NCBI RefSeq assembly: GCF_007745175.1
Contig: NZ_CP036271.1
Coordinates: 1,818,154-1,882,153 of the forward strand
DNA length: 64,000 nucleotides
From: Caulifigura coniformis
GTDB taxonomy: Bacteria; Planctomycetota; Planctomycetia; Planctomycetales; Planctomycetaceae
Direction of reading: 5' to 3'
Shown here: piece after piece, positions 1-64,000 of the stretch
Layout of the letters: each line of letters begins with the position of its first letter
How positions within the stretch are numbered: position 1 is the stretch's first letter
Translations under genes and position numbers: made by a program
Notes under the pieces: model-generated
The model's input: only the letters and a program-made list of their open reading frames with translations
What the model was told of the DNA's origin: nothing
Databases searched by the model: none

Positions 1-21
1 TCCCCTCAGCTATCCTTCTCG

Positions 22-50
22 TACCCACTCCCAACGACCAACCACCCACT
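22..50. repeat. ACCCACT-type spacer repeat, right arm only
   Basis: This A/C-rich tract is built of variants of ACCCACT and CAACGACCAACC. The same kind of sequence forms the right arm of palindromic spacers at 36206-36281, 42823-42893, 42982-43046 and 44509-44653. The matching GTGGGT arm would lie before the window start. It ends five bases before the TTG start of the DUF58 gene, as the same arm ends just before the rplK start. Confidence 0.5.
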
Positions 51-54
51 CGCA

Positions 55-951
55 TTGCCCACCGCCGAGCAATACCTCCGTCCCGAAGTCATCCGCACCG
101 TCGCGCGGCTCGATCTCCGCGCGCGGTTCATCGTTGAGGGCTTTCTCAGCGGTCTGCATGCCAGCCCGTTCCACGGTTTCAGCGTCGAGTTCAGCGAGCA
201 CCGCCGCTACACGCAGGGGGACGACCCCAAGGACATCGACTGGCTCGTCTACGCCAAGACCGACCGCTACTACATCAAGAAGTACCAGGCCGAGACGAAC
301 ATCACCGGCTATCTGCTGATGGACCTCTCCGCCAGCATGGCGTACACCTATCGGCAGGAGCTCACCAAGCTCGATTACGCGATCAGTCTCGGGGCGGCGC
401 TCGCCTATCTCATGGTCCACCAGCAGGACCCGGTCGGCCTCGTCACATTTGACGAGAAGATTCGCCATAGCCTTCCCGCCCGCAGCAAACGCTCCCAGCT
501 TCCCAACATCCTCTCGCTTCTCGCGAAGGCCCAGCCCGGCGGCGAAACCGAGATCGCCAGGAATCTGCGGCAGTTCGCTTCGATGGTCAAGCATCGCAGC
601 CTGCTGATGATCTTCTCCGACCTGCTGACCGACAGCGGCCCGGTGATCGACGCCCTCCGCATGCTCCGCTTCGCCGGGCACGACGTCATCGTGTTCCACA
701 TTCTCGACGAAGCCGAGGCGACGTTCCCCTTCGACGGCATGGTCGACCTGCAGGATCCCGAAACCGATCAGAACCTGATCGTCGATGCGGAAGGGATCAA
801 GACCGACTACCTCGACGCCGTTCGCGATCTGCGGGAGACGTACAAGAAGGCCTGCTTCTCGGCCGGCGCCGACTACGTCCCGCTCGACACGAGCATGCGG
901 TTCGACAAGGCGCTGCTGGAATACCTCTCGCAGCGGCGGGCGAGGTTCTAG
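55..951 (+). CDS. DUF58 domain protein (MoxR-associated, vWA-like)
   Basis: 298 aa. Residues about 37-82 carry the family core: SPFHGFSVEFSEHR, then GDDPKDIDW and a KTDRYYIKKYQAETN stretch. A DLSAS motif at 90-94 resembles the metal-site DxSxS of von Willebrand A folds. DUF58 proteins are usually encoded beside MoxR AAA ATPases and thought to act in assembly or maturation of envelope complexes; a moxR gene would be expected upstream, outside this window. The start is a TTG with no SD, directly after an A/C-rich spacer repeat. The frame is open to the window edge, so a start further upstream is possible. Family assignment is firm; the exact role is unknown. Confidence 0.88.
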   Translation: MPTAEQYLRPEVIRTVARLDLRARFIVEGFLSGLHASPFHGFSVEFSEHRRYTQGDDPKDIDWLVYAKTDRYYIKKYQAETNITGYLLMDLSASMAYTYRQELTKLDYAISLGAALAYLMVHQQDPVGLVTFDEKIRHSLPARSKRSQLPNILSLLAKAQPGGETEIARNLRQFASMVKHRSLLMIFSDLLTDSGPVIDALRMLRFAGHDVIVFHILDEAEATFPFDGMVDLQDPETDQNLIVDAEGIKTDYLDAVRDLRETYKKACFSAGADYVPLDTSMRFDKALLEYLSQRRARF

Positions 952-1063
952 GCCATTTTGATGGCGTCTGTACAGGCGATTAAACGGTTCTCGATTCGCA
1001 TTTGTCCGTTCATCGACTGCGGAACCCGGAATACCAACTTTGAAGTTGTGACAGGTTTGGCCG

Positions 1064-1516
1064 ATGATCGTTCCATTCGTGCTGCTGCTCGCGACGCTGG
1101 TCGCTCGCCTCGCGGGACGACTCGGGACGCGGTCACTCGATTCCTGGCCGGCGGCCGTGCGCGCCGGACTCGCGGCCATGCTCACGCTGACCGCCAGCGC
1201 GCACTTCAATTCGATGCGGCACGACCTGGTGAAGATGGTTCCGCCGGGCATCCCGGAACCGATGGCGATGATCACTTTCACGGGTGTCTGCGAACTCGCT
1301 GGCGCCGCAGGGCTGATGATCCCGCGGCTGCGAGTCGTCGCCGCATGGTGCCTGATCGTCCTGTTCCTCGCCCTCCTCCCGGCCAACATTTATGCGGCGC
1401 GTGAAGGAATCCGGCTGATGGGCAATCCCGCCACGCCTTTGTGGATCCGCATCCCGGAGCAGGCCGCCTTCATCGCGTTGACGTGGTGGTCCGGCATTCA
1501 CAGAGCACGGCGATAA
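1064..1516 (+). CDS. DoxX-like small membrane protein
   Basis: 150 aa with four hydrophobic segments (about 1-20, 31-47, 66-86, 88-110), the usual size and topology of DoxX/DUF4281-like proteins. A conserved-looking stretch, HFNSMRHDLVKMVPPGIP, lies between the first two pairs of helices. DoxX relatives are inner-membrane proteins found near redox or stress genes, and their biochemical activity is mostly unproven. The gene stands alone between the DUF58 gene and a convergent CLC gene, ending 14 bases from the CLC stop codon. The ATG has no clear SD. Identification rests on topology and general resemblance. Confidence 0.7.
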   Translation: MIVPFVLLLATLVARLAGRLGTRSLDSWPAAVRAGLAAMLTLTASAHFNSMRHDLVKMVPPGIPEPMAMITFTGVCELAGAAGLMIPRLRVVAAWCLIVLFLALLPANIYAAREGIRLMGNPATPLWIRIPEQAAFIALTWWSGIHRARR

Positions 1517-1529
1517 CCGGCGCCGTTGC

Positions 1530-3410
1530 TCAACTCTTGACCGACGCGCGCCGCTGCCCCGGCATCCGGAACTGAATCGTCGGCTTCTGCCGCTGGGCTT
1601 CGCGCACGCGCTTCTGGAACACCGACAGCACATCGCTGCGGGTCAGCATGCCGATCGGCTTTCCGAGTTCGCCACGGGCCACAACCGGCAGCCGGCCGAT
1701 GCCGTGGTTCACCATGTGATCCGCCGCCTGCCGCACCGTGCAGTCGTCGTAGACGAACTTGGGCGGCCGTGAGATCAGTTCATGAAGCCTCTGGTCGGCG
1801 CGAACCGCAGTGTTCAGCACATTCCTGCGGGTCAGAACCCCGACCAGGACGCCCGCCTCGTTGACCACCGGATATCCCTGGTGCGACGTCCCCGGGCCAC
1901 CCGCCTCGATCCATGTCCGCACGCTTCCGACCGGGTCGTCCGCCTTCAGAGCCACCACCGGTTTCGACGCCACATCCCGAACATGAACATGATCGAGCGC
2001 ATCGGCCATGTACTCTTCGGGCGTCTTGATCCCGCGACGGGCGATTTTCTCGGTCATGATCGAGTTGCGCATCAGCAGGCTCGAGGTGAGGTAAGCCGCG
2101 GCGCACCCGCCAAGGAGCGGCAGGAGCCCCACCGGCTGGAGGGTTGTTTCAAATGCGAAGACGGCCGAAGCCAGCATGGCCCGTGACGCGCCGGCGAACA
2201 TCGTCGCCATCCCCACCAGCGCCGCGACGCGGACATCCACGCCGAGGAAGGGCGCCACTGTCGCGATTCCGGCTCCCATCAGCGCGCCGATGCCGCTCCC
2301 GAACGTGAGCAGTGGGGCCAGCGTCCCTCCGGATGTGCCGCTGCCGAGCGCGATGGCCCAGGAAACGAATTTCGTGCCGACGAGAACGGCAATCGTTCCG
2401 ACGGGAACCGTCCCGGAGAGATGCCGCGTGATGTTGTAGTAGCCCACGCCGAGCGTATCGGGCACGTAATAGCCGACCAGACCGACCGCGAGACCGCCGA
2501 TCGCCGGCCACCACATCCAGTGCACCGGAAGATGCTCGAAGGCGTCTTCGATTCCATAAACGATCCGGGTCACCCCGACTGACACGACCCCCATCAGGGC
2601 GCCGATCACGAGGTACGCGATCAAGGCCCCACCCGTTGGCTGGACGAGATTGGGCATGGGAAACGCCGGCCCCATTCCCGTGAACATCATCCGTATACCG
2701 TCGGCCGCGGTGGCCGCCAGTGCCACGGGAATAATCGACCGAGGCCGGAACTCGAACAGCAGCAGTTCAATCGCCAGCAGGACCGCCGACACGGGAGTTC
2801 CGAACACTGCCGTCATGCCGGCCGCCGCTCCGGCCGCCAGCAGCGTTTTCCGCTCGGCCGCCGTCGTGCTGAGGATCTGCCCCATCACCGAACCGAGCGC
2901 GCCGCCCGTCGCGATGATCGGCCCTTCTGCGCCGAACGGTCCGCCGGTTCCAATCGACACCGCCGCCGACAGCGGCTTCAGGAACGTGATCCGCGCGGGG
3001 ATGCGGCTTTCATTCGTCAGCACCTGTTCCATGGCTTCTGGAATGCCATGCCCACGAATGGCCTTTGACCCGAATCGCGCCATCACGCCGACGATCAATC
3101 CACCGATGACGGGAATGACCACCACCCACCAGCCCATGTGGCTGACCGCCTCGGCGGGCGCGATTTCGCTGAACCCCACGCGTCCGAAGAAAGCCACATG
3201 GGTCACGAGGCCAATCAGGGCGACCAGCAACTGGCCCACGACGCCGGCGGCACAGCCGAGCAGAATCGCGAGACCGCAGATTCTCACCACTGCGCCGTCA
3301 ATCGCCGACTGTTGCGCGGGAACGGCGGCCGCATCCGTCACCGCATCCAGACCGGGCGAAATCGTGAGCCCTTCCGTCGTGGCGGAAATGACGGGGGAAT
3401 GATCCTTCAT
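1530..3410 (-). CDS. CLC-family chloride channel/transporter with C-terminal CBS pair
   Basis: 626 aa from the chosen ATG. The CLC core has the three ion-path signatures: GHGIPEA (GSGIP-type), GPFGAEGP retaining the gating glutamate, and GGTLAP (GxFxP-type). It has about ten membrane segments, then two CBS domains (about residues 480-600, with DVASKPVVALK, GYPVVNEAGVLVGVLTRR and GRLPVVARG). CLC proteins move chloride, often in exchange for protons; CBS pairs commonly bind adenosine ligands. A GGAAG ten bases upstream supports the ATG at 3410. A TTG at 3464 would add 18 residues, but it overlaps the U-tract of a terminator-like hairpin on the same strand, so I reject it. That hairpin suggests attenuation of this gene. 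Confidence 0.9.
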   Translation of the reverse strand: MKDHSPVISATTEGLTISPGLDAVTDAAAVPAQQSAIDGAVVRICGLAILLGCAAGVVGQLLVALIGLVTHVAFFGRVGFSEIAPAEAVSHMGWWVVVIPVIGGLIVGVMARFGSKAIRGHGIPEAMEQVLTNESRIPARITFLKPLSAAVSIGTGGPFGAEGPIIATGGALGSVMGQILSTTAAERKTLLAAGAAAGMTAVFGTPVSAVLLAIELLLFEFRPRSIIPVALAATAADGIRMMFTGMGPAFPMPNLVQPTGGALIAYLVIGALMGVVSVGVTRIVYGIEDAFEHLPVHWMWWPAIGGLAVGLVGYYVPDTLGVGYYNITRHLSGTVPVGTIAVLVGTKFVSWAIALGSGTSGGTLAPLLTFGSGIGALMGAGIATVAPFLGVDVRVAALVGMATMFAGASRAMLASAVFAFETTLQPVGLLPLLGGCAAAYLTSSLLMRNSIMTEKIARRGIKTPEEYMADALDHVHVRDVASKPVVALKADDPVGSVRTWIEAGGPGTSHQGYPVVNEAGVLVGVLTRRNVLNTAVRADQRLHELISRPPKFVYDDCTVRQAADHMVNHGIGRLPVVARGELGKPIGMLTRSDVLSVFQKRVREAQRQKPTIQFRMPGQRRASVKS

Positions 3411-3462
3411 CGATCTGGTACTTCCATCGACGGCACGCAGGCCGGATTTCAAGAGAGGAAAC

Positions 3463-3501
3463 AAAAAGTCCGGCCGCAGGAATGAGGCTGCGGAACCGGA
3501 C
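3463..3501 (-). terminator. Intrinsic-terminator-like hairpin upstream of the CLC gene
   Basis: On the minus strand GTCCGG (3501-3496), two unpaired bases and CCGCAG (3493-3488) pair with CTGCGG (3479-3474) and CCGGAC (3473-3468), followed at once by five U (3467-3463). No minus-strand gene lies immediately upstream, so it would act on a short leader RNA starting within about 100 bases upstream. No U-tract follows on the plus strand. Confidence 0.6.
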
Positions 3502-3599
3502 CTCGTATGATGATGGTATCCTGTCCACCTGACGACCGCTGTTGAGCGGACCTTTCAGGAAAGTCACTTTTTTTTCTGGAACGAGAGCCGGCGTCCACG

Positions 3600-3938
3600 A
3601 TGCGATTGTTTGAAGGAACCGTGTTTGACCGCCCGCCGCACTGCGAGAAATGCGGTCGGCTCGAAACGGAATGCGCATGCCCGCCGCCTGCGGTCGTCGA
3701 GATCGCGCCGGAGAAGCAAACAGTCCGCCTGCAGGTTGAAAACCGAAAACGCGGGAAGCAGGTTGTTGCGATCCGTGGGGTGAAGCTGAGCGAGGCCGGG
3801 CTTGATGCGCTGCTCACGAAATTGAAGAACAGCTGCGGGGCTGGCGGTTCGATCGATGACGGCGTGATCGAGATTCAGGGTGGGCAGGTGGAGCGGGTGC
3901 GGGCGGCCATGGAGAAGCTGGGCTACCGGGTGAAATGA
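3600..3938 (+). CDS. SUI1/eIF1-like translation factor (YciH type) with N-terminal Cys cluster
   Basis: 112 aa. Residues about 40-112 are a SUI1 domain with its two hallmark blocks: GKQVVAIRGV, and CGAGGSIDDGVIEIQGGQ before a closing GYRVK. The N-terminus has C15xxC18 and C25xC27, which could bind zinc. Bacterial YciH/SUI1 proteins resemble eukaryotic eIF1 and are thought to influence start-codon fidelity or stress translation, but their role is not settled. The ATG is preceded by an eight-T tract (3567-3574) and no SD. It diverges from the CLC gene. The SUI1 call is firm; the zinc site is inferred. Confidence 0.88.
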   Translation: MRLFEGTVFDRPPHCEKCGRLETECACPPPAVVEIAPEKQTVRLQVENRKRGKQVVAIRGVKLSEAGLDALLTKLKNSCGAGGSIDDGVIEIQGGQVERVRAAMEKLGYRVK

Positions 3939-4043
3939 AGCGGCGTCGGTCCGTTGTGCCCAACGATTCGATCGAGACGCGAGTAAATGGGTTCAGCACG
4001 TGACGTCCCGCGTCATGTCGTCGCCCCTGCAGAGCTTGAGCCC

Positions 4044-5072
4044 ATGAAAGCACTCGCCTTTGACTCGCCTGATCCCTGGCGGTTCTACCTCGTTCATTCC
4101 GGACTGTTGCTGTTCACCGTCGGGGCGATTTTGGCCCTGTTGATTCGCAGCCGCCGACCGTCAGGGCCGTGGGACGTCGTTGCCTGGGCGTTGTTGATTC
4201 CGATCGCCGTCGTGATCGGGCGCTACCTGGAATTCGATGCACATACGGCACCGTTCGCCTATGGATTGGCTGGATTTCTGCTTCTGATCGGAGTTTCTGG
4301 AACGATCGTTTCATCGCTGCGATGGCTGAGGAAATCGACAAGTCCACAGACCGGGCTCGCGTTCGGCATGCTGGCCGGACTTGCGTTTCTGACGAACTGC
4401 ATGATTCCCGTCACTCCCGCGAGAACTGCCGCGCGCCGTACGCAGTGCAAGAACAACCTGAAGCAGATCGGACTGGCCCTCCACAACTTCGCCGATGAAC
4501 ACGATGGCCTGCCTGAACCGATCGTTGCCACAGATCCGCCACGGTCGTGGCGAGTGGAAGTACTTCCCTATCTCGACGAGCACGCCTTGCGGAAGTCGTA
4601 TCGGGACGATGCAACCTGGGACAGTGACGCGAACCTTGAACCGGGCCGCCACGGTAGGATCTACATGTGTCCTTCGATGGCTGATCCATACGACTCCAGG
4701 AAGCGAACACTGACCTGCTACACCGCAGTGACAGGCGAAAACTCTGCGTTCTCGCCAGAGAATCGAGTTCGCTTCCCAAATCTTCCGGATGGGGACTCGA
4801 ACACCATTCTCGTGATTGAGGCGGGCGGGCGTGGGATCACGTGGACCGATCCGCGTGACTCAGACCTGACGACCCAGCCAATCAGGATCAACGCGGCGGG
4901 CGCTACGCCGACTGAGTCGCCCGCGATCGGTTCGTCACCGCACACGGGTGGTTGTCATGTCACGCTGGCCGACGGCTCGGTTCGATTCATTTCCGAGAAC
5001 ATCAATTCGGAACTTCTGAAGAAACTCCTGACCGCTGATGGCGGGGAGTCCATCGAGAACGAAGAGTTTTGA
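4044..5072 (+). CDS. DUF1559-type protein with N-terminal membrane helices instead of a prepilin leader
   Basis: 342 aa. The C-terminal two thirds carry the planctomycete DUF1559 signature: [20 protein letters not shown], a mid-domain CPS, and a [19 protein letters not shown] block near the end. In place of the usual FTLIELL prepilin leader it has about four hydrophobic segments (residues roughly 17-35, 46-62, 70-88, 104-122). It is therefore probably a polytopic inner-membrane protein with the DUF1559 domain outside. ATG 4044 is chosen because the extra 19 residues from ATG 3987 do not look like a natural N-terminus; neither has a good SD. Function unknown. Confidence 0.75.
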   Translation: MKALAFDSPDPWRFYLVHSGLLLFTVGAILALLIRSRRPSGPWDVVAWALLIPIAVVIGRYLEFDAHTAPFAYGLAGFLLLIGVSGTIVSSLRWLRKSTSPQTGLAFGMLAGLAFLTNCMIPVTPARTAARRTQCKNNLKQIGLALHNFADEHDGLPEPIVATDPPRSWRVEVLPYLDEHALRKSYRDDATWDSDANLEPGRHGRIYMCPSMADPYDSRKRTLTCYTAVTGENSAFSPENRVRFPNLPDGDSNTILVIEAGGRGITWTDPRDSDLTTQPIRINAAGATPTESPAIGSSPHTGGCHVTLADGSVRFISENINSELLKKLLTADGGESIENEEF

Positions 5073-5143
5073 AGACTGCTCGAGCAGTGGTGTGTTCATC
5101 CGGAAGGGCTAGGCGACCTGCACCGTCGCTTTATGATCGGTGG

Positions 5144-5656
5144 ATGCCCTCGCAAAACGAAGCCACCGCCGACATCACCAAACTGGCCGAACTGACGCAG
5201 GACATCCGCGTCGCGATGATGACGACGTTCCCGCCTGGCCAGAAACCGCATTCCCGGCCGATGTACACGACTGGCGTCGACCCGAAGACGTTCGACGGCA
5301 CGCTGTGGTTCATGTCGCATGCCGAGTCGGTCAAGAACGACGAACTCGCTCAGAATCCCGAAGTGCTCCTCACCTACGCCGCGCCCGACAAGAACCGCTA
5401 CGTCGTCGTCTACGGCCGCGGCCGCATCGAGAAGAATCGCGAGAAGGCCAAGGAACTCTGGAACGTCCACGCCAAGGGCTGGTTCCCCGGCGGCCCGGAT
5501 GACCCTGCGCTCACCCTGATCGGCTGCGAAGTCACCACGGCCGAGTATTGGGATGGCCCGGCGCCCACTTCGTACTTGCTGAGCCTTCTGAAAGCGGTCG
5601 CGACCGGGACGAAGCCGCAGACGACGGGCGAGCACGGCAAGGTGACGGCGCGTTAA
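5144..5656 (+). CDS. Pyridoxamine 5'-phosphate oxidase-like (general stress protein 26 type) flavin-binding protein
   Basis: 170 aa. It has the split-barrel fold markers of the PNPOx-like superfamily: RVAMMTTFPP, SRPMYTTGVDP, TLWFMSHAESVKNDELAQNP, and a closing TTAEYWDGP typical of GSP26/YdaG relatives. These proteins bind FMN or related cofactors and are linked to oxidative or general stress; true PNP oxidase activity is unlikely from this subtype. A frame extension to 5069 would overlap the preceding gene by four bases, but MPSQNEATADITKLAEL is a more natural start. A weak GGTGG lies just before the ATG. Confidence 0.8.
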   Translation: MPSQNEATADITKLAELTQDIRVAMMTTFPPGQKPHSRPMYTTGVDPKTFDGTLWFMSHAESVKNDELAQNPEVLLTYAAPDKNRYVVVYGRGRIEKNREKAKELWNVHAKGWFPGGPDDPALTLIGCEVTTAEYWDGPAPTSYLLSLLKAVATGTKPQTTGEHGKVTAR

Positions 5657-5695
5657 GAACGGTTTCTGTGTGCGGTCCTTCTGATGGAGGCTCTC

Positions 5696-5893
5696 ATGCG
5701 GAACCGCACCCTGGCCTTGCTGCTCGTCGGATTACTCGCCGGGCTGGCCGTGGCCGTCGCCATCTCAATCAAATCCGACGGCTCTTACGCCGGACTGTTT
5801 GTCGGAGTATTCCTCGTCCCCATGGCGATGGTCATGTCCGCTCTCGTTTGCCTGGCCTGCGGCCTCCGGCAGGAACCGAGTCGCCACCGATGA
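5696..5893 (+). CDS. Small two-helix membrane protein, unknown
   Basis: 65 aa. A short basic N-terminus (MRNRT) is followed by two hydrophobic segments (about 6-25 and 37-58) and a polar tail. The start at 5696 is set by a textbook GGAGG (5686-5690) five bases upstream; the in-frame ATG at 5684 overlaps that site. Composition and topology support a real small inner-membrane protein, but I recognise no family. It follows the flavin-binding protein gene by 39 bases and may be cotranscribed with it. Confidence 0.55.
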   Translation: MRNRTLALLLVGLLAGLAVAVAISIKSDGSYAGLFVGVFLVPMAMVMSALVCLACGLRQEPSRHR

Positions 5894-5964
5894 GACCGTC
5901 GGGCAGGCTCGCGCCATGCGTTGCGGCTCCCCCTCACCAGATTTCCGTCAGGCAGCAGCCTGAC

Positions 5965-6909
5965 CTACAGCGGCGCATCATTATTCTCCGGCCGGCCCTC
6001 AACGTAGAACCAGTTGTGAATCGGGTTCAGGATCTCCTGCACCTCGGCCAGCAATTGTTGATCCATTGGTTCCACGGCCCACCTGGCCCATTCGCGAACC
6101 CGCTCCGGCCGGGCGCTGCCGGTGACGCACGTCGTCATCTCCGGATTGGCCACGGAGAACTGCAGGGCGAGCTTGGCGATGTCGCTGCCGCGGGACTTGC
6201 AGTGCTCGGCCGCCTTCCGGGCCGTTTCGCGGACCAGCGGCGTCGCCTTATGCCAGGGCGGCAGCGGGTCGTTCGTCAGCAGCCGGGCCGAGAACGGTGC
6301 GGCATTCATGATGCCGACGCCCTTCTGCTTCAGGTACGGCACGAGGTCGCCGTACATCGTGTTCTGGAGCGTGTAGTGGTTGTACGACAGCACGACATCG
6401 AGCGGCGTCTGGTCGAGGATGAACTTGAACATCTTCATCGGGTATCCCGAGACACCGATGAACTTTACCTTCCCCTTCGCCTGCTCCTTGCGCAGGGCCG
6501 GCAGCGTCTCGTCGACGATCTGCTGCATGTTCACGAACTCTATGTCGTGGCAGAGCATGATGTCGACATGGTCGACGCCCATCCGCTCCAGGCTGATGTC
6601 GACGCTCTCCGTCACCCGCCGCGCCGAGAAATCGAAGTGCGAACCGCTATACCGGCCGAGCTTCGTTCCCAAGAGGTAAGAGTCCCGCGGGACGCCGCGC
6701 AGGGCGACTCCGAGCAGCACTTCCGACATCCCCCGCCCGTAGAAGGGGGACGTGTCGATAAAGTTCATCCCCGATTCCAGCGCCGCCGGAACCGCCGCCA
6801 GTGCCTCATTGATATCAACCTTCCGGAACTCCTGCCCGAGCGACGAAGCGCCAAAGCTGAGGATCGGAAGTGACAGGCCGGTGTTGCCGAGGGGACGACG
6901 GGGGAGCAT
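5965..6909 (-). CDS. Aldo/keto reductase
   Basis: 314 aa. It has the AKR TIM-barrel start LGNTGLSLPILSFGASSLGQ and a complete catalytic tetrad: D52, Y57 (FIDTSPFYGRG), K83 (LGTKLGR) and H121 (IMLCHDIEF). Later blocks GVSGYP, SYNHYTL and the NADPH-contact region around CVTGSARPERV fit the family. The pattern resembles L-galactose or L-fucose dehydrogenase-like AKRs, so a sugar or aldehyde substrate is plausible but inferred. It is encoded alone; its start lies 25 bases from the first of four purine-rich repeats. Confidence 0.88.
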   Translation of the reverse strand: MLPRRPLGNTGLSLPILSFGASSLGQEFRKVDINEALAAVPAALESGMNFIDTSPFYGRGMSEVLLGVALRGVPRDSYLLGTKLGRYSGSHFDFSARRVTESVDISLERMGVDHVDIMLCHDIEFVNMQQIVDETLPALRKEQAKGKVKFIGVSGYPMKMFKFILDQTPLDVVLSYNHYTLQNTMYGDLVPYLKQKGVGIMNAAPFSARLLTNDPLPPWHKATPLVRETARKAAEHCKSRGSDIAKLALQFSVANPEMTTCVTGSARPERVREWARWAVEPMDQQLLAEVQEILNPIHNWFYVEGRPENNDAPL

Positions 6910-6933
6910 GGTTTCTGGGGGAAAGAAAAGGGG

Positions 6934-6960
6934 GAACAGAAGGAAAGGAAGAGAAGGAAG
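6934..6960 (+). repeat. Purine-rich repeat, copy 1 (forward)
   Basis: It begins GAACAGAAGGAAAGGAAG and differs from copy 3 at one of 27 positions. It pairs as an inverted repeat with copy 2 at 7063-7089, enclosing about 100 bases. Confidence 0.7.
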
Positions 6961-7062
6961 GAGTCGGATGGAGTGGTCGTTTAGACAATGATCGATTCAC
7001 CAATAAAGAAGGGCCAGGACGCAAATGTCTGTCGGGCCCGCAATCGGTGAGGGGATGCGATT

Positions 7063-7089
7063 CTTCCTTTCCTTCCTTTCCTTCTGTTC
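7063..7089 (-). repeat. Purine-rich repeat, copy 2 (inverted)
   Basis: Read on the minus strand it begins GAACAGAAGGAAAGGAAG, identical to copy 1 for 18 bases and then a related purine tract. It ends 31 bases from the stop codon of the GxxExxY gene. Confidence 0.7.
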
Positions 7090-7119
7090 ACACTCTTCTC
7101 TCATCAAGGGGATTTTACG

Positions 7120-7524
7120 TCACTGAAGGTTTGCGCCAGGCAGCAGCATCCGATGCAGTCCGTCATTCAATTTGAGTTCGTGGAAATTGAAGAGAAGCCC
7201 GACAGGAAGATCAAGCAGCCGCATGTAGCTCCACAGTTGAGCCTTGTGGACAGGGTGGACCTCCTGCACGGCTTTCACCTCGATCAACAGGCAGTTGTCC
7301 GCGACCACGTCGAACTTCAGCGTCTCCTCAAAGCAGATGTCCTTGTACCGGACCTGGACCTGTTGCTGGGCCTGACAGGAGACCCCGCGCAGCAACAATT
7401 CGTGGACGAGGCAGCGTTCGTAAATGCTTTCCAGCAGGCCTGGGCCAAGCGTCCGATGGACCTCGATCGCTGCTCCGATCGCGACGGATGAGAGTGCGTG
7501 AGCCCGGCTATACAGAGGATGCAT
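7120..7524 (-). CDS. GxxExxY family protein (PD-(D/E)xK-like)
   Basis: 134 aa. The signature motif is G29-LL-E32-SI-Y35. A nuclease-like core follows: D72 (LKFDVVAD), then E82-V-K84 (LLIEVKA). GxxExxY proteins are multicopy in planctomycetes and several other phyla; their function is unknown, though the fold suggests a nuclease. The gene is immediately flanked by inverted copies of a purine-rich repeat (copy 2 downstream, copy 3 about 30 bases upstream), with a further inverted partner beyond each. That symmetric layout suggests the gene and repeats form one unit, possibly once mobile. No transposase is present. Confidence 0.85.
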   Translation of the reverse strand: MHPLYSRAHALSSVAIGAAIEVHRTLGPGLLESIYERCLVHELLLRGVSCQAQQQVQVRYKDICFEETLKFDVVADNCLLIEVKAVQEVHPVHKAQLWSYMRLLDLPVGLLFNFHELKLNDGLHRMLLPGANLQ

Positions 7525-7554
7525 GCGTAAGCCCGACTTGAGATCTGAAGAATT

Positions 7555-7581
7555 GAACAGAAGGCAAGGAAGAGAAGGAAG
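7555..7581 (+). repeat. Purine-rich repeat, copy 3 (forward)
   Basis: Matches copy 1 at 26 of 27 positions (a C replaces an A). It sits just upstream of the GxxExxY start codon and pairs with copy 4. Confidence 0.7.
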
Positions 7582-7669
7582 GGGCTTTGTGTGAGTTCAT
7601 CCGAAGGTCGAAAAATCGTTCTGGATTCGCTCCAAGTCCGCTGAACAGCTCCAACGGACGTCTGCCGTT

Positions 7670-7697
7670 CTTCCTGTCCTTCCTTACCTTCTGTTCG
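7670..7697 (-). repeat. Purine-rich repeat, copy 4 (inverted)
   Basis: On the minus strand it begins GAACAGAAGGTAAGGAAG. With copy 3 it makes a second inverted pair about 143 bases across. It ends 22 bases before the thrS stop codon and could lie in the thrS 3' UTR. Confidence 0.65.
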
Positions 7698-7719
7698 AAA
7701 CCGCTTCACCCAGCGCCGT

Positions 7720-9909
7720 TCAATACTCGTTCGCGGCCCCGGCGTCGCTCGCCGCTACGCTGGCGGCCGACGACTTCATCACCGCCTGCCGGATCTCCCG
7801 GCTTTCGGCTTCTGTCTTCAGCTTGGTGATCGCCGAGTCGAGCGTCATGAAGCCCAGGTCGCCGCTGATCCGGTCTCGCACGCTCACGCCGCCGTTGGCC
7901 TGGTCCTTGGGACCGACCACCAGCATGTAGGGCACAAGCTCCAGCTGCGCGTCGCGGATCTTCTTGTTGACGTTGGCGCTGCGGTGGTCGACGGTCACCC
8001 GCAGACCTTCCATTCGCAGCTTCGCGGCGACCTCTTCTGCATACGGGAGCATGCCGTCGTTCAGGCCGAGCACGCGCACCTGCTCCGGCGCCAGCCACAG
8101 CGGGAACGCGGCCGCGAAGTGCTCGATCAGCATCCCGCAGAAACGTTCCATCGAGCCGAACGGCGCCCGGTGAATCATCACCGGCCTGTGCGCCGCATTG
8201 TCGGCCCCGATGTATTCGAGGTTGAACCGCTCGGGCAGGTTGTAGTCGAGCTGGACGGTTCCCAGCTGCCACTCGCGGCCCAGGCAGTCACTGACCATGA
8301 AGTCCGCCTTGGGGCCGTAGAACGCCGCGTCCCCCTCGGCGCTGGTGAAGCTGAGGTTGGAGTTCTCGAGCACGTGCTGCAGCGTCCCTTCGGCCCGATT
8401 CCACAGTTCGTCCGAACCGACGTACTTGTCGGACTTCGGATCGCGCTTGGAAAGCTGCACGCGGTAGTCTTCGAGTCCCACGCTCTTCAAAACGAACTTC
8501 ACGAGATCGAGCGTGCTCTTGAATTCCGCTTCGACCTGGTCGGGGCTCACGAACAGGTGGGCGTCGTCCTGGGTCAAGCCGCGGACGCGCAGCATGCCGT
8601 TCAGTTCGCCCGACTGTTCGTGGCGATAGACGGTGCCGAACTCGGCCAGTCGCACTGGCAGGTCCTTGTAGCTCCGCGGAGCCGCCTTATAGGCCTGGAT
8701 ATGGTGCGGGCAGTTCATCGGCTTCAGCAGGTAGCGCTCCTGCAGCCGCTCCCATTTCTTCAGGTAACCGGCGCGGTCTTCCGGGCTGGCCGTGGCCGGA
8801 TAGTCGTGGAACTGGCAGCCCAGCGCGGCGGCCGCACTGAGGAAGTCCTTCTCGACCTTCTCGGTCAGCTGGCCTTCCTGCAGGCGGGTCTTCCAATGGT
8901 CGACCAGCTGCCCGGCGGGATGGCCGAACAGCGGCGGGAACTGCGACTCGCGGTAGTACGGGAAATGTCCGCTGGTCTCGTACATTTCCACCCGTCCGAC
9001 GTGCGGCGAGTAGACCGGCTGATAGCCACGGCGGACCAGTTCCTTCTTGATGAAGTCTTCCAGCAGGGCGCGGACGGTCGCCCCTTTCGGAAGCCACAGG
9101 CACAGCCCCTGTCCCACGTCGTTGGAAATCGTGAACAACTGATGCTGCTTGCCCAGCACGCGATGGTCGCGGCGCTTCGCTTCCTCGATCTGAGTCAGGT
9201 AGGCATCGAGATCCTTCTGACTGAAGAACGCCGTTCCATACAGCCTCTGCAGTCCGCGGTTGTTGGCGTCTCCCTTCCAGTACGAGCCGGCCACGCTCAG
9301 GAGCTTGAACGCCTTGATCCGCCCGGCGTCCGGGATGTGCGGTCCGCGGCAGAGGTCGACGAACTCGCCCTGGCGATAGAAGCTGAGGTCCTGGTGGTCG
9401 GCCAGGCCGGTGTTGATATGTTCGACCTTGAGGTCCTGCTTGAGATCGCCGCAGAATTTGAGCGACTCATCACGCGACATGTGGAACCGCTCGAACGGTT
9501 CGGCCTCTTTGATGATCTCGGCCATCTCGGCCTCGATGCGCGGGAAGTCTTCCTCGCTGATTTTGTGCTTGAGGTCGAAATCGTAGTAGAAGCCGTTCCC
9601 GGTGGTCGGCCCGAAAGCGAGACTCACACCGTCGTACAGCCGCATGACGGCCCGGGCCATGATGTGGGCGCACGAATGCCGCAGAACGCCCAGGGCCTCC
9701 GGGTTCTTGTCGGTCAGCAGGCGCATCGGAATGGGCGACGCCGTCGACGCTTCAACGAGCGGGCGGGCCGCATCGACAATCGTGCCGTTCACTTCGGCCG
9801 CAATCGTGGCGTTGGCGAGCCGCTCGCCGATGGAACGGGCGACATCGAGGGCCGAGGCCGATTCAGGGAAATCTTTGAGGGTGCCGTCAGGCAGTTGAAC
9901 GCTGGGCAT
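7720..9909 (-). CDS. thrS: Threonine--tRNA ligase
   Basis: 729 aa, class II synthetase charging tRNA-Thr with threonine in the cytoplasm. Domains in order: N-terminal TGS (about 1-62), the editing domain with H78xxxH82 (RHSCAHIM) and GNGFYYDFD, then the catalytic core with KPMNCPHHI (the zinc-ligand Cys), the motif 2 region [13 protein letters not shown], and a motif 3 block with [11 protein letters not shown]. The C-terminal anticodon-binding domain starts near [12 protein letters not shown]. Length is somewhat above the usual 640 aa, partly from insertions near 330-390. ATG 9909 is preferred over the TTG two codons earlier. The typical infC-rpmI-rplT neighbours are absent. Confidence 0.97.
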
Positions 9910-10241
9910 GTGCAAGCAGACGCAAGAAACCGCCGGGAGGTTCGAGAGATCGCCGGTCGGAAGGTGGTTCCCAGCCGCGGCCGCCGATACGAGGGGCGAC
10001 GCCAGCGCAGCCAGGGAGTCAGCGCGTTTCTAGCGGGAAACGCGAACCGGGGGAAGCGGGAGGTGGCTCCGCAGGATTGCCAGCGGCATGAACACCCTGT
10101 CCGGCCCGGTATGGCTTCATTTCCGCAGATAGTCGGGGCTTGCTCACAGGGATAGACTTCAGAAAACTCCTGAACCGCCGGACGCAGCCCGGCGTTTCCG
10201 TCCCACAGTCTGTTTCCGATTGGCGTATTTCGTCCCACTGC
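9910..10241. other. Divergent intergenic region between thrS and a zinc-ribbon membrane protein
   Basis: No credible gene. It holds one perfect hairpin, CGCGTTTC (10023-10030) with GAAACGCG (10037-10044) and a six-base loop, about 115 bases upstream of thrS. I see no T-box specifier structure and cannot place a promoter with confidence. Confidence 0.4.
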
Positions 10242-11348
10242 ATGCCGGCCTGGTTGAACAAAGCGAGCAACGTCTTCCGGCGAAACACGCCGGAGGTTGA
10301 GCATCCGTTCGCTGTCCCGTGCGAGTGCGGACTGGTCCACCGCGGGATGCGCCGCAACCGGCATCAGAAGATCGTTTGCAGGGAATGCGGCGCCACCCGG
10401 TTTGTCCTCCCCAAGGACGTCTACCCCGCGCCGAAGAACCGCCCGGCCGAACCGGCGGCCCCTCCCGCCGCGCTCCCCGTTCTGAACCCGACCAAGGAAC
10501 CGGCGGGCAGGCGCGGGAAATCGGTCGGCCGCCCGGAGAAACCCAGCCCGAAGGCGGCGCGGGACGCCGCCCCGGAATTCTTCGTCGTCCCCGCTAGCGG
10601 CCGGCTGGTCACGCCGTTCCGCATCGTCGTCGTCAGCATCGCCGCTGTGGCCCTCATCACGACCTATCTCACCGTCCAGAAGGTCCGGCGCGACGCCGCG
10701 ACCACAGCGCTTCGCGAATCGACCGACGCCGCATGGGCCGCCGTCAAGAATCGCGACTGGAGAACAGCCAGCGAGCAGTTCGAGTTGGCGACCGCCGCCG
10801 TGACGACGCTCGGCCGACGCGACAGCACCGCCAGGCGCCTCGAATCGGGACTTCGCGAATCACGCACGATCGACCAGCTCTCCCCGAAATCATTGCTCGA
10901 AATCCTGGCCGAGGCCGATGCGACATCGGCCGATGCGGACAAATGGAAACGCCAGTTCCAGACCCACTATGAAGGACGCTGGCTCGTCTTCGATGGTCCC
11001 GTCGACCGGAAGCAAAACGGCTGGCAGGTCTCCTTTCCGGTCACCGTCGGCAAACGCAACCGCATCGTCCGCGTGCTCATCGACTCGGCAGCGTTCGACG
11101 ACCTGAAAGAGTCCGACGGCGAACAGGGGGTGATTCTCGCGGCCAGACTTGCGGGCTGCGAACTCAGTGACAACAAGAACGTCTGGAACGTCACCTTCGA
11201 GCCCGACAGCGGATTCCTGTGGAGCCTGCCCGAGACGTTTGACGCACTCGGCATCGATGGCGGCGAGTTCCGATCCCCCGACCAGACGAAGGACCTCCTC
11301 ACCCGCCAGGCGGAACAGAATGGCATACTCTCCGAGGTGACCCCGTGA
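10242..11348 (+). CDS. Zinc-ribbon, single-pass membrane protein, unknown (planctomycete type)
   Basis: 368 aa. The N-terminus has a zinc-ribbon-like pattern, CECG then CRECG about 20 residues later. A proline/alanine-rich linker follows, then one membrane helix (RIVVVSIAAVALITTYLTV, about residues 127-145) and a helical region with WRTASEQFELATAAV that resembles a TPR-like repeat. The C-terminal part is globular and unrecognised. The start at ATG 10242 is chosen because the 34 upstream residues look non-natural; no SD is seen. Its stop overlaps the next start in GTGA, so the two genes are probably translationally coupled. Confidence 0.7.
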   Translation: MPAWLNKASNVFRRNTPEVEHPFAVPCECGLVHRGMRRNRHQKIVCRECGATRFVLPKDVYPAPKNRPAEPAAPPAALPVLNPTKEPAGRRGKSVGRPEKPSPKAARDAAPEFFVVPASGRLVTPFRIVVVSIAAVALITTYLTVQKVRRDAATTALRESTDAAWAAVKNRDWRTASEQFELATAAVTTLGRRDSTARRLESGLRESRTIDQLSPKSLLEILAEADATSADADKWKRQFQTHYEGRWLVFDGPVDRKQNGWQVSFPVTVGKRNRIVRVLIDSAAFDDLKESDGEQGVILAARLAGCELSDNKNVWNVTFEPDSGFLWSLPETFDALGIDGGEFRSPDQTKDLLTRQAEQNGILSEVTP

Positions 11349-12889
11349 GCCGCGGCCCCTTCACCGCAACCCTGCGCGCCGCCGTCGTCCTGCTGGTTCT
11401 GGCATCGGCCGGGCGATCGGCGTTCGCCCAGGGGGAGGCCGAATCGATTCAGGCGTTCGTCGAACGGAAGGAACAATGGGGCGCGCTGGCCGGCGCGCGA
11501 TTCGTCATTGAAGGCCGCGTTGCCTTTCTGAGCCCCCAGACGATCCAGTTCGATCGCTGCGACCTCGTCTTCCGCCTGCCGCCGGGAACCCCCGTGCTGC
11601 CGCGCGATACGCGCGTCGCTGAGGTGACCGGCAAACTCGTCCGCGAAGGCATGCGCGTGTCCTTCGACGTCGAGTCGCTCCGACGCCGGGACAGCGACGT
11701 GGAAACACTGCGCAGTCGCCGCGGCCGGATCGACTCCACCCGCCCCGAAGCCTGGTTCGAACTCGCCGACTGGGCCGCCGGTCGCGGGGCGTTCTATGAG
11801 GATTCCGAACTGAAGAAGCGGGCTGAAGAGTTGCGTGAGATCGGTTTGACCGCAGAGTCGCGGCGCCTGAAATCGGATGACGCGGCCGGATATCTCGAAC
11901 TCGCCAGACGTGCGGCCGCCTGGAACCTCGACCAGGGCGTCGGCTGGAAGTTCACGCATGACGCCGTCCGTATCGAGCTGACGAAGGCCCGCAACGACCC
12001 GATGAACAACGGCGGGGCCGTTCTCGCGATGGTTCTCAAGAGCCTGCCCGGCGCCAACACGCCGTTGACGCCTGAGGACGAACCGCTGCGCCAGGCCTAC
12101 GACCGGAACTACGCCGAGACCTATGCCCGGGCCGATACCGACACTCGGTTCAAGCTCCACCGTGCCCTCTACATTCAGATTCTGCTCGCACTCATCGATC
12201 GCGATATCGATCCGGAAGGAAAGAACGGCTACGCCGTTGCGGCGCGGATCTCGAGCCAGATTCCGGAGCTCGAAACACTCGCCGAATCGCACCGCAAGAA
12301 GGAACTCGCCTGGCTCAAAAGTCGCGTCACGTCGCTGACCCGAGATGAAATTGTCGACTTCGCAAAGAAGCTGACCGACCGCAAAGAGGACGCCGAGTCG
12401 AAGCAGGTCCGCCAGGACTGGCTCCGCTCCCGCGAACCCGCCGCACGGCTCGCCGGAACCCGCGGGCTCACGCAGCTGGCCGATGACTACATCGCCCTTC
12501 TGAACGACGAGAAGACGGCGATCACTCTCTACGAGGCCGCCTGGGTCTCCAATCCTCAGTCGCCTGAAGTGACCGACTGGCTGACGAAGCGTGGCCTGGT
12601 CGTTGATGGGAACCGCTGGGTCCCCGCGAAGATGGTCGCCCAACCGACGGAAGACCGGTTCGCACAGGCGATCCAGGAAGGCCAGGTCCTTCCGGGCATG
12701 ACCGGCGAGCAGGCCCGCGCCGCACTCGGCACGCGTCCCTCGTCCATCATGCGCCAGGCGTCCCTCGGTCAGGTCACCGAGCTCTGGATCTACAGGACTG
12801 AGGGGCTCGTCGTCACGCTGTCGCGCAAGACCGGCAACAGCGAATCGCACGTGGAGAAGGTCGCCTCGCTGCCTGATGAAGCTCCCTGA
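11345..12889 (+). CDS. Secreted helical-repeat protein, unknown (planctomycete type)
   Basis: 514 aa. A cleavable signal peptide ends near SAFA (about residue 28). The mature protein starts with a small domain (GRVAFLSPQTIQFDRCDLVF, a possible OB-like or beta segment, 55-110), then a charged helical array that looks like TPR/Sel1-type repeats (130-420). A C-terminal domain of about 60 residues has GMTGEQARAALGTRPS and ELWIYRTEGLVVTLSR, similar to SmpA/BamE-like modules. GTG start, overlapping the upstream stop by four bases. Likely a periplasmic partner of the zinc-ribbon membrane protein encoded just before. Function unknown. Confidence 0.72.
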   Translation: MSRGPFTATLRAAVVLLVLASAGRSAFAQGEAESIQAFVERKEQWGALAGARFVIEGRVAFLSPQTIQFDRCDLVFRLPPGTPVLPRDTRVAEVTGKLVREGMRVSFDVESLRRRDSDVETLRSRRGRIDSTRPEAWFELADWAAGRGAFYEDSELKKRAEELREIGLTAESRRLKSDDAAGYLELARRAAAWNLDQGVGWKFTHDAVRIELTKARNDPMNNGGAVLAMVLKSLPGANTPLTPEDEPLRQAYDRNYAETYARADTDTRFKLHRALYIQILLALIDRDIDPEGKNGYAVAARISSQIPELETLAESHRKKELAWLKSRVTSLTRDEIVDFAKKLTDRKEDAESKQVRQDWLRSREPAARLAGTRGLTQLADDYIALLNDEKTAITLYEAAWVSNPQSPEVTDWLTKRGLVVDGNRWVPAKMVAQPTEDRFAQAIQEGQVLPGMTGEQARAALGTRPSSIMRQASLGQVTELWIYRTEGLVVTLSRKTGNSESHVEKVASLPDEAP

Positions 12890-12899
12890 CTGCCCCGCC

Positions 12900-13280
12900 T
12901 CAGAGCGTGCGGTGAGATGTCCCCGCCGCGATGGCCTTCGGCCAGAAGGAAGCCAGCAGCGATCCGGTCCGTGCGTAAGGGACACAGATTGTCACCCGCG
13001 ATCGTGGACTCCCGATCGAAGTGTCCACCCGGATCTCCGCCACAGGAACCTGCAGCGCCGCACTGATCGCGGCCCTTTCGGACGCGATGACTTCGGCCCG
13101 GGATTCACCGGCTCCGGCGACGCGATCGGCCGCGCTCGCCAGCCGGGCTTCGATGTTCAAGGCATGCCGGACTTCCACCACTCCCAGCAGGAGCAGGCCC
13201 GCGACGGGCGCAAGAAGTACCAGTTCAATCCACAGCGCTCCGTTGCGTGTACGGCGGGAGAATGGCAGCTTCGCCGACAT
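12900..13280 (-). CDS. TadE-like pseudopilin
   Basis: 126 aa. After a short basic N-terminus (RRTRNG) comes a single hydrophobic helix, ALWIELVLLAPVAGLLLLGVV, with the glutamate position typical of TadE/TadG pseudopilins. The rest (SRAEVIASERAAISAALQV...VTICVPYAR) matches the extracellular part of TadE-like proteins. Start ATG 13280 has GTGGAG about nine bases upstream; the frame extends 23 codons further without support. No other tad genes are in the window, so it is either an isolated copy or serves a distant tad locus. It converges with the preceding gene, ten bases away. Confidence 0.75.
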   Translation of the reverse strand: MSAKLPFSRRTRNGALWIELVLLAPVAGLLLLGVVEVRHALNIEARLASAADRVAGAGESRAEVIASERAAISAALQVPVAEIRVDTSIGSPRSRVTICVPYARTGSLLASFWPKAIAAGTSHRTL

Positions 13281-13456
13281 GGGAGGTGCTCCACCAGCGA
13301 AAGAATCCGGGGACTCTGGATCGTGGCATCGCCCAAACATAACCTCCATTTCGGGTCTCGTTGCCGAAACGCAACATTTCCAGCCCTGCCGCCGAGTCAG
13401 ACGTTCCGGTTGTAGGCACTGGGGCGACGAGACTGTTCGGGAGAGGAACTGACGAC

Positions 13457-13798
13457 ATGGCGAAGACCATCTTCAAGCGGATCATCGACAGGGAGATTCC
13501 GGCCGCGATCGTTTACGAAGACGACGAGGTCCTCGCCTTCAACGACAACAATCCACAGGCCCCGGTCCACGTTCTGGTGATCCCGAAGAAGGAGCTCCCC
13601 TCCGTCGCCGATGCGGGCGATGACGACACGCTGCTCCTCGGCAAGCTGCTGATGGCTGTCCGGAATATCGCCCGGCAGCAGGGTCTCGAGAACGGCTACC
13701 GCATCGTCATCAACACCGGCCCCGACGGCGGACAGACCGTCTCCCATCTCCACCTGCATCTCCTCGGCAAACGCCCGCTGCACTGGCCGCCCGGCTGA
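13457..13798 (+). CDS. HIT family protein (HINT-like nucleotide hydrolase)
   Basis: 113 aa. It contains FKRIIDREIPAAIVYEDDEVLAFND, the standard opening of HINT-type proteins, and the catalytic histidine triad HLHLHLL near residues 98-104. These proteins hydrolyse adenosine phosphoramidates and related nucleotides in the cytoplasm. GAGAGGAA lies seven bases before the ATG at 13457, which decides the start over the longer frame from 13361. It is a single gene divergent from the TadE-like gene. Confidence 0.93.
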   Translation: MAKTIFKRIIDREIPAAIVYEDDEVLAFNDNNPQAPVHVLVIPKKELPSVADAGDDDTLLLGKLLMAVRNIARQQGLENGYRIVINTGPDGGQTVSHLHLHLLGKRPLHWPPG

Positions 13799-14122
13799 TC
13801 CCGGGAGCAACGTCCGGCCTCAAGCAGCCGCGCCTCTGCCCGGTTCGGCCGCTTCCTGAAATCCGGCGAGTGGCTCGAATTGATGACCGCCGGCATTTCG
13901 TCCGACTGCGCGGATGACTGGCAGTCGGAGCGGTGTGCGAAGGCGTCAGTCTCGCTGGCGCGGAGATTCTCTCGGTCTGCGCAAATCCCCATGCCGGGAT
14001 GCGCGCCCTGTGATCTACCCGCTCAAGCCGGCAGCTTTTACCGTCCAAACAACACTTGTGTGGACAATGCTTGTCCGAACAAGTATTGTGGGCGAATCGT
14101 CCTTCCTCTGACAGGCGTCGCC
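13799..14122 (+). other. Non-coding leader region upstream of the CPA2 antiporter
   Basis: The antiporter frame is open through this stretch, but the translation is not protein-like. The last 80 bases hold a candidate promoter and two dyads, described separately. Nothing else was recognised. Confidence 0.4.
14056..14089 (+). promoter_or_regulatory. Candidate promoter with two TTGT-N4-ACAA dyads
   Basis: A -35-like TGGACA (14061-14066) and a -10-like TATTGT (14084-14089) are 17 bases apart. Two dyads, TTGTGTGGACAA (14056-14067) and TTGTCCGAACAA (14071-14082), are 15 bases centre to centre, the first over the -35 and the second inside the spacer. The layout fits repressor control of the antiporter gene 27 bases downstream of the expected transcript start. 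Confidence 0.5.
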
Positions 14123-15610
14123 GTGGCCGCTCCCGAGGCACTCCCCGCTCTCCCACCCGGAAAACGCCGCGCGGCCGTCGGCCTCGGCCTCTACTCCCTC
14201 CTGCTCATCCAGGCCGTCTCCAGCTTCCTGATCGTCCGCTGGATGGGCGAACGAAATGCGTTCGGCATCGTCGCCAGCCATGTCCCCGCAGCCACCGCAA
14301 CGAGCGCCCCCAGGGCCTCCGCTGTGGACATCGAGTTTCACGTCCTGGTGACCCTGGTCGCGGTGATCGGCGCCGGCCACCTGCTCGCCCGCCTCTTCCG
14401 CCGCTGGGGACAACCTCCCGTCGTTGGTGAAGTCGTCGCCGGCATCTGCCTGGGACCATCGGTCCTTGGCTATTTCGCCCCCTCGCTGATGCACCAGCTG
14501 ATTCCGTCCACGACCGCCGATCCCCAGGGGGCGGTCGCCGCAGCACTCAAGATGATCGGAGAGCTGGGGGTTCTGCTCTACATGTTTGTCGTCGGGCTCG
14601 ATCTCAATCTGGTCAAGCTCCGCAACAAGGCGGGCGCGGCCGTCGCCATTTCCCACGCCAGCATTCTGTTCCCGTTCGTCCTCGGCGCCGTCCTCTCACT
14701 CTGGCTGCATCCGCTCTACGCGCCCGAAAACATCGCCTTTACGCCATTCGCGCTGTTCCTCGGCATCGCCATGTCGATCACGGCGTTCCCCGTCCTGGCC
14801 CGCATCCTCACCGACCGCAACCTCGAAACCACTCCCCTCGGCATGATGGCCATGGCCTGTGCCGCGGCCGATGACGCGACCGCGTGGTGCCTGCTCGCTG
14901 TGGTGGTCGGCATCGTCCAGACCCAGGCCGGAAGCACCATTGCCGTCTGCCTCAGTGCGCTGGGGTACATCCTGGCAATGTTCGTCGTGGTCCGGCCCCT
15001 CGTCGTCGCCTGGTGCCGACGTGTCGATCTGCAGGTCGGCGCCCTGACAAACGGCGTCCTCGCGGCCGGCTGCGTCGGCGCCCTGCTCTCGGCCCTGATC
15101 ACGAAGACGATCGGCATCCATGCCATCTTCGGAGCCTTCCTGCTGGGAGCGGTGATCCCCAGCGACAGCCGGGTCGCCGGCTTCCTCAAGACGCGTCTTC
15201 GTGATTCCGTGACTGTCCTCCTCCTCCCGGCGTTCTTCGCCTATACCGGAATGCGGACGCAGATCGGCCTCGTCTCTGGATGGCAGCAGTGGCTCGCCGT
15301 CGCCGTGATCATCGTCGTGGCAACCGCGGGGAAATTTGGCGGGACAGTGATGGCCGCCCGCTGGACCGGAATCGGCTGGCGCGACTCCGCCGCGCTCGGC
15401 GTCCTGATGAACACCCGTGGCCTGATGGAGCTGATCGTGCTCAACATCGGCCTCGATCTGGGTGTCATTTCCCCAACGCTCTTCGCCATGATGGTCCTCA
15501 TGGCGCTGGTCACCACAATCAGCACGTCACCGATCCTGGCGCGTCTGATGCCCGAATCGCTGAAGGCCGAACCACCCACCCTTGCCCCGGCCCGGCCGCC
15601 CCTCCGTTGA
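14123..15610 (+). CDS. CPA2-family cation:proton antiporter (KefB/NapA-like)
   Basis: 495 aa. The Na_H_exchanger domain has the CPA2 landmarks GEVVAGICLGPSVLG, MFVVGLDL, ITAFPVLARIL, the transport-site ACAAADDATAW with its paired aspartates, GAFLLGAVIP and LMNTRGLMELIVLNIG. About thirteen membrane segments, one of them N-terminal to the core (residues about 18-38). No TrkA-N or other C-terminal regulatory domain is present. It likely exchanges Na+ or K+ for protons at the inner membrane. GTG 14123 is the most plausible start since residues encoded before it are not natural; this leaves a weak ACAGG as SD. A two-dyad promoter lies just upstream. Confidence 0.9.
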   Translation: MAAPEALPALPPGKRRAAVGLGLYSLLLIQAVSSFLIVRWMGERNAFGIVASHVPAATATSAPRASAVDIEFHVLVTLVAVIGAGHLLARLFRRWGQPPVVGEVVAGICLGPSVLGYFAPSLMHQLIPSTTADPQGAVAAALKMIGELGVLLYMFVVGLDLNLVKLRNKAGAAVAISHASILFPFVLGAVLSLWLHPLYAPENIAFTPFALFLGIAMSITAFPVLARILTDRNLETTPLGMMAMACAAADDATAWCLLAVVVGIVQTQAGSTIAVCLSALGYILAMFVVVRPLVVAWCRRVDLQVGALTNGVLAAGCVGALLSALITKTIGIHAIFGAFLLGAVIPSDSRVAGFLKTRLRDSVTVLLLPAFFAYTGMRTQIGLVSGWQQWLAVAVIIVVATAGKFGGTVMAARWTGIGWRDSAALGVLMNTRGLMELIVLNIGLDLGVISPTLFAMMVLMALVTTISTSPILARLMPESLKAEPPTLAPARPPLR

Positions 15611-15673
15611 TCGTCCGACCAACTCCCTCCCCCGTCCTCTCCCGCCCGTTGCACTCCTACTCCGCGGATCAGC

Positions 15674-16213
15674 ATGCAAACCTGCACCACGAAAGGCGGC
15701 ATCCTGTCGGTCTGCATCACCACGTTGCTGCTTCTCGACCACGTCCGCTCGGACGACCGGCCGCCTGCGAAAGCCCCTGAAAAGCAACCACCGTCACTGG
15801 CCGAGGCCCGAGCCCGCGCACAGCTGCTGCACGAAACCCTCCATTCCACGTTGCATGTCGTGCATCGCGACTTCTATCGTGAAGACGATGGACTTCCGAT
15901 TCCCGCGGCGTCGATGACGCGCGTGTTTCGTCACCTCGAAGAGGAGCAGGGGGTCGTGCTTCGCTGGTTGGCAGTCGACGGCGAGGCGATGAACGTTGAC
16001 CATAAGGCCCGCGACGATTTCGAGCGGGCCGCCGTGAAAGCGATCCAGGCGGACCAGAAACCGTTCGAGTCGAGGGAAGGAGGCGTTTATCGTCGGGCGG
16101 CCGCGATCACGCTCCGTTCCGAATGTCTCAAGTGCCACGTTCCGAACCGGAAAAGTCTCGAAGACCGTTTCGCCGGACTGATCATTTCGATGCCCTTCGC
16201 CGCCGGGGAGTAG
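15674..16213 (+). CDS. DUF3365/Tll0287-like c-type heme protein, exported
   Basis: 179 aa with an N-terminal hydrophobic signal (about 8-25). The body fits the DUF3365 sensory domain, and near the C-terminus a CLKCH motif (C151, C154, H155) would attach one heme c. DUF3365 proteins are periplasmic heme sensors, often fused to signalling modules; this one stands alone. Its stop is five bases before the GTG of the DUF542 gene, and that gene's SD overlaps its last codons, so the two likely form an operon, perhaps linking heme or redox sensing to cluster repair. Confidence 0.8.
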   Translation: MQTCTTKGGILSVCITTLLLLDHVRSDDRPPAKAPEKQPPSLAEARARAQLLHETLHSTLHVVHRDFYREDDGLPIPAASMTRVFRHLEEEQGVVLRWLAVDGEAMNVDHKARDDFERAAVKAIQADQKPFESREGGVYRRAAAITLRSECLKCHVPNRKSLEDRFAGLIISMPFAAGE

Positions 16214-16218
16214 CTCAC

Positions 16219-16446
16219 GTGCCCGACCACGATTCCCCGCTGCCCGAATGGATTCTCGACGTCCCTCAGTCGGCCGAAATCTTCGACCGCTGGGGGCTCG
16301 ACACGTCCTGCGGTGGAAAGTCGCTCGACTTCGTCTGCCGGCAGGCCGGCCTGGATCCAGCCGTCATCCTCGCCGAGCTGATGCCCCTGCTTCCGCCCGA
16401 GGCTCAGGTCGCCCCGCCGCCCGCTCAGCCCCTTGGCCAGTCGTAG
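16219..16446 (+). CDS. DUF542 (ScdA/RIC N-terminal-like) domain protein
   Basis: 75 aa. The sequence SAEIFDRWGLDTSCGGKSLDFVCRQAGLD matches the DUF542 domain that begins iron-sulfur cluster repair di-iron proteins (ScdA/YtfE/RIC), including the CGG motif. The hemerythrin-like iron-binding part of those proteins is missing, so this is a free-standing domain of unknown activity. GTG start at 16219 with GGGGAG eight bases upstream; the frame extension to 16123 overlaps the upstream gene and is rejected. Its 3' end overlaps the convergent phosphoesterase by 22 bases. Confidence 0.75.
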   Translation: MPDHDSPLPEWILDVPQSAEIFDRWGLDTSCGGKSLDFVCRQAGLDPAVILAELMPLLPPEAQVAPPPAQPLGQS

Positions 16447-17321
16447 CTGCTCTGCTGGCGGAAGCCTTTCAGCATCATCGCGCCATCTTCGCGAAGCGTC
16501 AGCAGCGAGGCGCCGCTGTTCTCTGGGCCCGAGCCCTCGACCATCGCCCGCAGCGTGCAGTAATGGATGCCGGCGATCTCCTTGTAGTCGTTCTTGTGGC
16601 TGTGACCCTGGAACACCGCCTGCACATTGCCCGACTGTTCGAGGAGCTTCCGCACCTCCGGGCAGTTCTTCACTCCGTGATCGTTCGAGACATCCAGCCG
16701 CTGGTGGGCAAACACGATCGTCGGCCGCTTCGCCGCCTTGAGATCCGCCTCCAGCCATTCCATCTCCGCTGGCGGGATGTTGGCGTCCTTCCACGATGAC
16801 ATCTTGCGGCCGTACGGCTTGCCATTGCTGCTGAAGCACGCATCGAGAATCACGAAGTGCCAGCCGCCGCGATCGAATGACGTGTACGACTTCTCCTGCT
16901 CGACGCCGCCCAGGAACTCTTCTTTCGTCAGCAGATCGACGCAGTGGTTTCCGAGCACATACCAGCGATCCTTGCACAGCGAGGCGAACTCCCGATTGAT
17001 CCGCTTCAGGTAGCCCAGTTCGACATCGACGCCATCCGCCGCGTCGATCAGGTCGCCCAGTTCCACGAGGAACGCCGGCGGTTCCGAAGCGAACTCTGCT
17101 CCCGCCGACGCCAGCTTGCCGAGCGTCTCGCGGTAGTAGCGAGTTCCCGCGGCCTCCTTGTCCGCGTAGTGCAGATCGGTGATGAGCCCGATCCGCAGCG
17201 GCGTCCCGGACTCCGCCGACCAGCCGGATGTCGCCGCACTTCCGAGCAGGACCAACCCGGCGCGCTGGAGAAACGCGCGGCGGCCAATCGGATGTTCGAT
17301 ACCGGAGAAATGACAAGTCAT
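16425..17321 (-). CDS. Tat-exported calcineurin-like metallophosphoesterase
   Basis: 298 aa. A twin-arginine signal (RRAFLQRAG at 14-22, then a hydrophobic stretch) predicts Tat export with the metals already bound. The phosphoesterase motifs are all present: D49xH51 (ITDLHYAD), GD90, GNH126, FAHQRLDV and GHSHKND. Substrate unknown; relatives include nucleotidases and phosphodiesterases. The start ATG lies in an ATGA overlap with the stop of the upstream gene, indicating translational coupling. It converges with and slightly overlaps the DUF542 gene. Confidence 0.9.
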   Translation of the reverse strand: MTCHFSGIEHPIGRRAFLQRAGLVLLGSAATSGWSAESGTPLRIGLITDLHYADKEAAGTRYYRETLGKLASAGAEFASEPPAFLVELGDLIDAADGVDVELGYLKRINREFASLCKDRWYVLGNHCVDLLTKEEFLGGVEQEKSYTSFDRGGWHFVILDACFSSNGKPYGRKMSSWKDANIPPAEMEWLEADLKAAKRPTIVFAHQRLDVSNDHGVKNCPEVRKLLEQSGNVQAVFQGHSHKNDYKEIAGIHYCTLRAMVEGSGPENSGASLLTLREDGAMMLKGFRQQSSYDWPRG

Positions 17322-17674
17322 GGGAGAGCCTCTGGTGGTCCTGCGTCCATGCGAATTCCGTCATTCGGCGTCATCAGCTGCCGAATGACCAGCTGCAGTT
17401 CGGCATGATTGCAGAAATAGTTGTTGATGTGACCGGGCGTCTGGAACCGAGAGACGTTGAAGCCGTCTTCAATGTCGTTGTAGTAGACACAGCTGTTCCC
17501 AACGACCGCGACGACCCAGAACCCGCCGCCCTCGTTGCCCCACGGGCTGAGTTTCCATTTCTGTGGCACGATGCGGATTGAGGTCCACCAGATCCGTTCT
17601 GCCGGTGACATCTTGCGAAGGCCAGCGTCGACCAGTGACTCAAGTTCCTCGAGGGCAATCGGTGTCCAGCCCAT
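17318..17674 (-). CDS. Conserved hypothetical protein, coupled to a phosphoesterase
   Basis: 118 aa. The sequence has no signal or membrane segment. Characteristic stretches are IALEELESLVDAGLRKMSP, WGNEGGGFWVVAVVGNSCVYYNDIEDGFNVSRF and NHAELQLVIRQL, which look like a small alpha/beta cytoplasmic domain seen in scattered bacteria, but I cannot name the family. AGGGA five bases before ATG 17674 supports this start; a TTG at 17734 would add 20 residues. The stop overlaps the phosphoesterase start (ATGA), so both are made from one mRNA. Confidence 0.65.
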   Translation of the reverse strand: MGWTPIALEELESLVDAGLRKMSPAERIWWTSIRIVPQKWKLSPWGNEGGGFWVVAVVGNSCVYYNDIEDGFNVSRFQTPGHINNYFCNHAELQLVIRQLMTPNDGIRMDAGPPEALP

Positions 17675-17840
17675 TACTTCCCTATCGAGCGTCGCCGTGG
17701 AGTTCTCGTTCCACGCCGCTACACGGAACTCCAAATGGCTCTACCATCGAAACAGTCACACGCCAAACTGCCTGCGTCAACCTTGCCGAACCGGGTCGCA
17801 ACGAAAGCGGCCGACCGTCCTGATGGAGAGGAATCCCGCC

Positions 17841-18335
17841 ATGTCTACCGATGCCATCTTTCGCAGTTCGCTCTCGACTCTCCTGGTCGAGATTTTCGAT
17901 GGACCACCAGGGGCCGAGGCCTTCATTCTCAACCCGAAAGATCCGGGCCTGGCCCGACAGATGGAATCGATCTCGGCCGAGACCGCCTCGACGCGCCCCA
18001 TGCCGGGCCAGACGACCATCGCCGCCCATCTCGACCACGTCCTCTACGGCCTGACTCTTCTCAACCGCTGGGCCGACGGCGAGGAGAACCCCTGGGCGAC
18101 CGCCGACTGGTCGGCGAGCTGGAAGCGGACCGTCGTGAACGAGGCGCAATGGAAAGACCTGTGCGGCCGGTTCCGGGACGGAGCGGCCCGGTGGAAGAAG
18201 ACGGTCGCCACACGAACCGACTGGAATCCTCTGACGGCCTGCGGAGCAATCGCCAGCTGCGCCCATACCGCATACCACCTCGGCGCGATCCGGCAGATCC
18301 TCGCGGCCATGAACGCGAATACCGCTCCAACGTAG
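17841..18335 (+). CDS. DinB-like four-helix protein
   Basis: 164 aa. Features of the DinB/YfiT superfamily include TIAAHLDHVLYGLTLLNRW in the first half and CAHTAYHLGAIRQILAAM at the end, which supply metal-binding histidines of this helical fold. Members include thiol-dependent transferases and damage-induced proteins; the substrate here is unknown. ATG 17841 is preceded by GGAGAGG. Monocistronic and divergent from the 118-aa protein gene. Only the fold is assigned. Confidence 0.75.
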   Translation: MSTDAIFRSSLSTLLVEIFDGPPGAEAFILNPKDPGLARQMESISAETASTRPMPGQTTIAAHLDHVLYGLTLLNRWADGEENPWATADWSASWKRTVVNEAQWKDLCGRFRDGAARWKKTVATRTDWNPLTACGAIASCAHTAYHLGAIRQILAAMNANTAPT

Positions 18336-18370
18336 TCGTACCGCCCTCCGCCCCCGGGCAATCCGCGCCG

Positions 18371-18628
18371 TCAGCGGTAGAGGTCGCCACGATGCGCATA
18401 TGCGTCGAAAGCGTCCAGCAGGCCGACCGGCGCATCGTCCGGCCGCGTGAAGACGCGTGTGCACGAGTTGCATCGATAACGGTACGGTTCGTACTGCAGC
18501 GGAGCATGCTGGATGTCGCCACTGTGGCAATGCACACACTGCGGCAGGCAGGCCGCGAGCGCGGAGTACGCCGCCAGGCAGGCAAAGGCGGTGATCGGCA
18601 GCATCAGCCCTGACAGAACTCGTTTCAC
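18371..18628 (-). CDS. Small exported Cys-rich protein, possible zinc ribbon
   Basis: 85 aa. An N-terminal hydrophobic segment (VLSGLMLPITAFACLAAYSALA) serves as signal or anchor, followed by CVHC and, about 20 residues on, CNSC, a four-cysteine set suitable for one zinc. The CVHCHSG part also resembles heme attachment, but it is not a clean c-type site because CxxCH overlaps another His. GTG start at 18628 is chosen since it begins just before the signal segment; longer starts give unnatural N-termini. Function unknown. Confidence 0.5.
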   Translation of the reverse strand: MKRVLSGLMLPITAFACLAAYSALAACLPQCVHCHSGDIQHAPLQYEPYRYRCNSCTRVFTRPDDAPVGLLDAFDAYAHRGDLYR

Positions 18629-18965
18629 GTGTGGCCCCCACGCTTCCGGATCCGACGCCAGCCAAACAAACGCACGGCAATGGCAACCTGAATTTAACCG
18701 CGAGCTGGCGCGTTTGCACCGCCAAATTCCGGCGGGCAATCAGGCCTCATAACACTGGAGCCACGCTCGCCGCGGGCCTGTGCTCGTCCCGTCCGCAGCC
18801 AGCGTCAGTCCACGGCGCTGAACCGAACGTCATTCCCCTCCAGGGAGGCCGTGAGACGTTGTCGTTCACCGGGAGCCAGACGCGCGAACCGGATCACCGG
18901 ACGCAGCGCGGGAACGCCGGCAGCCTTCCCGCGCTGCCATTTCGACCAACGAATCGACGCTCGCC
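18629..18965. other. Intergenic region upstream of the ArsR-VOC operon
   Basis: About 340 bases without a convincing gene. Reading the minus strand near 18805-18890 gives a short tail resembling a real C-terminus, but no start or body belongs to it. Composition is ordinary. Confidence 0.35.
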
Positions 18966-18995
18966 TTGACAGGCAAGTCACCACTTGCCTATCGT
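18966..18995 (+). promoter_or_regulatory. ArsR-VOC promoter with perfect operator between -35 and -10
   Basis: A consensus -35 TTGACA (18966-18971) and -10 TATCGT (18990-18995) are 18 bases apart. A perfect inverted repeat, AGGCAAGT (18971-18978) and ACTTGCCT (18983-18990) with a CACC spacer, fills exactly the space between them. This is the expected position for an autorepressor. The predicted transcript start coincides with the GTG at 19003. Confidence 0.75.
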
Positions 18996-19002
18996 AAGCC
19001 TT

Positions 19003-19293
19003 GTGGCTGATCTGTTTGAAGCCCTGGTCGCTCCGGCACGACGCGCAATTCTCGACGAGTTGTGCGAGCGCGATGGGCAGACCCTGTTCGAGATCTGTGC
19101 TCGACTGGCAATGAAGCATGGGCTCAATCACACCCGCCAGGCCATCTCCCAGCACCTCGATGTGCTCGAAGCTGCCGGCCTGATCAGCACACGCCGTGAA
19201 GGGCGGTACAAGTTTCACGACCTCAACAAGGCTCCATTGAGCGCCATCGTCGATCGATGGCTCAAACCAGGCCGGAAAGGCGAAGGCTCATGA
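19003..19293 (+). CDS. ArsR-family winged-helix repressor
   Basis: 96 aa. The winged helix runs from LFEALVAPARRAILDELCERDGQTLFEICARL through NHTRQAISQHLDVLEAAGLI (recognition helix) to the wing STRREGRYKFHDLN and a closing PLSAIVDRWL. It has no metal-binding cysteine set, so it belongs to the non-metal SdpR/AHSA-linked ArsR subgroup. GTG 19003 falls at the predicted transcript start, implying a leaderless mRNA; a TTG at 18985 would lie inside the operator. The stop overlaps the VOC start in ATGA. Autorepression through the 18971-18990 palindrome is likely. Confidence 0.88.
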   Translation: MADLFEALVAPARRAILDELCERDGQTLFEICARLAMKHGLNHTRQAISQHLDVLEAAGLISTRREGRYKFHDLNKAPLSAIVDRWLKPGRKGEGS

Positions 19294-19673
19294 AAATCGT
19301 TGTCACCAGCGTCCTCGTTGACGACCAGGAAAAGGCCCTCCGGTTCTACACCGAGAAACTCGGCTTCGTCAAAAAGCACGACGTCCCTATGGGCGAGTTC
19401 CGGTGGCTGACTCTCGTCTCGCCTGAGAACGCGGAGGGGACCGAGCTTCTGCTCGAGCCCGACCAGCACCCGGCCGCGCGGCCGTTCAAGCAGGCCCTCG
19501 TCGAAGACGGAATTCCCTACACCTCCTTCGGCGTCGCCAATATCCAGGCCGAATACGATCGCCTCTGTGCGGCCGGCGTGCAGTTCACGCAGCCGCCGGT
19601 GGCGATGGGCCCGGTCACCACCGCGGTCTTCGATGACACCTGCGGAAACCTGATCCAGATCGCGCAGCAGTAG
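19290..19673 (+). CDS. VOC-superfamily (glyoxalase/bleomycin-resistance-like) protein
   Basis: 127 aa, one VOC module of two beta-alpha-beta units: KIVVTSVLVDDQEKALRFYTEKLGF and a second half with IPYTSFGVANIQAEYDRL, ending VFDDTCGNLIQIAQ, where D and E/Q positions serve as metal ligands. It is translated in an ATGA overlap with the ArsR gene, an arrangement found in several phyla. The substrate may be an electrophile or drug sensed indirectly by the ArsR protein; this is inferred. Confidence 0.88.
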   Translation: MKIVVTSVLVDDQEKALRFYTEKLGFVKKHDVPMGEFRWLTLVSPENAEGTELLLEPDQHPAARPFKQALVEDGIPYTSFGVANIQAEYDRLCAAGVQFTQPPVAMGPVTTAVFDDTCGNLIQIAQQ

Positions 19674-19777
19674 CCTCGCTTCACACCCGGGTGGGGAATC
19701 CTCATGGTCGACGCCGCCTGCATCGATCAATGCAGCCGCTGGCAGCGTCTGCCATGGGTGACATGCCAGCTTGTTAT

Positions 19778-20173
19778 TCAGTTAGGCCAAGCCGCGTTCT
19801 GCAGAACGATGCGATAGCCGTCCGGGTCTTCGAACGTCTTGCCCAGGCGATCCCAGTAAGGGTTGAACGAGGCGACGGCAGTATGCCCCGCGGCCTCCAG
19901 CCGCGCGACCGCCGTCGCCCAGGCGGCGTGATCGGGAAGATAGAACACCAGCAGGTTGTCTTCCGTCGGCGCCCGGCCAGCACGATGTCCGGCCCTGCGG
20001 GTGAACTCCAGATGCCAGTTCGCCCCCTGAACTCCCAGCATCACGCCGTCGAAACCGGCATGATTCTCGAATGCGCCCAGAACCTCCATTCCCAGGCCAT
20101 CACGATAGAACGCGACGACCGGCTCGAGGTCATCGGTGGGCCGGGCGATGCGGAGCGCGCCGTACGCAGACAT
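19778..20173 (-). CDS. VOC-superfamily protein, second copy
   Basis: 131 aa. It begins LRIARPTDDLEPVVAFYRDGLGMEVLGAF and ends FEDPDGYRIVLQN, the classic first and last strands of a single VOC module. It differs strongly from the VOC protein encoded at 19290-19673, so it is not a recent duplicate. ATG 20173 is preferred to a start ten codons earlier. No operon partner. Substrate unknown. Confidence 0.85.
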   Translation of the reverse strand: MSAYGALRIARPTDDLEPVVAFYRDGLGMEVLGAFENHAGFDGVMLGVQGANWHLEFTRRAGHRAGRAPTEDNLLVFYLPDHAAWATAVARLEAAGHTAVASFNPYWDRLGKTFEDPDGYRIVLQNAAWPN

Positions 20174-20530
20174 GCGTGAACCTGATGAACCGGGAGTTTG
20201 CAACCTTCCTCACACCTTCGGGTGCACAGTGAAGGTTCTCAATCGGAACGAGTTCAGACAACTTTCAGGAGGAAGCCGCTCCCCTGCAATTCGACAGAGG
20301 GACTACTCTCCCGGATTCCGCGCCAAATGCGTTCCCCTGAGGTTCCCTTCACCTCTCGAGCCTTTTCTGCGAGGCGAGGAGTTGCGGCTCTCGAGAAACC
20401 AGGGAAAACCCGGCCCGGGAGGTTGACCCGGGTGCGTCCATCCGAGAATCAGGACGTCAGGCTTCGTGCTCTGCGGGCGCGGCGAGTGCTCCCCACGAAG
20501 TCTTTGGAAACGGACCGATGGAAGGAATTG
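20174..20530. other. Divergent intergenic region with hairpins
   Basis: No gene recognised. It contains AACCTTC (20202-20208) and GAAGGTT (20231-20237), which enclose an ACC-TTCG-GGT tetraloop hairpin, and CCCGGG repeated at 20414-20419 and 20427-20432. Either may be regulatory; neither has a U-tract. Confidence 0.4.
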
Positions 20531-20938
20531 ATGTCTCTTCGCAAATTGACGCTCCCGCTGTTCGCCCTCCTGACGATGGCCTTCGCGACCCCGGCCGAAG
20601 CCAGGCCGATCTACAGCGCCCCCATGCCGGTTCCGCTTCCGGGAATTGCCGCCGATGGGACGCTCGATTTCGAAACGCTGGGCAGCGAGGGGGTGGGCGT
20701 TTATTCCGTCTCCCTCACACGCAAAGGCGTCATCTTTGAAATCGAAGCGACGGGCATCGTCGCAAACCTGACGGGAAAGAAGTTCACCTCCAAGGATTAC
20801 CTCGACTTCATGGGCGGTTCCGAGGTTCCCCCGGAACCGGGAGAGATGGACATCAAGAAGTTCAAATACACCGTCACCAAGAACGGGAAGGCGACGCTGA
20901 AGGCGTCCTTCACGACTGACGTGTTCCCGATGCCCTGA
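20531..20938 (+). CDS. Small secreted protein, unknown
   Basis: 135 aa. A signal peptide (KLTLPLFALLTMAFATPAEA) is followed by an Ala/Pro-rich start and a beta-rich domain: GVGVYSVSLTRKGVIFEIEATGIV, KFKYTVTKNGKATLKASF. GGAA lies four bases before ATG 20531, which fits the signal peptide; the upstream extension to 20198 is not natural. A strong hairpin follows the gene. Probably periplasmic or surface-located; no family recognised. Confidence 0.65.
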   Translation: MSLRKLTLPLFALLTMAFATPAEARPIYSAPMPVPLPGIAADGTLDFETLGSEGVGVYSVSLTRKGVIFEIEATGIVANLTGKKFTSKDYLDFMGGSEVPPEPGEMDIKKFKYTVTKNGKATLKASFTTDVFPMP

Positions 20939-20965
20939 AGCAGCCATTTGAGACGGTGAAATCCA

Positions 20966-21000
20966 GAAAGGCGTGAGGCCCGTTGAGCCTCACGCCTTTC
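20966..21000 (+). terminator. Strong hairpin, probable terminator
   Basis: GAAAGGCGTGAGGC (20966-20979) and its exact complement (20987-21000) form a 14-bp stem with a seven-base loop, 28 bases after a stop codon. The 3' side ends in UUUC then UUC, a short U-run. Confidence 0.7.
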
Positions 21001-21105
21001 TTCATGTCCTGGCCGATCATCTCCGGCCGCCGCGCGATAACGCGGTCGATGATCCGGGCAGCACCAGCAGCCGCGGGGCCGTGTCCGCATCGCGGGCGAC
21101 CGTAA

Positions 21106-21555
21106 TTACGTCTCCAGTTTGAAGTCGAACACGTTCTCGCCCGGCTTCACATCCGCCTGCAGTTCCGACTTCGTGTTGTAGCGGGCCGGAATCTTTGGCT
21201 TCGAAGGCTTCACCGCTTTCCGCTGCGGCGCATTCTCCTCACTCTGGGCGTCGTCCGCGTCATCTTCTCCTTCACTCGGGGCAATCTCGACGCGATTCTT
21301 CCCGAGCTTGGTGCCTCGCGTCTCGCGAACGTAGATCAGGTCGTACGTGCCGTCGGCCGTCGTCGTGGCCTTGGCCGGGCGACCATTCTCGGGAAAGAAA
21401 ACGACAGCCATGCCAGCGAGCGGCTGGCCGTCCAGCGTGATTGTTCCCTTCACCTGGCCCAGGTCTGGCTGGTCGCTGACACCGCCGCACCCGGTCAGAT
21501 TCAGGGTCAGAATGGCCACCGTGACTGTGAGAAAACTCTGCTGCACCAGTTTCAC
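21106..21555 (-). CDS. Lipoprotein with transthyretin/carboxypeptidase-regulatory-like fold (cassette B)
   Basis: 149 aa. A lipobox-like LTGCGG follows a hydrophobic signal. Next comes a beta-sandwich stretch, GTITLDGQPLAGMAVVFFPENGRPAKATTTADGTYDLIYVRETRGTKLGKNRVEI, typical of planctomycete transthyretin-like (TTL) lipoproteins. A charged linker is followed by IPARYNTKSEL and NVFDFKLE, which these proteins share. GTG 21555 is chosen because AGGCAGGA precedes it; a TTG at 21576 is the alternative. It lies downstream of a DUF1559 gene with a hairpin between them and is a paralogue of the lipoprotein at 23120-23572. Confidence 0.82.
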   Translation of the reverse strand: MKLVQQSFLTVTVAILTLNLTGCGGVSDQPDLGQVKGTITLDGQPLAGMAVVFFPENGRPAKATTTADGTYDLIYVRETRGTKLGKNRVEIAPSEGEDDADDAQSEENAPQRKAVKPSKPKIPARYNTKSELQADVKPGENVFDFKLET

Positions 21556-21604
21556 TGTCGAATCCTGCCTCGTCAAAAAGAAGGAACTTCGGGAAACGGA
21601 AACA

Positions 21605-21631
21605 AGCCGCGCAGGTCGTCCTGACGCGGCT
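21605..21631 (-). terminator. Intercistronic hairpin, cassette B
   Basis: AGCCGCGCAGG (21605-21615) pairs with 21620-21631 across a TCGT loop, with one bulged base. On the minus strand it is followed by TTGTTTC. It stands between the DUF1559 stop codon and the lipoprotein start, as in cassette A, and could lower expression of the second gene. Confidence 0.55.
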
Positions 21632-21650
21632 CGCCGATCATCCGCTCAAA

Positions 21651-22601
21651 TCAGAACTCGCCGAGCGTTTCGCCGCCGGCCCGGGTCATCGTGCCCTGGT
21701 AAGTCTTCATGTCCATGTTTTCCGACATGAACCGGACCGCCCCGTCGCCGAACACGAAATGAGCGCCTCCGGTATGCCAGCTCCCGGTCGCTTCTTCAGC
21801 GCCGCCGTTGATCGGATCATTCCCTTCAGCGGCGATCATGTGCTCCGTCATCTCGGTCGGCGGATTGCTGTCCGCGCCGTTGGAGAACACGACCCGACGA
21901 TCACAGCCTGCCCCGAAGCCCCCCATGGCGTCGCCGCCGCTATCCGGGACTTCCGCGACGAACACCGTATTCGACATCCCGTCCTTCACGTCCGCGAAAC
22001 GGACGGCGCTGCTCACGTGGAACACTCCGCTGCCGTTCATGCATCCCCAGGGATCCGTTCGATTATGAGCGGGAGTCGTCAGGGATGTTCCGTTGTAGCA
22101 ATCGTCGTTGCCGTTCCCGATCCGGATTCCCATGCTGCCGTTGTAGTTGCACGTCTGATAACCGTTCTTCTGCGAGCCGTTGCGGACATCCGGCTGCGAA
22201 GGACACCAGAACACCGACATCGTGGTCTGCTTCAGCACCAGCGTCTTGCCGGTATTCTGATCCCCCTTTTCGTTCCCCATCCCGTCATCTCCCTGGATGG
22301 CGTTGAACAGCGGGGCCTGGTCGAGAAACGGCAGGATGCTGGCCTGCCAGGTCCAGCCGTGACCGTTGTCCTGAGTCCCGGCCGGGTTCAGCAGCACGAC
22401 GCTGCCAGGTGGCAGAATGTTGTGCGAATCGACGTAGTTGTGCAGCGACAGGCCGATCTGCTTCAGGTTGTTCTTGCACTGCGTCCGCCGCGCGGCCTCC
22501 CGCGCCTGTTGCACGGCCGGCAGCAGCAGGGCAATCAGAATGGCGATGATCGCGATCACCACCAGCAATTCGATCAGCGTAAAACCCCTCCGAGCTTTCA
22601 T
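21651..22601 (-). CDS. DUF1559 prepilin-like secreted protein (cassette B)
   Basis: 316 aa. The leader MKARRG is cut before [20 protein letters not shown] by a prepilin peptidase (G6/F7, E11 at +5), followed by the family block [21 protein letters not shown]. The later parts are typical: [44 protein letters not shown] and a terminal GGE..GEF. DUF1559 proteins occur in tens to hundreds of copies in planctomycetes and their function is unknown; pilus or envelope-surface roles are guessed. GGAAGG eight bases before ATG 22601 decides the start. Close paralogue of 23681-24640. Confidence 0.93.
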
Positions 22602-23119
22602 CTCAAAACCTTCCTGAATGAACGGGCAATCACGAGCTGCGAACGCACGGGCGCGACATATCGCGCTCCGAGACGCACGAGTTCCATCTGTACGGGACGA
22701 GCGAGAGTCCTCGCCTTGATGTCGAAACTTCCTGGTCGCCGGCCCGAGGAGGAATTCGCTGGGCCGGGCCACGCCTGTCAATCACGGCGTCCGATCACCA
22801 CTTGGCGCGTTCGACAACCGGCAATGAGATGCCTGAAAAACGGGTGGCCGGCAGAACGCTTCATCGATTGAATTGCGATCCTGACCTTGTTCGGGGGGCA
22901 CCGTAGCGCGTCAATGTGAAGGAACCATGTAGAGGCGATGAACTTCACGGGAGCGCGCAACCTTCCCGTCGTGGCGCGGTGTTGGCCTCAGAGACTCCCC
23001 CTCGTGGCATAAACCAGCCCACAAAAAAAGACGTGGCGCCGATCAGGCGCCACGTCTTTGGTGATCCTCGTCCGATCGCGGAACGCCTGCGGCCAACGCA
23101 GGCGACCGGTCTCAAGCCG
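22602..23119. other. Spacer between cassette B and cassette A
   Basis: About 520 bases without a gene. It contains the cassette A terminator (23022-23059). A possible minus-strand promoter for cassette B near 22905-22930 has a TTGACG box but a poor -10. Nothing else was recognised. Confidence 0.4.
23022..23059 (-). terminator. Rho-independent terminator of cassette A
   Basis: A perfect 14-bp stem (23027-23040 with 23046-23059, loop GATCA) is followed on the minus strand by a run of U with one G (from the plus-strand A-run 23023-23029). It lies 60 bases after the lipoprotein stop codon. Confidence 0.85.
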
Positions 23120-23572
23120 CTACTTCGACTCCAGCTGGAAATCGAAGACGTTCTCCCCCGCCTTCACATCGACTTCCAGCTCGCTCCTGGTGTTGTATCT
23201 GGCCGGAATCACCGCTTTGCTCGACTTCGCGGCCTTTTTGGCCGGTCCAGCGTCATCACCCGTCTCGGCCGACGGGTCGTCTTCCTCTTCGGTATTCCCG
23301 ATCTGCACCTTGTTCTTGCCGAGCTTCGTCCCCTTCGTGCTGCGGATGTAGTTCAGTTCGTACTTCCCTTCCGCGTCGGTCTTGCCCATGGCGGGCCGCC
23401 CGTCCAACGGCGAGAACATCACCGCCACGCCGCTCAGCGGCGTGCCGTCCATCGTGATGGTCCCCGTCACCTGTCCCAGGTCTGGCGCGTCGCCGGGACC
23501 GCCGCAGCCCGCCAGGTTCAGGACCAGAAATGTCATGGCGGCCGCGAGAGAGCCGCAGGGTTTGAAAGTCAC
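23120..23572 (-). CDS. Lipoprotein with transthyretin/carboxypeptidase-regulatory-like fold (cassette A)
   Basis: 150 aa. Signal plus lipobox-like LAGCGG, then GTITMDGTPLSGVAVMFSPLDGRPAMGKTDAEGKYELNYIRSTKGTKLGKNKVQI, the same beta-sandwich as the lipoprotein at 21106-21555. An acidic/lysine-rich linker follows and IPARYNTRSELEVDVKAGENVFDFQLES ends the protein. The paralogues align over their whole length with conserved key words, so the gene pair was duplicated. GTG 23572 has GAGG eight bases upstream. The protein probably sits at the periplasmic face of a membrane. Function unknown. Confidence 0.82.
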   Translation of the reverse strand: MTFKPCGSLAAAMTFLVLNLAGCGGPGDAPDLGQVTGTITMDGTPLSGVAVMFSPLDGRPAMGKTDAEGKYELNYIRSTKGTKLGKNKVQIGNTEEEDDPSAETGDDAGPAKKAAKSSKAVIPARYNTRSELEVDVKAGENVFDFQLESK

Positions 23573-23614
23573 GTGAGAAACCTCGGAATGAAAAGCGGAA
23601 TCCGGAAATGACAA

Positions 23615-23647
23615 AGCAAGCCTTATCAACCGACGACAAGGCTTGCT
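23615..23647 (-). terminator. Intercistronic hairpin, cassette A
   Basis: AGCAAGCCTT (23615-23624) and AAGGCTTGCT (23638-23647) form a perfect 10-bp stem with a 13-base loop, between the DUF1559 stop and the lipoprotein start. The minus-strand 3' flank is TTGTC, a weak U-run, so it may attenuate or stabilise rather than fully terminate. Confidence 0.6.
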
Positions 23648-23680
23648 CTTGATTGAAACCAGCAGCCGGTCGCCCGCGAA

Positions 23681-24640
23681 TCAGAATTCGCCGACGATTT
23701 CACCACCCTTCCGGGTGCTCAGCGCCCGGTAGGTGTCCATGCTGATGTTCTCCGAGATGAACCGCACAGCTCCGTCGCCCAGAGCGAAGTGCGCTCCGCC
23801 GACATGGAAGCTGCCAGCCGCTTCCTCGGCCCCGCCGTTGATCGGGTCGTTGGTTTCGGCCGCCATCAGGTATTCCGTCATCTCGGTCGGCGGATTTCCC
23901 TCCGCGCCCGTGGAGAAGACGTATCGGCGATCGCCGCCGGCGTTGTAGTCGCCCAGGGCGTCGCCGCCGGTGTCGACCACTTCACTGACGAAGATCGTGT
24001 TCGAGAGGCCATCCGAGACGTCACGGAACGAAACGCTGCTGTTGATGTAGAAAATTCCGTCGCCGTTCATGCAGCCCCAGGCCTTCGTCCGGATGTCATT
24101 CGGAGTCGCCAGGCCCTGGGCGCTGTTGTAGCAGTCGTCGTTGCCGTTCCCGATATAGCGGCCCATGTTGCCGTTATAGTTCGACGGGGCGTAGCCGTTC
24201 TTCTGGCTGCCGCCGCGCACATCCGGCTGGGACGGGCACCAGAACACCGGAATGACCGTCTGGCCGCCCAGCTTCTGCTTCGCGCCGTTCTGGTCGCCCG
24301 TGTCGGTTCCCAGGCCGTTGTTCTCCGGCCCCTGGATCGCGTTGTACATCGGCGCCTGGTCAATGTACGGGAGGATGCTGGCATGCCATGTCCAGCCGAA
24401 GCCATAATCCTGGGTTCCGGCCCCGTTCAACGACGCGACGCTCCCGGACGGAAGCTTGCTGAACGTGTCGTGGTAGTTGTGAAGCGCCAGGCCAATCTGC
24501 TTCAGGGCGTTCTTGCACTGGGTTCGCCTTGCGGCCTCCCGCGCCTGCTGCACGGCCGGCAGCAGAAGAGCAATCAGAATGGCGATGATCGCGATCACCA
24601 CCAGCAACTCAATCAGCGTAAAACCCCTCCGAGACTTCAT
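23681..24640 (-). CDS. DUF1559 prepilin-like secreted protein (cassette A)
   Basis: 319 aa. Leader MKSRRG is followed by [20 protein letters not shown] and [21 protein letters not shown]. It shares with 21651-22601 the words [36 protein letters not shown], the DCYN region, [47 protein letters not shown] and the terminal GEF, so they are recent paralogues. GGAAGG before ATG 24640 sets the start. A clear promoter lies 36 bases upstream and a lipoprotein gene follows. Function unknown; presumed surface or pilus-like component processed by prepilin peptidase. Confidence 0.93.
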
Positions 24641-24675
24641 GATAAAACCTTCCATAAACGTCGAGCGGTAAACGA

Positions 24676-24704
24676 ATTACAGATTGTTAAGAATTTCACA
24701 TCAA
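24676..24704 (-). promoter_or_regulatory. Sigma70-type promoter of cassette A
   Basis: On the minus strand TTGATG (24704-24699) and TGTAAT (24681-24676) are separated by 17 bases. The transcript would begin near 24669, giving a 5' UTR of about 29 bases that includes the GGAAGG ribosome site. The surrounding sequence is AT-rich compared with the rest of the window. Confidence 0.65.
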
Positions 24705-24995
24705 TTGGCGGCCAACGCCAGTGGTTCATCCGCTTGAATTCGGGGAAATCCAGAAATTCTCATCGTTCGTCCAGATGAGATCCGTACAGTCGCGAATAGT
24801 TCGCGAGGCGAATCAACAGTCATGCCGTCGCCACAAATCACGATTTGAAAGCGACTTCCGATCGAACGCGGCCAACAACACATGAAAGTCCGTTCATATG
24901 TCGCTTGCTGGAGGGCGGACTGTCGAAAATGGCCAGCGCATGGCGCAGAGAACGGTCACCAGGCCAGCGCAGGTCGGCCAAGGCGCCTCCCCCGC

Positions 24996-25799
24996 CTACA
25001 GCGCGGGCTTCAGCTCGAGCACGACGCCCCCGATGACGAGCGCGCGGTCGGCCCCTTCCTTAAACGTCAGGCCGTCCCGAATCTCATAATACCCCCGCGC
25101 GTCATACTCCTTGCCCCGCACCGGAAACCGGCCCCGCTCGAGCAACTCGAGGGTGACGAAGTCCGTCTTCTTCTGAAGCCCGCTGCGGCCAGCCGGATCG
25201 TGGACCAGAAACAGATCCGGCGCCGGATTCTTCCGGGCATCCTCGCCATACCCCACCACGCACAGCCAGTGGCGATCCAGGTCGGCATAAGCCCCCGCCG
25301 CCTCATCGAACTTCGACCACTGGATGTTCAGCCACGCGCAGGCACGTGGATTCGCCACAGCCGCCCGCACCCAGTCGCGATCGAAATGCGCCCCCGAGGA
25401 TTCGAAGCTCCCTTTCGAGGGCAGATATCCGCGATACTCGATTCGCGCGAGCTCATATCCGCGATCGTTCACATAACCCCGCAGCGCCTCCATGAGTCGC
25501 GGCGGCATCGTGCCCCGCAGCCCGGCGGTGTCCATGTAGTTCCTGGCCGCCAGCGCATTGACCAGTTCGATCTGGCCCGCCTTCCCCTTCGTGGCCGTCG
25601 GGAACAACTTCGGGTAGCCGTGATTCGCCAGCCAGACGAACTGATCCGACACGGCCACCGGCCCGCAGAACTGCCTGCCGCCGTCGGCAAAGTCGCCCGC
25701 CTTGTCGGTCTGGCACAGGTCGGGCGTTCCGCCAACGCGTTCCGTATGCGACGCGGGAAGCGGTTGCTGGAACAGCAGCGGCAGGAGAATCGCGATCAT
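24996..25799 (-). CDS. Secreted C39-like cysteine peptidase family protein
   Basis: 267 aa. After a short hydrophobic N-terminus comes a papain-like layout: FCGPVAVSDQFVWL with nucleophile candidate C45, HWLCVVGYGED with H177, and LVHDPAG with D201, matching the Cys-His-Asp triad of Peptidase_C39_2 domains. It may cleave peptides outside the cytoplasm or act as a non-bacteriocin C39 relative; there is no ABC transporter. The upstream in-frame codons (AFIRRAFF) look like a signal n-region, so the true start could lie earlier with an unusual codon, but no ATG, GTG or TTG is available before an in-frame stop. Confidence 0.75.
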   Translation of the reverse strand: MIAILLPLLFQQPLPASHTERVGGTPDLCQTDKAGDFADGGRQFCGPVAVSDQFVWLANHGYPKLFPTATKGKAGQIELVNALAARNYMDTAGLRGTMPPRLMEALRGYVNDRGYELARIEYRGYLPSKGSFESSGAHFDRDWVRAAVANPRACAWLNIQWSKFDEAAGAYADLDRHWLCVVGYGEDARKNPAPDLFLVHDPAGRSGLQKKTDFVTLELLERGRFPVRGKEYDARGYYEIRDGLTFKEGADRALVIGGVVLELKPAL

Positions 25800-25873
25800 G
25801 AAAAAGGCCCGGCGGATGAATGCGAAGGCATCAGCGTCGCGGGAATGCTCAGGCCGGTCAACGGCTCACCGCG

Positions 25874-26560
25874 CTACGCCGATTTGCGACGCCGCACCGC
25901 GGGCCGGGTCACAACATACAACACGCTTCGACTGAACTTGCCCACCGGCTGAATCGCGCCGCACCGCGCCAGGCAATACACCATTTTCTGCGCCAGCCAG
26001 CGGGGGATCGATGCCGCCTCCGACAGGTCCTGGGTATGAAATGGCGATGGCAGCTGTGCGGGAAGGAGAGCGGCCAGATCGGCCGCCGTGCGGAACATGT
26101 GCCGCGAGACGACGTTCAGCAGAAAGCGGTCTTCGACGCGATAGTCGGGACCGTTGAAACGTCTTCGGCGTCGCGGAATCCGTCGCTCCTCCTGCTCGAT
26201 GAGGACGACCTCCAGTTGCAGCCGTGGATGAGGGAAGACCGCACCGAACCGAACCAGTTCCTCGAACAGGTGAAACGGGTTTCGCTTCAGCGGGCTGTAT
26301 CGCCGGCTGACTTCGGCCCCGCCCCCCGCCTGCCGTCGCACGATCAGCGTCCGGGCCGCAATCGGTTTGACCACCGTGACGCGATGGTCGTCGAGAAGCG
26401 TGGCGACTTTGTTTCGGATCGCCGACAGCGACGCAAGTTGAATCTCCACCAGCCGCCCGCCCGTCACCGCGTCGATCCGGTATCCGCCCACCGTGACCTC
26501 GCAGTCATCGGGCGACCCGCCGTAAAGCTCCTTCAATTGGCGATGCAGGCTCGATTCCAT
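25874..26560 (-). CDS. Hypothetical protein with nuclease-like N-terminal domain
   Basis: 228 aa. The opening half reads CEVTVGGYRIDAVTGGRLVEIQLASLSAIRNKVATLL: D29 and E37-x-Q39, spaced as in PD-(D/E)xK nucleases with Q in place of K. VTVVKPIAARTLIVRR follows. The second half has a basic run (RRIPRRRRRF) and a helix-turn-helix-like region near the C-terminus, AASIPRWLAQKMVYCLARCGAI. It may therefore bind and cut DNA or RNA, but this is inferred from motifs. It is encoded in a minus-strand group with AlkD-like and DUF1801 genes. Confidence 0.6.
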   Translation of the reverse strand: MESSLHRQLKELYGGSPDDCEVTVGGYRIDAVTGGRLVEIQLASLSAIRNKVATLLDDHRVTVVKPIAARTLIVRRQAGGGAEVSRRYSPLKRNPFHLFEELVRFGAVFPHPRLQLEVVLIEQEERRIPRRRRRFNGPDYRVEDRFLLNVVSRHMFRTAADLAALLPAQLPSPFHTQDLSEAASIPRWLAQKMVYCLARCGAIQPVGKFSRSVLYVVTRPAVRRRKSA

Positions 26561-26687
26561 CGGTCCGTCCGTGTTCCGGCAGTGGCCCGATCATCATGAA
26601 TCCCGCGGGCCGCCGCGGAGTGTCGATCAACCCGCCAAACACGGCCATCCCAGTTTTCCATCACCGCCGCGATCGCGCTTCCCTCGC

Positions 26688-27083
26688 TCACTTCAGCCGC
26701 ACCAGCTTCCCCTTCCGCTTGACGATGTTCCCGTAGTCCCACTGGATCTGGATCGACTTCCCCAGCCACCGCTCCAGGTCGCTCTCCACGATCTGACCGG
26801 CCGAGGTATACCGCACCTCGGCCGCCTTGAAGGTCCCCTCCGCTGCCAGCCCCGGCTCATCGAACGACTGGCCGCTCCAGAACATCAGCCGCACGCAATC
26901 CTTGAGCTTGCTGTACCCGACGATCGGGTTCCCCTCGAGGAACCACACCGGATGTCGATGCCAGATCTTGCGTTCCGCCCCCGGCAGGTTCGCGTCGATC
27001 GTCTTGCTGAGCTTGCTGCAGATCCGCTTGTCACCGGCCGACTGGGCCGCGTTGTAGTCGCGGATCTCCTGGGGAATCGCCAT
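26688..27083 (-). CDS. DUF1801 (YdhG-like) protein
   Basis: 131 aa. Matches the DUF1801 core: IDANLPGAERKIWHRHPVWFLEGNPIVGYSKLKDCVRLMFWSGQSF, followed by YTSAGQI and a basic end. DUF1801 proteins are small cytoplasmic alpha/beta proteins; some take part in iron delivery (frataxin-like), most are uncharacterised. ATG start at 27083. It follows the AlkD-like gene by 53 bases on the same strand, so the two are probably cotranscribed. Confidence 0.85.
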   Translation of the reverse strand: MAIPQEIRDYNAAQSAGDKRICSKLSKTIDANLPGAERKIWHRHPVWFLEGNPIVGYSKLKDCVRLMFWSGQSFDEPGLAAEGTFKAAEVRYTSAGQIVESDLERWLGKSIQIQWDYGNIVKRKGKLVRLK

Positions 27084-27136
27084 GGCTCACCTCAACCCGA
27101 CAGAAGACAGAATGGACGGAACGCATCCGGAGGAGA

Positions 27137-27823
27137 TTACGGCACGACCGGCTTTCCTTCCGCCTGCCGCTGCACCATTTCATCGATCCAGATCGGAGCG
27201 AAAGGGGATGTGCAGCCTTTGGCGCACGGGTAGTCCCGGTAGATCCCCAGTTTCTCGCCAATCGCCAGCGCCCGCTTCCGCAGCTTCGGATGATGGATTC
27301 CAAGTCCGGCCAGGCAGAAGTTCATCGTCCACTGCACTTCCGGCGGCGCGGAACCCATCTCTTTTTCCAGCCGATCCAGCAGCCCCTTCAGATCAAGGCC
27401 CTCCGGACTTCTCGCAATCCGGCCCGATGTCACGCTCCACCCCGCCCGCGCGGCCCAGGGGTGCTCATCCTCCAGCCATGCCTGCCGCAGCGACTCCTTG
27501 TCCGGGTGCTCCTTGACCACGTAGGAGTTCATCCAGTCGGCCACCTGCGGACAGCTCACGCCCCGCACCATCGCATCCAGCTCATCCCGCGTGAGCTTCT
27601 TCGGATTGAGGATCAGGATTGCGAGCAGCTGGGCATCGAGGTTGCCGGTCTTCCACAGCGCCTTCGCCAACTTGTCGTCCGACTTGATCTTCGCCGCCAC
27701 CTTGCGAATGTCGCCAAGCTTCACGCCGAACTGGTTGTCGCCCGCGCCATTGCGATGATTGATGGTCCGGACCTTCTCGTCCCCGAGAGCTTTGAGCTGC
27801 GCCAGCGTTTCGTTCAGAGTCAT
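27137..27823 (-). CDS. DNA alkylation repair (AlkD-like HEAT) protein
   Basis: 228 aa of helical HEAT-like repeats. Recognisable elements are FGVKLGDIRKVAAKI, LAKALWKTGNLDAQLLAILIL, VADWMNSYVVKEHP, EHPWAARAGWSVTSGRI and VQWTMNFCLAGLGIHHP, as in ALK/AlkD DNA glycosylase-like proteins. AlkD removes alkylated bases by capturing the lesion rather than flipping it; whether this member is catalytic is not certain. CAKGCTSPFAPIWI near the end is typical of a subgroup with a C-terminal cysteine pair. First gene of a minus-strand group. Confidence 0.88.
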   Translation of the reverse strand: MTLNETLAQLKALGDEKVRTINHRNGAGDNQFGVKLGDIRKVAAKIKSDDKLAKALWKTGNLDAQLLAILILNPKKLTRDELDAMVRGVSCPQVADWMNSYVVKEHPDKESLRQAWLEDEHPWAARAGWSVTSGRIARSPEGLDLKGLLDRLEKEMGSAPPEVQWTMNFCLAGLGIHHPKLRKRALAIGEKLGIYRDYPCAKGCTSPFAPIWIDEMVQRQAEGKPVVP

Positions 27824-27949
27824 GGAGAAAGCCCGCGATGGGGTGTCGACGATCAGAACGAAGCCTCGCTTCGGGCCGGCACGAGGACGAATCCCTGGCC
27901 GGCCATGCCCCCAGGCTTCGTCTCATCCGGCCACCGGTGTTCGCCCAGA

Positions 27950-28354
27950 TCAGTTCTCGATGTACCAGACGTTCCCGATCTTGCCGAAGCTGATGCTCTT
28001 CTTGGATATGCCTTCAAGTTCGAACTGATAAGTGGCCTTCGTTCGGGAGTCGTTGTACGTCGGAGACTGGTCTTTGATCGCCCGCAAAACCTTCAGGAGA
28101 TCGCCCGACTTCGACTTTCCGAAGTCCTCGGAGAACTCATCGATCGTTTTCCGCTGCGTGATCTTCTCGAACGTCTCGGGGGGCACGAACGCCTTCAGAA
28201 ACTCTTTGTATTCCTTCGCCTCGAGCAGCCGGATCGCTTCCGGCACGGCCGTCTCGACGCTCTCGCGCGGATCGGCCTTCTTGTCCTCAGCCACCGCACA
28301 CGCGGCCACGACAACCACACTGGCGAACGCCACAGCGAATCTGTGAGCCATCAT
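27950..28354 (-). CDS. Small secreted protein, unknown
   Basis: 134 aa. A signal peptide (RFAVAFASVVVVAACAVA) is followed by a helical region, AVPEAIRLLEAKEYKEFLKAFVPPETFEKITQRKTIDEFSEDF, and a beta C-terminus ending GKIGNVWYIEN. This arrangement resembles small SnoaL/DUF4878-like domains, but I cannot assign a family. ATG 28354 (or the adjacent ATG 28351) follows GGGCAGG. Divergent from the 374-aa gene at 28751. Confidence 0.65.
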   Translation of the reverse strand: MMAHRFAVAFASVVVVAACAVAEDKKADPRESVETAVPEAIRLLEAKEYKEFLKAFVPPETFEKITQRKTIDEFSEDFGKSKSGDLLKVLRAIKDQSPTYNDSRTKATYQFELEGISKKSISFGKIGNVWYIEN

Positions 28355-28750
28355 CGAACCTGCCCTTTGAGAACCCGTAACAGACACACCGACTGTCCTG
28401 TACAACCCGAGACTTTGCAACGAAGCCGTGTGGCCATCGCCCGGCCTGCCAACGGCGGTGCGTCTCTCCCACGCACTGGTGGGTACGAATTCTCCGGGGT
28501 CCCCTCGCGACCGCTGCCCCCGTGGCTCAGACATAGAGGGCCCCGCGTCCGACCGGAGGAACGTCACGTGGCCCGTTTACCCAGGTTTCTCCGCAACTTT
28601 CTGGCCATTTGGCAGACAATATCGCCACATCGTCCAAATGACGCGTCTGCGGGAACGCTTTGGGCTTCCACGCGTCACGAGCGGGAAAGGGCGACGATTG
28701 AGCGTCAGGGTGATCCGTCGATCACTCTTTTTTGTTGAGAAAGCGCTGCC
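28355..28750. other. Divergent intergenic region with a U-tract hairpin
   Basis: About 400 bases without a gene. Near the right end, GTGATC (28710-28715) and GATCAC (28720-28725) form a small hairpin followed by TCTTTTTTG, 18 bases before the next gene's start. No clear promoter could be placed. Confidence 0.45.
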
Positions 28751-29875
28751 ATGTCAGTGGACCTTGCTTACCGGTTGAAGGATTACATCTACCAGCTGCT
28801 GTTCGACAACCTGCGCAACGAAATCGACTACCAGGTCAACGACGTCTGGAGAGGGCATTTCGACAAGATCCTCGCCGCCCATGAGACGGCCGGAAACGAC
28901 CTGCAGACAGCGCTCACGAAGGCCCAGAAAACTCAGCAGGAATTCGAGCGAAAGCACGAACGGCTGATCGCCGTCTTCAATACGTTTACCGGCCTTGCCC
29001 TGGGCTGGATGGCGGCTCACCTGCAATATCGCTGCGCCACCAACTACTTCCGCCGCGTCGACTACAACATCTCCTGGTCGCCGGAAAAGCTGCGGCTGGT
29101 CCTCAAGGAAACCGAAAGCGAAGACAAGGTCGCCGGCAAGATGTTCGGCGACGTCGCCAAGGACCTGTCCGGCAGCATCATCAAGCTGGGGATGTCCTCC
29201 CCCAAAGTCTCGGCGAAGTTCGAGGCGCCCAATGGCAAAGCCATTGCCCACGCGGCGAACATCGAAGACATGCGCAAGATGATCAACTCGACCATGACGG
29301 ACCAGAAGAACAAGGCCCTGGGGGCCGTCGAGGAACTGGCCAATCGCGTCCGGTCCGACACCGACATGGGCGACCGCATCCTGTCACGGTTGCCGGCCGA
29401 GGTTCCCGGATTCGCCCAGCTGACCCTCTCCGAACAGGAACGACGCGGCCAGGTGGCGCTGAGCAACTGGTTGAACCAGGAACGGGAAACATGGGCCAGG
29501 AACTGGGGCTACTACGCCCATGAGCCGCCGGCCGTCGATGAAAAGGAGCTGAAACGGACCATCGAACGGGAACTCTGGATCCTCTGGATCCTGGAGAACC
29601 GGAAGGCCATTCGAGGCAGCCTGACGGACATCAACGCTCAGCGGGTCGCCTGGTTCGATGCCATTATCGACCACCTGCGAACCTTCGACCTGCCGACGCT
29701 CGAGATCGTGAAGAAACGCGGCCGGAACCGTGAGCCGGAGATCAATCAGTTGATTCTCTTCTGCCATCGCCACAAACCGAGGGAACCGGAATGGACGACC
29801 ATCGGGACCAAAAGGCGGCTGGGGCCGATTGAAATGTTCACCCGTCCGACCCGTCCCGTTTCGCGTGCGGCCTGA
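28751..29875 (+). CDS. Hypothetical protein with predicted coiled coil, no family recognised
   Basis: 374 aa. No signal peptide or lipobox. Residues about 45-72 (TAGNDLQTALTKAQKTQQEFERKHERL) form a likely coiled coil, then a moderately hydrophobic stretch (VFNTFTGLALGWMAAHL). Middle: a lysine-rich helical region; end: REPEINQLILFCHRHKPREPEWTTIGTKRRLGPIEMF. A small hairpin with a U-run lies within 45 bases upstream. Codon use is like its neighbours. It is isolated from operons, and the length and good start argue for a genuine gene. Function unknown. Confidence 0.6.
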   Translation: MSVDLAYRLKDYIYQLLFDNLRNEIDYQVNDVWRGHFDKILAAHETAGNDLQTALTKAQKTQQEFERKHERLIAVFNTFTGLALGWMAAHLQYRCATNYFRRVDYNISWSPEKLRLVLKETESEDKVAGKMFGDVAKDLSGSIIKLGMSSPKVSAKFEAPNGKAIAHAANIEDMRKMINSTMTDQKNKALGAVEELANRVRSDTDMGDRILSRLPAEVPGFAQLTLSEQERRGQVALSNWLNQERETWARNWGYYAHEPPAVDEKELKRTIERELWILWILENRKAIRGSLTDINAQRVAWFDAIIDHLRTFDLPTLEIVKKRGRNREPEINQLILFCHRHKPREPEWTTIGTKRRLGPIEMFTRPTRPVSRAA

Positions 29876-29893
29876 GGACCGGACAACACAGCG

Positions 29894-29913
29894 GCCGCGC
29901 GGCAACGCGCGGC
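29894..29913 (+). terminator. GC hairpin after the 374-aa gene
   Basis: GCCGCGCG (29894-29901) and CGCGCGGC (29906-29913) with a GCAA tetraloop, followed by TGCTTTCG. It is 18 bases after the stop codon; the U-run is short. Confidence 0.55.
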
Positions 29914-30280
29914 TGCTTTCGCGTTGAAGGAAGCAGAAACTCGCCGCCGAGGTGCGCAATGAGCACGCGTATGAGTGCGGTGCGTGCTGGAGACTATTCT
30001 TCTCCCCGATCGGGGCCGGGCGCGGGTGTGGTCCCGGCCTGTGATCCCCCCGGCGCCATGCTCACATCGCGAAGCAGGGCCAGCATGCGATTGCGGAAGA
30101 CGCCTTTTCGCCTGGACAGCGGACGCTAATCGCATCCTCGGAAAGGTCGCCAGACCATGTAAACTGATTCACGACGCGGCACACTCGGCCCCGGCACTCG
30201 AAACAAACCACCTGCGAAGCCACAGATCCTCACCATTGAGCAACGGCTTTCGGAAATCTCGAACCTCGTGCCCATCCCTC
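29914..30280. other. Region upstream of the sulfatase pair
   Basis: About 370 bases with no gene. It contains copy A of a dispersed repeat (30055-30104). The sulfatase frame is open through it but its translation is not natural. Confidence 0.4.
30055..30104 (+). repeat. 50-bp dispersed repeat, copy A
   Basis: Begins GCCATGCTCACATCGCGAAG, then AGGG, AGCATGCGAT and GCC. It matches copy B (35970-36019) at 44 of 50 positions by eye, in the same orientation, 5.9 kb apart. CATGCT and AGCATG inside each copy can form a small hairpin. Confidence 0.75.
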
Positions 30281-31807
30281 ATGAACAGCCTCACCATGCT
30301 TTTCGCTGTGCTTGTCGCCTGGCTTTCGATCGGCACCTTCGTCGCTGCGGAAGGCTCCAGGCCCAATGTTCTCTACATCTTCACGGACGATCAGACCACA
30401 CGCTCGGTCAGTTGCTACCCAGACGCCTATCCATGGGTCAAGACTCCGAACATAGACGCTCTGGCGGCTCAAGGGGTGCGTTTCGAAAATGTTTACATGG
30501 CGGCCTATTGCGTCCCTTCGCGTGTCAGCTTTCTGACCGGAAATCTGCCGCACGCCGCACGGGGCGTCTTCACCGGTCGGGAACTGGACGCAGCCCGGTT
30601 GACCGAAGAGGAACAGAACCATCCGTTCTGGCCCCGGAGACTCAGAGCGAGCGGTTACCGCACGGGCATTATCGGCAAATGGCATGTCAACTCCCGCCCG
30701 CCCACGGTGGGAATGGATTGGGACACCGCAATCCACTGGAGCTCGCAAAGCACTCCCGGGGGGTACTATGAAGACCAGCACATGCGCCAGAACGGCGGGC
30801 CACCCACTCCCCTGAATGGCTACAGTGTGGACCGCCATACGGACATGGCAGTGGACTTCATCAACAGCAGCGGTCTCAAAAGCAACGGTGATGGAGGCAA
30901 GCCCTGGCTTCTGTGGCTTTGCTACTCCAGCCCGCATAAACCGTGCGTTCCGGCTCCACGCCATCGAGGGCTGCTCAAGGACGTTCAGGAGATTCCGGAA
31001 CCCGCCAGTATATCGAAGCGGGAAGGGCAGCCAGCCTATATCGCTACGCTGCCGGAAATCCGGAGGTGGGACAATGTCAAAGGGCAAATCCGCGCCTACC
31101 AGGAATGTGTCCTTGCTATCGACGAGAATGTCGGGCGTCTGATGCGAGAGCTCAACGACGCTGGCCAACTTGAAAACACGGTGGTGATCTTCGCGAGCGA
31201 TCAGGGAATCGCGTATGGCCAGCATGGACTCGTGGGCAAGAAGGACGCTCCCTACGATGCCACACTGCGCGGGCCGCTGATCTTTCGCTGGCCGGGCCAC
31301 TTTGCTGAAAACCATGTCGTTCACGACTCTGTCAATGCGACGGATGTCGTCCGCACACTGCATGAGATCACTGGTCTGGCACCGTTACCGACCATGGACG
31401 GCATGAGTCTGGTGCCCGTTCTGGAGAACCCGGATCACAAGCTGGGACGGGATGCCATGCTGCTGACCAATGTCCAGAACAACATGGGGCAGTCGATTCC
31501 GCAGATGATGAAGCGTACGGCGGCGGCTGTGGCCGCTGGCGAGAAGGGCGAAGCCATCATGTACGACTGGACCATGATTCGCAGCGGCGACTACAAGTAT
31601 GTGGCCTATGCGGGGCCGGACCGTGAAGAGGAAATCTATGACCTGAAGCACGATCCGGACGAACTCAACAACCTCGCCGGTGATCCGGAGCACAAGGCCT
31701 TGCTGAAAGAACTGCGGAAAAAGGCCGCTGTGGAGTTGCGCAAGACGCAGTCCGGTTTCGATGACGGACACTTCATCGATTTCTTCCCGCTCCTTCGCAG
31801 GCTTTAG
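30281..31807 (+). CDS. Secreted sulfatase (arylsulfatase-type)
   Basis: 508 aa with a signal peptide (LTMLFAVLVAWLSIGTFVAAE). It is a formylglycine sulfatase of the alkaline phosphatase superfamily: metal aspartates D36 and D37 (YIFTDDQTT), the catalytic C77-V-P-S-R motif that sulfatase-maturing enzymes convert to formylglycine, GKWHVN, SSPHKP and ASDQGIAYGQHG. Likely acts in the periplasm on sulfated polysaccharides, a planctomycete speciality. Third codon positions look less GC-biased than in neighbours, which may indicate transfer (inference). ATG 30281 starts the signal peptide, without an SD. A second sulfatase follows 15 bases later. Confidence 0.93.
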   Translation: MNSLTMLFAVLVAWLSIGTFVAAEGSRPNVLYIFTDDQTTRSVSCYPDAYPWVKTPNIDALAAQGVRFENVYMAAYCVPSRVSFLTGNLPHAARGVFTGRELDAARLTEEEQNHPFWPRRLRASGYRTGIIGKWHVNSRPPTVGMDWDTAIHWSSQSTPGGYYEDQHMRQNGGPPTPLNGYSVDRHTDMAVDFINSSGLKSNGDGGKPWLLWLCYSSPHKPCVPAPRHRGLLKDVQEIPEPASISKREGQPAYIATLPEIRRWDNVKGQIRAYQECVLAIDENVGRLMRELNDAGQLENTVVIFASDQGIAYGQHGLVGKKDAPYDATLRGPLIFRWPGHFAENHVVHDSVNATDVVRTLHEITGLAPLPTMDGMSLVPVLENPDHKLGRDAMLLTNVQNNMGQSIPQMMKRTAAAVAAGEKGEAIMYDWTMIRSGDYKYVAYAGPDREEEIYDLKHDPDELNNLAGDPEHKALLKELRKKAAVELRKTQSGFDDGHFIDFFPLLRRL

Positions 31808-31821
31808 GAACAGGCTTTGAA

Positions 31822-33306
31822 ATGTACGCCCGCTCTGGCCATCAACTCATGAAATGCATTGCCACACTGCTGTGTTTCGCAGTGACCACGCTTGTGGAGG
31901 CGGCCCCCCCTGCACGTCCCAACGTGCTCTTCCTCGCCTTCGATGATCTCAAGCCCTCTCTCGGTTGCTACGGAGACCCTCATGCCAGGACTCCGAATCT
32001 TGACCGGTTGGCGAAACGCTCGCTGCGGCTCGATCGTGCCTATTGCAATCAGGCGGTCTGTGCACCATCGCGCAACTCGCTCATGACCGGCCTGCGCCCG
32101 CAGACGCTGGGCATCTACGACCTGTCCACAAACTTCCGCGACGCGCGACCGGACGCCATTACGCTGGCCCAGCATTTCAAGGCCAATGGCTATACCACCG
32201 CTGCGATCGGCAAGATTCTGCACACGGGGCATGGCAATCATGACGATGCAGAGTCGTGGACCGAAAAAGCCTTCCATCCCCGGGTCGACTACTACGCCCT
32301 GGACATCAATCGTCCTTCCGCTGAGGAAGGCGGTTCGCGCGGGGCTGGAGTCTTCGGCGCAGCCACGGAGCGCGCGGATGTGCCGGATGACACTTATGCA
32401 GACGGCCGCATTGCCACGGAAGCTGTGAAACGCCTGTCAGCGTTCAGGACTGCAGACAAGCCCTTCTTTCTTGCGGTCGGGTTCCGCTGTCCGCATCTGC
32501 CCTTCGTCGCCCCTGACAAATACTGGGACGGCATTGATGCCGCAAAACTGCCTCTGAATGAAACCGACACCCTCCCCGAAGGCGCTCCTGTGGCTGCCGT
32601 CCCCGGCACAGATGAACTGCGCAAATACAAGCGGATCCCTCAGGGAGGCCAGGTTCTGGACGTCGAGTCAAAACGTCACCTGGTCCATGGCTACTATGCT
32701 GCGACCAGTTACGCGGATGCCTGCGCCGGTCGGGTGCTCGATGCCCTGCAGGTCCATGGCCTCGATCAGAACACGATCATCGTGGTCTGGGGGGATCATG
32801 GCTACCACCTCGGTGATCACGGGGTGTGGGGAAAGCATACCAACTTCGAACTGGCAGCACGCATCCCGTTGATGGTCGCCATGCCCGGTCAGGACGGTGC
32901 CGTTTCCTCCGCTCTCGTAGAGACCGTGGATCTTTATCCCACACTGGCTGCACTCGCCGGTCTGACTGCGCCGACAGGGCTTGATGGCAAGAGCTTCGCC
33001 GGGTTGTTGGGGGACCCATCCGCTGCTCATCGAGATCATGTCACCCATGTCTATCCCCGGGGCAAACTGCTCGGTCGTGCCGTGCGTGACGACCGCTATC
33101 GCCTCGTCGAGTGGAACAGGATCGGCGCCCCCGCTGAAGGCGTCGTCACGGAACTCTACGATTATCAAACCGATCCCGGCGAACACGCCAATGTCGCGAC
33201 CGCGCATCCGGATATCGTCATGAGACTCAAGGGCATGCTTGCGCAGCAACCTTCACCAAAGGCACAGGTCAACTCTGCCACTTCAGGCCGCGCACAATCT
33301 AAGTAA
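31822..33306 (+). CDS. Secreted sulfatase (iduronate-2-sulfatase-like)
   Basis: 494 aa with a signal peptide ending near VEAAPP. Motifs: D41, D42 (LAFDDLKPSLGCYG), C80-A-P-S-R formylglycine site, GKILHTGH, FRCPHLPFVAP and WGDHGYHLGDHGVWGKHTNFE, which is typical of the iduronate-2-sulfatase/choline-sulfatase type. It shares only superfamily features with the upstream sulfatase. CAGG eight bases upstream supports ATG 31822; an internal ATG at 31849 would shorten the n-region. The pair is probably one operon for degrading a sulfated polymer; no glycoside hydrolase is adjacent. Confidence 0.93.
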   Translation: MYARSGHQLMKCIATLLCFAVTTLVEAAPPARPNVLFLAFDDLKPSLGCYGDPHARTPNLDRLAKRSLRLDRAYCNQAVCAPSRNSLMTGLRPQTLGIYDLSTNFRDARPDAITLAQHFKANGYTTAAIGKILHTGHGNHDDAESWTEKAFHPRVDYYALDINRPSAEEGGSRGAGVFGAATERADVPDDTYADGRIATEAVKRLSAFRTADKPFFLAVGFRCPHLPFVAPDKYWDGIDAAKLPLNETDTLPEGAPVAAVPGTDELRKYKRIPQGGQVLDVESKRHLVHGYYAATSYADACAGRVLDALQVHGLDQNTIIVVWGDHGYHLGDHGVWGKHTNFELAARIPLMVAMPGQDGAVSSALVETVDLYPTLAALAGLTAPTGLDGKSFAGLLGDPSAAHRDHVTHVYPRGKLLGRAVRDDRYRLVEWNRIGAPAEGVVTELYDYQTDPGEHANVATAHPDIVMRLKGMLAQQPSPKAQVNSATSGRAQSK

Positions 33307-33386
33307 TTGCGATGATTGGGATGCGTTCGCGTAATGCCAGGCTCGGCCGGGTTCCTGGGGGCAGCCAAGTTGCGCGTGGGACAGCG

Positions 33387-33522
33387 TGGCTGGGGACGCA
33401 GCGAAGCCCCTGGCCGATCGATGCCGAGTTCGCGCCTGTCGGAAGCCCTCGCCACTGGGGGCACTTCGCGAATGAGCCCCGATTCGAAGGGAACGCCGCT
33501 CGTCGCGAGTTATCCCCAGCCA
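33387..33522. repeat. Inverted repeat between convergent genes
   Basis: TGGCTGGGGA (33387-33396) and TCCCCAGCCA (33513-33522) are perfect inverted 10-mers. The motif CAGCCAAGTT also occurs directly twice (33363-33372 and 33517-33526). It lies between the sulfatase stop and the end of the protease gene and could be a bidirectional end structure or a repeat remnant. Confidence 0.45.
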
Positions 33523-33531
33523 AGTTCCCGG

Positions 33532-35844
33532 TCAGCGAAAGATGAGTGCCTTGTCGACGCCCTGGATGCAGAGCGGGCAGTCGACGCCGCCCCGGCCGGC
33601 GCACGCGGTACATGGATCCACACGTGTCATGACTTTTGGAACCATGACGCTCCTGCCGAAAATCACGCCCGGCTGCTGCTCGGTCCAGGTCCGCTGGACA
33701 CCTCCCTTGATGCACTTCCCCGGGCACGGAAGGACGGACCGACCGCCGCAGCTCACACAGGTTCGATCTTCGAGGAATCGAGCGTTCTTCTTCGACGCCG
33801 CAACGCGGGCAAAGGCGGCCTGGAGCGCCGGACTCCCGGCACTGTGATAAACCTCAATCTTGAAGATCGCGTCTCGAACGTCTTCAATCATCGTCGGCCA
33901 ATCCCTGCCGGCCTGATCTGCGGCAGCGGGCAGAACTGGAGCGTGCTTCTGCACGAAGCGGCGTGCGAGCGTCGATGGCACTCCGCCACCGTGCTTCGTC
34001 TCGACTTCGTCGCCGACGGTTTTCACGAATGTATAGACGGAGACGACCTCGCCTCCGGCCAACAGCACAGGACCTCCGCTGTTGCCCTGGTTGGCAATGC
34101 AATCGAACAACAGTTCATCAGGGCGCACGGAATTAATGCTGCCCCTCACGAACTTCAGGTCGTCTCCGAGGGCATCAGGCCGAGGGAAACCAACAATCGC
34201 GACTTCTTCACCGAGGCGGCCTTCGGCCTCACGCAGTGGAAGTGGTCTGGCATCCAATGCGTCAAACTTGACGAGGGCCAGGTCAGCTTCATCGCTCAGC
34301 GCGACGACCATGCCTTTCAGTCTCCGCACCGGCTGCCCTTTGATCGAAACGGCAATCCGAATCTCGTCGGCCGTTCCCAGAACATCATGCTCAGCGACGT
34401 GCCTGTTGGTCAGCACCAGGTTCGGCGCCACGGCAAACCCGCTGCCGGATCCCGTCAGGATCAGATCCTGACCACGATCAGGGTCTGAACCTGGATTCTC
34501 ACGTTCGCTCTTCGGAAGGAGGATGTTCATCAGGAGGAAGCCCTTCGAGACATCTGCCTCCTTTCCTTTTCCTTCGGCGATCAGCGTCGAGTAGACGACC
34601 GCACACGCCCGCTCATCGTCCGCATTGAGATTGATCCGATTCTGTCCGTCGAGGAACAGGGAACGCCCGAGGTTCTGTGAGACTTCCTGGCAACGGGGAG
34701 CCAGAGCCGCAGCGAGAGAAAGATGCTTGATCGCCTGCGAGTGCTTTCTCTGTTTCAGCTCCGCCACGGCCAGATTGTTGAGCGCCGGGACGTTGTCGGG
34801 CGATCGCCGGAGCACTTCCTTGAAGTGCTTCTCAGCGTTCACGGCGTCAAGGAGCGCCCATTCTGTGCTGCCGAGCAGGCCCAGCTTGAAATCTGCCTCG
34901 ATGGAGTTTCCATCAGCGTCGCTGGCTTCCTGCAGGAAGTTGATCGCCTCTTTGAAGCCTCCGATCCGCAGAAGTGGTGTCGCCTGGCTCACCAGCCGTT
35001 TGGCTTTGTCAGCCGCCGCATTCTGGACGTCGGGCTTGACCCACCGATTTCCAAGGCGGACGAGACCTTTCTCTTTGCGTTCGTTCCACCGAGGCTCCTC
35101 GGCGGCAAGCCGCGCCTCCTGTTTGTCGGTCAGCGCATACTTCTTCCGGAGGTCCGCAAGGAACCTCTGCCCCCCTTCCGGGGTGAGTTCAAGGTTGAGT
35201 CTCTCGAACATCCGCGTCAGGTCCGTATCCTTGATCTCCTTCGGCTTATCGTCGTCCGCAGCGGGCGCCGGCTGTGCGGGAAGCTCCGCAACCGGCGGCC
35301 GGGTGACCAGTTGAGCGAGCGGCGCGGCCATGGCGGCCGGTTTCGTCGTCTCCCGATCGGTCCGGACGGCGGGAGCCGATCGCGATGGCTCCAGAGGCTC
35401 ACTGACGGGTGCCGGCTTCGGTGAACTGGAGGCAATTGCAGAAGTCGGCCGTCTGGACGGGACCTCGGGCATCAACGGCTTCAGAGTGGCTGGCTGGGCA
35501 ACCGCGGGTGCATTCTTTTCGTCCGCCGGTTTGTCTTCACGGCCGGGCATCAGGAGGAGGCCCACAACCACTATTGCGGAAATAGCACAGCCAGCGGCGG
35601 CAAGCACGATGCGACGGCGATTGACATCGTCCGCGTCCGACGAATCATCCTCGTCTGCGTCGTCCGCCTTCTTCTTCCTGGCGCCAATGGAGATGACGGA
35701 CGCGACGGCCTGCCATTCACCGTCTCCCCCGCGACGGACGCGGGTCCCCGGTTCAATCATTCCTTCGGACAATAGTTTCCGGAGCCGGGATTCCGTGAAA
35801 GGCCCTGCATCGCCGCCAGAACGACGGACATACCATTCCTTCAT
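33532..35844 (-). CDS. GYF_2 - TM - TPR - trypsin-like protease - zinc-finger protein
   Basis: 770 aa, multi-domain. Residues 3-50 form a GYF_2 domain (WYVRRSGGDAGPFTESRL, GEWQAVASV). One membrane helix follows near 79-99, then a Pro/Ala-rich linker (100-215), a helical region, and TPR-like repeats (about 290-420, NAEKHFKEVLRRSPDNVPALNNLAVAEL). The trypsin-like domain (about 455-640) has the triad H (TNRHVAEHD), D (DEADLALVKFD) and S (NQGNSGGPVL). The C-terminus has CVSCGG, CPGKC, CTACAGRG and CPLC, a DnaJ-like zinc module. ATG 35844 follows a G-run SD; a start 26 codons earlier is unnatural. Probably a membrane-anchored HtrA-like quality-control or signalling protease (inferred). Confidence 0.85.
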   Translation of the reverse strand: MKEWYVRRSGGDAGPFTESRLRKLLSEGMIEPGTRVRRGGDGEWQAVASVISIGARKKKADDADEDDSSDADDVNRRRIVLAAAGCAISAIVVVGLLLMPGREDKPADEKNAPAVAQPATLKPLMPEVPSRRPTSAIASSSPKPAPVSEPLEPSRSAPAVRTDRETTKPAAMAAPLAQLVTRPPVAELPAQPAPAADDDKPKEIKDTDLTRMFERLNLELTPEGGQRFLADLRKKYALTDKQEARLAAEEPRWNERKEKGLVRLGNRWVKPDVQNAAADKAKRLVSQATPLLRIGGFKEAINFLQEASDADGNSIEADFKLGLLGSTEWALLDAVNAEKHFKEVLRRSPDNVPALNNLAVAELKQRKHSQAIKHLSLAAALAPRCQEVSQNLGRSLFLDGQNRINLNADDERACAVVYSTLIAEGKGKEADVSKGFLLMNILLPKSERENPGSDPDRGQDLILTGSGSGFAVAPNLVLTNRHVAEHDVLGTADEIRIAVSIKGQPVRRLKGMVVALSDEADLALVKFDALDARPLPLREAEGRLGEEVAIVGFPRPDALGDDLKFVRGSINSVRPDELLFDCIANQGNSGGPVLLAGGEVVSVYTFVKTVGDEVETKHGGGVPSTLARRFVQKHAPVLPAAADQAGRDWPTMIEDVRDAIFKIEVYHSAGSPALQAAFARVAASKKNARFLEDRTCVSCGGRSVLPCPGKCIKGGVQRTWTEQQPGVIFGRSVMVPKVMTRVDPCTACAGRGGVDCPLCIQGVDKALIFR

Positions 35845-36205
35845 TTCAGCCCCCCCCAGCCAACCCAAGCAGAGACGAAGACTTCGAGTCAAAGCGCGGC
35901 CACACATGCCAGCGTGACCCAATCGAAGAGCAACGTCAATAAGGTCGAAGTCCGAATAGGTCGCCGACCGCCATGCTCACATCGCGAAGAAGGGGAAGCA
36001 TGCGATCGCGAAAGATGCCCTGCCCTGAGAAGCAAAAACCACCCCGGCAGATGTCCATCCCGCCAGGGTGACCGCGAAAGGCCTGCTGCACCGTCCGCTC
36101 CGTCAGCGGGCAGGCAGGCCAAATCAGTACTCAGTACTCGGTGCGACGATGGCCTAGGGAAGAGACAGCCAGGTCTTCCTTCAGCCTCCAGCCTCGTCAC
36201 CCCTA
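35845..36205. other. Intergenic region with dispersed repeat copy B
   Basis: About 360 bases without a gene. It contains repeat copy B (35970-36019), a short tandem CAGTACT (near 36124-36137), and then the palindromic nrdJ 3' spacer. Confidence 0.4.
35970..36019 (+). repeat. 50-bp dispersed repeat, copy B
   Basis: Matches copy A (30055-30104) at 44 of 50 positions in the same orientation, beginning GCCATGCTCACATCGCGAAG. Together they bracket the two sulfatase genes and the protease gene. Confidence 0.75.
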
Positions 36206-36281
36206 GGTAGTGGGAAGTTGGAAGTGGGTAGGAAGAAGCAGCTCGTCGCTGCGACCCACCACCCACCATCCACGACCCACT
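36206..36281. repeat. AGTGGGT/ACCCACT palindromic spacer, nrdJ 3' end
   Basis: The left arm is made of GGTAGTGGGAAG and GGAAGTGGGTAGG; the right arm of ACCCACCACCCACC and ACGACCCACT. The centre is a perfect GCAGC-TCGTC-GCTGC (36238-36252). It begins three bases after the nrdJ stop codon when read on the minus strand and may form its 3' end. Confidence 0.6.
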
Positions 36282-36284
36282 GAT

Positions 36285-39200
36285 TCAGCTGCAGCCCATC
36301 GACTGGCCGCAGTTGTGGCAGAGATAGCAGTTGCCGTTGCGGACCGTGATCGCCCCGCAGTTGTCGCACGCCGGGGCGTCCGACTGGAACTGGGCGAACT
36401 GCTGGCTCCGCATCTGCGTCCCTTCGCCATTCGCATGCGTGCCGTTGGCCTTGTGATGGCCGGCGCCGTTCAAGGCCTTCGCCAGGGCGGGACGGATCCC
36501 GGTGGCGGCGGTCAGTACGGGCAGCGGCGACGACTTCGGCGCGGCGACAGCTTCGGCGACAACCTTCGGTTCGGCCTTCGAGTCCTTCGCGGCCGCCCCC
36601 ACTTCTTCTTGAAGCGAGGGTGACTTAGGGCCCGAGGCGTCTCCAAACCCCGGAGCGGCCGCGGCGGCGGTTTCCGCAGGTTCCCGTTTCGGCGTGTTCG
36701 CCTCGCGGAAACCTTCGACGAACTGGATCCCGAGCCAGCGGAAGATGTAGTCAACCACCGATTTGGCGTGGGGAATGTCGTCGTTCTGCGTCCAGCCGCT
36801 CGGCTCGAACCGGGCGTGGCTGAACTTGTTCACCAGGTCGTACAGCGGGACGCCGTACTGCAGGGCCATCGACGTCTGCGTCCCGATGACGTCCATCAGG
36901 CCGCCGATCGTCGAGCCTTCCTTCGCCATCGTGATGAACAGTTCGCCCGGCTGGCCGTCCTCGAACAGCCCGACCGTGATGTAGCCCTCGTGTCCGCCGA
37001 CCGAGAACTTGTGGGTCAGCGAATGACGGGTATCCGGCAGACGCTTGCGGGCCAGCCGCGGCGGGGCTTCCGTTGCGACGCTGGATGCACCGGCCTTCTT
37101 GTCGCTCTCCTTGCTCGTGTTGAGCGGCTGGCTCTGCTTCGAGCCGTCGCGATAGATCGCGAGGGCCTTCAGGCCGAGCTTCCAGCCTTCGACATAGGCG
37201 TCTTCGATATCCTCGACGGTGCTGTCGGCCGGCATGTTGACCGTCTTCGAGATCGCTCCCGAGAGGAACGGCTGGGCCGCCGCCATCATCGTGACGTGAG
37301 CCTTCCAGGCGATCGAGCGGCTTCCCTTGGCGGCCTTGAAGGCACAGTCGAACACCGGCAGGTGTTCTTCCTTCAGGCCCGGGGCTCCTTCGATCGTCTC
37401 TTCCGATTCCAGGTACGCCAGGATGCCGTCGATCGTCGGCTGGTCGTAGCCGAGCGTCTGCAGCGACTTCGGAACCGTGCGGTTGATGATCTTCATCATG
37501 CCGCCGCCGGCCAGGCTCTTGTACTTGATGAGCGCGATGTCCGGCTCGATGCCGGTCGTGTCGCAGTCCATCATGAAGGCGATCGTTCCGGTCGGAGCGA
37601 GCACCGTCGCCTGGGCATTGCGGTACCCATACTGCCGGCCCGACTGGACACATTCCGTCCACACCTGGCGGGCGGCGTCCTTCAGTTCCTTCGGGCACGA
37701 TGGATCGATGTTCTCGACCGCATCGCGGTGCATCTGCATCACGTCCAGCATGCTTTCCTCGTTCTCGCGGTAGCCTGCGAACGGTCCGAGGTAGCTGGCG
37801 ATGCGGCTCGAGGTCAGGTACCCCTGGCCGTTCATGAGAGCCGTCAGGGCTCCCGCGATGCCGCGGCCTGCATCGCTGTCGTAGGGGATGCCCATCGACA
37901 TCAGCAGGCTGCCGAGATTGGCGAATCCAAGCCCCAGCGGGCGGAACAGGTGGGAGTTCTCGGCGATCGCCGGCGTGGGATAGCTGGCGTGGTCGACGAG
38001 GATTTCCTGGGCCGTGATGAAGATCGAGCACGCCTTGCGATAGCGCTCGACGTCGAACGTGCCGTCTTCCTTCTGGCACTTCTTCAGATTGATACTCGAC
38101 AGGTTGCAGGCCGTGTCATCCAGGAACATGTATTCCGAGCACGGGTTCGATGCGTTGATCGGCCCGGTCGTCTTGCACGTGTGCCACCGGTTGATCGTCG
38201 TGTCGTACTGCACGCCCGGATCGCCGCAGAACCAGGCCCCTTCGGCCATCGTCCGCAGCATGTCCTTGGCCTTGTAGGTCGGGCCTTTCTTAGCCGGATC
38301 GGTCACCCAGGTGGTGGTCCAGTCCTTCCCCTTCTCCGCGGCTGACATGAATTCGTCCGTCACGCGCACCGAGAGGTTCGCGTTCTGGAACATGATCGAG
38401 GAGTAGGCTTCGCCGTTGAAGTTGGAGTCGTACTCGCCGCTGTTGATCAGCGTGCGGGCCTTCTTCTCTTCCTTCGTCTTGCACTCGATGAAGTCCATGA
38501 TGTCGGGATGAGCGACCTTGAGGGACTGCATCTTCGCGGCCCTGCGGGTCTTGCCCCCCGACTTCACGACGGCCGCGATCTGGTCGAACACCCGCATGAA
38601 GCTCAGCGGGCCCGACGGCGTTCCGCCGCCGGACAGCTTTTCACGCGAGCTGCGGATCGTCGACAGATCCGTTCCCGTGCCCGAACCGAACTTGAACAGC
38701 ATCGCCTCGCTGGTGGCGAGGTGCATGATCCCCGACATCGAATCGTCGACCGACTGGATGAAGCACGCCGAGCCCTGGGGATATTCGTAGGGCGTTTCGG
38801 GGCGGCGGATCGAACGGGTGACCGGATCGAAGTGGTAGTTCCCCTGCGAGCCCTTCACGCCGTACTGGTGATAAAGGCCCACGTTGAACCACACCGGGCT
38901 GTTGAACGCGCCATGCTGATGCAGGCACAGCCACGCTAGTTCCCGGTAGAAGGTCTCGCCATCCTGCCGGGTGGCGAAGTAACCGTCCTGAATGCCCCAG
39001 TCGGCAATCGTGCGGGCAACCCGGTGGATCACCTGCTTGACGCTCTTTTCGCGTTCCGGCGTGTTGTGCTCGCCGTAGAAGTACTTGCTGACGACGACGT
39101 TGGTCGCCAAGGGGCTCCAGGCCTTCGGGATCTCGCAGTCGGTCTGCTCGAAGAGAACCTTTCCGTTCTCGTCCTTGATGGCCGCCGTGCGCTTCTCCCA

Positions 39201-39374
39201 CTCGACGGTTTCAAACGGGTCCGCGTCAACAGGGCAGAAATACGGGGTGACCTTCATCGGCTGAGCCTTCGACGAAGGTGCTGCCGAGCCCGCTCCCGGG
39301 CTGGCGGAACTGGTCTGAGACGAAGAAGCAGGCGCGGACATAGGCGAAACGGTAACTCCATTGGTGCTGTGCAT
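36285..39374 (-). CDS. nrdJ: Vitamin B12-dependent ribonucleoside-diphosphate reductase (class II)
   Basis: 1029 aa. Class II reductase making deoxyribonucleotides with adenosylcobalamin, oxygen-independent. Visible parts: GSACFIQSVDDSM (active-site cysteine of the redox pair), FGSGTGTDLSTIRSS, the NPCSEYMFLDDTACNLSSINL core with the thiyl-radical Cys and the Asn/Glu pair, and ATVLAPTGTIAFMMDCDTTGIEPD. The C-terminus, CDNCGAITVRNGNCYLCHNCGQSMGCS, is a zinc/redox tail usual in this long type. AGGAG seven bases before ATG 39374 decides the start. Three NrdR-box-like sites are upstream. No class I nrdAB is in the window. Confidence 0.97.
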   Translation of the reverse strand: MHSTNGVTVSPMSAPASSSQTSSASPGAGSAAPSSKAQPMKVTPYFCPVDADPFETVEWEKRTAAIKDENGKVLFEQTDCEIPKAWSPLATNVVVSKYFYGEHNTPEREKSVKQVIHRVARTIADWGIQDGYFATRQDGETFYRELAWLCLHQHGAFNSPVWFNVGLYHQYGVKGSQGNYHFDPVTRSIRRPETPYEYPQGSACFIQSVDDSMSGIMHLATSEAMLFKFGSGTGTDLSTIRSSREKLSGGGTPSGPLSFMRVFDQIAAVVKSGGKTRRAAKMQSLKVAHPDIMDFIECKTKEEKKARTLINSGEYDSNFNGEAYSSIMFQNANLSVRVTDEFMSAAEKGKDWTTTWVTDPAKKGPTYKAKDMLRTMAEGAWFCGDPGVQYDTTINRWHTCKTTGPINASNPCSEYMFLDDTACNLSSINLKKCQKEDGTFDVERYRKACSIFITAQEILVDHASYPTPAIAENSHLFRPLGLGFANLGSLLMSMGIPYDSDAGRGIAGALTALMNGQGYLTSSRIASYLGPFAGYRENEESMLDVMQMHRDAVENIDPSCPKELKDAARQVWTECVQSGRQYGYRNAQATVLAPTGTIAFMMDCDTTGIEPDIALIKYKSLAGGGMMKIINRTVPKSLQTLGYDQPTIDGILAYLESEETIEGAPGLKEEHLPVFDCAFKAAKGSRSIAWKAHVTMMAAAQPFLSGAISKTVNMPADSTVEDIEDAYVEGWKLGLKALAIYRDGSKQSQPLNTSKESDKKAGASSVATEAPPRLARKRLPDTRHSLTHKFSVGGHEGYITVGLFEDGQPGELFITMAKEGSTIGGLMDVIGTQTSMALQYGVPLYDLVNKFSHARFEPSGWTQNDDIPHAKSVVDYIFRWLGIQFVEGFREANTPKREPAETAAAAAPGFGDASGPKSPSLQEEVGAAAKDSKAEPKVVAEAVAAPKSSPLPVLTAATGIRPALAKALNGAGHHKANGTHANGEGTQMRSQQFAQFQSDAPACDNCGAITVRNGNCYLCHNCGQSMGCS

Positions 39375-39550
39375 CGTGCACTCCTGATAGCGTCCGGAAG
39401 GGCAGAGAATGAACAAACCTGCCAGGCGGCCGACTCAGCCGTTCGCCTCGCGAAATTGAGAGTCCCCGATCCTTTTCCCGGGGTGGAATCCGCGCACAAC
39501 GAGGGCTTGATCGCTGCAAAGAGGGTGATCGGACGAGCAGTGTCCTTCAC

Positions 39551-39575
39551 TGTACACAAATTCAGGTCGTGTACA
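39551..39575. promoter_or_regulatory. TGTACAC-N11-GTGTACA inverted repeat
   Basis: TGTACAC (39551-39557) and GTGTACA (39569-39575) are perfect inverted heptamers 11 bases apart, overlapping the left NrdR-like site. They could be a second operator or part of the same one. Confidence 0.5.
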
Positions 39576-39631
39576 AAATTCTCGCACAATTCCTTGTGCT
39601 CGCAAGCGGTAAAGAGTCCTAGATGTTGTGT
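39554..39631 (-). promoter_or_regulatory. nrdJ: Three NrdR-box-like sites upstream of nrdJ
   Basis: Compared with the known NrdR consensus ACACAATATATTGTGT, the middle site GCACAATTCCTTGTGC (39584-39599) matches 12 of 16 and is a perfect inverted repeat. The flanking sites 39554-39569 and 39616-39631 match 9 and 10 of 16, one half-site each being perfect. Centres are 30 and 32 bases apart, about three helical turns, as for cooperative NrdR binding. They lie 180-257 bases from the start codon. Confidence 0.6.
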
Positions 39632-39774
39632 TCGCCGCGAACGGCCAATATAGGTTCGGGGCCAATTCTGTCAACGTCGCTTGACCGCGTTTCGAGCCTC
39701 ACTCAAGTCCCATCCGCCCCAAGTCGAAGCCCGGCTTACGGGTTAAGGAATTGCAAAAATCTCGGCGGCCATCA

Positions 39775-40140
39775 CCCCGCCCCCACGGACACAAAATGTG
39801 CCCGCCGCCCCTCCCGAACCAGCCACGCTCGTCCCACCCTGCAAAACACCAGCCCCCGACGCAGTCACACGACAAAACAGACCAGCTTGCGAGCCCTGCC
39901 GTCCCACCACACACCCCGCAGGCCGACCTCGGCAAACAAGGACACCCCCACCACCGACCAGCAACGTCGTCGACAACGCCCCAGGCTCGCCCACTTCCGG
40001 GGAACCTGCGCCGAATCGCCGTGTCCACCCTCAAGGCGCCGCCAGCACCGCAACTCCCCGGCCAAACTTCACAACCCGAAGAGACGCGATCCACCGCAAA
40101 TGCGGCCAGTTCTGCAGCGCCAGACCGAGCAAACAGATGC
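39775..40140. other. Strand-asymmetric A/C-rich non-coding tract
   Basis: By hand count of 300 bases (39781-40080), A plus C make up about 72 percent and only about 25 bases are T. No ORF here is protein-like on either strand. The minus strand contains G-runs such as GGGAGGGGCGGCGGG and GTGGGGGCGGGG that could form quadruplexes. It matches no RNA gene I know (RNase P, tmRNA, SRP, 6S were considered). Confidence 0.45.
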
Positions 40141-40147
40141 GATTCCT

Positions 40148-40173
40148 AAAAGCAAGCGGGCAGTCTTGCTTTT
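40148..40173. terminator. Bidirectional hairpin before the tRNA operon
   Basis: AAAAGCAAG (40148-40156) and CTTGCTTTT (40165-40173) form a perfect 9-bp stem ending in a T-run on either strand. It separates the nrdJ upstream region from the tRNA operon. Confidence 0.6.
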
Positions 40174-40246
40174 CGATGCGCTGCGTGGATATATTTTTTC
40201 CCTTCCCTCGCCGGCCGCGATCGTGGTGCGCTTGCCGCACGCGACA

Positions 40247-40274
40247 TTGCGATGCCGGTGAAGAGAGCTATGAT
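40247..40274 (+). promoter_or_regulatory. Promoter of the tRNA-tuf operon
   Basis: TTGCGA (40247-40252) and TATGAT (40269-40274) are 16 bases apart; the -10 matches consensus at five of six positions. Transcription would start near 40281, 16 bases before tRNA-Thr. The rpoB-proximal promoter uses the same TTGCGA and spacing. Confidence 0.6.
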
Positions 40275-40296
40275 CTGCGGTTTTCCTCGCGAAAAT

Positions 40297-40369
40297 GCTA
40301 GCGTAGCTCAATTGGCAGAGCTCCGGTTTTGTAAACCGGAGGTTGTGGGTTCGAGTCCCACCGCTAGCT
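40297..40369 (+). tRNA. tRNA-Thr (anticodon TGT)
   Basis: 73 bases with full cloverleaf: acceptor GCTAGCG/CGCTAGC, anticodon stem CCGGT/ACCGG with loop TTTGTAA, T-arm GTGGG-TTCGAGT-CCCAC. CCA is not encoded. It decodes ACA. First gene of the operon that ends in tuf, the same order (Thr-Tyr-Gly-Thr-tuf) as in E. coli. Confidence 0.97.
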
Positions 40370-40391
40370 CTGCTTGGGGAGAGAGGTCGGA

Positions 40392-40541
40392 GGCCAGACG
40401 TCAGAGGTCAGCGAACGCGGCACGCAGCCCGCGAACTGACAGCTGGCATTCGGCGCCTGACCTCGAAAAGTGAAGTGAGTGGTCTGCTGCTGGCGACCAG
40501 GTACGCAGTTCCGACTGACACCTGGCCTCTGACGTCTGGCC
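40392..40541. repeat. Palindromic tRNA spacer, Thr-Tyr
   Basis: GGCCAGACGTCAGAGG (40392-40407) and its exact complement (40526-40541) form a perfect 16-bp inverted repeat 118 bases apart. The loop holds further variants of GAGGTCAG and CTGACCTC. Confidence 0.7.
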
Positions 40542-40552
40542 ACTCGGAAGAA

Positions 40553-40634
40553 GGGGGTGTGCCCGAGCGGCCAATGGGGCCAGACTGTAAATCTGGTAGC
40601 TATGCTTTCGCTGGTTCGAATCCAGCCGCCCCCA
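40553..40634 (+). tRNA. tRNA-Tyr (anticodon GTA)
   Basis: 82 bases, class II tRNA with a long variable arm (GTAGCTATGCTTTCGC region). Acceptor GGGGGTG/CGCCCCC (one G-T pair), anticodon loop CTGTAAA. CCA is not encoded; discriminator A. Decodes TAC and TAT. Confidence 0.95.
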
Positions 40635-40641
40635 CTTGTTG

Positions 40642-40712
40642 GAGATGCCAGACGCCCGAGGTCAGACGCCAGTGGTTTTCACTGACGCCTGGACTCCGAC
40701 CTCTGGCATCTC
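40642..40712. repeat. Palindromic tRNA spacer, Tyr-Gly
   Basis: GAGATGCCAGA (40642-40652) and TCTGGCATCTC (40702-40712) are perfect inverted 11-mers; the centre closes with CAGTG-GTTTT-CACTG. Internal words GAGGTCAGACGCCAG and CTGACGCCTGG are the same family as in the Thr-Tyr spacer. Confidence 0.7.
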
Positions 40713-40715
40713 TCC

Positions 40716-40789
<74 letters not shown>

Positions 40790-40803
40790 GTTTGTTTTTT
40801 TTT

Positions 40804-40876
40804 GCTGCTGTAGCTCAGTCGGTAGAGTGCGTCCTTGGTAAGGACGAGGTCGTGGGTTCAAATCCCACCAGCAGCT
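40804..40876 (+). tRNA. tRNA-Thr (anticodon GGT)
   Basis: 73 bases. Acceptor GCTGCTG/CAGCAGC, anticodon stem CGTCC/GGACG with loop TTGGTAA, T-loop TTCAAAT. CCA is not encoded. Decodes ACC and ACT. A T-run precedes it (40794-40803), 17 bases after tRNA-Gly. Confidence 0.96.
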
Positions 40877-41224
40877 CTTCAATCTTCGAACGTTCGACTT
40901 CTGCACCGGCCTGCCCCTGGCGATTCGGTCCGACAGCCCCCAAGGGCCTTCGGAACCCCGAACAGCAAGGAGGAATGGTCGGTGTGGGATCGTTTTCGCG
41001 GATTGTTTTCGGCCGCTCAGTTGCAGGTGCAGCGGGCGGTTGTTAACCCGTGTGTCCGTTGGCACCGTCTGGGCATTGGCGCAGACCGCCTTTGACATTC
41101 GGGACGGGCACACCCGGCCCGAATGTTTGACACGCGGTCTGGCATTTTCCTGCCGCCGTTCGATCCTGTTTTCCGCGGAAAACAACGCACATCTTTTTTT
41201 GACTGGGAGTTTGGAGCACCACTC
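40877..41224 (+). other. tuf: Structured tuf leader
   Basis: About 350 bases without a gene. It contains a nested hairpin (41082-41141): CAGACCGC with GCGGTCTG, inside it ACATTCGGG with CCCGAATGT, and at the tip CGGG-CACA-CCCG. A perfect 16-base palindrome GTTTTCCGCGGAAAAC follows (41168-41183), then seven T (41193-41199). TTGACA occurs at 41092 and 41127 without a suitable -10. It may be processed from the tRNA transcript or control tuf. Confidence 0.5.
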
Positions 41225-42421
<1,197 letters not shown>

Positions 42422-42426
42422 TTGCA

Positions 42427-42447
42427 CGGGCTTCTTCACGAAGCCCG
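42427..42447 (+). terminator. Hairpin directly after tuf
   Basis: CGGGCTTC (42427-42434) and GAAGCCCG (42440-42447), loop TTCAC. It is six bases after the stop codon; no U-run follows, so it may protect the mRNA end. Confidence 0.6.
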
Positions 42448-42525
42448 AAAGAGCCGCGTCCCGCAAGGAACGCGCGTCGGCGAGAAGGGGGCCCACAGCC
42501 CCCCGATCTGTCCATCGATTTTCAC

Positions 42526-42568
42526 GACCTCCGCGCAGGCCGACTTGCCCGCGCGGAGGTCCAAATTT
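42526..42568 (+). terminator. Terminator-like hairpin between tuf and rpmG
   Basis: GACCTCCGCGC (42526-42536) and GCGCGGAGGTC (42551-42561) form a perfect 11-bp stem with a 14-base loop; CAAATTTTC follows. It may reduce read-through from tuf into rpmG. Confidence 0.6.
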
Positions 42569-42666
42569 TCCCGGATCAATCGAATTGACTGCCAGCCCCA
42601 CCGGCTTCAAACCCGGGGGCGCACGCCGCCTTCCGCGGCGGTATGGCACACTGAGGATCGGCCAAC

Positions 42667-42822
42667 ATGGCTCGCGAATACGTCTGGCTGGAATGCACCG
42701 AAACCGGAATGCGGAACTACCGCGTCCCGAAGGAAACCCGCGGCACCGAGCGGCTTGAGCTCAAGAAGTATTGCCCCAAGCTCCGCAAGCACACGGTCCA
42801 CAAGGAATCGCGTAAGAAGTAG
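42667..42822 (+). CDS. rpmG: 50S ribosomal protein L33
   Basis: 51 aa, the usual L33 size. MAREYVWLECTETGMRNYRV, then RLELKKYCPKLRKHTVHKE, matches L33 with its conserved NY and basic C-terminus. Zinc-binding L33 has two CxxC pairs; here only C10 and C36 remain, so this is a partly or fully zinc-free form. GAGG nine bases before ATG. It sits in the standard place between tuf and tRNA-Trp/secE. The gene is short enough to be missed by length-filtered prediction. Confidence 0.93.
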   Translation: MAREYVWLECTETGMRNYRVPKETRGTERLELKKYCPKLRKHTVHKESRKK

Positions 42823-42893
42823 TTGGTAGTGGGTGGTTGGTAGTGGGTAGCCAAGGAGTTTTCCTACCCGCTATCCACTAGCAACGACCCACT
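42823..42893. repeat. AGTGGGT/ACCCACT palindromic spacer, rpmG to tRNA-Trp
   Basis: Left arm: TTGGTAGTGGGTGGTTGG and TAGTGGGTAG; right arm: CTACCCGCTATCCACTAG and ACGACCCACT. It starts right after the rpmG stop codon and ends eight bases before the tRNA. Confidence 0.65.
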
Positions 42894-42901
42894 TCCTCGT
42901 T

Positions 42902-42975
<74 letters not shown>

Positions 42976-42981
42976 CTTTAA

Positions 42982-43046
42982 AAGTGGGTAGTCGGTAGCT
43001 GGTCGTGGGTAGGCATCAGATTCCTACGCACGACCCACCACCAACG
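42982..43046. repeat. AGTGGGT/ACCCACT palindromic spacer, tRNA-Trp to secE
   Basis: Left arm AGTGGGTAGTCGG and GGTCGTGGGTAGG; right arm CCTACGCACGACCCACC and ACCAACGA. It starts eight bases after the tRNA and ends about 28 bases before the secE start. Confidence 0.6.
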
Positions 43047-43073
43047 ATCTGCTCGTCCATGAAGGGACCCCAA

Positions 43074-43526
43074 GTGGCAGCGGCAAATACGACATCGCTC
43101 CTCGGCGAAATGTTCTCCGGGGGGATCTACAAGCGCAACCAGGGTCGGCTCGTCCGTCAGGGAACGTTTTTCGGCATCGTCGCCATCGTGGCGGTGGGCT
43201 GCATCACCCTGGCCAATACCATCCTGGCCGATCAGGCAACTCCGATTCGCGTCGGCGGCTCCAGCGCCCTCGCAGTGCTCGGCGCCTGGTTCGCCTGGCG
43301 GGTCGTCAACTACCCGAAGTTCGCCGACTTCCTCATCGCCGTCGAAGGCGAAATGGACAAGATGTCGTGGCCCGACTGGGCCTACCTCTGGCGGGCTCTC
43401 GGCGTGGTCCTCACCATGCTGGTCCTGTTCACCGCCTACATGTTCGTCTGCGACGTGTTCTGGAACTGGCTCTTCGAGACAATCCGTTTCCTCGACATCT
43501 CGACGCCCACGACGCCGACCCCATAA
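43074..43526 (+). CDS. secE: Preprotein translocase subunit SecE
   Basis: 150 aa. Three membrane segments (about 30-50, 60-77, 105-128); the last one, preceded by VEGEMDKMSWPDWAYLWRA, is the essential conserved SecE region that clamps SecY. Most bacterial SecE proteins have one helix, so this is the three-helix type as in E. coli. GTG 43074 has AAGGGA six bases upstream; ATG 43059 is the alternative and has no SD. It lies between tRNA-Trp and nusG, the standard order. Confidence 0.93.
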   Translation: MAAANTTSLLGEMFSGGIYKRNQGRLVRQGTFFGIVAIVAVGCITLANTILADQATPIRVGGSSALAVLGAWFAWRVVNYPKFADFLIAVEGEMDKMSWPDWAYLWRALGVVLTMLVLFTAYMFVCDVFWNWLFETIRFLDISTPTTPTP

Positions 43527-43602
43527 CAACAGCCGCTGAGCCGCATCCCATCCGGGGATGTGAGTAGCCGGTGCAACAACCGACACGGAATTGAGTAGTA
43601 CG

Positions 43603-44508
43603 ATGGATGAGAACAAGGCGAACGCCGCTGAAGACGAAACGCCCGCAATGACCGGCGATGAATCCGCCGTCACTGCGGACTCGCCCGTCGAGAGCGCGCC
43701 TGTCGCCGAATCATCCGCCGACCAGGCCGACACCACTCCCGACATCCCCGCTGTCGAGGCGGAAGAGCCGGCGGCCGCGGAAGCCCCCGCCGCCGAACCC
43801 GCCCCGTTCCGGTCCTCCCGCCGCCGGCAGGACGAAGACGACGACGAAGTCTACATTCCACCGGTCAAGCCCGAGACGATGACCAAGTCGGAAGCCGGCA
43901 GCGGCCGCCCGGCGCTGCCGTCTCACATGAACGAGGACGACACGCCTCGCGACCCGGCCACGATCCCGCTCCACTGGTACGTGCTGAAGGTCCAGAGCAA
44001 CCGCGAGAAGTCCATCCGCGACAATCTCGTCCGCCGCATCAAGCGCGACGGGTACGGCGACTACTTCGGCGAGATCGTCATTCCTACCGAGAAGGTCGTC
44101 GAGACCAAGGGTGGAAAGCGGAAAATCCGGGAACAGAAGCTCTTCCCGGGCTACATGATGATCCAGTGCCGCCTCACCGACGAAACCTGGTTTCTCGTGC
44201 GTGACACCAGCGGCGTCGGCGACTTCACCGGCGCGGCCGGACGTCCGCTGCCGATGCAGGAACACGAAATCGCGCGGATGCTCGGGGCCGAGACCGTCTC
44301 CGGCGAAGAGGAAAAACCACATCGTCCGGTCGTGAAGTTCAGCGTCTCGGTCGGCGATGTCGTCAAAGTCAAGGAAGGCGCCTTCGAGAGCTTCGAAGGA
44401 ACTGTCGATTCGATGGACGAAACCACCGGCAAGGTGAAGGTCATCATCGAGATCTTCGGCCGGCCGACCGAGGTCGAACTCGAACACTGGCAGGTCGAAA
44501 AGAACTAG
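43603..44508 (+). CDS. nusG: Transcription termination/antitermination factor NusG with long N-terminal extension
   Basis: 301 aa against about 180 in E. coli. Residues 1-118 are acidic, Ala/Pro-rich and low-complexity, probably disordered. The NGN domain starts at [19 protein letters not shown] (about 123) and contains [30 protein letters not shown]; the KOW domain is [24 protein letters not shown] (about 246-270), then [24 protein letters not shown]. NusG links RNA polymerase to Rho or the ribosome. ATG 43603 is chosen over a TTG four codons earlier. Similar extensions exist in other planctomycete NusG proteins as far as I recall. Confidence 0.95.
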
Positions 44509-44653
44509 TTGGTAGTGGGTTGTCGGGAGTGGGCAGGAATGAGTGGCCTGCCCAGCTGCTGTCGGCCCAAGTCCAGCGAAGCGTCACATTCCAGGACAGC
44601 GGAGCTTTTGCCCGCCAGCCCTACCAACTACCTACTATCCACTACCAACTACC
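44509..44653. repeat. AGTGGGT/ACCCACT palindromic spacer, nusG to rplK
   Basis: TTGGTAGTGGGTTGTCGGG right after the nusG stop can pair with CTACCAACTACC and ATCCACTACCAACTACC that end exactly at the rplK ATG. The right arm replaces any SD of rplK. Confidence 0.65.
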
Positions 44654-45079
44654 ATGGCCAAAGCAGTCACAGCCCAAGTCAAGATCCAGATCCCCGGCGG
44701 CCAGGCGACGCCTGCCCCCCCGGTCGGTACCGCACTCGGTCCGCACGGCGTGAACATCGGTAAGTTCGTGCAGGAGTTCAACGCCCGCACCGCCGACTTC
44801 AAGGGCATGACGGTTCCCGCCGTCGTCACGATCTATAACGATCGCTCGTTCGAATTCATCCTCAAGAGCCCGCCGGCGTCGGTGCTCCTGAAGGAAGCCG
44901 CCCAGGTCGCCAAGGGGGCCGCAAACCCCAAGGCCGACAAGGTCGGGACGGTCACGATGGCCCAGGTCGCCGAGATCGCGAAACGCAAGTTCGCCGACCT
45001 CAACGCCCCGAACATCGAAGCCGCCTCGAAGGTCATCGCCGGAACCGCCCGCAGCATGGGCATCACCGTCGTCAACTGA
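44654..45079 (+). CDS. rplK: 50S ribosomal protein L11
   Basis: 141 aa, the normal length. Starts [30 protein letters not shown], with the N-terminal domain that contacts release factors and EF-G, and the C-terminal rRNA-binding domain ([19 protein letters not shown], ending [10 protein letters not shown]). No SD precedes the ATG because the bases before it are the A/C-rich arm of a palindromic spacer. First gene of the rplKAJL-rpoBC block. Confidence 0.97.
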
Positions 45080-45451
45080 CCGGCGAAACGCCGGTGAAAC
45101 ACCGGCATTCACTCGCGGAAACCTGCCCGGCCCGTCCGGACAGCGGGACAGGGAGCACTTCCCCAATCCCCCCAGATAAATTCCCCGTGTCGTTCGATTG
45201 ACGGCCCGGACGTTGCTCGTCAGAATGCTCCGCTTCTCATTTCGCGGCGGCCAGCTTACCTCGGCCCCGACCGCGAGTGGCTGTCGGGAACAAGCCTGCC
45301 ATCGCAATCGGCGGGGTGCTCTGACGCACTGAGACTTTGAGGAAGACACCAGGCACTGGTGTCGGCGGATCGTTTGGTCCCCGCGCAAGTTCACGAACTG
45401 TCGGTCAAACAGACCGCATCGCGTCCCCGCGGCAGATGGAAATGTGTTGTT
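45080..45451 (+). other. rplK-rplA spacer with hairpins and promoter
   Basis: Unusually long (about 370 bases) for adjacent L11 and L1 genes. It has CCGGCG-AAA-CGCCGG (45080-45094) directly after the rplK stop, a promoter (45198-45226) and a perfect hairpin GACACCAG-GCA-CTGGTGTC (45345-45363) about 90 bases before rplA. Any of these could carry L1 autoregulation. Confidence 0.5.
45198..45226 (+). promoter_or_regulatory. rplA: Internal promoter before rplA
   Basis: TTGACG (45198-45203, five of six) and CAGAAT (45221-45226, four of six) with a 17-base spacer. The transcript would start near 45233 and have a leader of about 220 bases. Confidence 0.55.
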
Positions 45452-46159
45452 ATGGCGAAAGTGTCGAAGCGTCAACAGGCGATGCAGAAACTCACGGCCG
45501 ATCTCGGCTCCGTGGATCTCTCGAAGGCCGTTGAAATTCTCAAGAGCTTTGAATCGGTGTCCCCCAAGGGGAAGAAGCCGTTCAAGTTCGACCAGTCGAT
45601 CGACCTCTCGGTCCGGCTCGGTATCGATCCGAAGCATGCCGACCAGATCGTCCGCGGCTCGATCGTCTACCCGCACGGCATCGGCAAGTCGAAGCGAGTG
45701 CTGGTGTTCTGCCAGGGCCCCAACGTGGCCATCGCCCAGGCGGCCGGCGCCGAATTCGTCGGCGGCAAAGACCTCGCGGACAAGATCAAGGAAGGCTGGA
45801 CCGACTTCGACGTCGCGATCGCCACGCCCGACATGATGGGCGTCGTCGGCCCCCTCGGTAAGGTGCTCGGCCCCCGTGGCCTGATGCCCTCCCCCCGCGC
45901 CGGCACGGTCACCCAGGACGTCGCTGGAGCAGTCAAGGAATACCGGGCCGGTAAGGTCGAGTTCCGCTGCGATGACGCCGGAATCGTGCATGTCGTCGTT
46001 GGCAAGCTTTCCTTCGCGCCGCAGGCGATCGAAGAGAATGCCCAGGCCATGCTGACGCTGATCCGGAGCCTCAAGCCCAGTGCCTCCAAAGGCCAGTACA
46101 TCCGCAGCGTGACGATCTCCGGCACCATGACGCCCGGCATCCGCGTCAACGCCGCGTAA
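45452..46159 (+). CDS. rplA: 50S ribosomal protein L1
   Basis: 235 aa. [14 protein letters not shown] start, then [42 protein letters not shown], the [26 protein letters not shown] block and the closing [14 protein letters not shown]1 forms the ribosomal stalk near the E site and in many bacteria represses its own operon. ATG 45452 is the natural start; a GGAA lies about 10 bases upstream. Confidence 0.97.
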
Positions 46160-46276
46160 TCCGCAACCATTGAGCCGGCCTGCCCGCGGGCCGTTTGCGA
46201 GCGCCGGCGACCTGAAGTCGCCCCTCCGCCCGCCTCCACAGCACAACCAACGGACTCCAGTCCCGGACGGTCTGAA

Positions 46277-46810
46277 ATGAGCAAAGTGATCAAAGGCATG
46301 ATGATGGACGAGATTTGCCGCTCTGTCGGCGAATGTCGCGACCTCCTCGTCATCGACATGTCCAAGCTCGACGGCGTGACAGACAACAAGTTCCGCCTTG
46401 AGATGCAGAAAAAGGGGATCAACCTCCTGCAGGTGAAGAACTCGCTCGCCAAGCGAGCCTTCGCCGACCGCGGCTTCACGGCCCTCGAAGGCGCCCTCGC
46501 CGGCCCGTCGACCCTGGTCTGGGGTGGCGAAGACATCGTCGCCCTGTCCAAGGAACTCGCGAAGTGGGCCAAGGACGTCAAGAAGCTTGAGGTCAAAGGC
46601 GGAAGCGCCGACGGCCAGGGCTTCGACGCCGCCGGATTCGAATCACTCTCGAAGAGCCCGGGCCGCGGCGAACTGCTGTCGATGATTTCGGGTCAGATTC
46701 TTGCTCCGGGAGCGAAGCTTTCCAGCCAGCTCCTCGGCATGGGCTCGAAGCTCGCCAGCCAGGTCAAGAAGATCGCGGACAAAGAAGGAGACGCCGCTCC
46801 CGCGGCGTAA
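46277..46810 (+). CDS. rplJ: 50S ribosomal protein L10
   Basis: 177 aa. Starts [13 protein letters not shown], includes [29 protein letters not shown] and [24 protein letters not shown], and ends with the helical L7/L12-anchoring tail. L10 holds L7/L12 dimers on the stalk and in E. coli binds its own leader; a similar site may exist in the 117-base gap after rplA, but I could not identify it. No SD; start supported by alignment. Confidence 0.96.
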
Positions 46811-46948
46811 GTGTGCAGCTCCACTGCTGCTGATCCACATTTGAATTCATCAACTGGAAACACGTTTTCCGTGCCGGGGTGTGTAGCCCCGGGCGTTCCA
46901 AAGGGTGTGACAGGTCTCATCGCCTGCCGGTGGTACATCCGCCGGGAC

Positions 46949-46980
46949 GCCGGCGACTGACGTGCCGGTTTTTCGCCGGC
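46949..46980 (+). terminator. rplJ-rplL attenuator with mutually exclusive hairpins
   Basis: CCGGC (46950-46954) can pair with GCCGG (46964-46968), followed at once by five U (46969-46973): a terminator. The overlapping GCCGGCGA (46949-46956) is also the exact complement of TCGCCGGC (46973-46980), giving a longer alternative stem without U-tract. Both lie 26-57 bases before rplL. A further stem, CCGGGG (46874-46879) with CCCCGG (46887-46892), is upstream. Confidence 0.5.
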
Positions 46981-47005
46981 GGAAAGATTTGAAGGAGAGT
47001 TTGCA

Positions 47006-47398
<393 letters not shown>

Positions 47399-47409
47399 TT
47401 CGACAGTTG

Positions 47410-47466
47410 CAGTCGTGTGAGAGTCCAACGCGGCGACGGGGAGGGCATCGCTCTTTCCTCGTCGCC
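47410..47466 (+). repeat. CAGTCGTGTGAGA motif and hairpin after rplL
   Basis: CAGTCGTGTGAGAGTCC (47410-47426) recurs with one change at 59511-59527, in both cases 11-14 bases after a stop codon and followed by a GC hairpin, here GGCGACGGGGA (47432-47442) with TCCTCGTCGCC (47456-47466), one G-U pair. Confidence 0.55.
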
Positions 47467-48027
47467 GGTCGGCGTTTGTGCCGCGCCTGAGTCCAGGCCG
47501 ATGCAGACCGGCAACGCGCTCGCCGGGAATTTTGTTCGGGTCGTTTGCGATTGGCACGCGTCTCGCTATACTTTCGCGACCAATGCCTTGCGATTGCGCT
47601 GCGCTGATATTGTCGACAGGGGTGAGTGCTGGCCGCCGGGCGGATGGTCTGCACTCGCAATGGACTTGCTTGAAGGGGGGAGCCGGGTTGACCGGGACGT
47701 CATTCGGCGAACACTTCCGGAGCAACCCTGCTCCGACGGAATCGACATCGACAACAGTCGGCGTCTACGCGCACTGCGTAGAAGTCGGCTGTTCAGTTGT
47801 TTCTACACCCGTGGATTTCGCGACTGTTGATTCACGGCGTACGGATTCTTCACGGGGCCCACGGACGCGACGGACCCGCTCCGCCCCGAGGTCATTGGTT
47901 TTGAAAACAGTCGTTTCCCGGCGCCGCGCAACGCGCGTCGCCATTTGACTCGCAGGTCGCGGTCCCGTGCCCGGTTGACTGCCCCGCGCACGCTCATTGT
48001 TTAATTCACGCTCATTGAGAAGCACGC
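47467..48027 (+). other. Long rplL-rpoB spacer
   Basis: About 560 bases with no natural ORF. It contains a promoter (47545-47572). The remainder shows no recognisable element. An rplL-rpoB gap with attenuation and processing is usual in bacteria, but this one is longer than typical. Confidence 0.4.
47545..47572 (+). promoter_or_regulatory. rpoB: Promoter upstream of rpoBC
   Basis: TTGCGA (47545-47550) and TATACT (47567-47572) with a 16-base spacer; the -10 matches five of six. The rpoB leader would be about 450 bases. The box and spacing equal those of the tRNA-tuf promoter. Confidence 0.55.
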
Positions 48028-51738
<3,711 letters not shown>

Positions 51739-51824
51739 GTGGCGAGTTGAGAGTGAGAAGAGAAGCCGTCGCGGCTTAGCCCGGCGAGTCCCACGATCTA
51801 CAGACCACCCACTCGGAGATTGAC

Positions 51825-56156
<4,332 letters not shown>

Positions 56157-56181
56157 TCGCCGCGAACCGCTGACCAAAAAC

Positions 56182-56218
56182 AAAGGCCGCCGCATCAAAC
56201 AATGCGGCGGCCTTTTTT
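56182..56218 (+). terminator. Rho-independent terminator of the rpoBC operon
   Basis: A perfect 14-bp stem (56182-56195 with 56202-56215, loop CAAACA) followed by further U, making a run of six T. It is 25 bases after the rpoC stop codon. Confidence 0.9.
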
Positions 56219-56367
56219 AATCCAGAATCCCGCAGGCCACGCCCCGCGGGATCGGGCACGGCAAGCCGCCGCACTCCAGCAACCCCGCCACCAACTCGTC
56301 ACGCCTCCCATTCCGAGGACCGAGTCCCCCTTCCGTTCAAGTGACTCGCTCCGCAAAAGGCCCCCAA

Positions 56368-57165
56368 CTACGACCGCCCCTCCCCCAGCAATCCCTTGAT
56401 CCATGCGGACCACTCCTCCTGCAATTGCTGCACAGTGCCAGCCGCCCCCTCGCCGTACAGGTACAGCAGGACAACGCCTCGCGCCTCGCCCCCCCGCTGG
56501 TAGGTCCCGACGACGGCGATCCCCTCGGACGGCCGGTCGATCCTGAGCATCACGTGGCGAAACTTGTCGTCCTGCTGGACGAGTTCCACAACGCCCGCAA
56601 GCCGGGGAGATTCACGCCGTTCGCCGGAATTTGCGCCCGCGAGGTTCAGCGCCGTCGTCAGTTTCACCCACAGGTCCAGTTCCTCGCCGGTCCCGCCCGA
56701 ATCGACGCGCAACAGTGCGGCCGGCCGACCCGCGAAATGCTGCAGATACCGACGCAACACTTCAAAGAACACCGGCCAGCCCTTCTCAAATCCTTCCAGG
56801 TGGCTGTCCCAGTCGTCACTTGACGACGACAACGAGTGCTCCATCCGCATCAGGCACGTCCCGCCAGGACGGCGGATGATGGAGATTTCTGTGGCGACCG
56901 GCGGGGCCCCTTCCAGCCAGTCGCGTTCGACATAGCCGAATCTCAGCGGCGGCTCCCAGACGGTCACTTCGCCTTTCGACGCGCCATCCGCCCCGAAGTC
57001 GAACCGGATCTCGCCGCCGATCCCTCCGTCGATTTCGGTCCTGGTGAACCACGCGGTGTTTCCCTGGCCTGTCGCCATTGCGTTCCAGACGTCCTCCGGC
57101 GCGCCGGGAACGACGACTTCCATCTCAACCCACCGCTTTCCGGAACCATCATTCTTCAGTGGCAT
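56368..57165 (-). CDS. SRPBCC (AHSA1-like) domain protein
   Basis: 265 aa. Residues about 10-150 match START/SRPBCC ligand-binding folds: VEMEVVVPGAPEDVWNAMATGQGNTAWFT, a beta-rich middle with GEIRFDFGADGASKGEVTVWEPPLRFGYVE, and a helix HLEGFEKGWPVFFEVLRRYLQHF. An additional 100-residue C-terminal domain of unknown type follows (LAGVVELVQQDDKFRHVMLRID). Such proteins bind small hydrophobic ligands or act as chaperone cofactors; AHSA1 relatives are often regulated by ArsR proteins, but none is adjacent here. ATG start at 57165. Confidence 0.82.
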   Translation of the reverse strand: MPLKNDGSGKRWVEMEVVVPGAPEDVWNAMATGQGNTAWFTRTEIDGGIGGEIRFDFGADGASKGEVTVWEPPLRFGYVERDWLEGAPPVATEISIIRRPGGTCLMRMEHSLSSSSDDWDSHLEGFEKGWPVFFEVLRRYLQHFAGRPAALLRVDSGGTGEELDLWVKLTTALNLAGANSGERRESPRLAGVVELVQQDDKFRHVMLRIDRPSEGIAVVGTYQRGGEARGVVLLYLYGEGAAGTVQQLQEEWSAWIKGLLGEGRS

Positions 57166-57452
57166 GACTCACCTGAGTAATTCGAGATTCGCCCGTGCGT
57201 GACGCCGGCGCCACCACCAGGCTCGGAGAAACAAACCCGCCAACAGGGTTCCAGTCTGTCAGATCCCGCGCACGCCGCCGAGGCCCCATTCGCTCAATCC
57301 GTCTCAACACACCTGGGGGCCGTCCGTTCGCACTCGCTGGGCGACTGAATCCCCGCCTCGCGTGCATGCCCGCCGCGCACGCCTTACCATCACTGGTCGA
57401 CGCATCCTGCGCGCAACGTCTCGTCCTCAGAATTCCGTTTACGCTCCGTCCG
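57166..57452. other. Divergent intergenic region upstream of sucC
   Basis: About 290 bases. No gene, clear promoter or SD for sucC could be recognised. An open frame across it continues into sucC but is not protein-like. Confidence 0.35.
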
Positions 57453-58640
57453 ATGAAAATTCACGAGTACCAGGGAAAGCAACTGTTCTCCGCGTCCGGA
57501 GTTCCGGTCCCGAAAGGGATCGTCGCCAAGACTCCCCAGGAAGCGGCTGATGCCTTCACGAAGCTCCAGGGAGCCGTGGCCGTCGTGAAGTCGCAGGTGC
57601 ATGCCGGCGGACGCGGCAAGGGAACGTTCAAGGAACATCCCGAGCAGCGCGGCGTCGTGCTGGTGAAATCGGCCGATGACGCCCGCAACAATGCCGAGCG
57701 CATGCTCGGCTCGACCCTCGTCACCAAGCAGACCGGCGACGTTGGCCAGAAGGTCCAGACGCTCTACGTCGAGCAGGGGCTCGACATCAAGAAGGAGCTG
57801 TACCTCGCCGTCGTCGTCGACCGTGAAGTCGGCCTGCCGGTCGTCATCTTCTCGTCCGAAGGCGGCATGGATATCGAGGAAGTCGCCGAGTCGCATCCCG
57901 AAAAGATCGCCCGCGAGCACTTCGATCCCGGCATGGGCCTGCTGCCGTTCCAGGCGCGGAAGCTCGCCGCCGCCATCGGCCTCGATGCCGCCGGCGCCAA
58001 GGCAGCCGAGTCGTTCCTGCCGAAGATCGCGAAGTTCTTCGTCGACCACGACTGCAGCATGGCCGAGATCAATCCGCTCGTGCTGACCGGCGAAAACAAG
58101 ATGCTGGCGCTCGATGCCAAGGTCACCTTCGACGACAACGCCCTCTTCCGCCATAAGGATTTCGACGCACTCCGCGACCTCCTCGAAGAAGATCCTTCGG
58201 AAGTGCGGGCACAGGCAGCCGGCCTCAGCTACGTGAAGCTCGAAGGAAACATCGGCTGCCTCGTGAACGGCGCCGGCCTCGCCATGAGCACGATGGACCT
58301 CATCAAGCTGCACGGCGGCGAACCGGCCAACTTCCTCGACGTCGGCGGCGGCGCCAATGTCGAGCAGGTGACGGAAGCCTTCCGCATCCTGCTGGCTGAT
58401 CCGAACGTGAAGGCTGTGCTCGTCAATATCTTTGGCGGCATCATGAAGTGCGACACGATCGTGACCGCGCTGCTCACCGCCTACGACACCGTCGGCATCA
58501 CGGTCCCCCTCGTCGTCCGCCTGGAAGGGACGAACGTCGAACTCGCCCGCAAGATGCTCGCCGAGAGCGGCAAGAAGATCACTTCCGCGACCGACCTCAC
58601 CGACGCGGCGAAGAAGGTCGTGGCGACTCTGGGCGCGTGA
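57453..58640 (+). CDS. sucC: Succinyl-CoA ligase (ADP-forming) subunit beta
   Basis: 395 aa. ATP-grasp start [22 protein letters not shown], the nucleotide-binding [15 protein letters not shown], metal-binding [27 protein letters not shown], and the C-terminal CoA ligase domain [34 protein letters not shown] and [11 protein letters not shown]. It performs substrate-level phosphorylation in the citric acid cycle together with the alpha subunit. The usual sucD partner is not downstream: the next gene is a secreted protein. It must be encoded elsewhere. ATG 57453 follows no SD. Confidence 0.96.
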
Positions 58641-58656
58641 AGTAATTCGGCGAGCG

Positions 58657-58672
58657 GGGGGCGTCAGCCCCC
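58657..58672 (+). terminator. GC hairpin after sucC
   Basis: GGGGGC (58657-58662) and GCCCCC (58667-58672) with a GTCA loop, 16 bases after the stop codon; no U-run. Confidence 0.45.
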
Positions 58673-58716
58673 TGTGGGGCCGAGCAACGTCAGAGCATCA
58701 GATCAGAAGGGCTGAC

Positions 58717-59496
58717 ATGAAGATCTGGTTGGCAGCCATTCTTTGGGCCTTGTTCACCATTCAGCGATGCGGTGCTGCTGATTGGACGCCCCCGGATGAT
58801 CCTGAGCCACAGAAGATTCTGGACGAGGCTCAGATTGACGCGCAGGCAGGGCGGTTCGAAACCGCACTCGCCAAGCATATCTGGTATCACCGCAACGCGC
58901 TCAAGTACGACTCGGCCCAGGGTGGAGTGCGATTGTCATTCGCCCTCTCGAGCTGGAAGCAGCTTGCGGACCAGTTCCCGCCGGCATTGGACGACTTGAA
59001 AGCGGAGAGAGACGCGACGAAGGAACGAGTTCTGGAGGGGAAGAACTTTCCGCATTGCTTCGGCGACCTTGCTGGCATCAACCGAGTCCTCGGAGAGGAA
59101 AAGCAAACCGCTGAAACATTCGTGGTCCTCGATCGCGACAGGCCGGCACAAGCCATCCTCGCCTATCTGTGGGCCGAGGACGCACTGCTTCAGGAGAAGC
59201 AGTACGACCTGTGTGGCAAGTATTGCGATCCCGATCAGGCGTATCGTCAAGCGTTGCGGAACTACAAGGACAGCAAACGGCACGTCCTCAGGACCCCGGA
59301 GTCCCTGAGACTGCTCCAATCCAGCGAAGCGCGTTTCACCCGGCGAGCCGCGACGATCGTGGCCCTGATGGTCATCACCAAACGCCATAAGGAGGCGGAA
59401 TTGATCGCTGACAAGGCGAAGGACGCCATCGATTGGGAACCTCACCGAAAGGCGATCGATGACGCGCTCGCTGGTCAGATGCCGAAGCCCCAGTGA
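58717..59496 (+). CDS. Secreted helical protein, unknown
   Basis: 259 aa. Signal peptide (IWLAAILWALFTIQRCGAAD), then helical TPR-like repeats: ILDEAQIDAQAGRFETALAKHIWYHRNAL, QAILAYLWAEDALLQEKQYDLCGKY and RHKEAELIADKAKDAI. It is probably a periplasmic protein-interaction module. Its SD is AAGGG, seven bases before ATG 58717. It is followed by a 3' UTR motif shared with rplL. No function is known for this type. Confidence 0.68.
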   Translation: MKIWLAAILWALFTIQRCGAADWTPPDDPEPQKILDEAQIDAQAGRFETALAKHIWYHRNALKYDSAQGGVRLSFALSSWKQLADQFPPALDDLKAERDATKERVLEGKNFPHCFGDLAGINRVLGEEKQTAETFVVLDRDRPAQAILAYLWAEDALLQEKQYDLCGKYCDPDQAYRQALRNYKDSKRHVLRTPESLRLLQSSEARFTRRAATIVALMVITKRHKEAELIADKAKDAIDWEPHRKAIDDALAGQMPKPQ

Positions 59497-59510
59497 ACAT
59501 TGCGGAATTT

Positions 59511-59552
59511 CAGTCGTGTGAGAATCCGCCGTCCGCAAGTCTTGCGGGCGGC
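59511..59552 (+). repeat. CAGTCGTGTGAGA motif and hairpin, second copy
   Basis: CAGTCGTGTGAGAATCC (59511-59527) equals the motif after rplL at 16 of 17 positions. It directly joins GCCGTCCGC (59528-59536) and GCGGGCGGC (59544-59552), a 9-bp stem with one G-U pair and loop AAGTCTT. Confidence 0.6.
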
Positions 59553-59578
59553 GCACGCCGAGCTTCAGGCCCTACTCA

Positions 59579-60268
59579 ATGATTGATCGGCGCGGTCTGC
59601 TCAGGACGGCTGCATTCGTCTATCTCGCACTGACCGCGCTCGCAGTTCTCATTGCCTGGCTGGTCGGATTGGACCTCACCTCACTCCTTCGACCGGATCC
59701 GGAGGAGGCCGCGATCGGGCTCGCGGCAGTCCTGCCGATGTCGGTCGTCTTCTTCATCGCGCCGGACCTCAAAGATCGCGTCGTCGATCTGCTGGGCCCC
59801 GCGCTTGCGCAATGCCGCTGGTACGACCTCGTGGCCCTCGCTGCGATGGCCGGAATCTCCGAGGAACTCGTCTTTCGCGGAGCGCTCGAAGGCTGGCTGC
59901 GAAGCTACGACATCCTCTTCGCCATCGTCGTCGCCAACCTGCTCTTCGGAGCCATGCACCCGATCACGGTGACATACTTCCTGATCGCGGCCGGCTTCGG
60001 CGTCTACTTCAGCGTCCTGGCAAATCTCGGCCCCGAGCGCAATCTCACCGCCCCGATCGTCGCCCACACCGTGTACGACCTCATCGGCTTCCTGCTGGTG
60101 GCCCGGGATTTCCGAAAGACATCCAGTGGCTTCGTCGCCCCCAGCCGCTGGCCACCGGCCCAGACAACAACGCAACCGGCAACAACAGAGCCGGCAATCC
60201 AGGATTCAGCCGACGACGAAACCCCGGCAGACGGGACCAGGCCCGAAAGCAAACCGCCCGAGTACTGA
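59579..60268 (+). CDS. CPBP-family intramembrane metalloprotease
   Basis: 229 aa with about six membrane segments. The CPBP (Abi/CAAX protease) motif EE-xxx-R is present in GISEELVFRGALEG, followed by FGAMHPITVTYFLIAAGFGVYFS (metal-binding His) and IVAHTVYDLIGFLL (third motif with His). CPBP proteins cleave CAAX-type or other membrane substrates and act in bacteriocin self-immunity or envelope functions. The C-terminal 45 residues are a Pro/Thr-rich tail in the cytoplasm or periplasm. ATG start without SD. Confidence 0.9.
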   Translation: MIDRRGLLRTAAFVYLALTALAVLIAWLVGLDLTSLLRPDPEEAAIGLAAVLPMSVVFFIAPDLKDRVVDLLGPALAQCRWYDLVALAAMAGISEELVFRGALEGWLRSYDILFAIVVANLLFGAMHPITVTYFLIAAGFGVYFSVLANLGPERNLTAPIVAHTVYDLIGFLLVARDFRKTSSGFVAPSRWPPAQTTTQPATTEPAIQDSADDETPADGTRPESKPPEY

Positions 60269-60294
60269 GTACCGATTACCCATCCACCCTCCCC

Positions 60295-62556
60295 TCACAC
60301 TCCCGCCATCTCGAGCGAAACAAGGCCGTCGCTCGACACAGACGACGGCCGCTCCGCTTCGATCGTCAGCCAGATCGACTTGAAGGCCGGCGTCTTCGAC
60401 TGCGGGTCGACCTCGTGCGGCACCAGCACGTTCGCTTCCGGCAGGTACATCGCACAGTTCCCAGCGCGAATATCAATGTCCCGCACGCGGATTCCACGCA
60501 GTTCGCCCACAGAGCTGCGCACCGTCACCGGCTGGTCGATCGTGAAGCCGAACCGCTGGATATCGTCGACATGCATCAGGATCACATCCCGCCGGTCCTG
60601 CCCGCGGTAGATGTCCTGTTCCTCGTAGACGACCGTGTTGAACTGCCCTTCCGAGCGGATCGTCATCATCCGCAGCACCCCCTGCCCAGGCCCGGCCTCG
60701 GGAGCAGCCGCAGCGGAAGCGACCCGCGTCATCGGCTCCTCCAGCGGTGCGAACTGGGCCTTGCCGCTCGGCGTCGGGAACGTCGGCGTGTGGAACGTCC
60801 GGCCGCCGATCTGGAACTCCTGCTTCGTCTCGTCGATCCGGCCGATCGCTTCGAAGCCCGGGATGACTTTCGCGATCATCTCGCGAACGGTCCTGTGCAG
60901 CTTGAGCTCAGTCCAGTTGACCGGCCCGGCGTCGCCCAGCACGCGATGCCCCAGCGTCGTCAGGATTTCGTGTTCCGACTTGGCCTGTGCGATCCGCTGC
61001 TCCCCTCCCTCGCTGAGGCGAACGTAGTTGAACATCGACTCCTGCGTGGTCGGCTGCGGCTCTTCGTCACGCGCCAGGCAGGGGAGAATCAGCGTTTCTT
61101 TCGCCGTTCCCCAGGCATGCCCCGTATTCAGCGTCGTGTTGATGTACGTGATGAAATCGAGGTTGCCGAGCGACCTGTGGGCGAAATACGCGTCGGGATT
61201 GCTGCCGAACAGGTTGCCCCCCAGGCAGATCGCCCCCTTCACCTTCCCTTCTGCCGCTGCCCGCATGCAGGCCATCGTGTCGAGTCCCGGGTTCGTCGGC
61301 AGCTTCACTTTGAGCAGCGCTTCCATGTTGTCGAAGATCTGCTGTTTGAGGTTCGGGGCGACCCCCATCGAACCGATCCCCTGAACGTTCGAATGCCCGC
61401 GGATCGGAAGCAGCCCGGCGTGTGGCTTGCCGACCATGCCCCGCAGCAGCGCGAGGTTGACGATCATCCGCACGTTCTCGACGCCATGCAGATGATGCGT
61501 GATCCCCATCGTCCAGCCGAACACCGCGTTCTTCGCCCGGCCGTAGAGAACCCCGAGTTCTTCGATCTGCGCGCGCGGAACGCCCGACTGCCGTTCAATC
61601 TCCTCCCAGCTCAGCGCGTTCACCCCCTTCACGAACTCGTCGAAGCCTTCGGTCGCCGCCTTGATATACGGCTTCGCCACGAGGCGCCGCTCCAGCAGCA
61701 CCTTCGCCACACCCGCCAGCAGCGGAATGTCGCCGCCGATATGCGGTTGCAGGTACAGCGACGAGATCTTCGACCCGAAGAACAGGCTCCAGACGTCCGA
61801 CGGAACGCTGAAGTTAACGAGGCCGAGTTCCTTGATCGGGTTGATCGAGACGACCTGCCCCCCCTGGCGGCGGACATTCATCAGAGTCCGCATCAGCCTC
61901 GGATGGTTCGACGCCGGATTCCCCCCGATCAGGATGAACAGGTCCGAGTTCTCGACGTCCTCGAGCGTCACCGTCGCCGTGCCCGTTCCCAGGCTCTGAC
62001 CCAGGCCTACGCCGCTCGCCTGGTGGCAATAGAACGAGCAGTTGTTGACGTAGTTGGTCCCATACAGCCGTGAAAACAACTGCAGCACGAAGGCCGCTTC
62101 ATTCGACGACCGGCCGCTGCAGTAGAAGAAGTTCTCATCGGGCTGCGTGCCCGTCAGTTGCTTCGCCATGCGGTCGAAGGCGTCGTTCCACGAGATGACT
62201 CGGTAGTGCGTGTCACCGGGGCCCGCGTAGAGAGGATGCGTCAGTCGGCCGCTCCACTCCAGGTCGCGCGGACTGAGCGTCCGAAGTTCGGCAATCGAAT
62301 AGCGGCGGAAGAACTCATCCCGCAGTCCGTCCTGCATGTCGGCCACCATCGCCTGCAGCGATTTCTTGCAGACCTCCGGCCAGTGACCCATCTCGTTCCG
62401 CATCCCCCCCTTCTGGCCGCCCATGCCCACCGCGCACGTCTTGCACGTGTTGCGGGACATCATCGCCCGCCAGAGCTTCGGCCAGGTGACCTTGTTGGCC
62501 ATCCGCAGCGTGTACTTCACGGCGGCCCAACCGCCGCCGGATTTCATTCGTCGCAT
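60295..62556 (-). CDS. Molybdopterin oxidoreductase, FdhF/YdeP type
   Basis: 753 aa. It belongs to the molybdopterin-guanine-dinucleotide enzymes of the formate dehydrogenase-like YdeP group: N-terminal TCKTCAVGMGGQKGGMRNE, then FFYCSGRSSNEAAFVLQLFSRLYGTNYVNNCSFYCHQASGVGLGQSLG, ILIGGNPASNHPRL, GHSNVQGIGSMGVAP, ICLGGNLFGSNPD and a C-terminal molybdopterin-binding domain (MTIRSEGQFNTVVYEEQDIYRG). An iron-sulfur cluster site is incomplete at the N-terminus, as in YdeP. The substrate is unknown; formate is not assured. Convergent with the CPBP gene, 26 bases apart. Confidence 0.9.
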   Translation of the reverse strand: MRRMKSGGGWAAVKYTLRMANKVTWPKLWRAMMSRNTCKTCAVGMGGQKGGMRNEMGHWPEVCKKSLQAMVADMQDGLRDEFFRRYSIAELRTLSPRDLEWSGRLTHPLYAGPGDTHYRVISWNDAFDRMAKQLTGTQPDENFFYCSGRSSNEAAFVLQLFSRLYGTNYVNNCSFYCHQASGVGLGQSLGTGTATVTLEDVENSDLFILIGGNPASNHPRLMRTLMNVRRQGGQVVSINPIKELGLVNFSVPSDVWSLFFGSKISSLYLQPHIGGDIPLLAGVAKVLLERRLVAKPYIKAATEGFDEFVKGVNALSWEEIERQSGVPRAQIEELGVLYGRAKNAVFGWTMGITHHLHGVENVRMIVNLALLRGMVGKPHAGLLPIRGHSNVQGIGSMGVAPNLKQQIFDNMEALLKVKLPTNPGLDTMACMRAAAEGKVKGAICLGGNLFGSNPDAYFAHRSLGNLDFITYINTTLNTGHAWGTAKETLILPCLARDEEPQPTTQESMFNYVRLSEGGEQRIAQAKSEHEILTTLGHRVLGDAGPVNWTELKLHRTVREMIAKVIPGFEAIGRIDETKQEFQIGGRTFHTPTFPTPSGKAQFAPLEEPMTRVASAAAAPEAGPGQGVLRMMTIRSEGQFNTVVYEEQDIYRGQDRRDVILMHVDDIQRFGFTIDQPVTVRSSVGELRGIRVRDIDIRAGNCAMYLPEANVLVPHEVDPQSKTPAFKSIWLTIEAERPSSVSSDGLVSLEMAGV

Positions 62557-62837
62557 GGGGGAGCGTTCCGCGCGAGAGGTATGTCACAGCCAGGTTCTTC
62601 ACTGTACCAGCGCTGTCGGCATTGCGGGAGAACTTCGTCATCCCGGTTCGTCCAACATTCCGCCTCCGCGCGGAATCTCCGGACGGCGTGCGGCCCGGCA
62701 ACACCCGGCGCGCACTCCTCGCGCCGCGGCATCGCCAGTCTCGCCATTGAAAAAACGCGCCACCCTCGCTTCCCGTCCCTCGACCGCCTCTGTAGCCTGA
62801 TCCGCGGAGAAAGCGTTCGAGGAAACCTGTCGAGCGC

Positions 62838-63431
62838 ATGAAGGTGCGTTGCTCACGCCGGATCATTTCCGGTCTGCTTCTGATCTGGCTGGGACTGCTT
62901 CAGTTTCCGCTCCCGTTCGCTCTGCGCGCATCGGGAACAGCCGCGAGCGACAAGGACCTGAGCACCCCCTTCCCCTGCATGAACCGCCCCTGCGGTTGCC
63001 GCTCCGCCGAGGAATGCTGGACCAGCTGCTGCTGCACCACCAAAGCCGAACGGATCGCGTTCGTCCTCGACCACGGCTTGGAGATGCCCGCCGCCCTGGC
63101 AGACGCCGAAGAGTCGCCGGCCCCCGCACGGACCTGCTGCTCCGCAGGCTCAGAACCTGCCTGCTGCACATCCCGCGGCGATGAAGCAGACAAGCCCTAC
63201 TGCGAGCGCCCGAAAAAGCCGGTCCGGAAAGGGCTCGTCCTGCTCTCGAGCGCCCTCAAGTGCAAAGGGCTCACCTCGATGCTCATGCAGTTCGGCGGAG
63301 CCGTCGTCCCGACAGCTCCCTGCACTCCCGATCTGGTTCCGGTCGCCCACAGGCTCCTCGCGCTGACCGATGACCTGCGAACGGGGGTCACGCTTTCCCC
63401 CCCTGCTCCACCGCCAAGAATCTCGGGCTGA
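62838..63431 (+). CDS. Cysteine-rich exported protein, unknown (planctomycete type)
   Basis: 197 aa. Signal segment (IISGLLLIWLGLLQFPLPFALRA), then a compact cysteine array: C47, C52, C54, C60, C64, C65, C66 in PFPCMNRPCGCRSAEECW-type spacing, and later C100, C101, C109, C110, C122. The array may bind metal or form disulfides in the periplasm. The C-terminal half is Leu/Pro-rich (LLALTDDLRTGVTLSPPAP). Start ATG 62838 has no strong SD. A DUF1559 gene follows on the same strand 167 bases later. I believe similar proteins occur in other planctomycetes, but their function is unknown. Confidence 0.68.
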   Translation: MKVRCSRRIISGLLLIWLGLLQFPLPFALRASGTAASDKDLSTPFPCMNRPCGCRSAEECWTSCCCTTKAERIAFVLDHGLEMPAALADAEESPAPARTCCSAGSEPACCTSRGDEADKPYCERPKKPVRKGLVLLSSALKCKGLTSMLMQFGGAVVPTAPCTPDLVPVAHRLLALTDDLRTGVTLSPPAPPPRISG

Positions 63432-63598
63432 TTCCTCTCCCACTCCGGGTCCGCGGCCGCAATGGCCGTGCAGTCCCCCGGTCCGTCACGCAATCTCCGG
63501 CGCGCCGCCGTGCGCGCTGGCCGATTCTCGATTGCGTCCCGCCTCAAGAGTTCGACGACATGCCCCTTCAATAGGCGGCATGCGATTCTGGAGTATCG

Positions 63599-64000
63599 AT
63601 GTTCTCCTCAGCCCCCGCCTCATCGCGCCCCCGCCGCGCGTTCACACTGATCGAACTGCTGGTCGTCATCGCCATCATCGCGATCCTGATCGCGCTGCTC
63701 CTCCCGGCCGTCCAGCAGGCCCGCGAGGCCGCCCGCCGCACCCAATGCAAGAACAACCTGAAGCAACTCGGGCTGGCTCTGCATAACTATGAGAGCACCT
63801 TCAACGTTTTTCCGATGACCAATGCGCAGAACTACCTGCCGAACACGCAGGGTTTTTCGCCGCAGGCCCGCCTTCTGCCGTACGTCGAGCAGGGGAGTCT
63901 GCAGAACCAGATGGATTTCGCGGACTACGCCTTCAGCGGGCCGTTCAACAACCTCGTCCCGAATCCGAAGTTCGCCTCGGCCTTCGCGGTCTCGTTGCAG
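63599..64000 (+). CDS. DUF1559 prepilin-like secreted protein, 5' part only
   Basis: 134 codons are visible; the gene runs off the window end. Leader [14 protein letters not shown] precedes [51 protein letters not shown]. The position before F is Ala rather than the usual Gly, so prepilin cleavage may be less efficient. TGGAG six bases before ATG. The visible part of the extracellular domain ([21 protein letters not shown]) is typical. It may be cotranscribed with the cysteine-rich gene. Confidence 0.9.

Follow-up and report, generated by a model that had tools for sequence, protein, structure and literature searches.

A putative ArsR operator filling the promoter spacer of an arsR-VOC operon in Caulifigura coniformis, with a probably leaderless start and a candidate residue-to-base recognition pattern

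The stretch of Caulifigura coniformis DNA analysed here (the window, 64,000 nucleotides) very probably contains the promoter-operator of an autorepressed two-gene arsR-VOC operon, with a leaderless arsR message and a VOC-family gene that is coupled to arsR at a shared ATGA. A dimer of the ArsR protein would bind a 20-bp palindrome, one recognition helix per GCAAG half-site; the bound protein would cover the spacer between the −35 and −10 hexamers, keeping RNA polymerase away. When some signal, the existence of which we infer, releases the repressor, transcription would begin on the GTG start codon or one base before it. The resulting arsR message would be leaderless, and the VOC gene would be translated by coupling at the ATGA. 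The ingredients have precedents: autorepressing ArsR genes and leaderless genes are both known kinds, and operators sited between −35 and −10 are a known kind of arrangement. The features concerned are as follows.

18966..18971, + strand: −35 hexamer TTGACA, 6/6 to consensus
18971..18990, + strand: putative operator AGGCAAGT-CACC-ACTTGCCT, a perfect 8-4-8 inverted repeat, read from the sequence
18972-18989, + strand: promoter spacer GGCAAGTCACCACTTGCC, 18 bp, read from the sequence
18973-18988, + strand: conserved operator core GCAAGY-N4-RCTTGC, kept in 81 loci
18990..18995, + strand: −10 hexamer TATCGT, 4/6 to consensus
18996..19002, + strand: stretch of 7 nt from the −10 to the start codon, with the expected +1 at about 19002-19003
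19003..19293, + strand: arsR-type regulator gene, GTG start, 96 aa, Pfam HTH_20 and HTH_5 above cut-off
19290..19673, + strand: VOC-family protein gene, Pfam PF00903 (E 6e-18), 4-bp overlap with arsR

Direct reading of the promoter-operator region, cgccTTGACAGGCAAGTCACCACTTGCCTATCGTaagccttGTGgctgat, places TTGACA, the palindrome, TATCGT and the GTG where the initial annotation had put them. That annotation described the palindrome as lying exactly between the two hexamers; that wording is off by one base at each side. The inverted repeat spans 20 bp (18971-18990; arms of 8 bp, gap of 4 bp) in a spacer of 18 bp, and thus extends one base into the −35 on its left and one base into the −10 on its right. 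In a consensus scan of positions 17000-21500, the arsR promoter is the sole sigma-70-like site; since shuffled sequences average 0.6 such sites, the hexamers taken by themselves could be a chance occurrence. When up to three mismatches are allowed, the palindrome occurs once in the 64-kb window against 0.14 expected. The genome-wide search that had been proposed as a check finds one exact copy in 6.76 Mb, ahead of arsR, while with up to two mismatches there are two places versus four for a reversed control. That the arrangement is unlikely to be a product of chance is best shown by its conservation.

A set of 81 loci was compared, consisting of the window and the best 80 of 187 confirmed places from one protein scan of genome contigs. 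The 80 comprise 70 from Actinomycetota, six from Planctomycetota, three from Chloroflexota and one from Gemmatimonadota; being the best-matching part of the 187, the set is biased towards Actinomycetota and holds near copies. A near-identical block of about 30 bp, TTGACA-[GT]GCAAGYN4RCTTGC[CA]-TANNNT, precedes arsR in these 81 loci. The inverted repeat is found upstream in every one of them, as CAAG-N6-CTTG in 80 and as TAAG-N6-CTTA in L092, the half-site of which is GTAAG. TTGACA is exact in 51 of the 81 and matches at five or more of its six positions in 79, and the −10 reads TANNNT in 78. Column by column, the information begins with TTGACA and ends after TANNNT: the half-sites carry 1-2 bits per column and the four loop bases about 0.25 bit, while upstream of the −35 the adjoining column holds 0.5 bit and those from the second base outwards 0.04-0.3 bit. 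The gene pair is conserved as well; all 81 loci have a VOC relative no more than 1.8 kb from the start of arsR, and the two genes share a 4-bp overlap in 42. Autorepression through an operator in the spacer, as originally proposed, thereby gains comparative support, the operator being present at all 81 loci. At one locus, that of Saccharopolyspora subtropica (L058, from about 2001), the frame of arsR stays open for 200 codons and also contains the VOC match, so that the two genes may form a fusion.

The same comparison bears on the start of translation. In the window, the GTG at 19003-19005 lies 7 nt past the last base of the −10, and in 79 of the 81 loci this distance is 5 to 8 nt (5 nt in two, 6 in 27, 7 in 43 and 8 in seven), although the base composition of the intervening stretch is little conserved. 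The start codon is GTG in 69 loci, ATG in 11 and TTG in one. A Shine-Dalgarno-like tetramer (GGAG, GAGG, AGGA or AAGG) stands between −20 and −4 in a single locus. The sequence features expected of a leaderless gene, namely a +1 on the start codon and no Shine-Dalgarno sequence, are therefore found throughout nearly the whole set. It is this conserved spacing from −10 to start that brings the +1 to the start codon, so that the leaderless reading is backed by the family as a whole rather than by a single sequence; the arsR message probably starts directly at its start codon, in line with the original prediction of a leaderless GTG. Leaderlessness would be a property of this near family, not a universal one, since two Phycisphaerae loci (L026 and L053) have their start codons 32 and 33 nt past the −10, and in the more distant Planctomycetota members L096, L097, L098 and L099 the start, measured from the −35's first base, comes after 62, 45, 49 and more than 200 nt, respectively, versus 37 in the window.

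The regulator itself belongs to the ArsR/SmtB-type winged helix-turn-helix proteins, with scores of 33.3 bits for Pfam HTH_20 (cut-off 27) and 26.8 bits for HTH_5 (cut-off 22); its top Foldseek matches are ArsR-type regulators. In the AlphaFold2 model (mean pLDDT 89, from a 44-row alignment), the recognition helix comprises residues 45-57 and carries Q46, A47 and Q50. Metal sensors of the ArsR/SmtB family are recognised by a paired-Cys metal box. With 53.8 bits, the protein scores just below the cut-off of 55 for the metal-sensor model NF033788; of its cysteines, C32 is kept in 76 of 81 loci and C21 is not conserved.

How such a helix might select its half-site can be gauged by comparing related regulators. 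For each related ArsR gene in the loci retrieved, the best upstream 5-6-5 palindrome was chosen by a letter-blind rule and tabulated against the helix. A palindrome was found for 146 of 153 distinct regulators (none by this rule for the other seven), with a −35-like hexamer in fixed register in 128. Within these 128, residue 45 and base 1 are R-G throughout. Residue 46 pairs with base 2 as Q-C in 110, F-T in 10, Y-T in four, and I-T, V-A, Q-T and Q-A in one each; residue 47 with base 4 as A-A in 101, G-A in 14, S-G in 11, and S-A and G-C in one each; and residue 50 with base 5 as Q-G in 85, K-C in 41, and R-C and K-G in one each. Helix classes accordingly have their own half-sites: GCAAG for RQA..Q, GCAAC for RQA..K, GCAGC for RQS..K, GTGAC for RFG, RYG or RFA..K, and GCAGG for RQS..Q in five of six cases, the exception being L098, a counterexample in which S47 occurs with GCAAG and thus with A at base 4. 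The one K-G case, L118, also has a GCAACC palindrome with a poorer −35; it was scored K-G because the rule chose another palindrome.

Two follow-up checks were run once the pairings of residues 47 and 50 had been set down as a rule. The first searched 37 genomes by pattern and yielded 48 sites, compared with one for the reversed control. Of the 48, 13 are not symmetric GCAAG sites; the 11 inspected all precede an ArsR gene, with seven symmetric GCAGC sites all belonging to RQS..K helices, one symmetric GCAAC site to RQA..K, and three imperfect sites to RQS..K. The other check concerned plasmids and covered 17 of the 39 records that hold a relative. Three are GCAAG-class cassettes, all RQA..Q; among the 14 others, two are without a palindrome and 12 have one, and these 12 all fit. 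They include RQS..Q with GCAGG in Alphaproteobacteria, RQG..Q with GCAAG in a Betaproteobacterium, RQA..K with GCAAC in Bacillota, and RQG..K with GCAAC, next to a VOC gene, in the archaeon Haladaptatus. Overall, the 161 regulators with a palindrome divide into 98 Q-G, 57 K-C, one R-C, one K-G and four (L102, L213, L227 and L237) with an unrelated top palindrome. Residue 50 thus tracks base 5 in 156 of the 157 whose top-ranked palindrome starts with G; residue 47 tracks base 4, with exceptions.

Shared ancestry was considered with three trees, in which the GCAAG class is represented by a sample. Residue 50 changed four, five and four times, with the same numbers of changes at base 5. Among independent pairs whose branches are well supported, two of two, three of three and two of two were concordant; with only two or three such pairs per tree, a sign test has no chance of becoming significant. 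Between residue 47 and base 4, the second tree gave two supported pairs alike and one without change, and the third tree one alike and one without change. Operators were assigned by hand for six rows in the first tree, three in the second and none in the third (five rows omitted). The residue-base pattern is therefore to be taken as a strong lead, not as proof. We lean towards a modular code that would predict half-sites from the helix, in which R45 would specify G1; residue 46 bases 2-3 (Q for CA, F or Y for TG, I for TA and V for AA, the I and V entries coming from one regulator each); residue 47 base 4 (A or G for A, S for G); and residue 50 base 5 (Q for G, K or R for C). The same proposal treats the cassette as a self-contained, transferable and leaderless unit found in several phyla, with an archaeal arsR-VOC relative that would follow the code.

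The C. coniformis genome holds an instance of another class outside the window.

C1:2837585-2837827, − strand: second ArsR cassette of the same genome (L015), operator GCAACC-N4-GGTTGC in the spacer

Its promoter reads TTGACA-TGCAACCAAATGGTTGCA-TAAT, with a GTG at offset 34 from the −35. Both cassettes thus have TTGACA, an operator filling the spacer and a GTG at leaderless distance; the second differs in its GCAACC half-site, in having K at the position of residue 50, and in that its arsR is followed by an AHSA1/SRPBCC gene rather than a VOC gene. It shows that the spacer-operator design is reusable. Across 12 distinct loci of the GCAAC class with TTGACA (L006-L011, L014, L015, L101, L103, L105 and L117), an in-frame start lies at offset 34-36 in 11 and at 49 in L009. 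A different layout is seen in most members of the RQS..K class, where palindromes come in pairs, the first occupying the spacer and its tandem partner following the −10 (L222-L228, L208, L213, L214, L270, L271 and L282); the start codon is at about offset 65-80 from the −35, which is not a leaderless layout. L219, of the same class, has a single site and a GTG at 38.

Within Planctomycetota the cassette is sparse. An ArsR match at E 1e-15 occurs in 14 of 392 genomes, weaker paralogues included, and the promoter-operator pattern, with one mismatch allowed, gives eight sites in seven of the 392 versus one in the reversed control. Six of the eight sites precede arsR, one of them by about 200 nt. 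In the tree of the 81 ArsR proteins, the window groups with four Planctomycetota rows and one Gemmatimonadota row, the forks being without strong support; horizontal transfer of the cassette is likely. Two plasmid-borne pairs were also observed: in Deinococcus sp. QL22, an arsR-VOC cassette with the same promoter layout and a 6-nt gap, its plasmid being typed as mobilizable (L268:1160-1883), and in the archaeon Haladaptatus salinisoli, an ArsR-VOC pair just upstream of which lies a GCAACC palindrome (L281:686-1409). In 40 of the genomes of the 80 loci, GCAAGYN4RCTTGC occurs one to three times per genome, and as a single site in 25. As these 59 places compare with 148 in the reversed control, sites beyond arsR are no evidence of a regulon.

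Set against these data, the alternatives differ in weight. The operator and autorepression could be right and the message could nevertheless carry a leader, by way of an upstream promoter or of translation from the TTG at 18985, which shares the frame of the GTG at 19003 and is not separated from it by a stop codon, so that a longer reading frame is formally open; the longer promoter-to-start distances of some relatives point the same way. This TTG, however, lies inside the operator and 5′ of the predicted +1, in 17 of the 81 loci the frame offers no alternative start codon between the preceding stop and the assigned one, and the poor conservation upstream of the −35, together with the near absence of Shine-Dalgarno-like tetramers, also argues for the leaderless start; a leader is accordingly an unlikely variant. 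The modest 4/6 match of the −10 counts against the preferred reading.

Considerably less probable is that another regulator binds the palindrome and ArsR acts elsewhere. The two remaining Planctomycetota sites of the pattern search (L108 and L115, at about 1500-2150 on the + strand) present the same promoter-operator ahead of a VOC-like gene and not of arsR, and one of the two genomes, G159, has no arsR match at E 1e-15. The VOC-like protein of these loci has a hydrophobic N-terminal stretch and may be exported (the one scanned scores 17.7 bits for Pfam Glyoxalase, below the cut-off of 20.6); the genes may be targets in trans. What counts against another regulator is that half-site and ArsR recognition helix change together in relatives. 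As for a chance or structural feature such as a terminator or hairpin, perfect inverted repeats do occur in terminators too, yet no T run follows this palindrome, a terminator scan has no entry there, and across the 81 loci the repeat keeps its register relative to the two hexamers while its loop varies, which leaves that idea with hardly any probability. Binding and repression by the ArsR protein itself remain the preferred reading.

The arsR stop and the VOC start share the ATGA at 19290-19293. The initial annotation had spoken of an ATGA-coupled VOC enzyme; gene and overlap are confirmed, while the word enzyme is unproven. The protein is a member of the VOC superfamily (PF00903, Glyoxalase/bleomycin-resistance domain, 65.8 bits, cut-off 20.6), but with 22 bits for TIGR00068 it falls far under the cut-off of 120 for glyoxalase I (lactoylglutathione lyase). 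Numbered from the second residue, E55 is conserved in 81 of 81 loci and Q122 in 79, and these two may be counterparts of the glyoxalase I metal ligands, a mapping to which no claim of catalysis is attached. The closest solved relative is the VOC protein of PDB 4g6x (E 4e-48), known here by its depositors' family name only. Two further genes were noted in the surroundings: a second VOC gene of a YycE-like type at 19778-20173 (− strand), converging on the operon, and upstream a gene for a DinB_2-like protein, exactly at the Pfam cut-off, at 17841-18335 (+ strand).

If the proposed reading is right, the locus offers a clean natural case of a repressor site that fills the promoter spacer, and the recurrence of this fixed frame across phyla makes leaderless translation in Planctomycetota testable on a single defined gene. 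The residue-base pattern would allow operators to be predicted, and swaps to be planned, for ArsR regulators that bear a family name only. No description of the arsR-VOC operon, its operator or the residue-base pattern was found among the open-access papers listed in literature searches; passages of PMC4301838 and PMC2784483 hold nothing specific. A comparison of genes that lack Shine-Dalgarno sequences reports that species of several phyla, Planctomycetes among them, tend towards signals of leaderless mRNAs and/or RPS1 use, with one planctomycete genome included (PMC5397173).

Two ArsR-SmtB proteins, NolR and RexT, share the winged helix-turn-helix fold of the window's ArsR, and a DNA-bound structure exists for NolR. 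Their sites differ from that of the window, the NolR consensus being (A/T)TTAG-N9-A(T/A). The base contacts of NolR are made mostly by helix α4 in the major groove (PMC8960804); in an alignment, NolR Gln56 falls at R45 of the window's protein and NolR Gln61 at Q50. A closer parallel is Rv2034 of Mycobacterium tuberculosis, an ArsR autorepressor with a footprinted site, CCGTAAGT-CTAA-ACTTACGG (arms of 8 bp, gap of 4 bp), and with DNA binding that is uninhibited by zinc and four other metals (PMC3338718). The terms 'leaderless' and 'transcription start' are absent from the main text of that paper. The Rv2034 half-site is GTAAG where the window has GCAAG, and its protection from −30 to +3 of the start codon puts the site nearer to the start than in the window; like the window's, it is an 8-4-8 palindrome just upstream of the start codon (PMC3338718).
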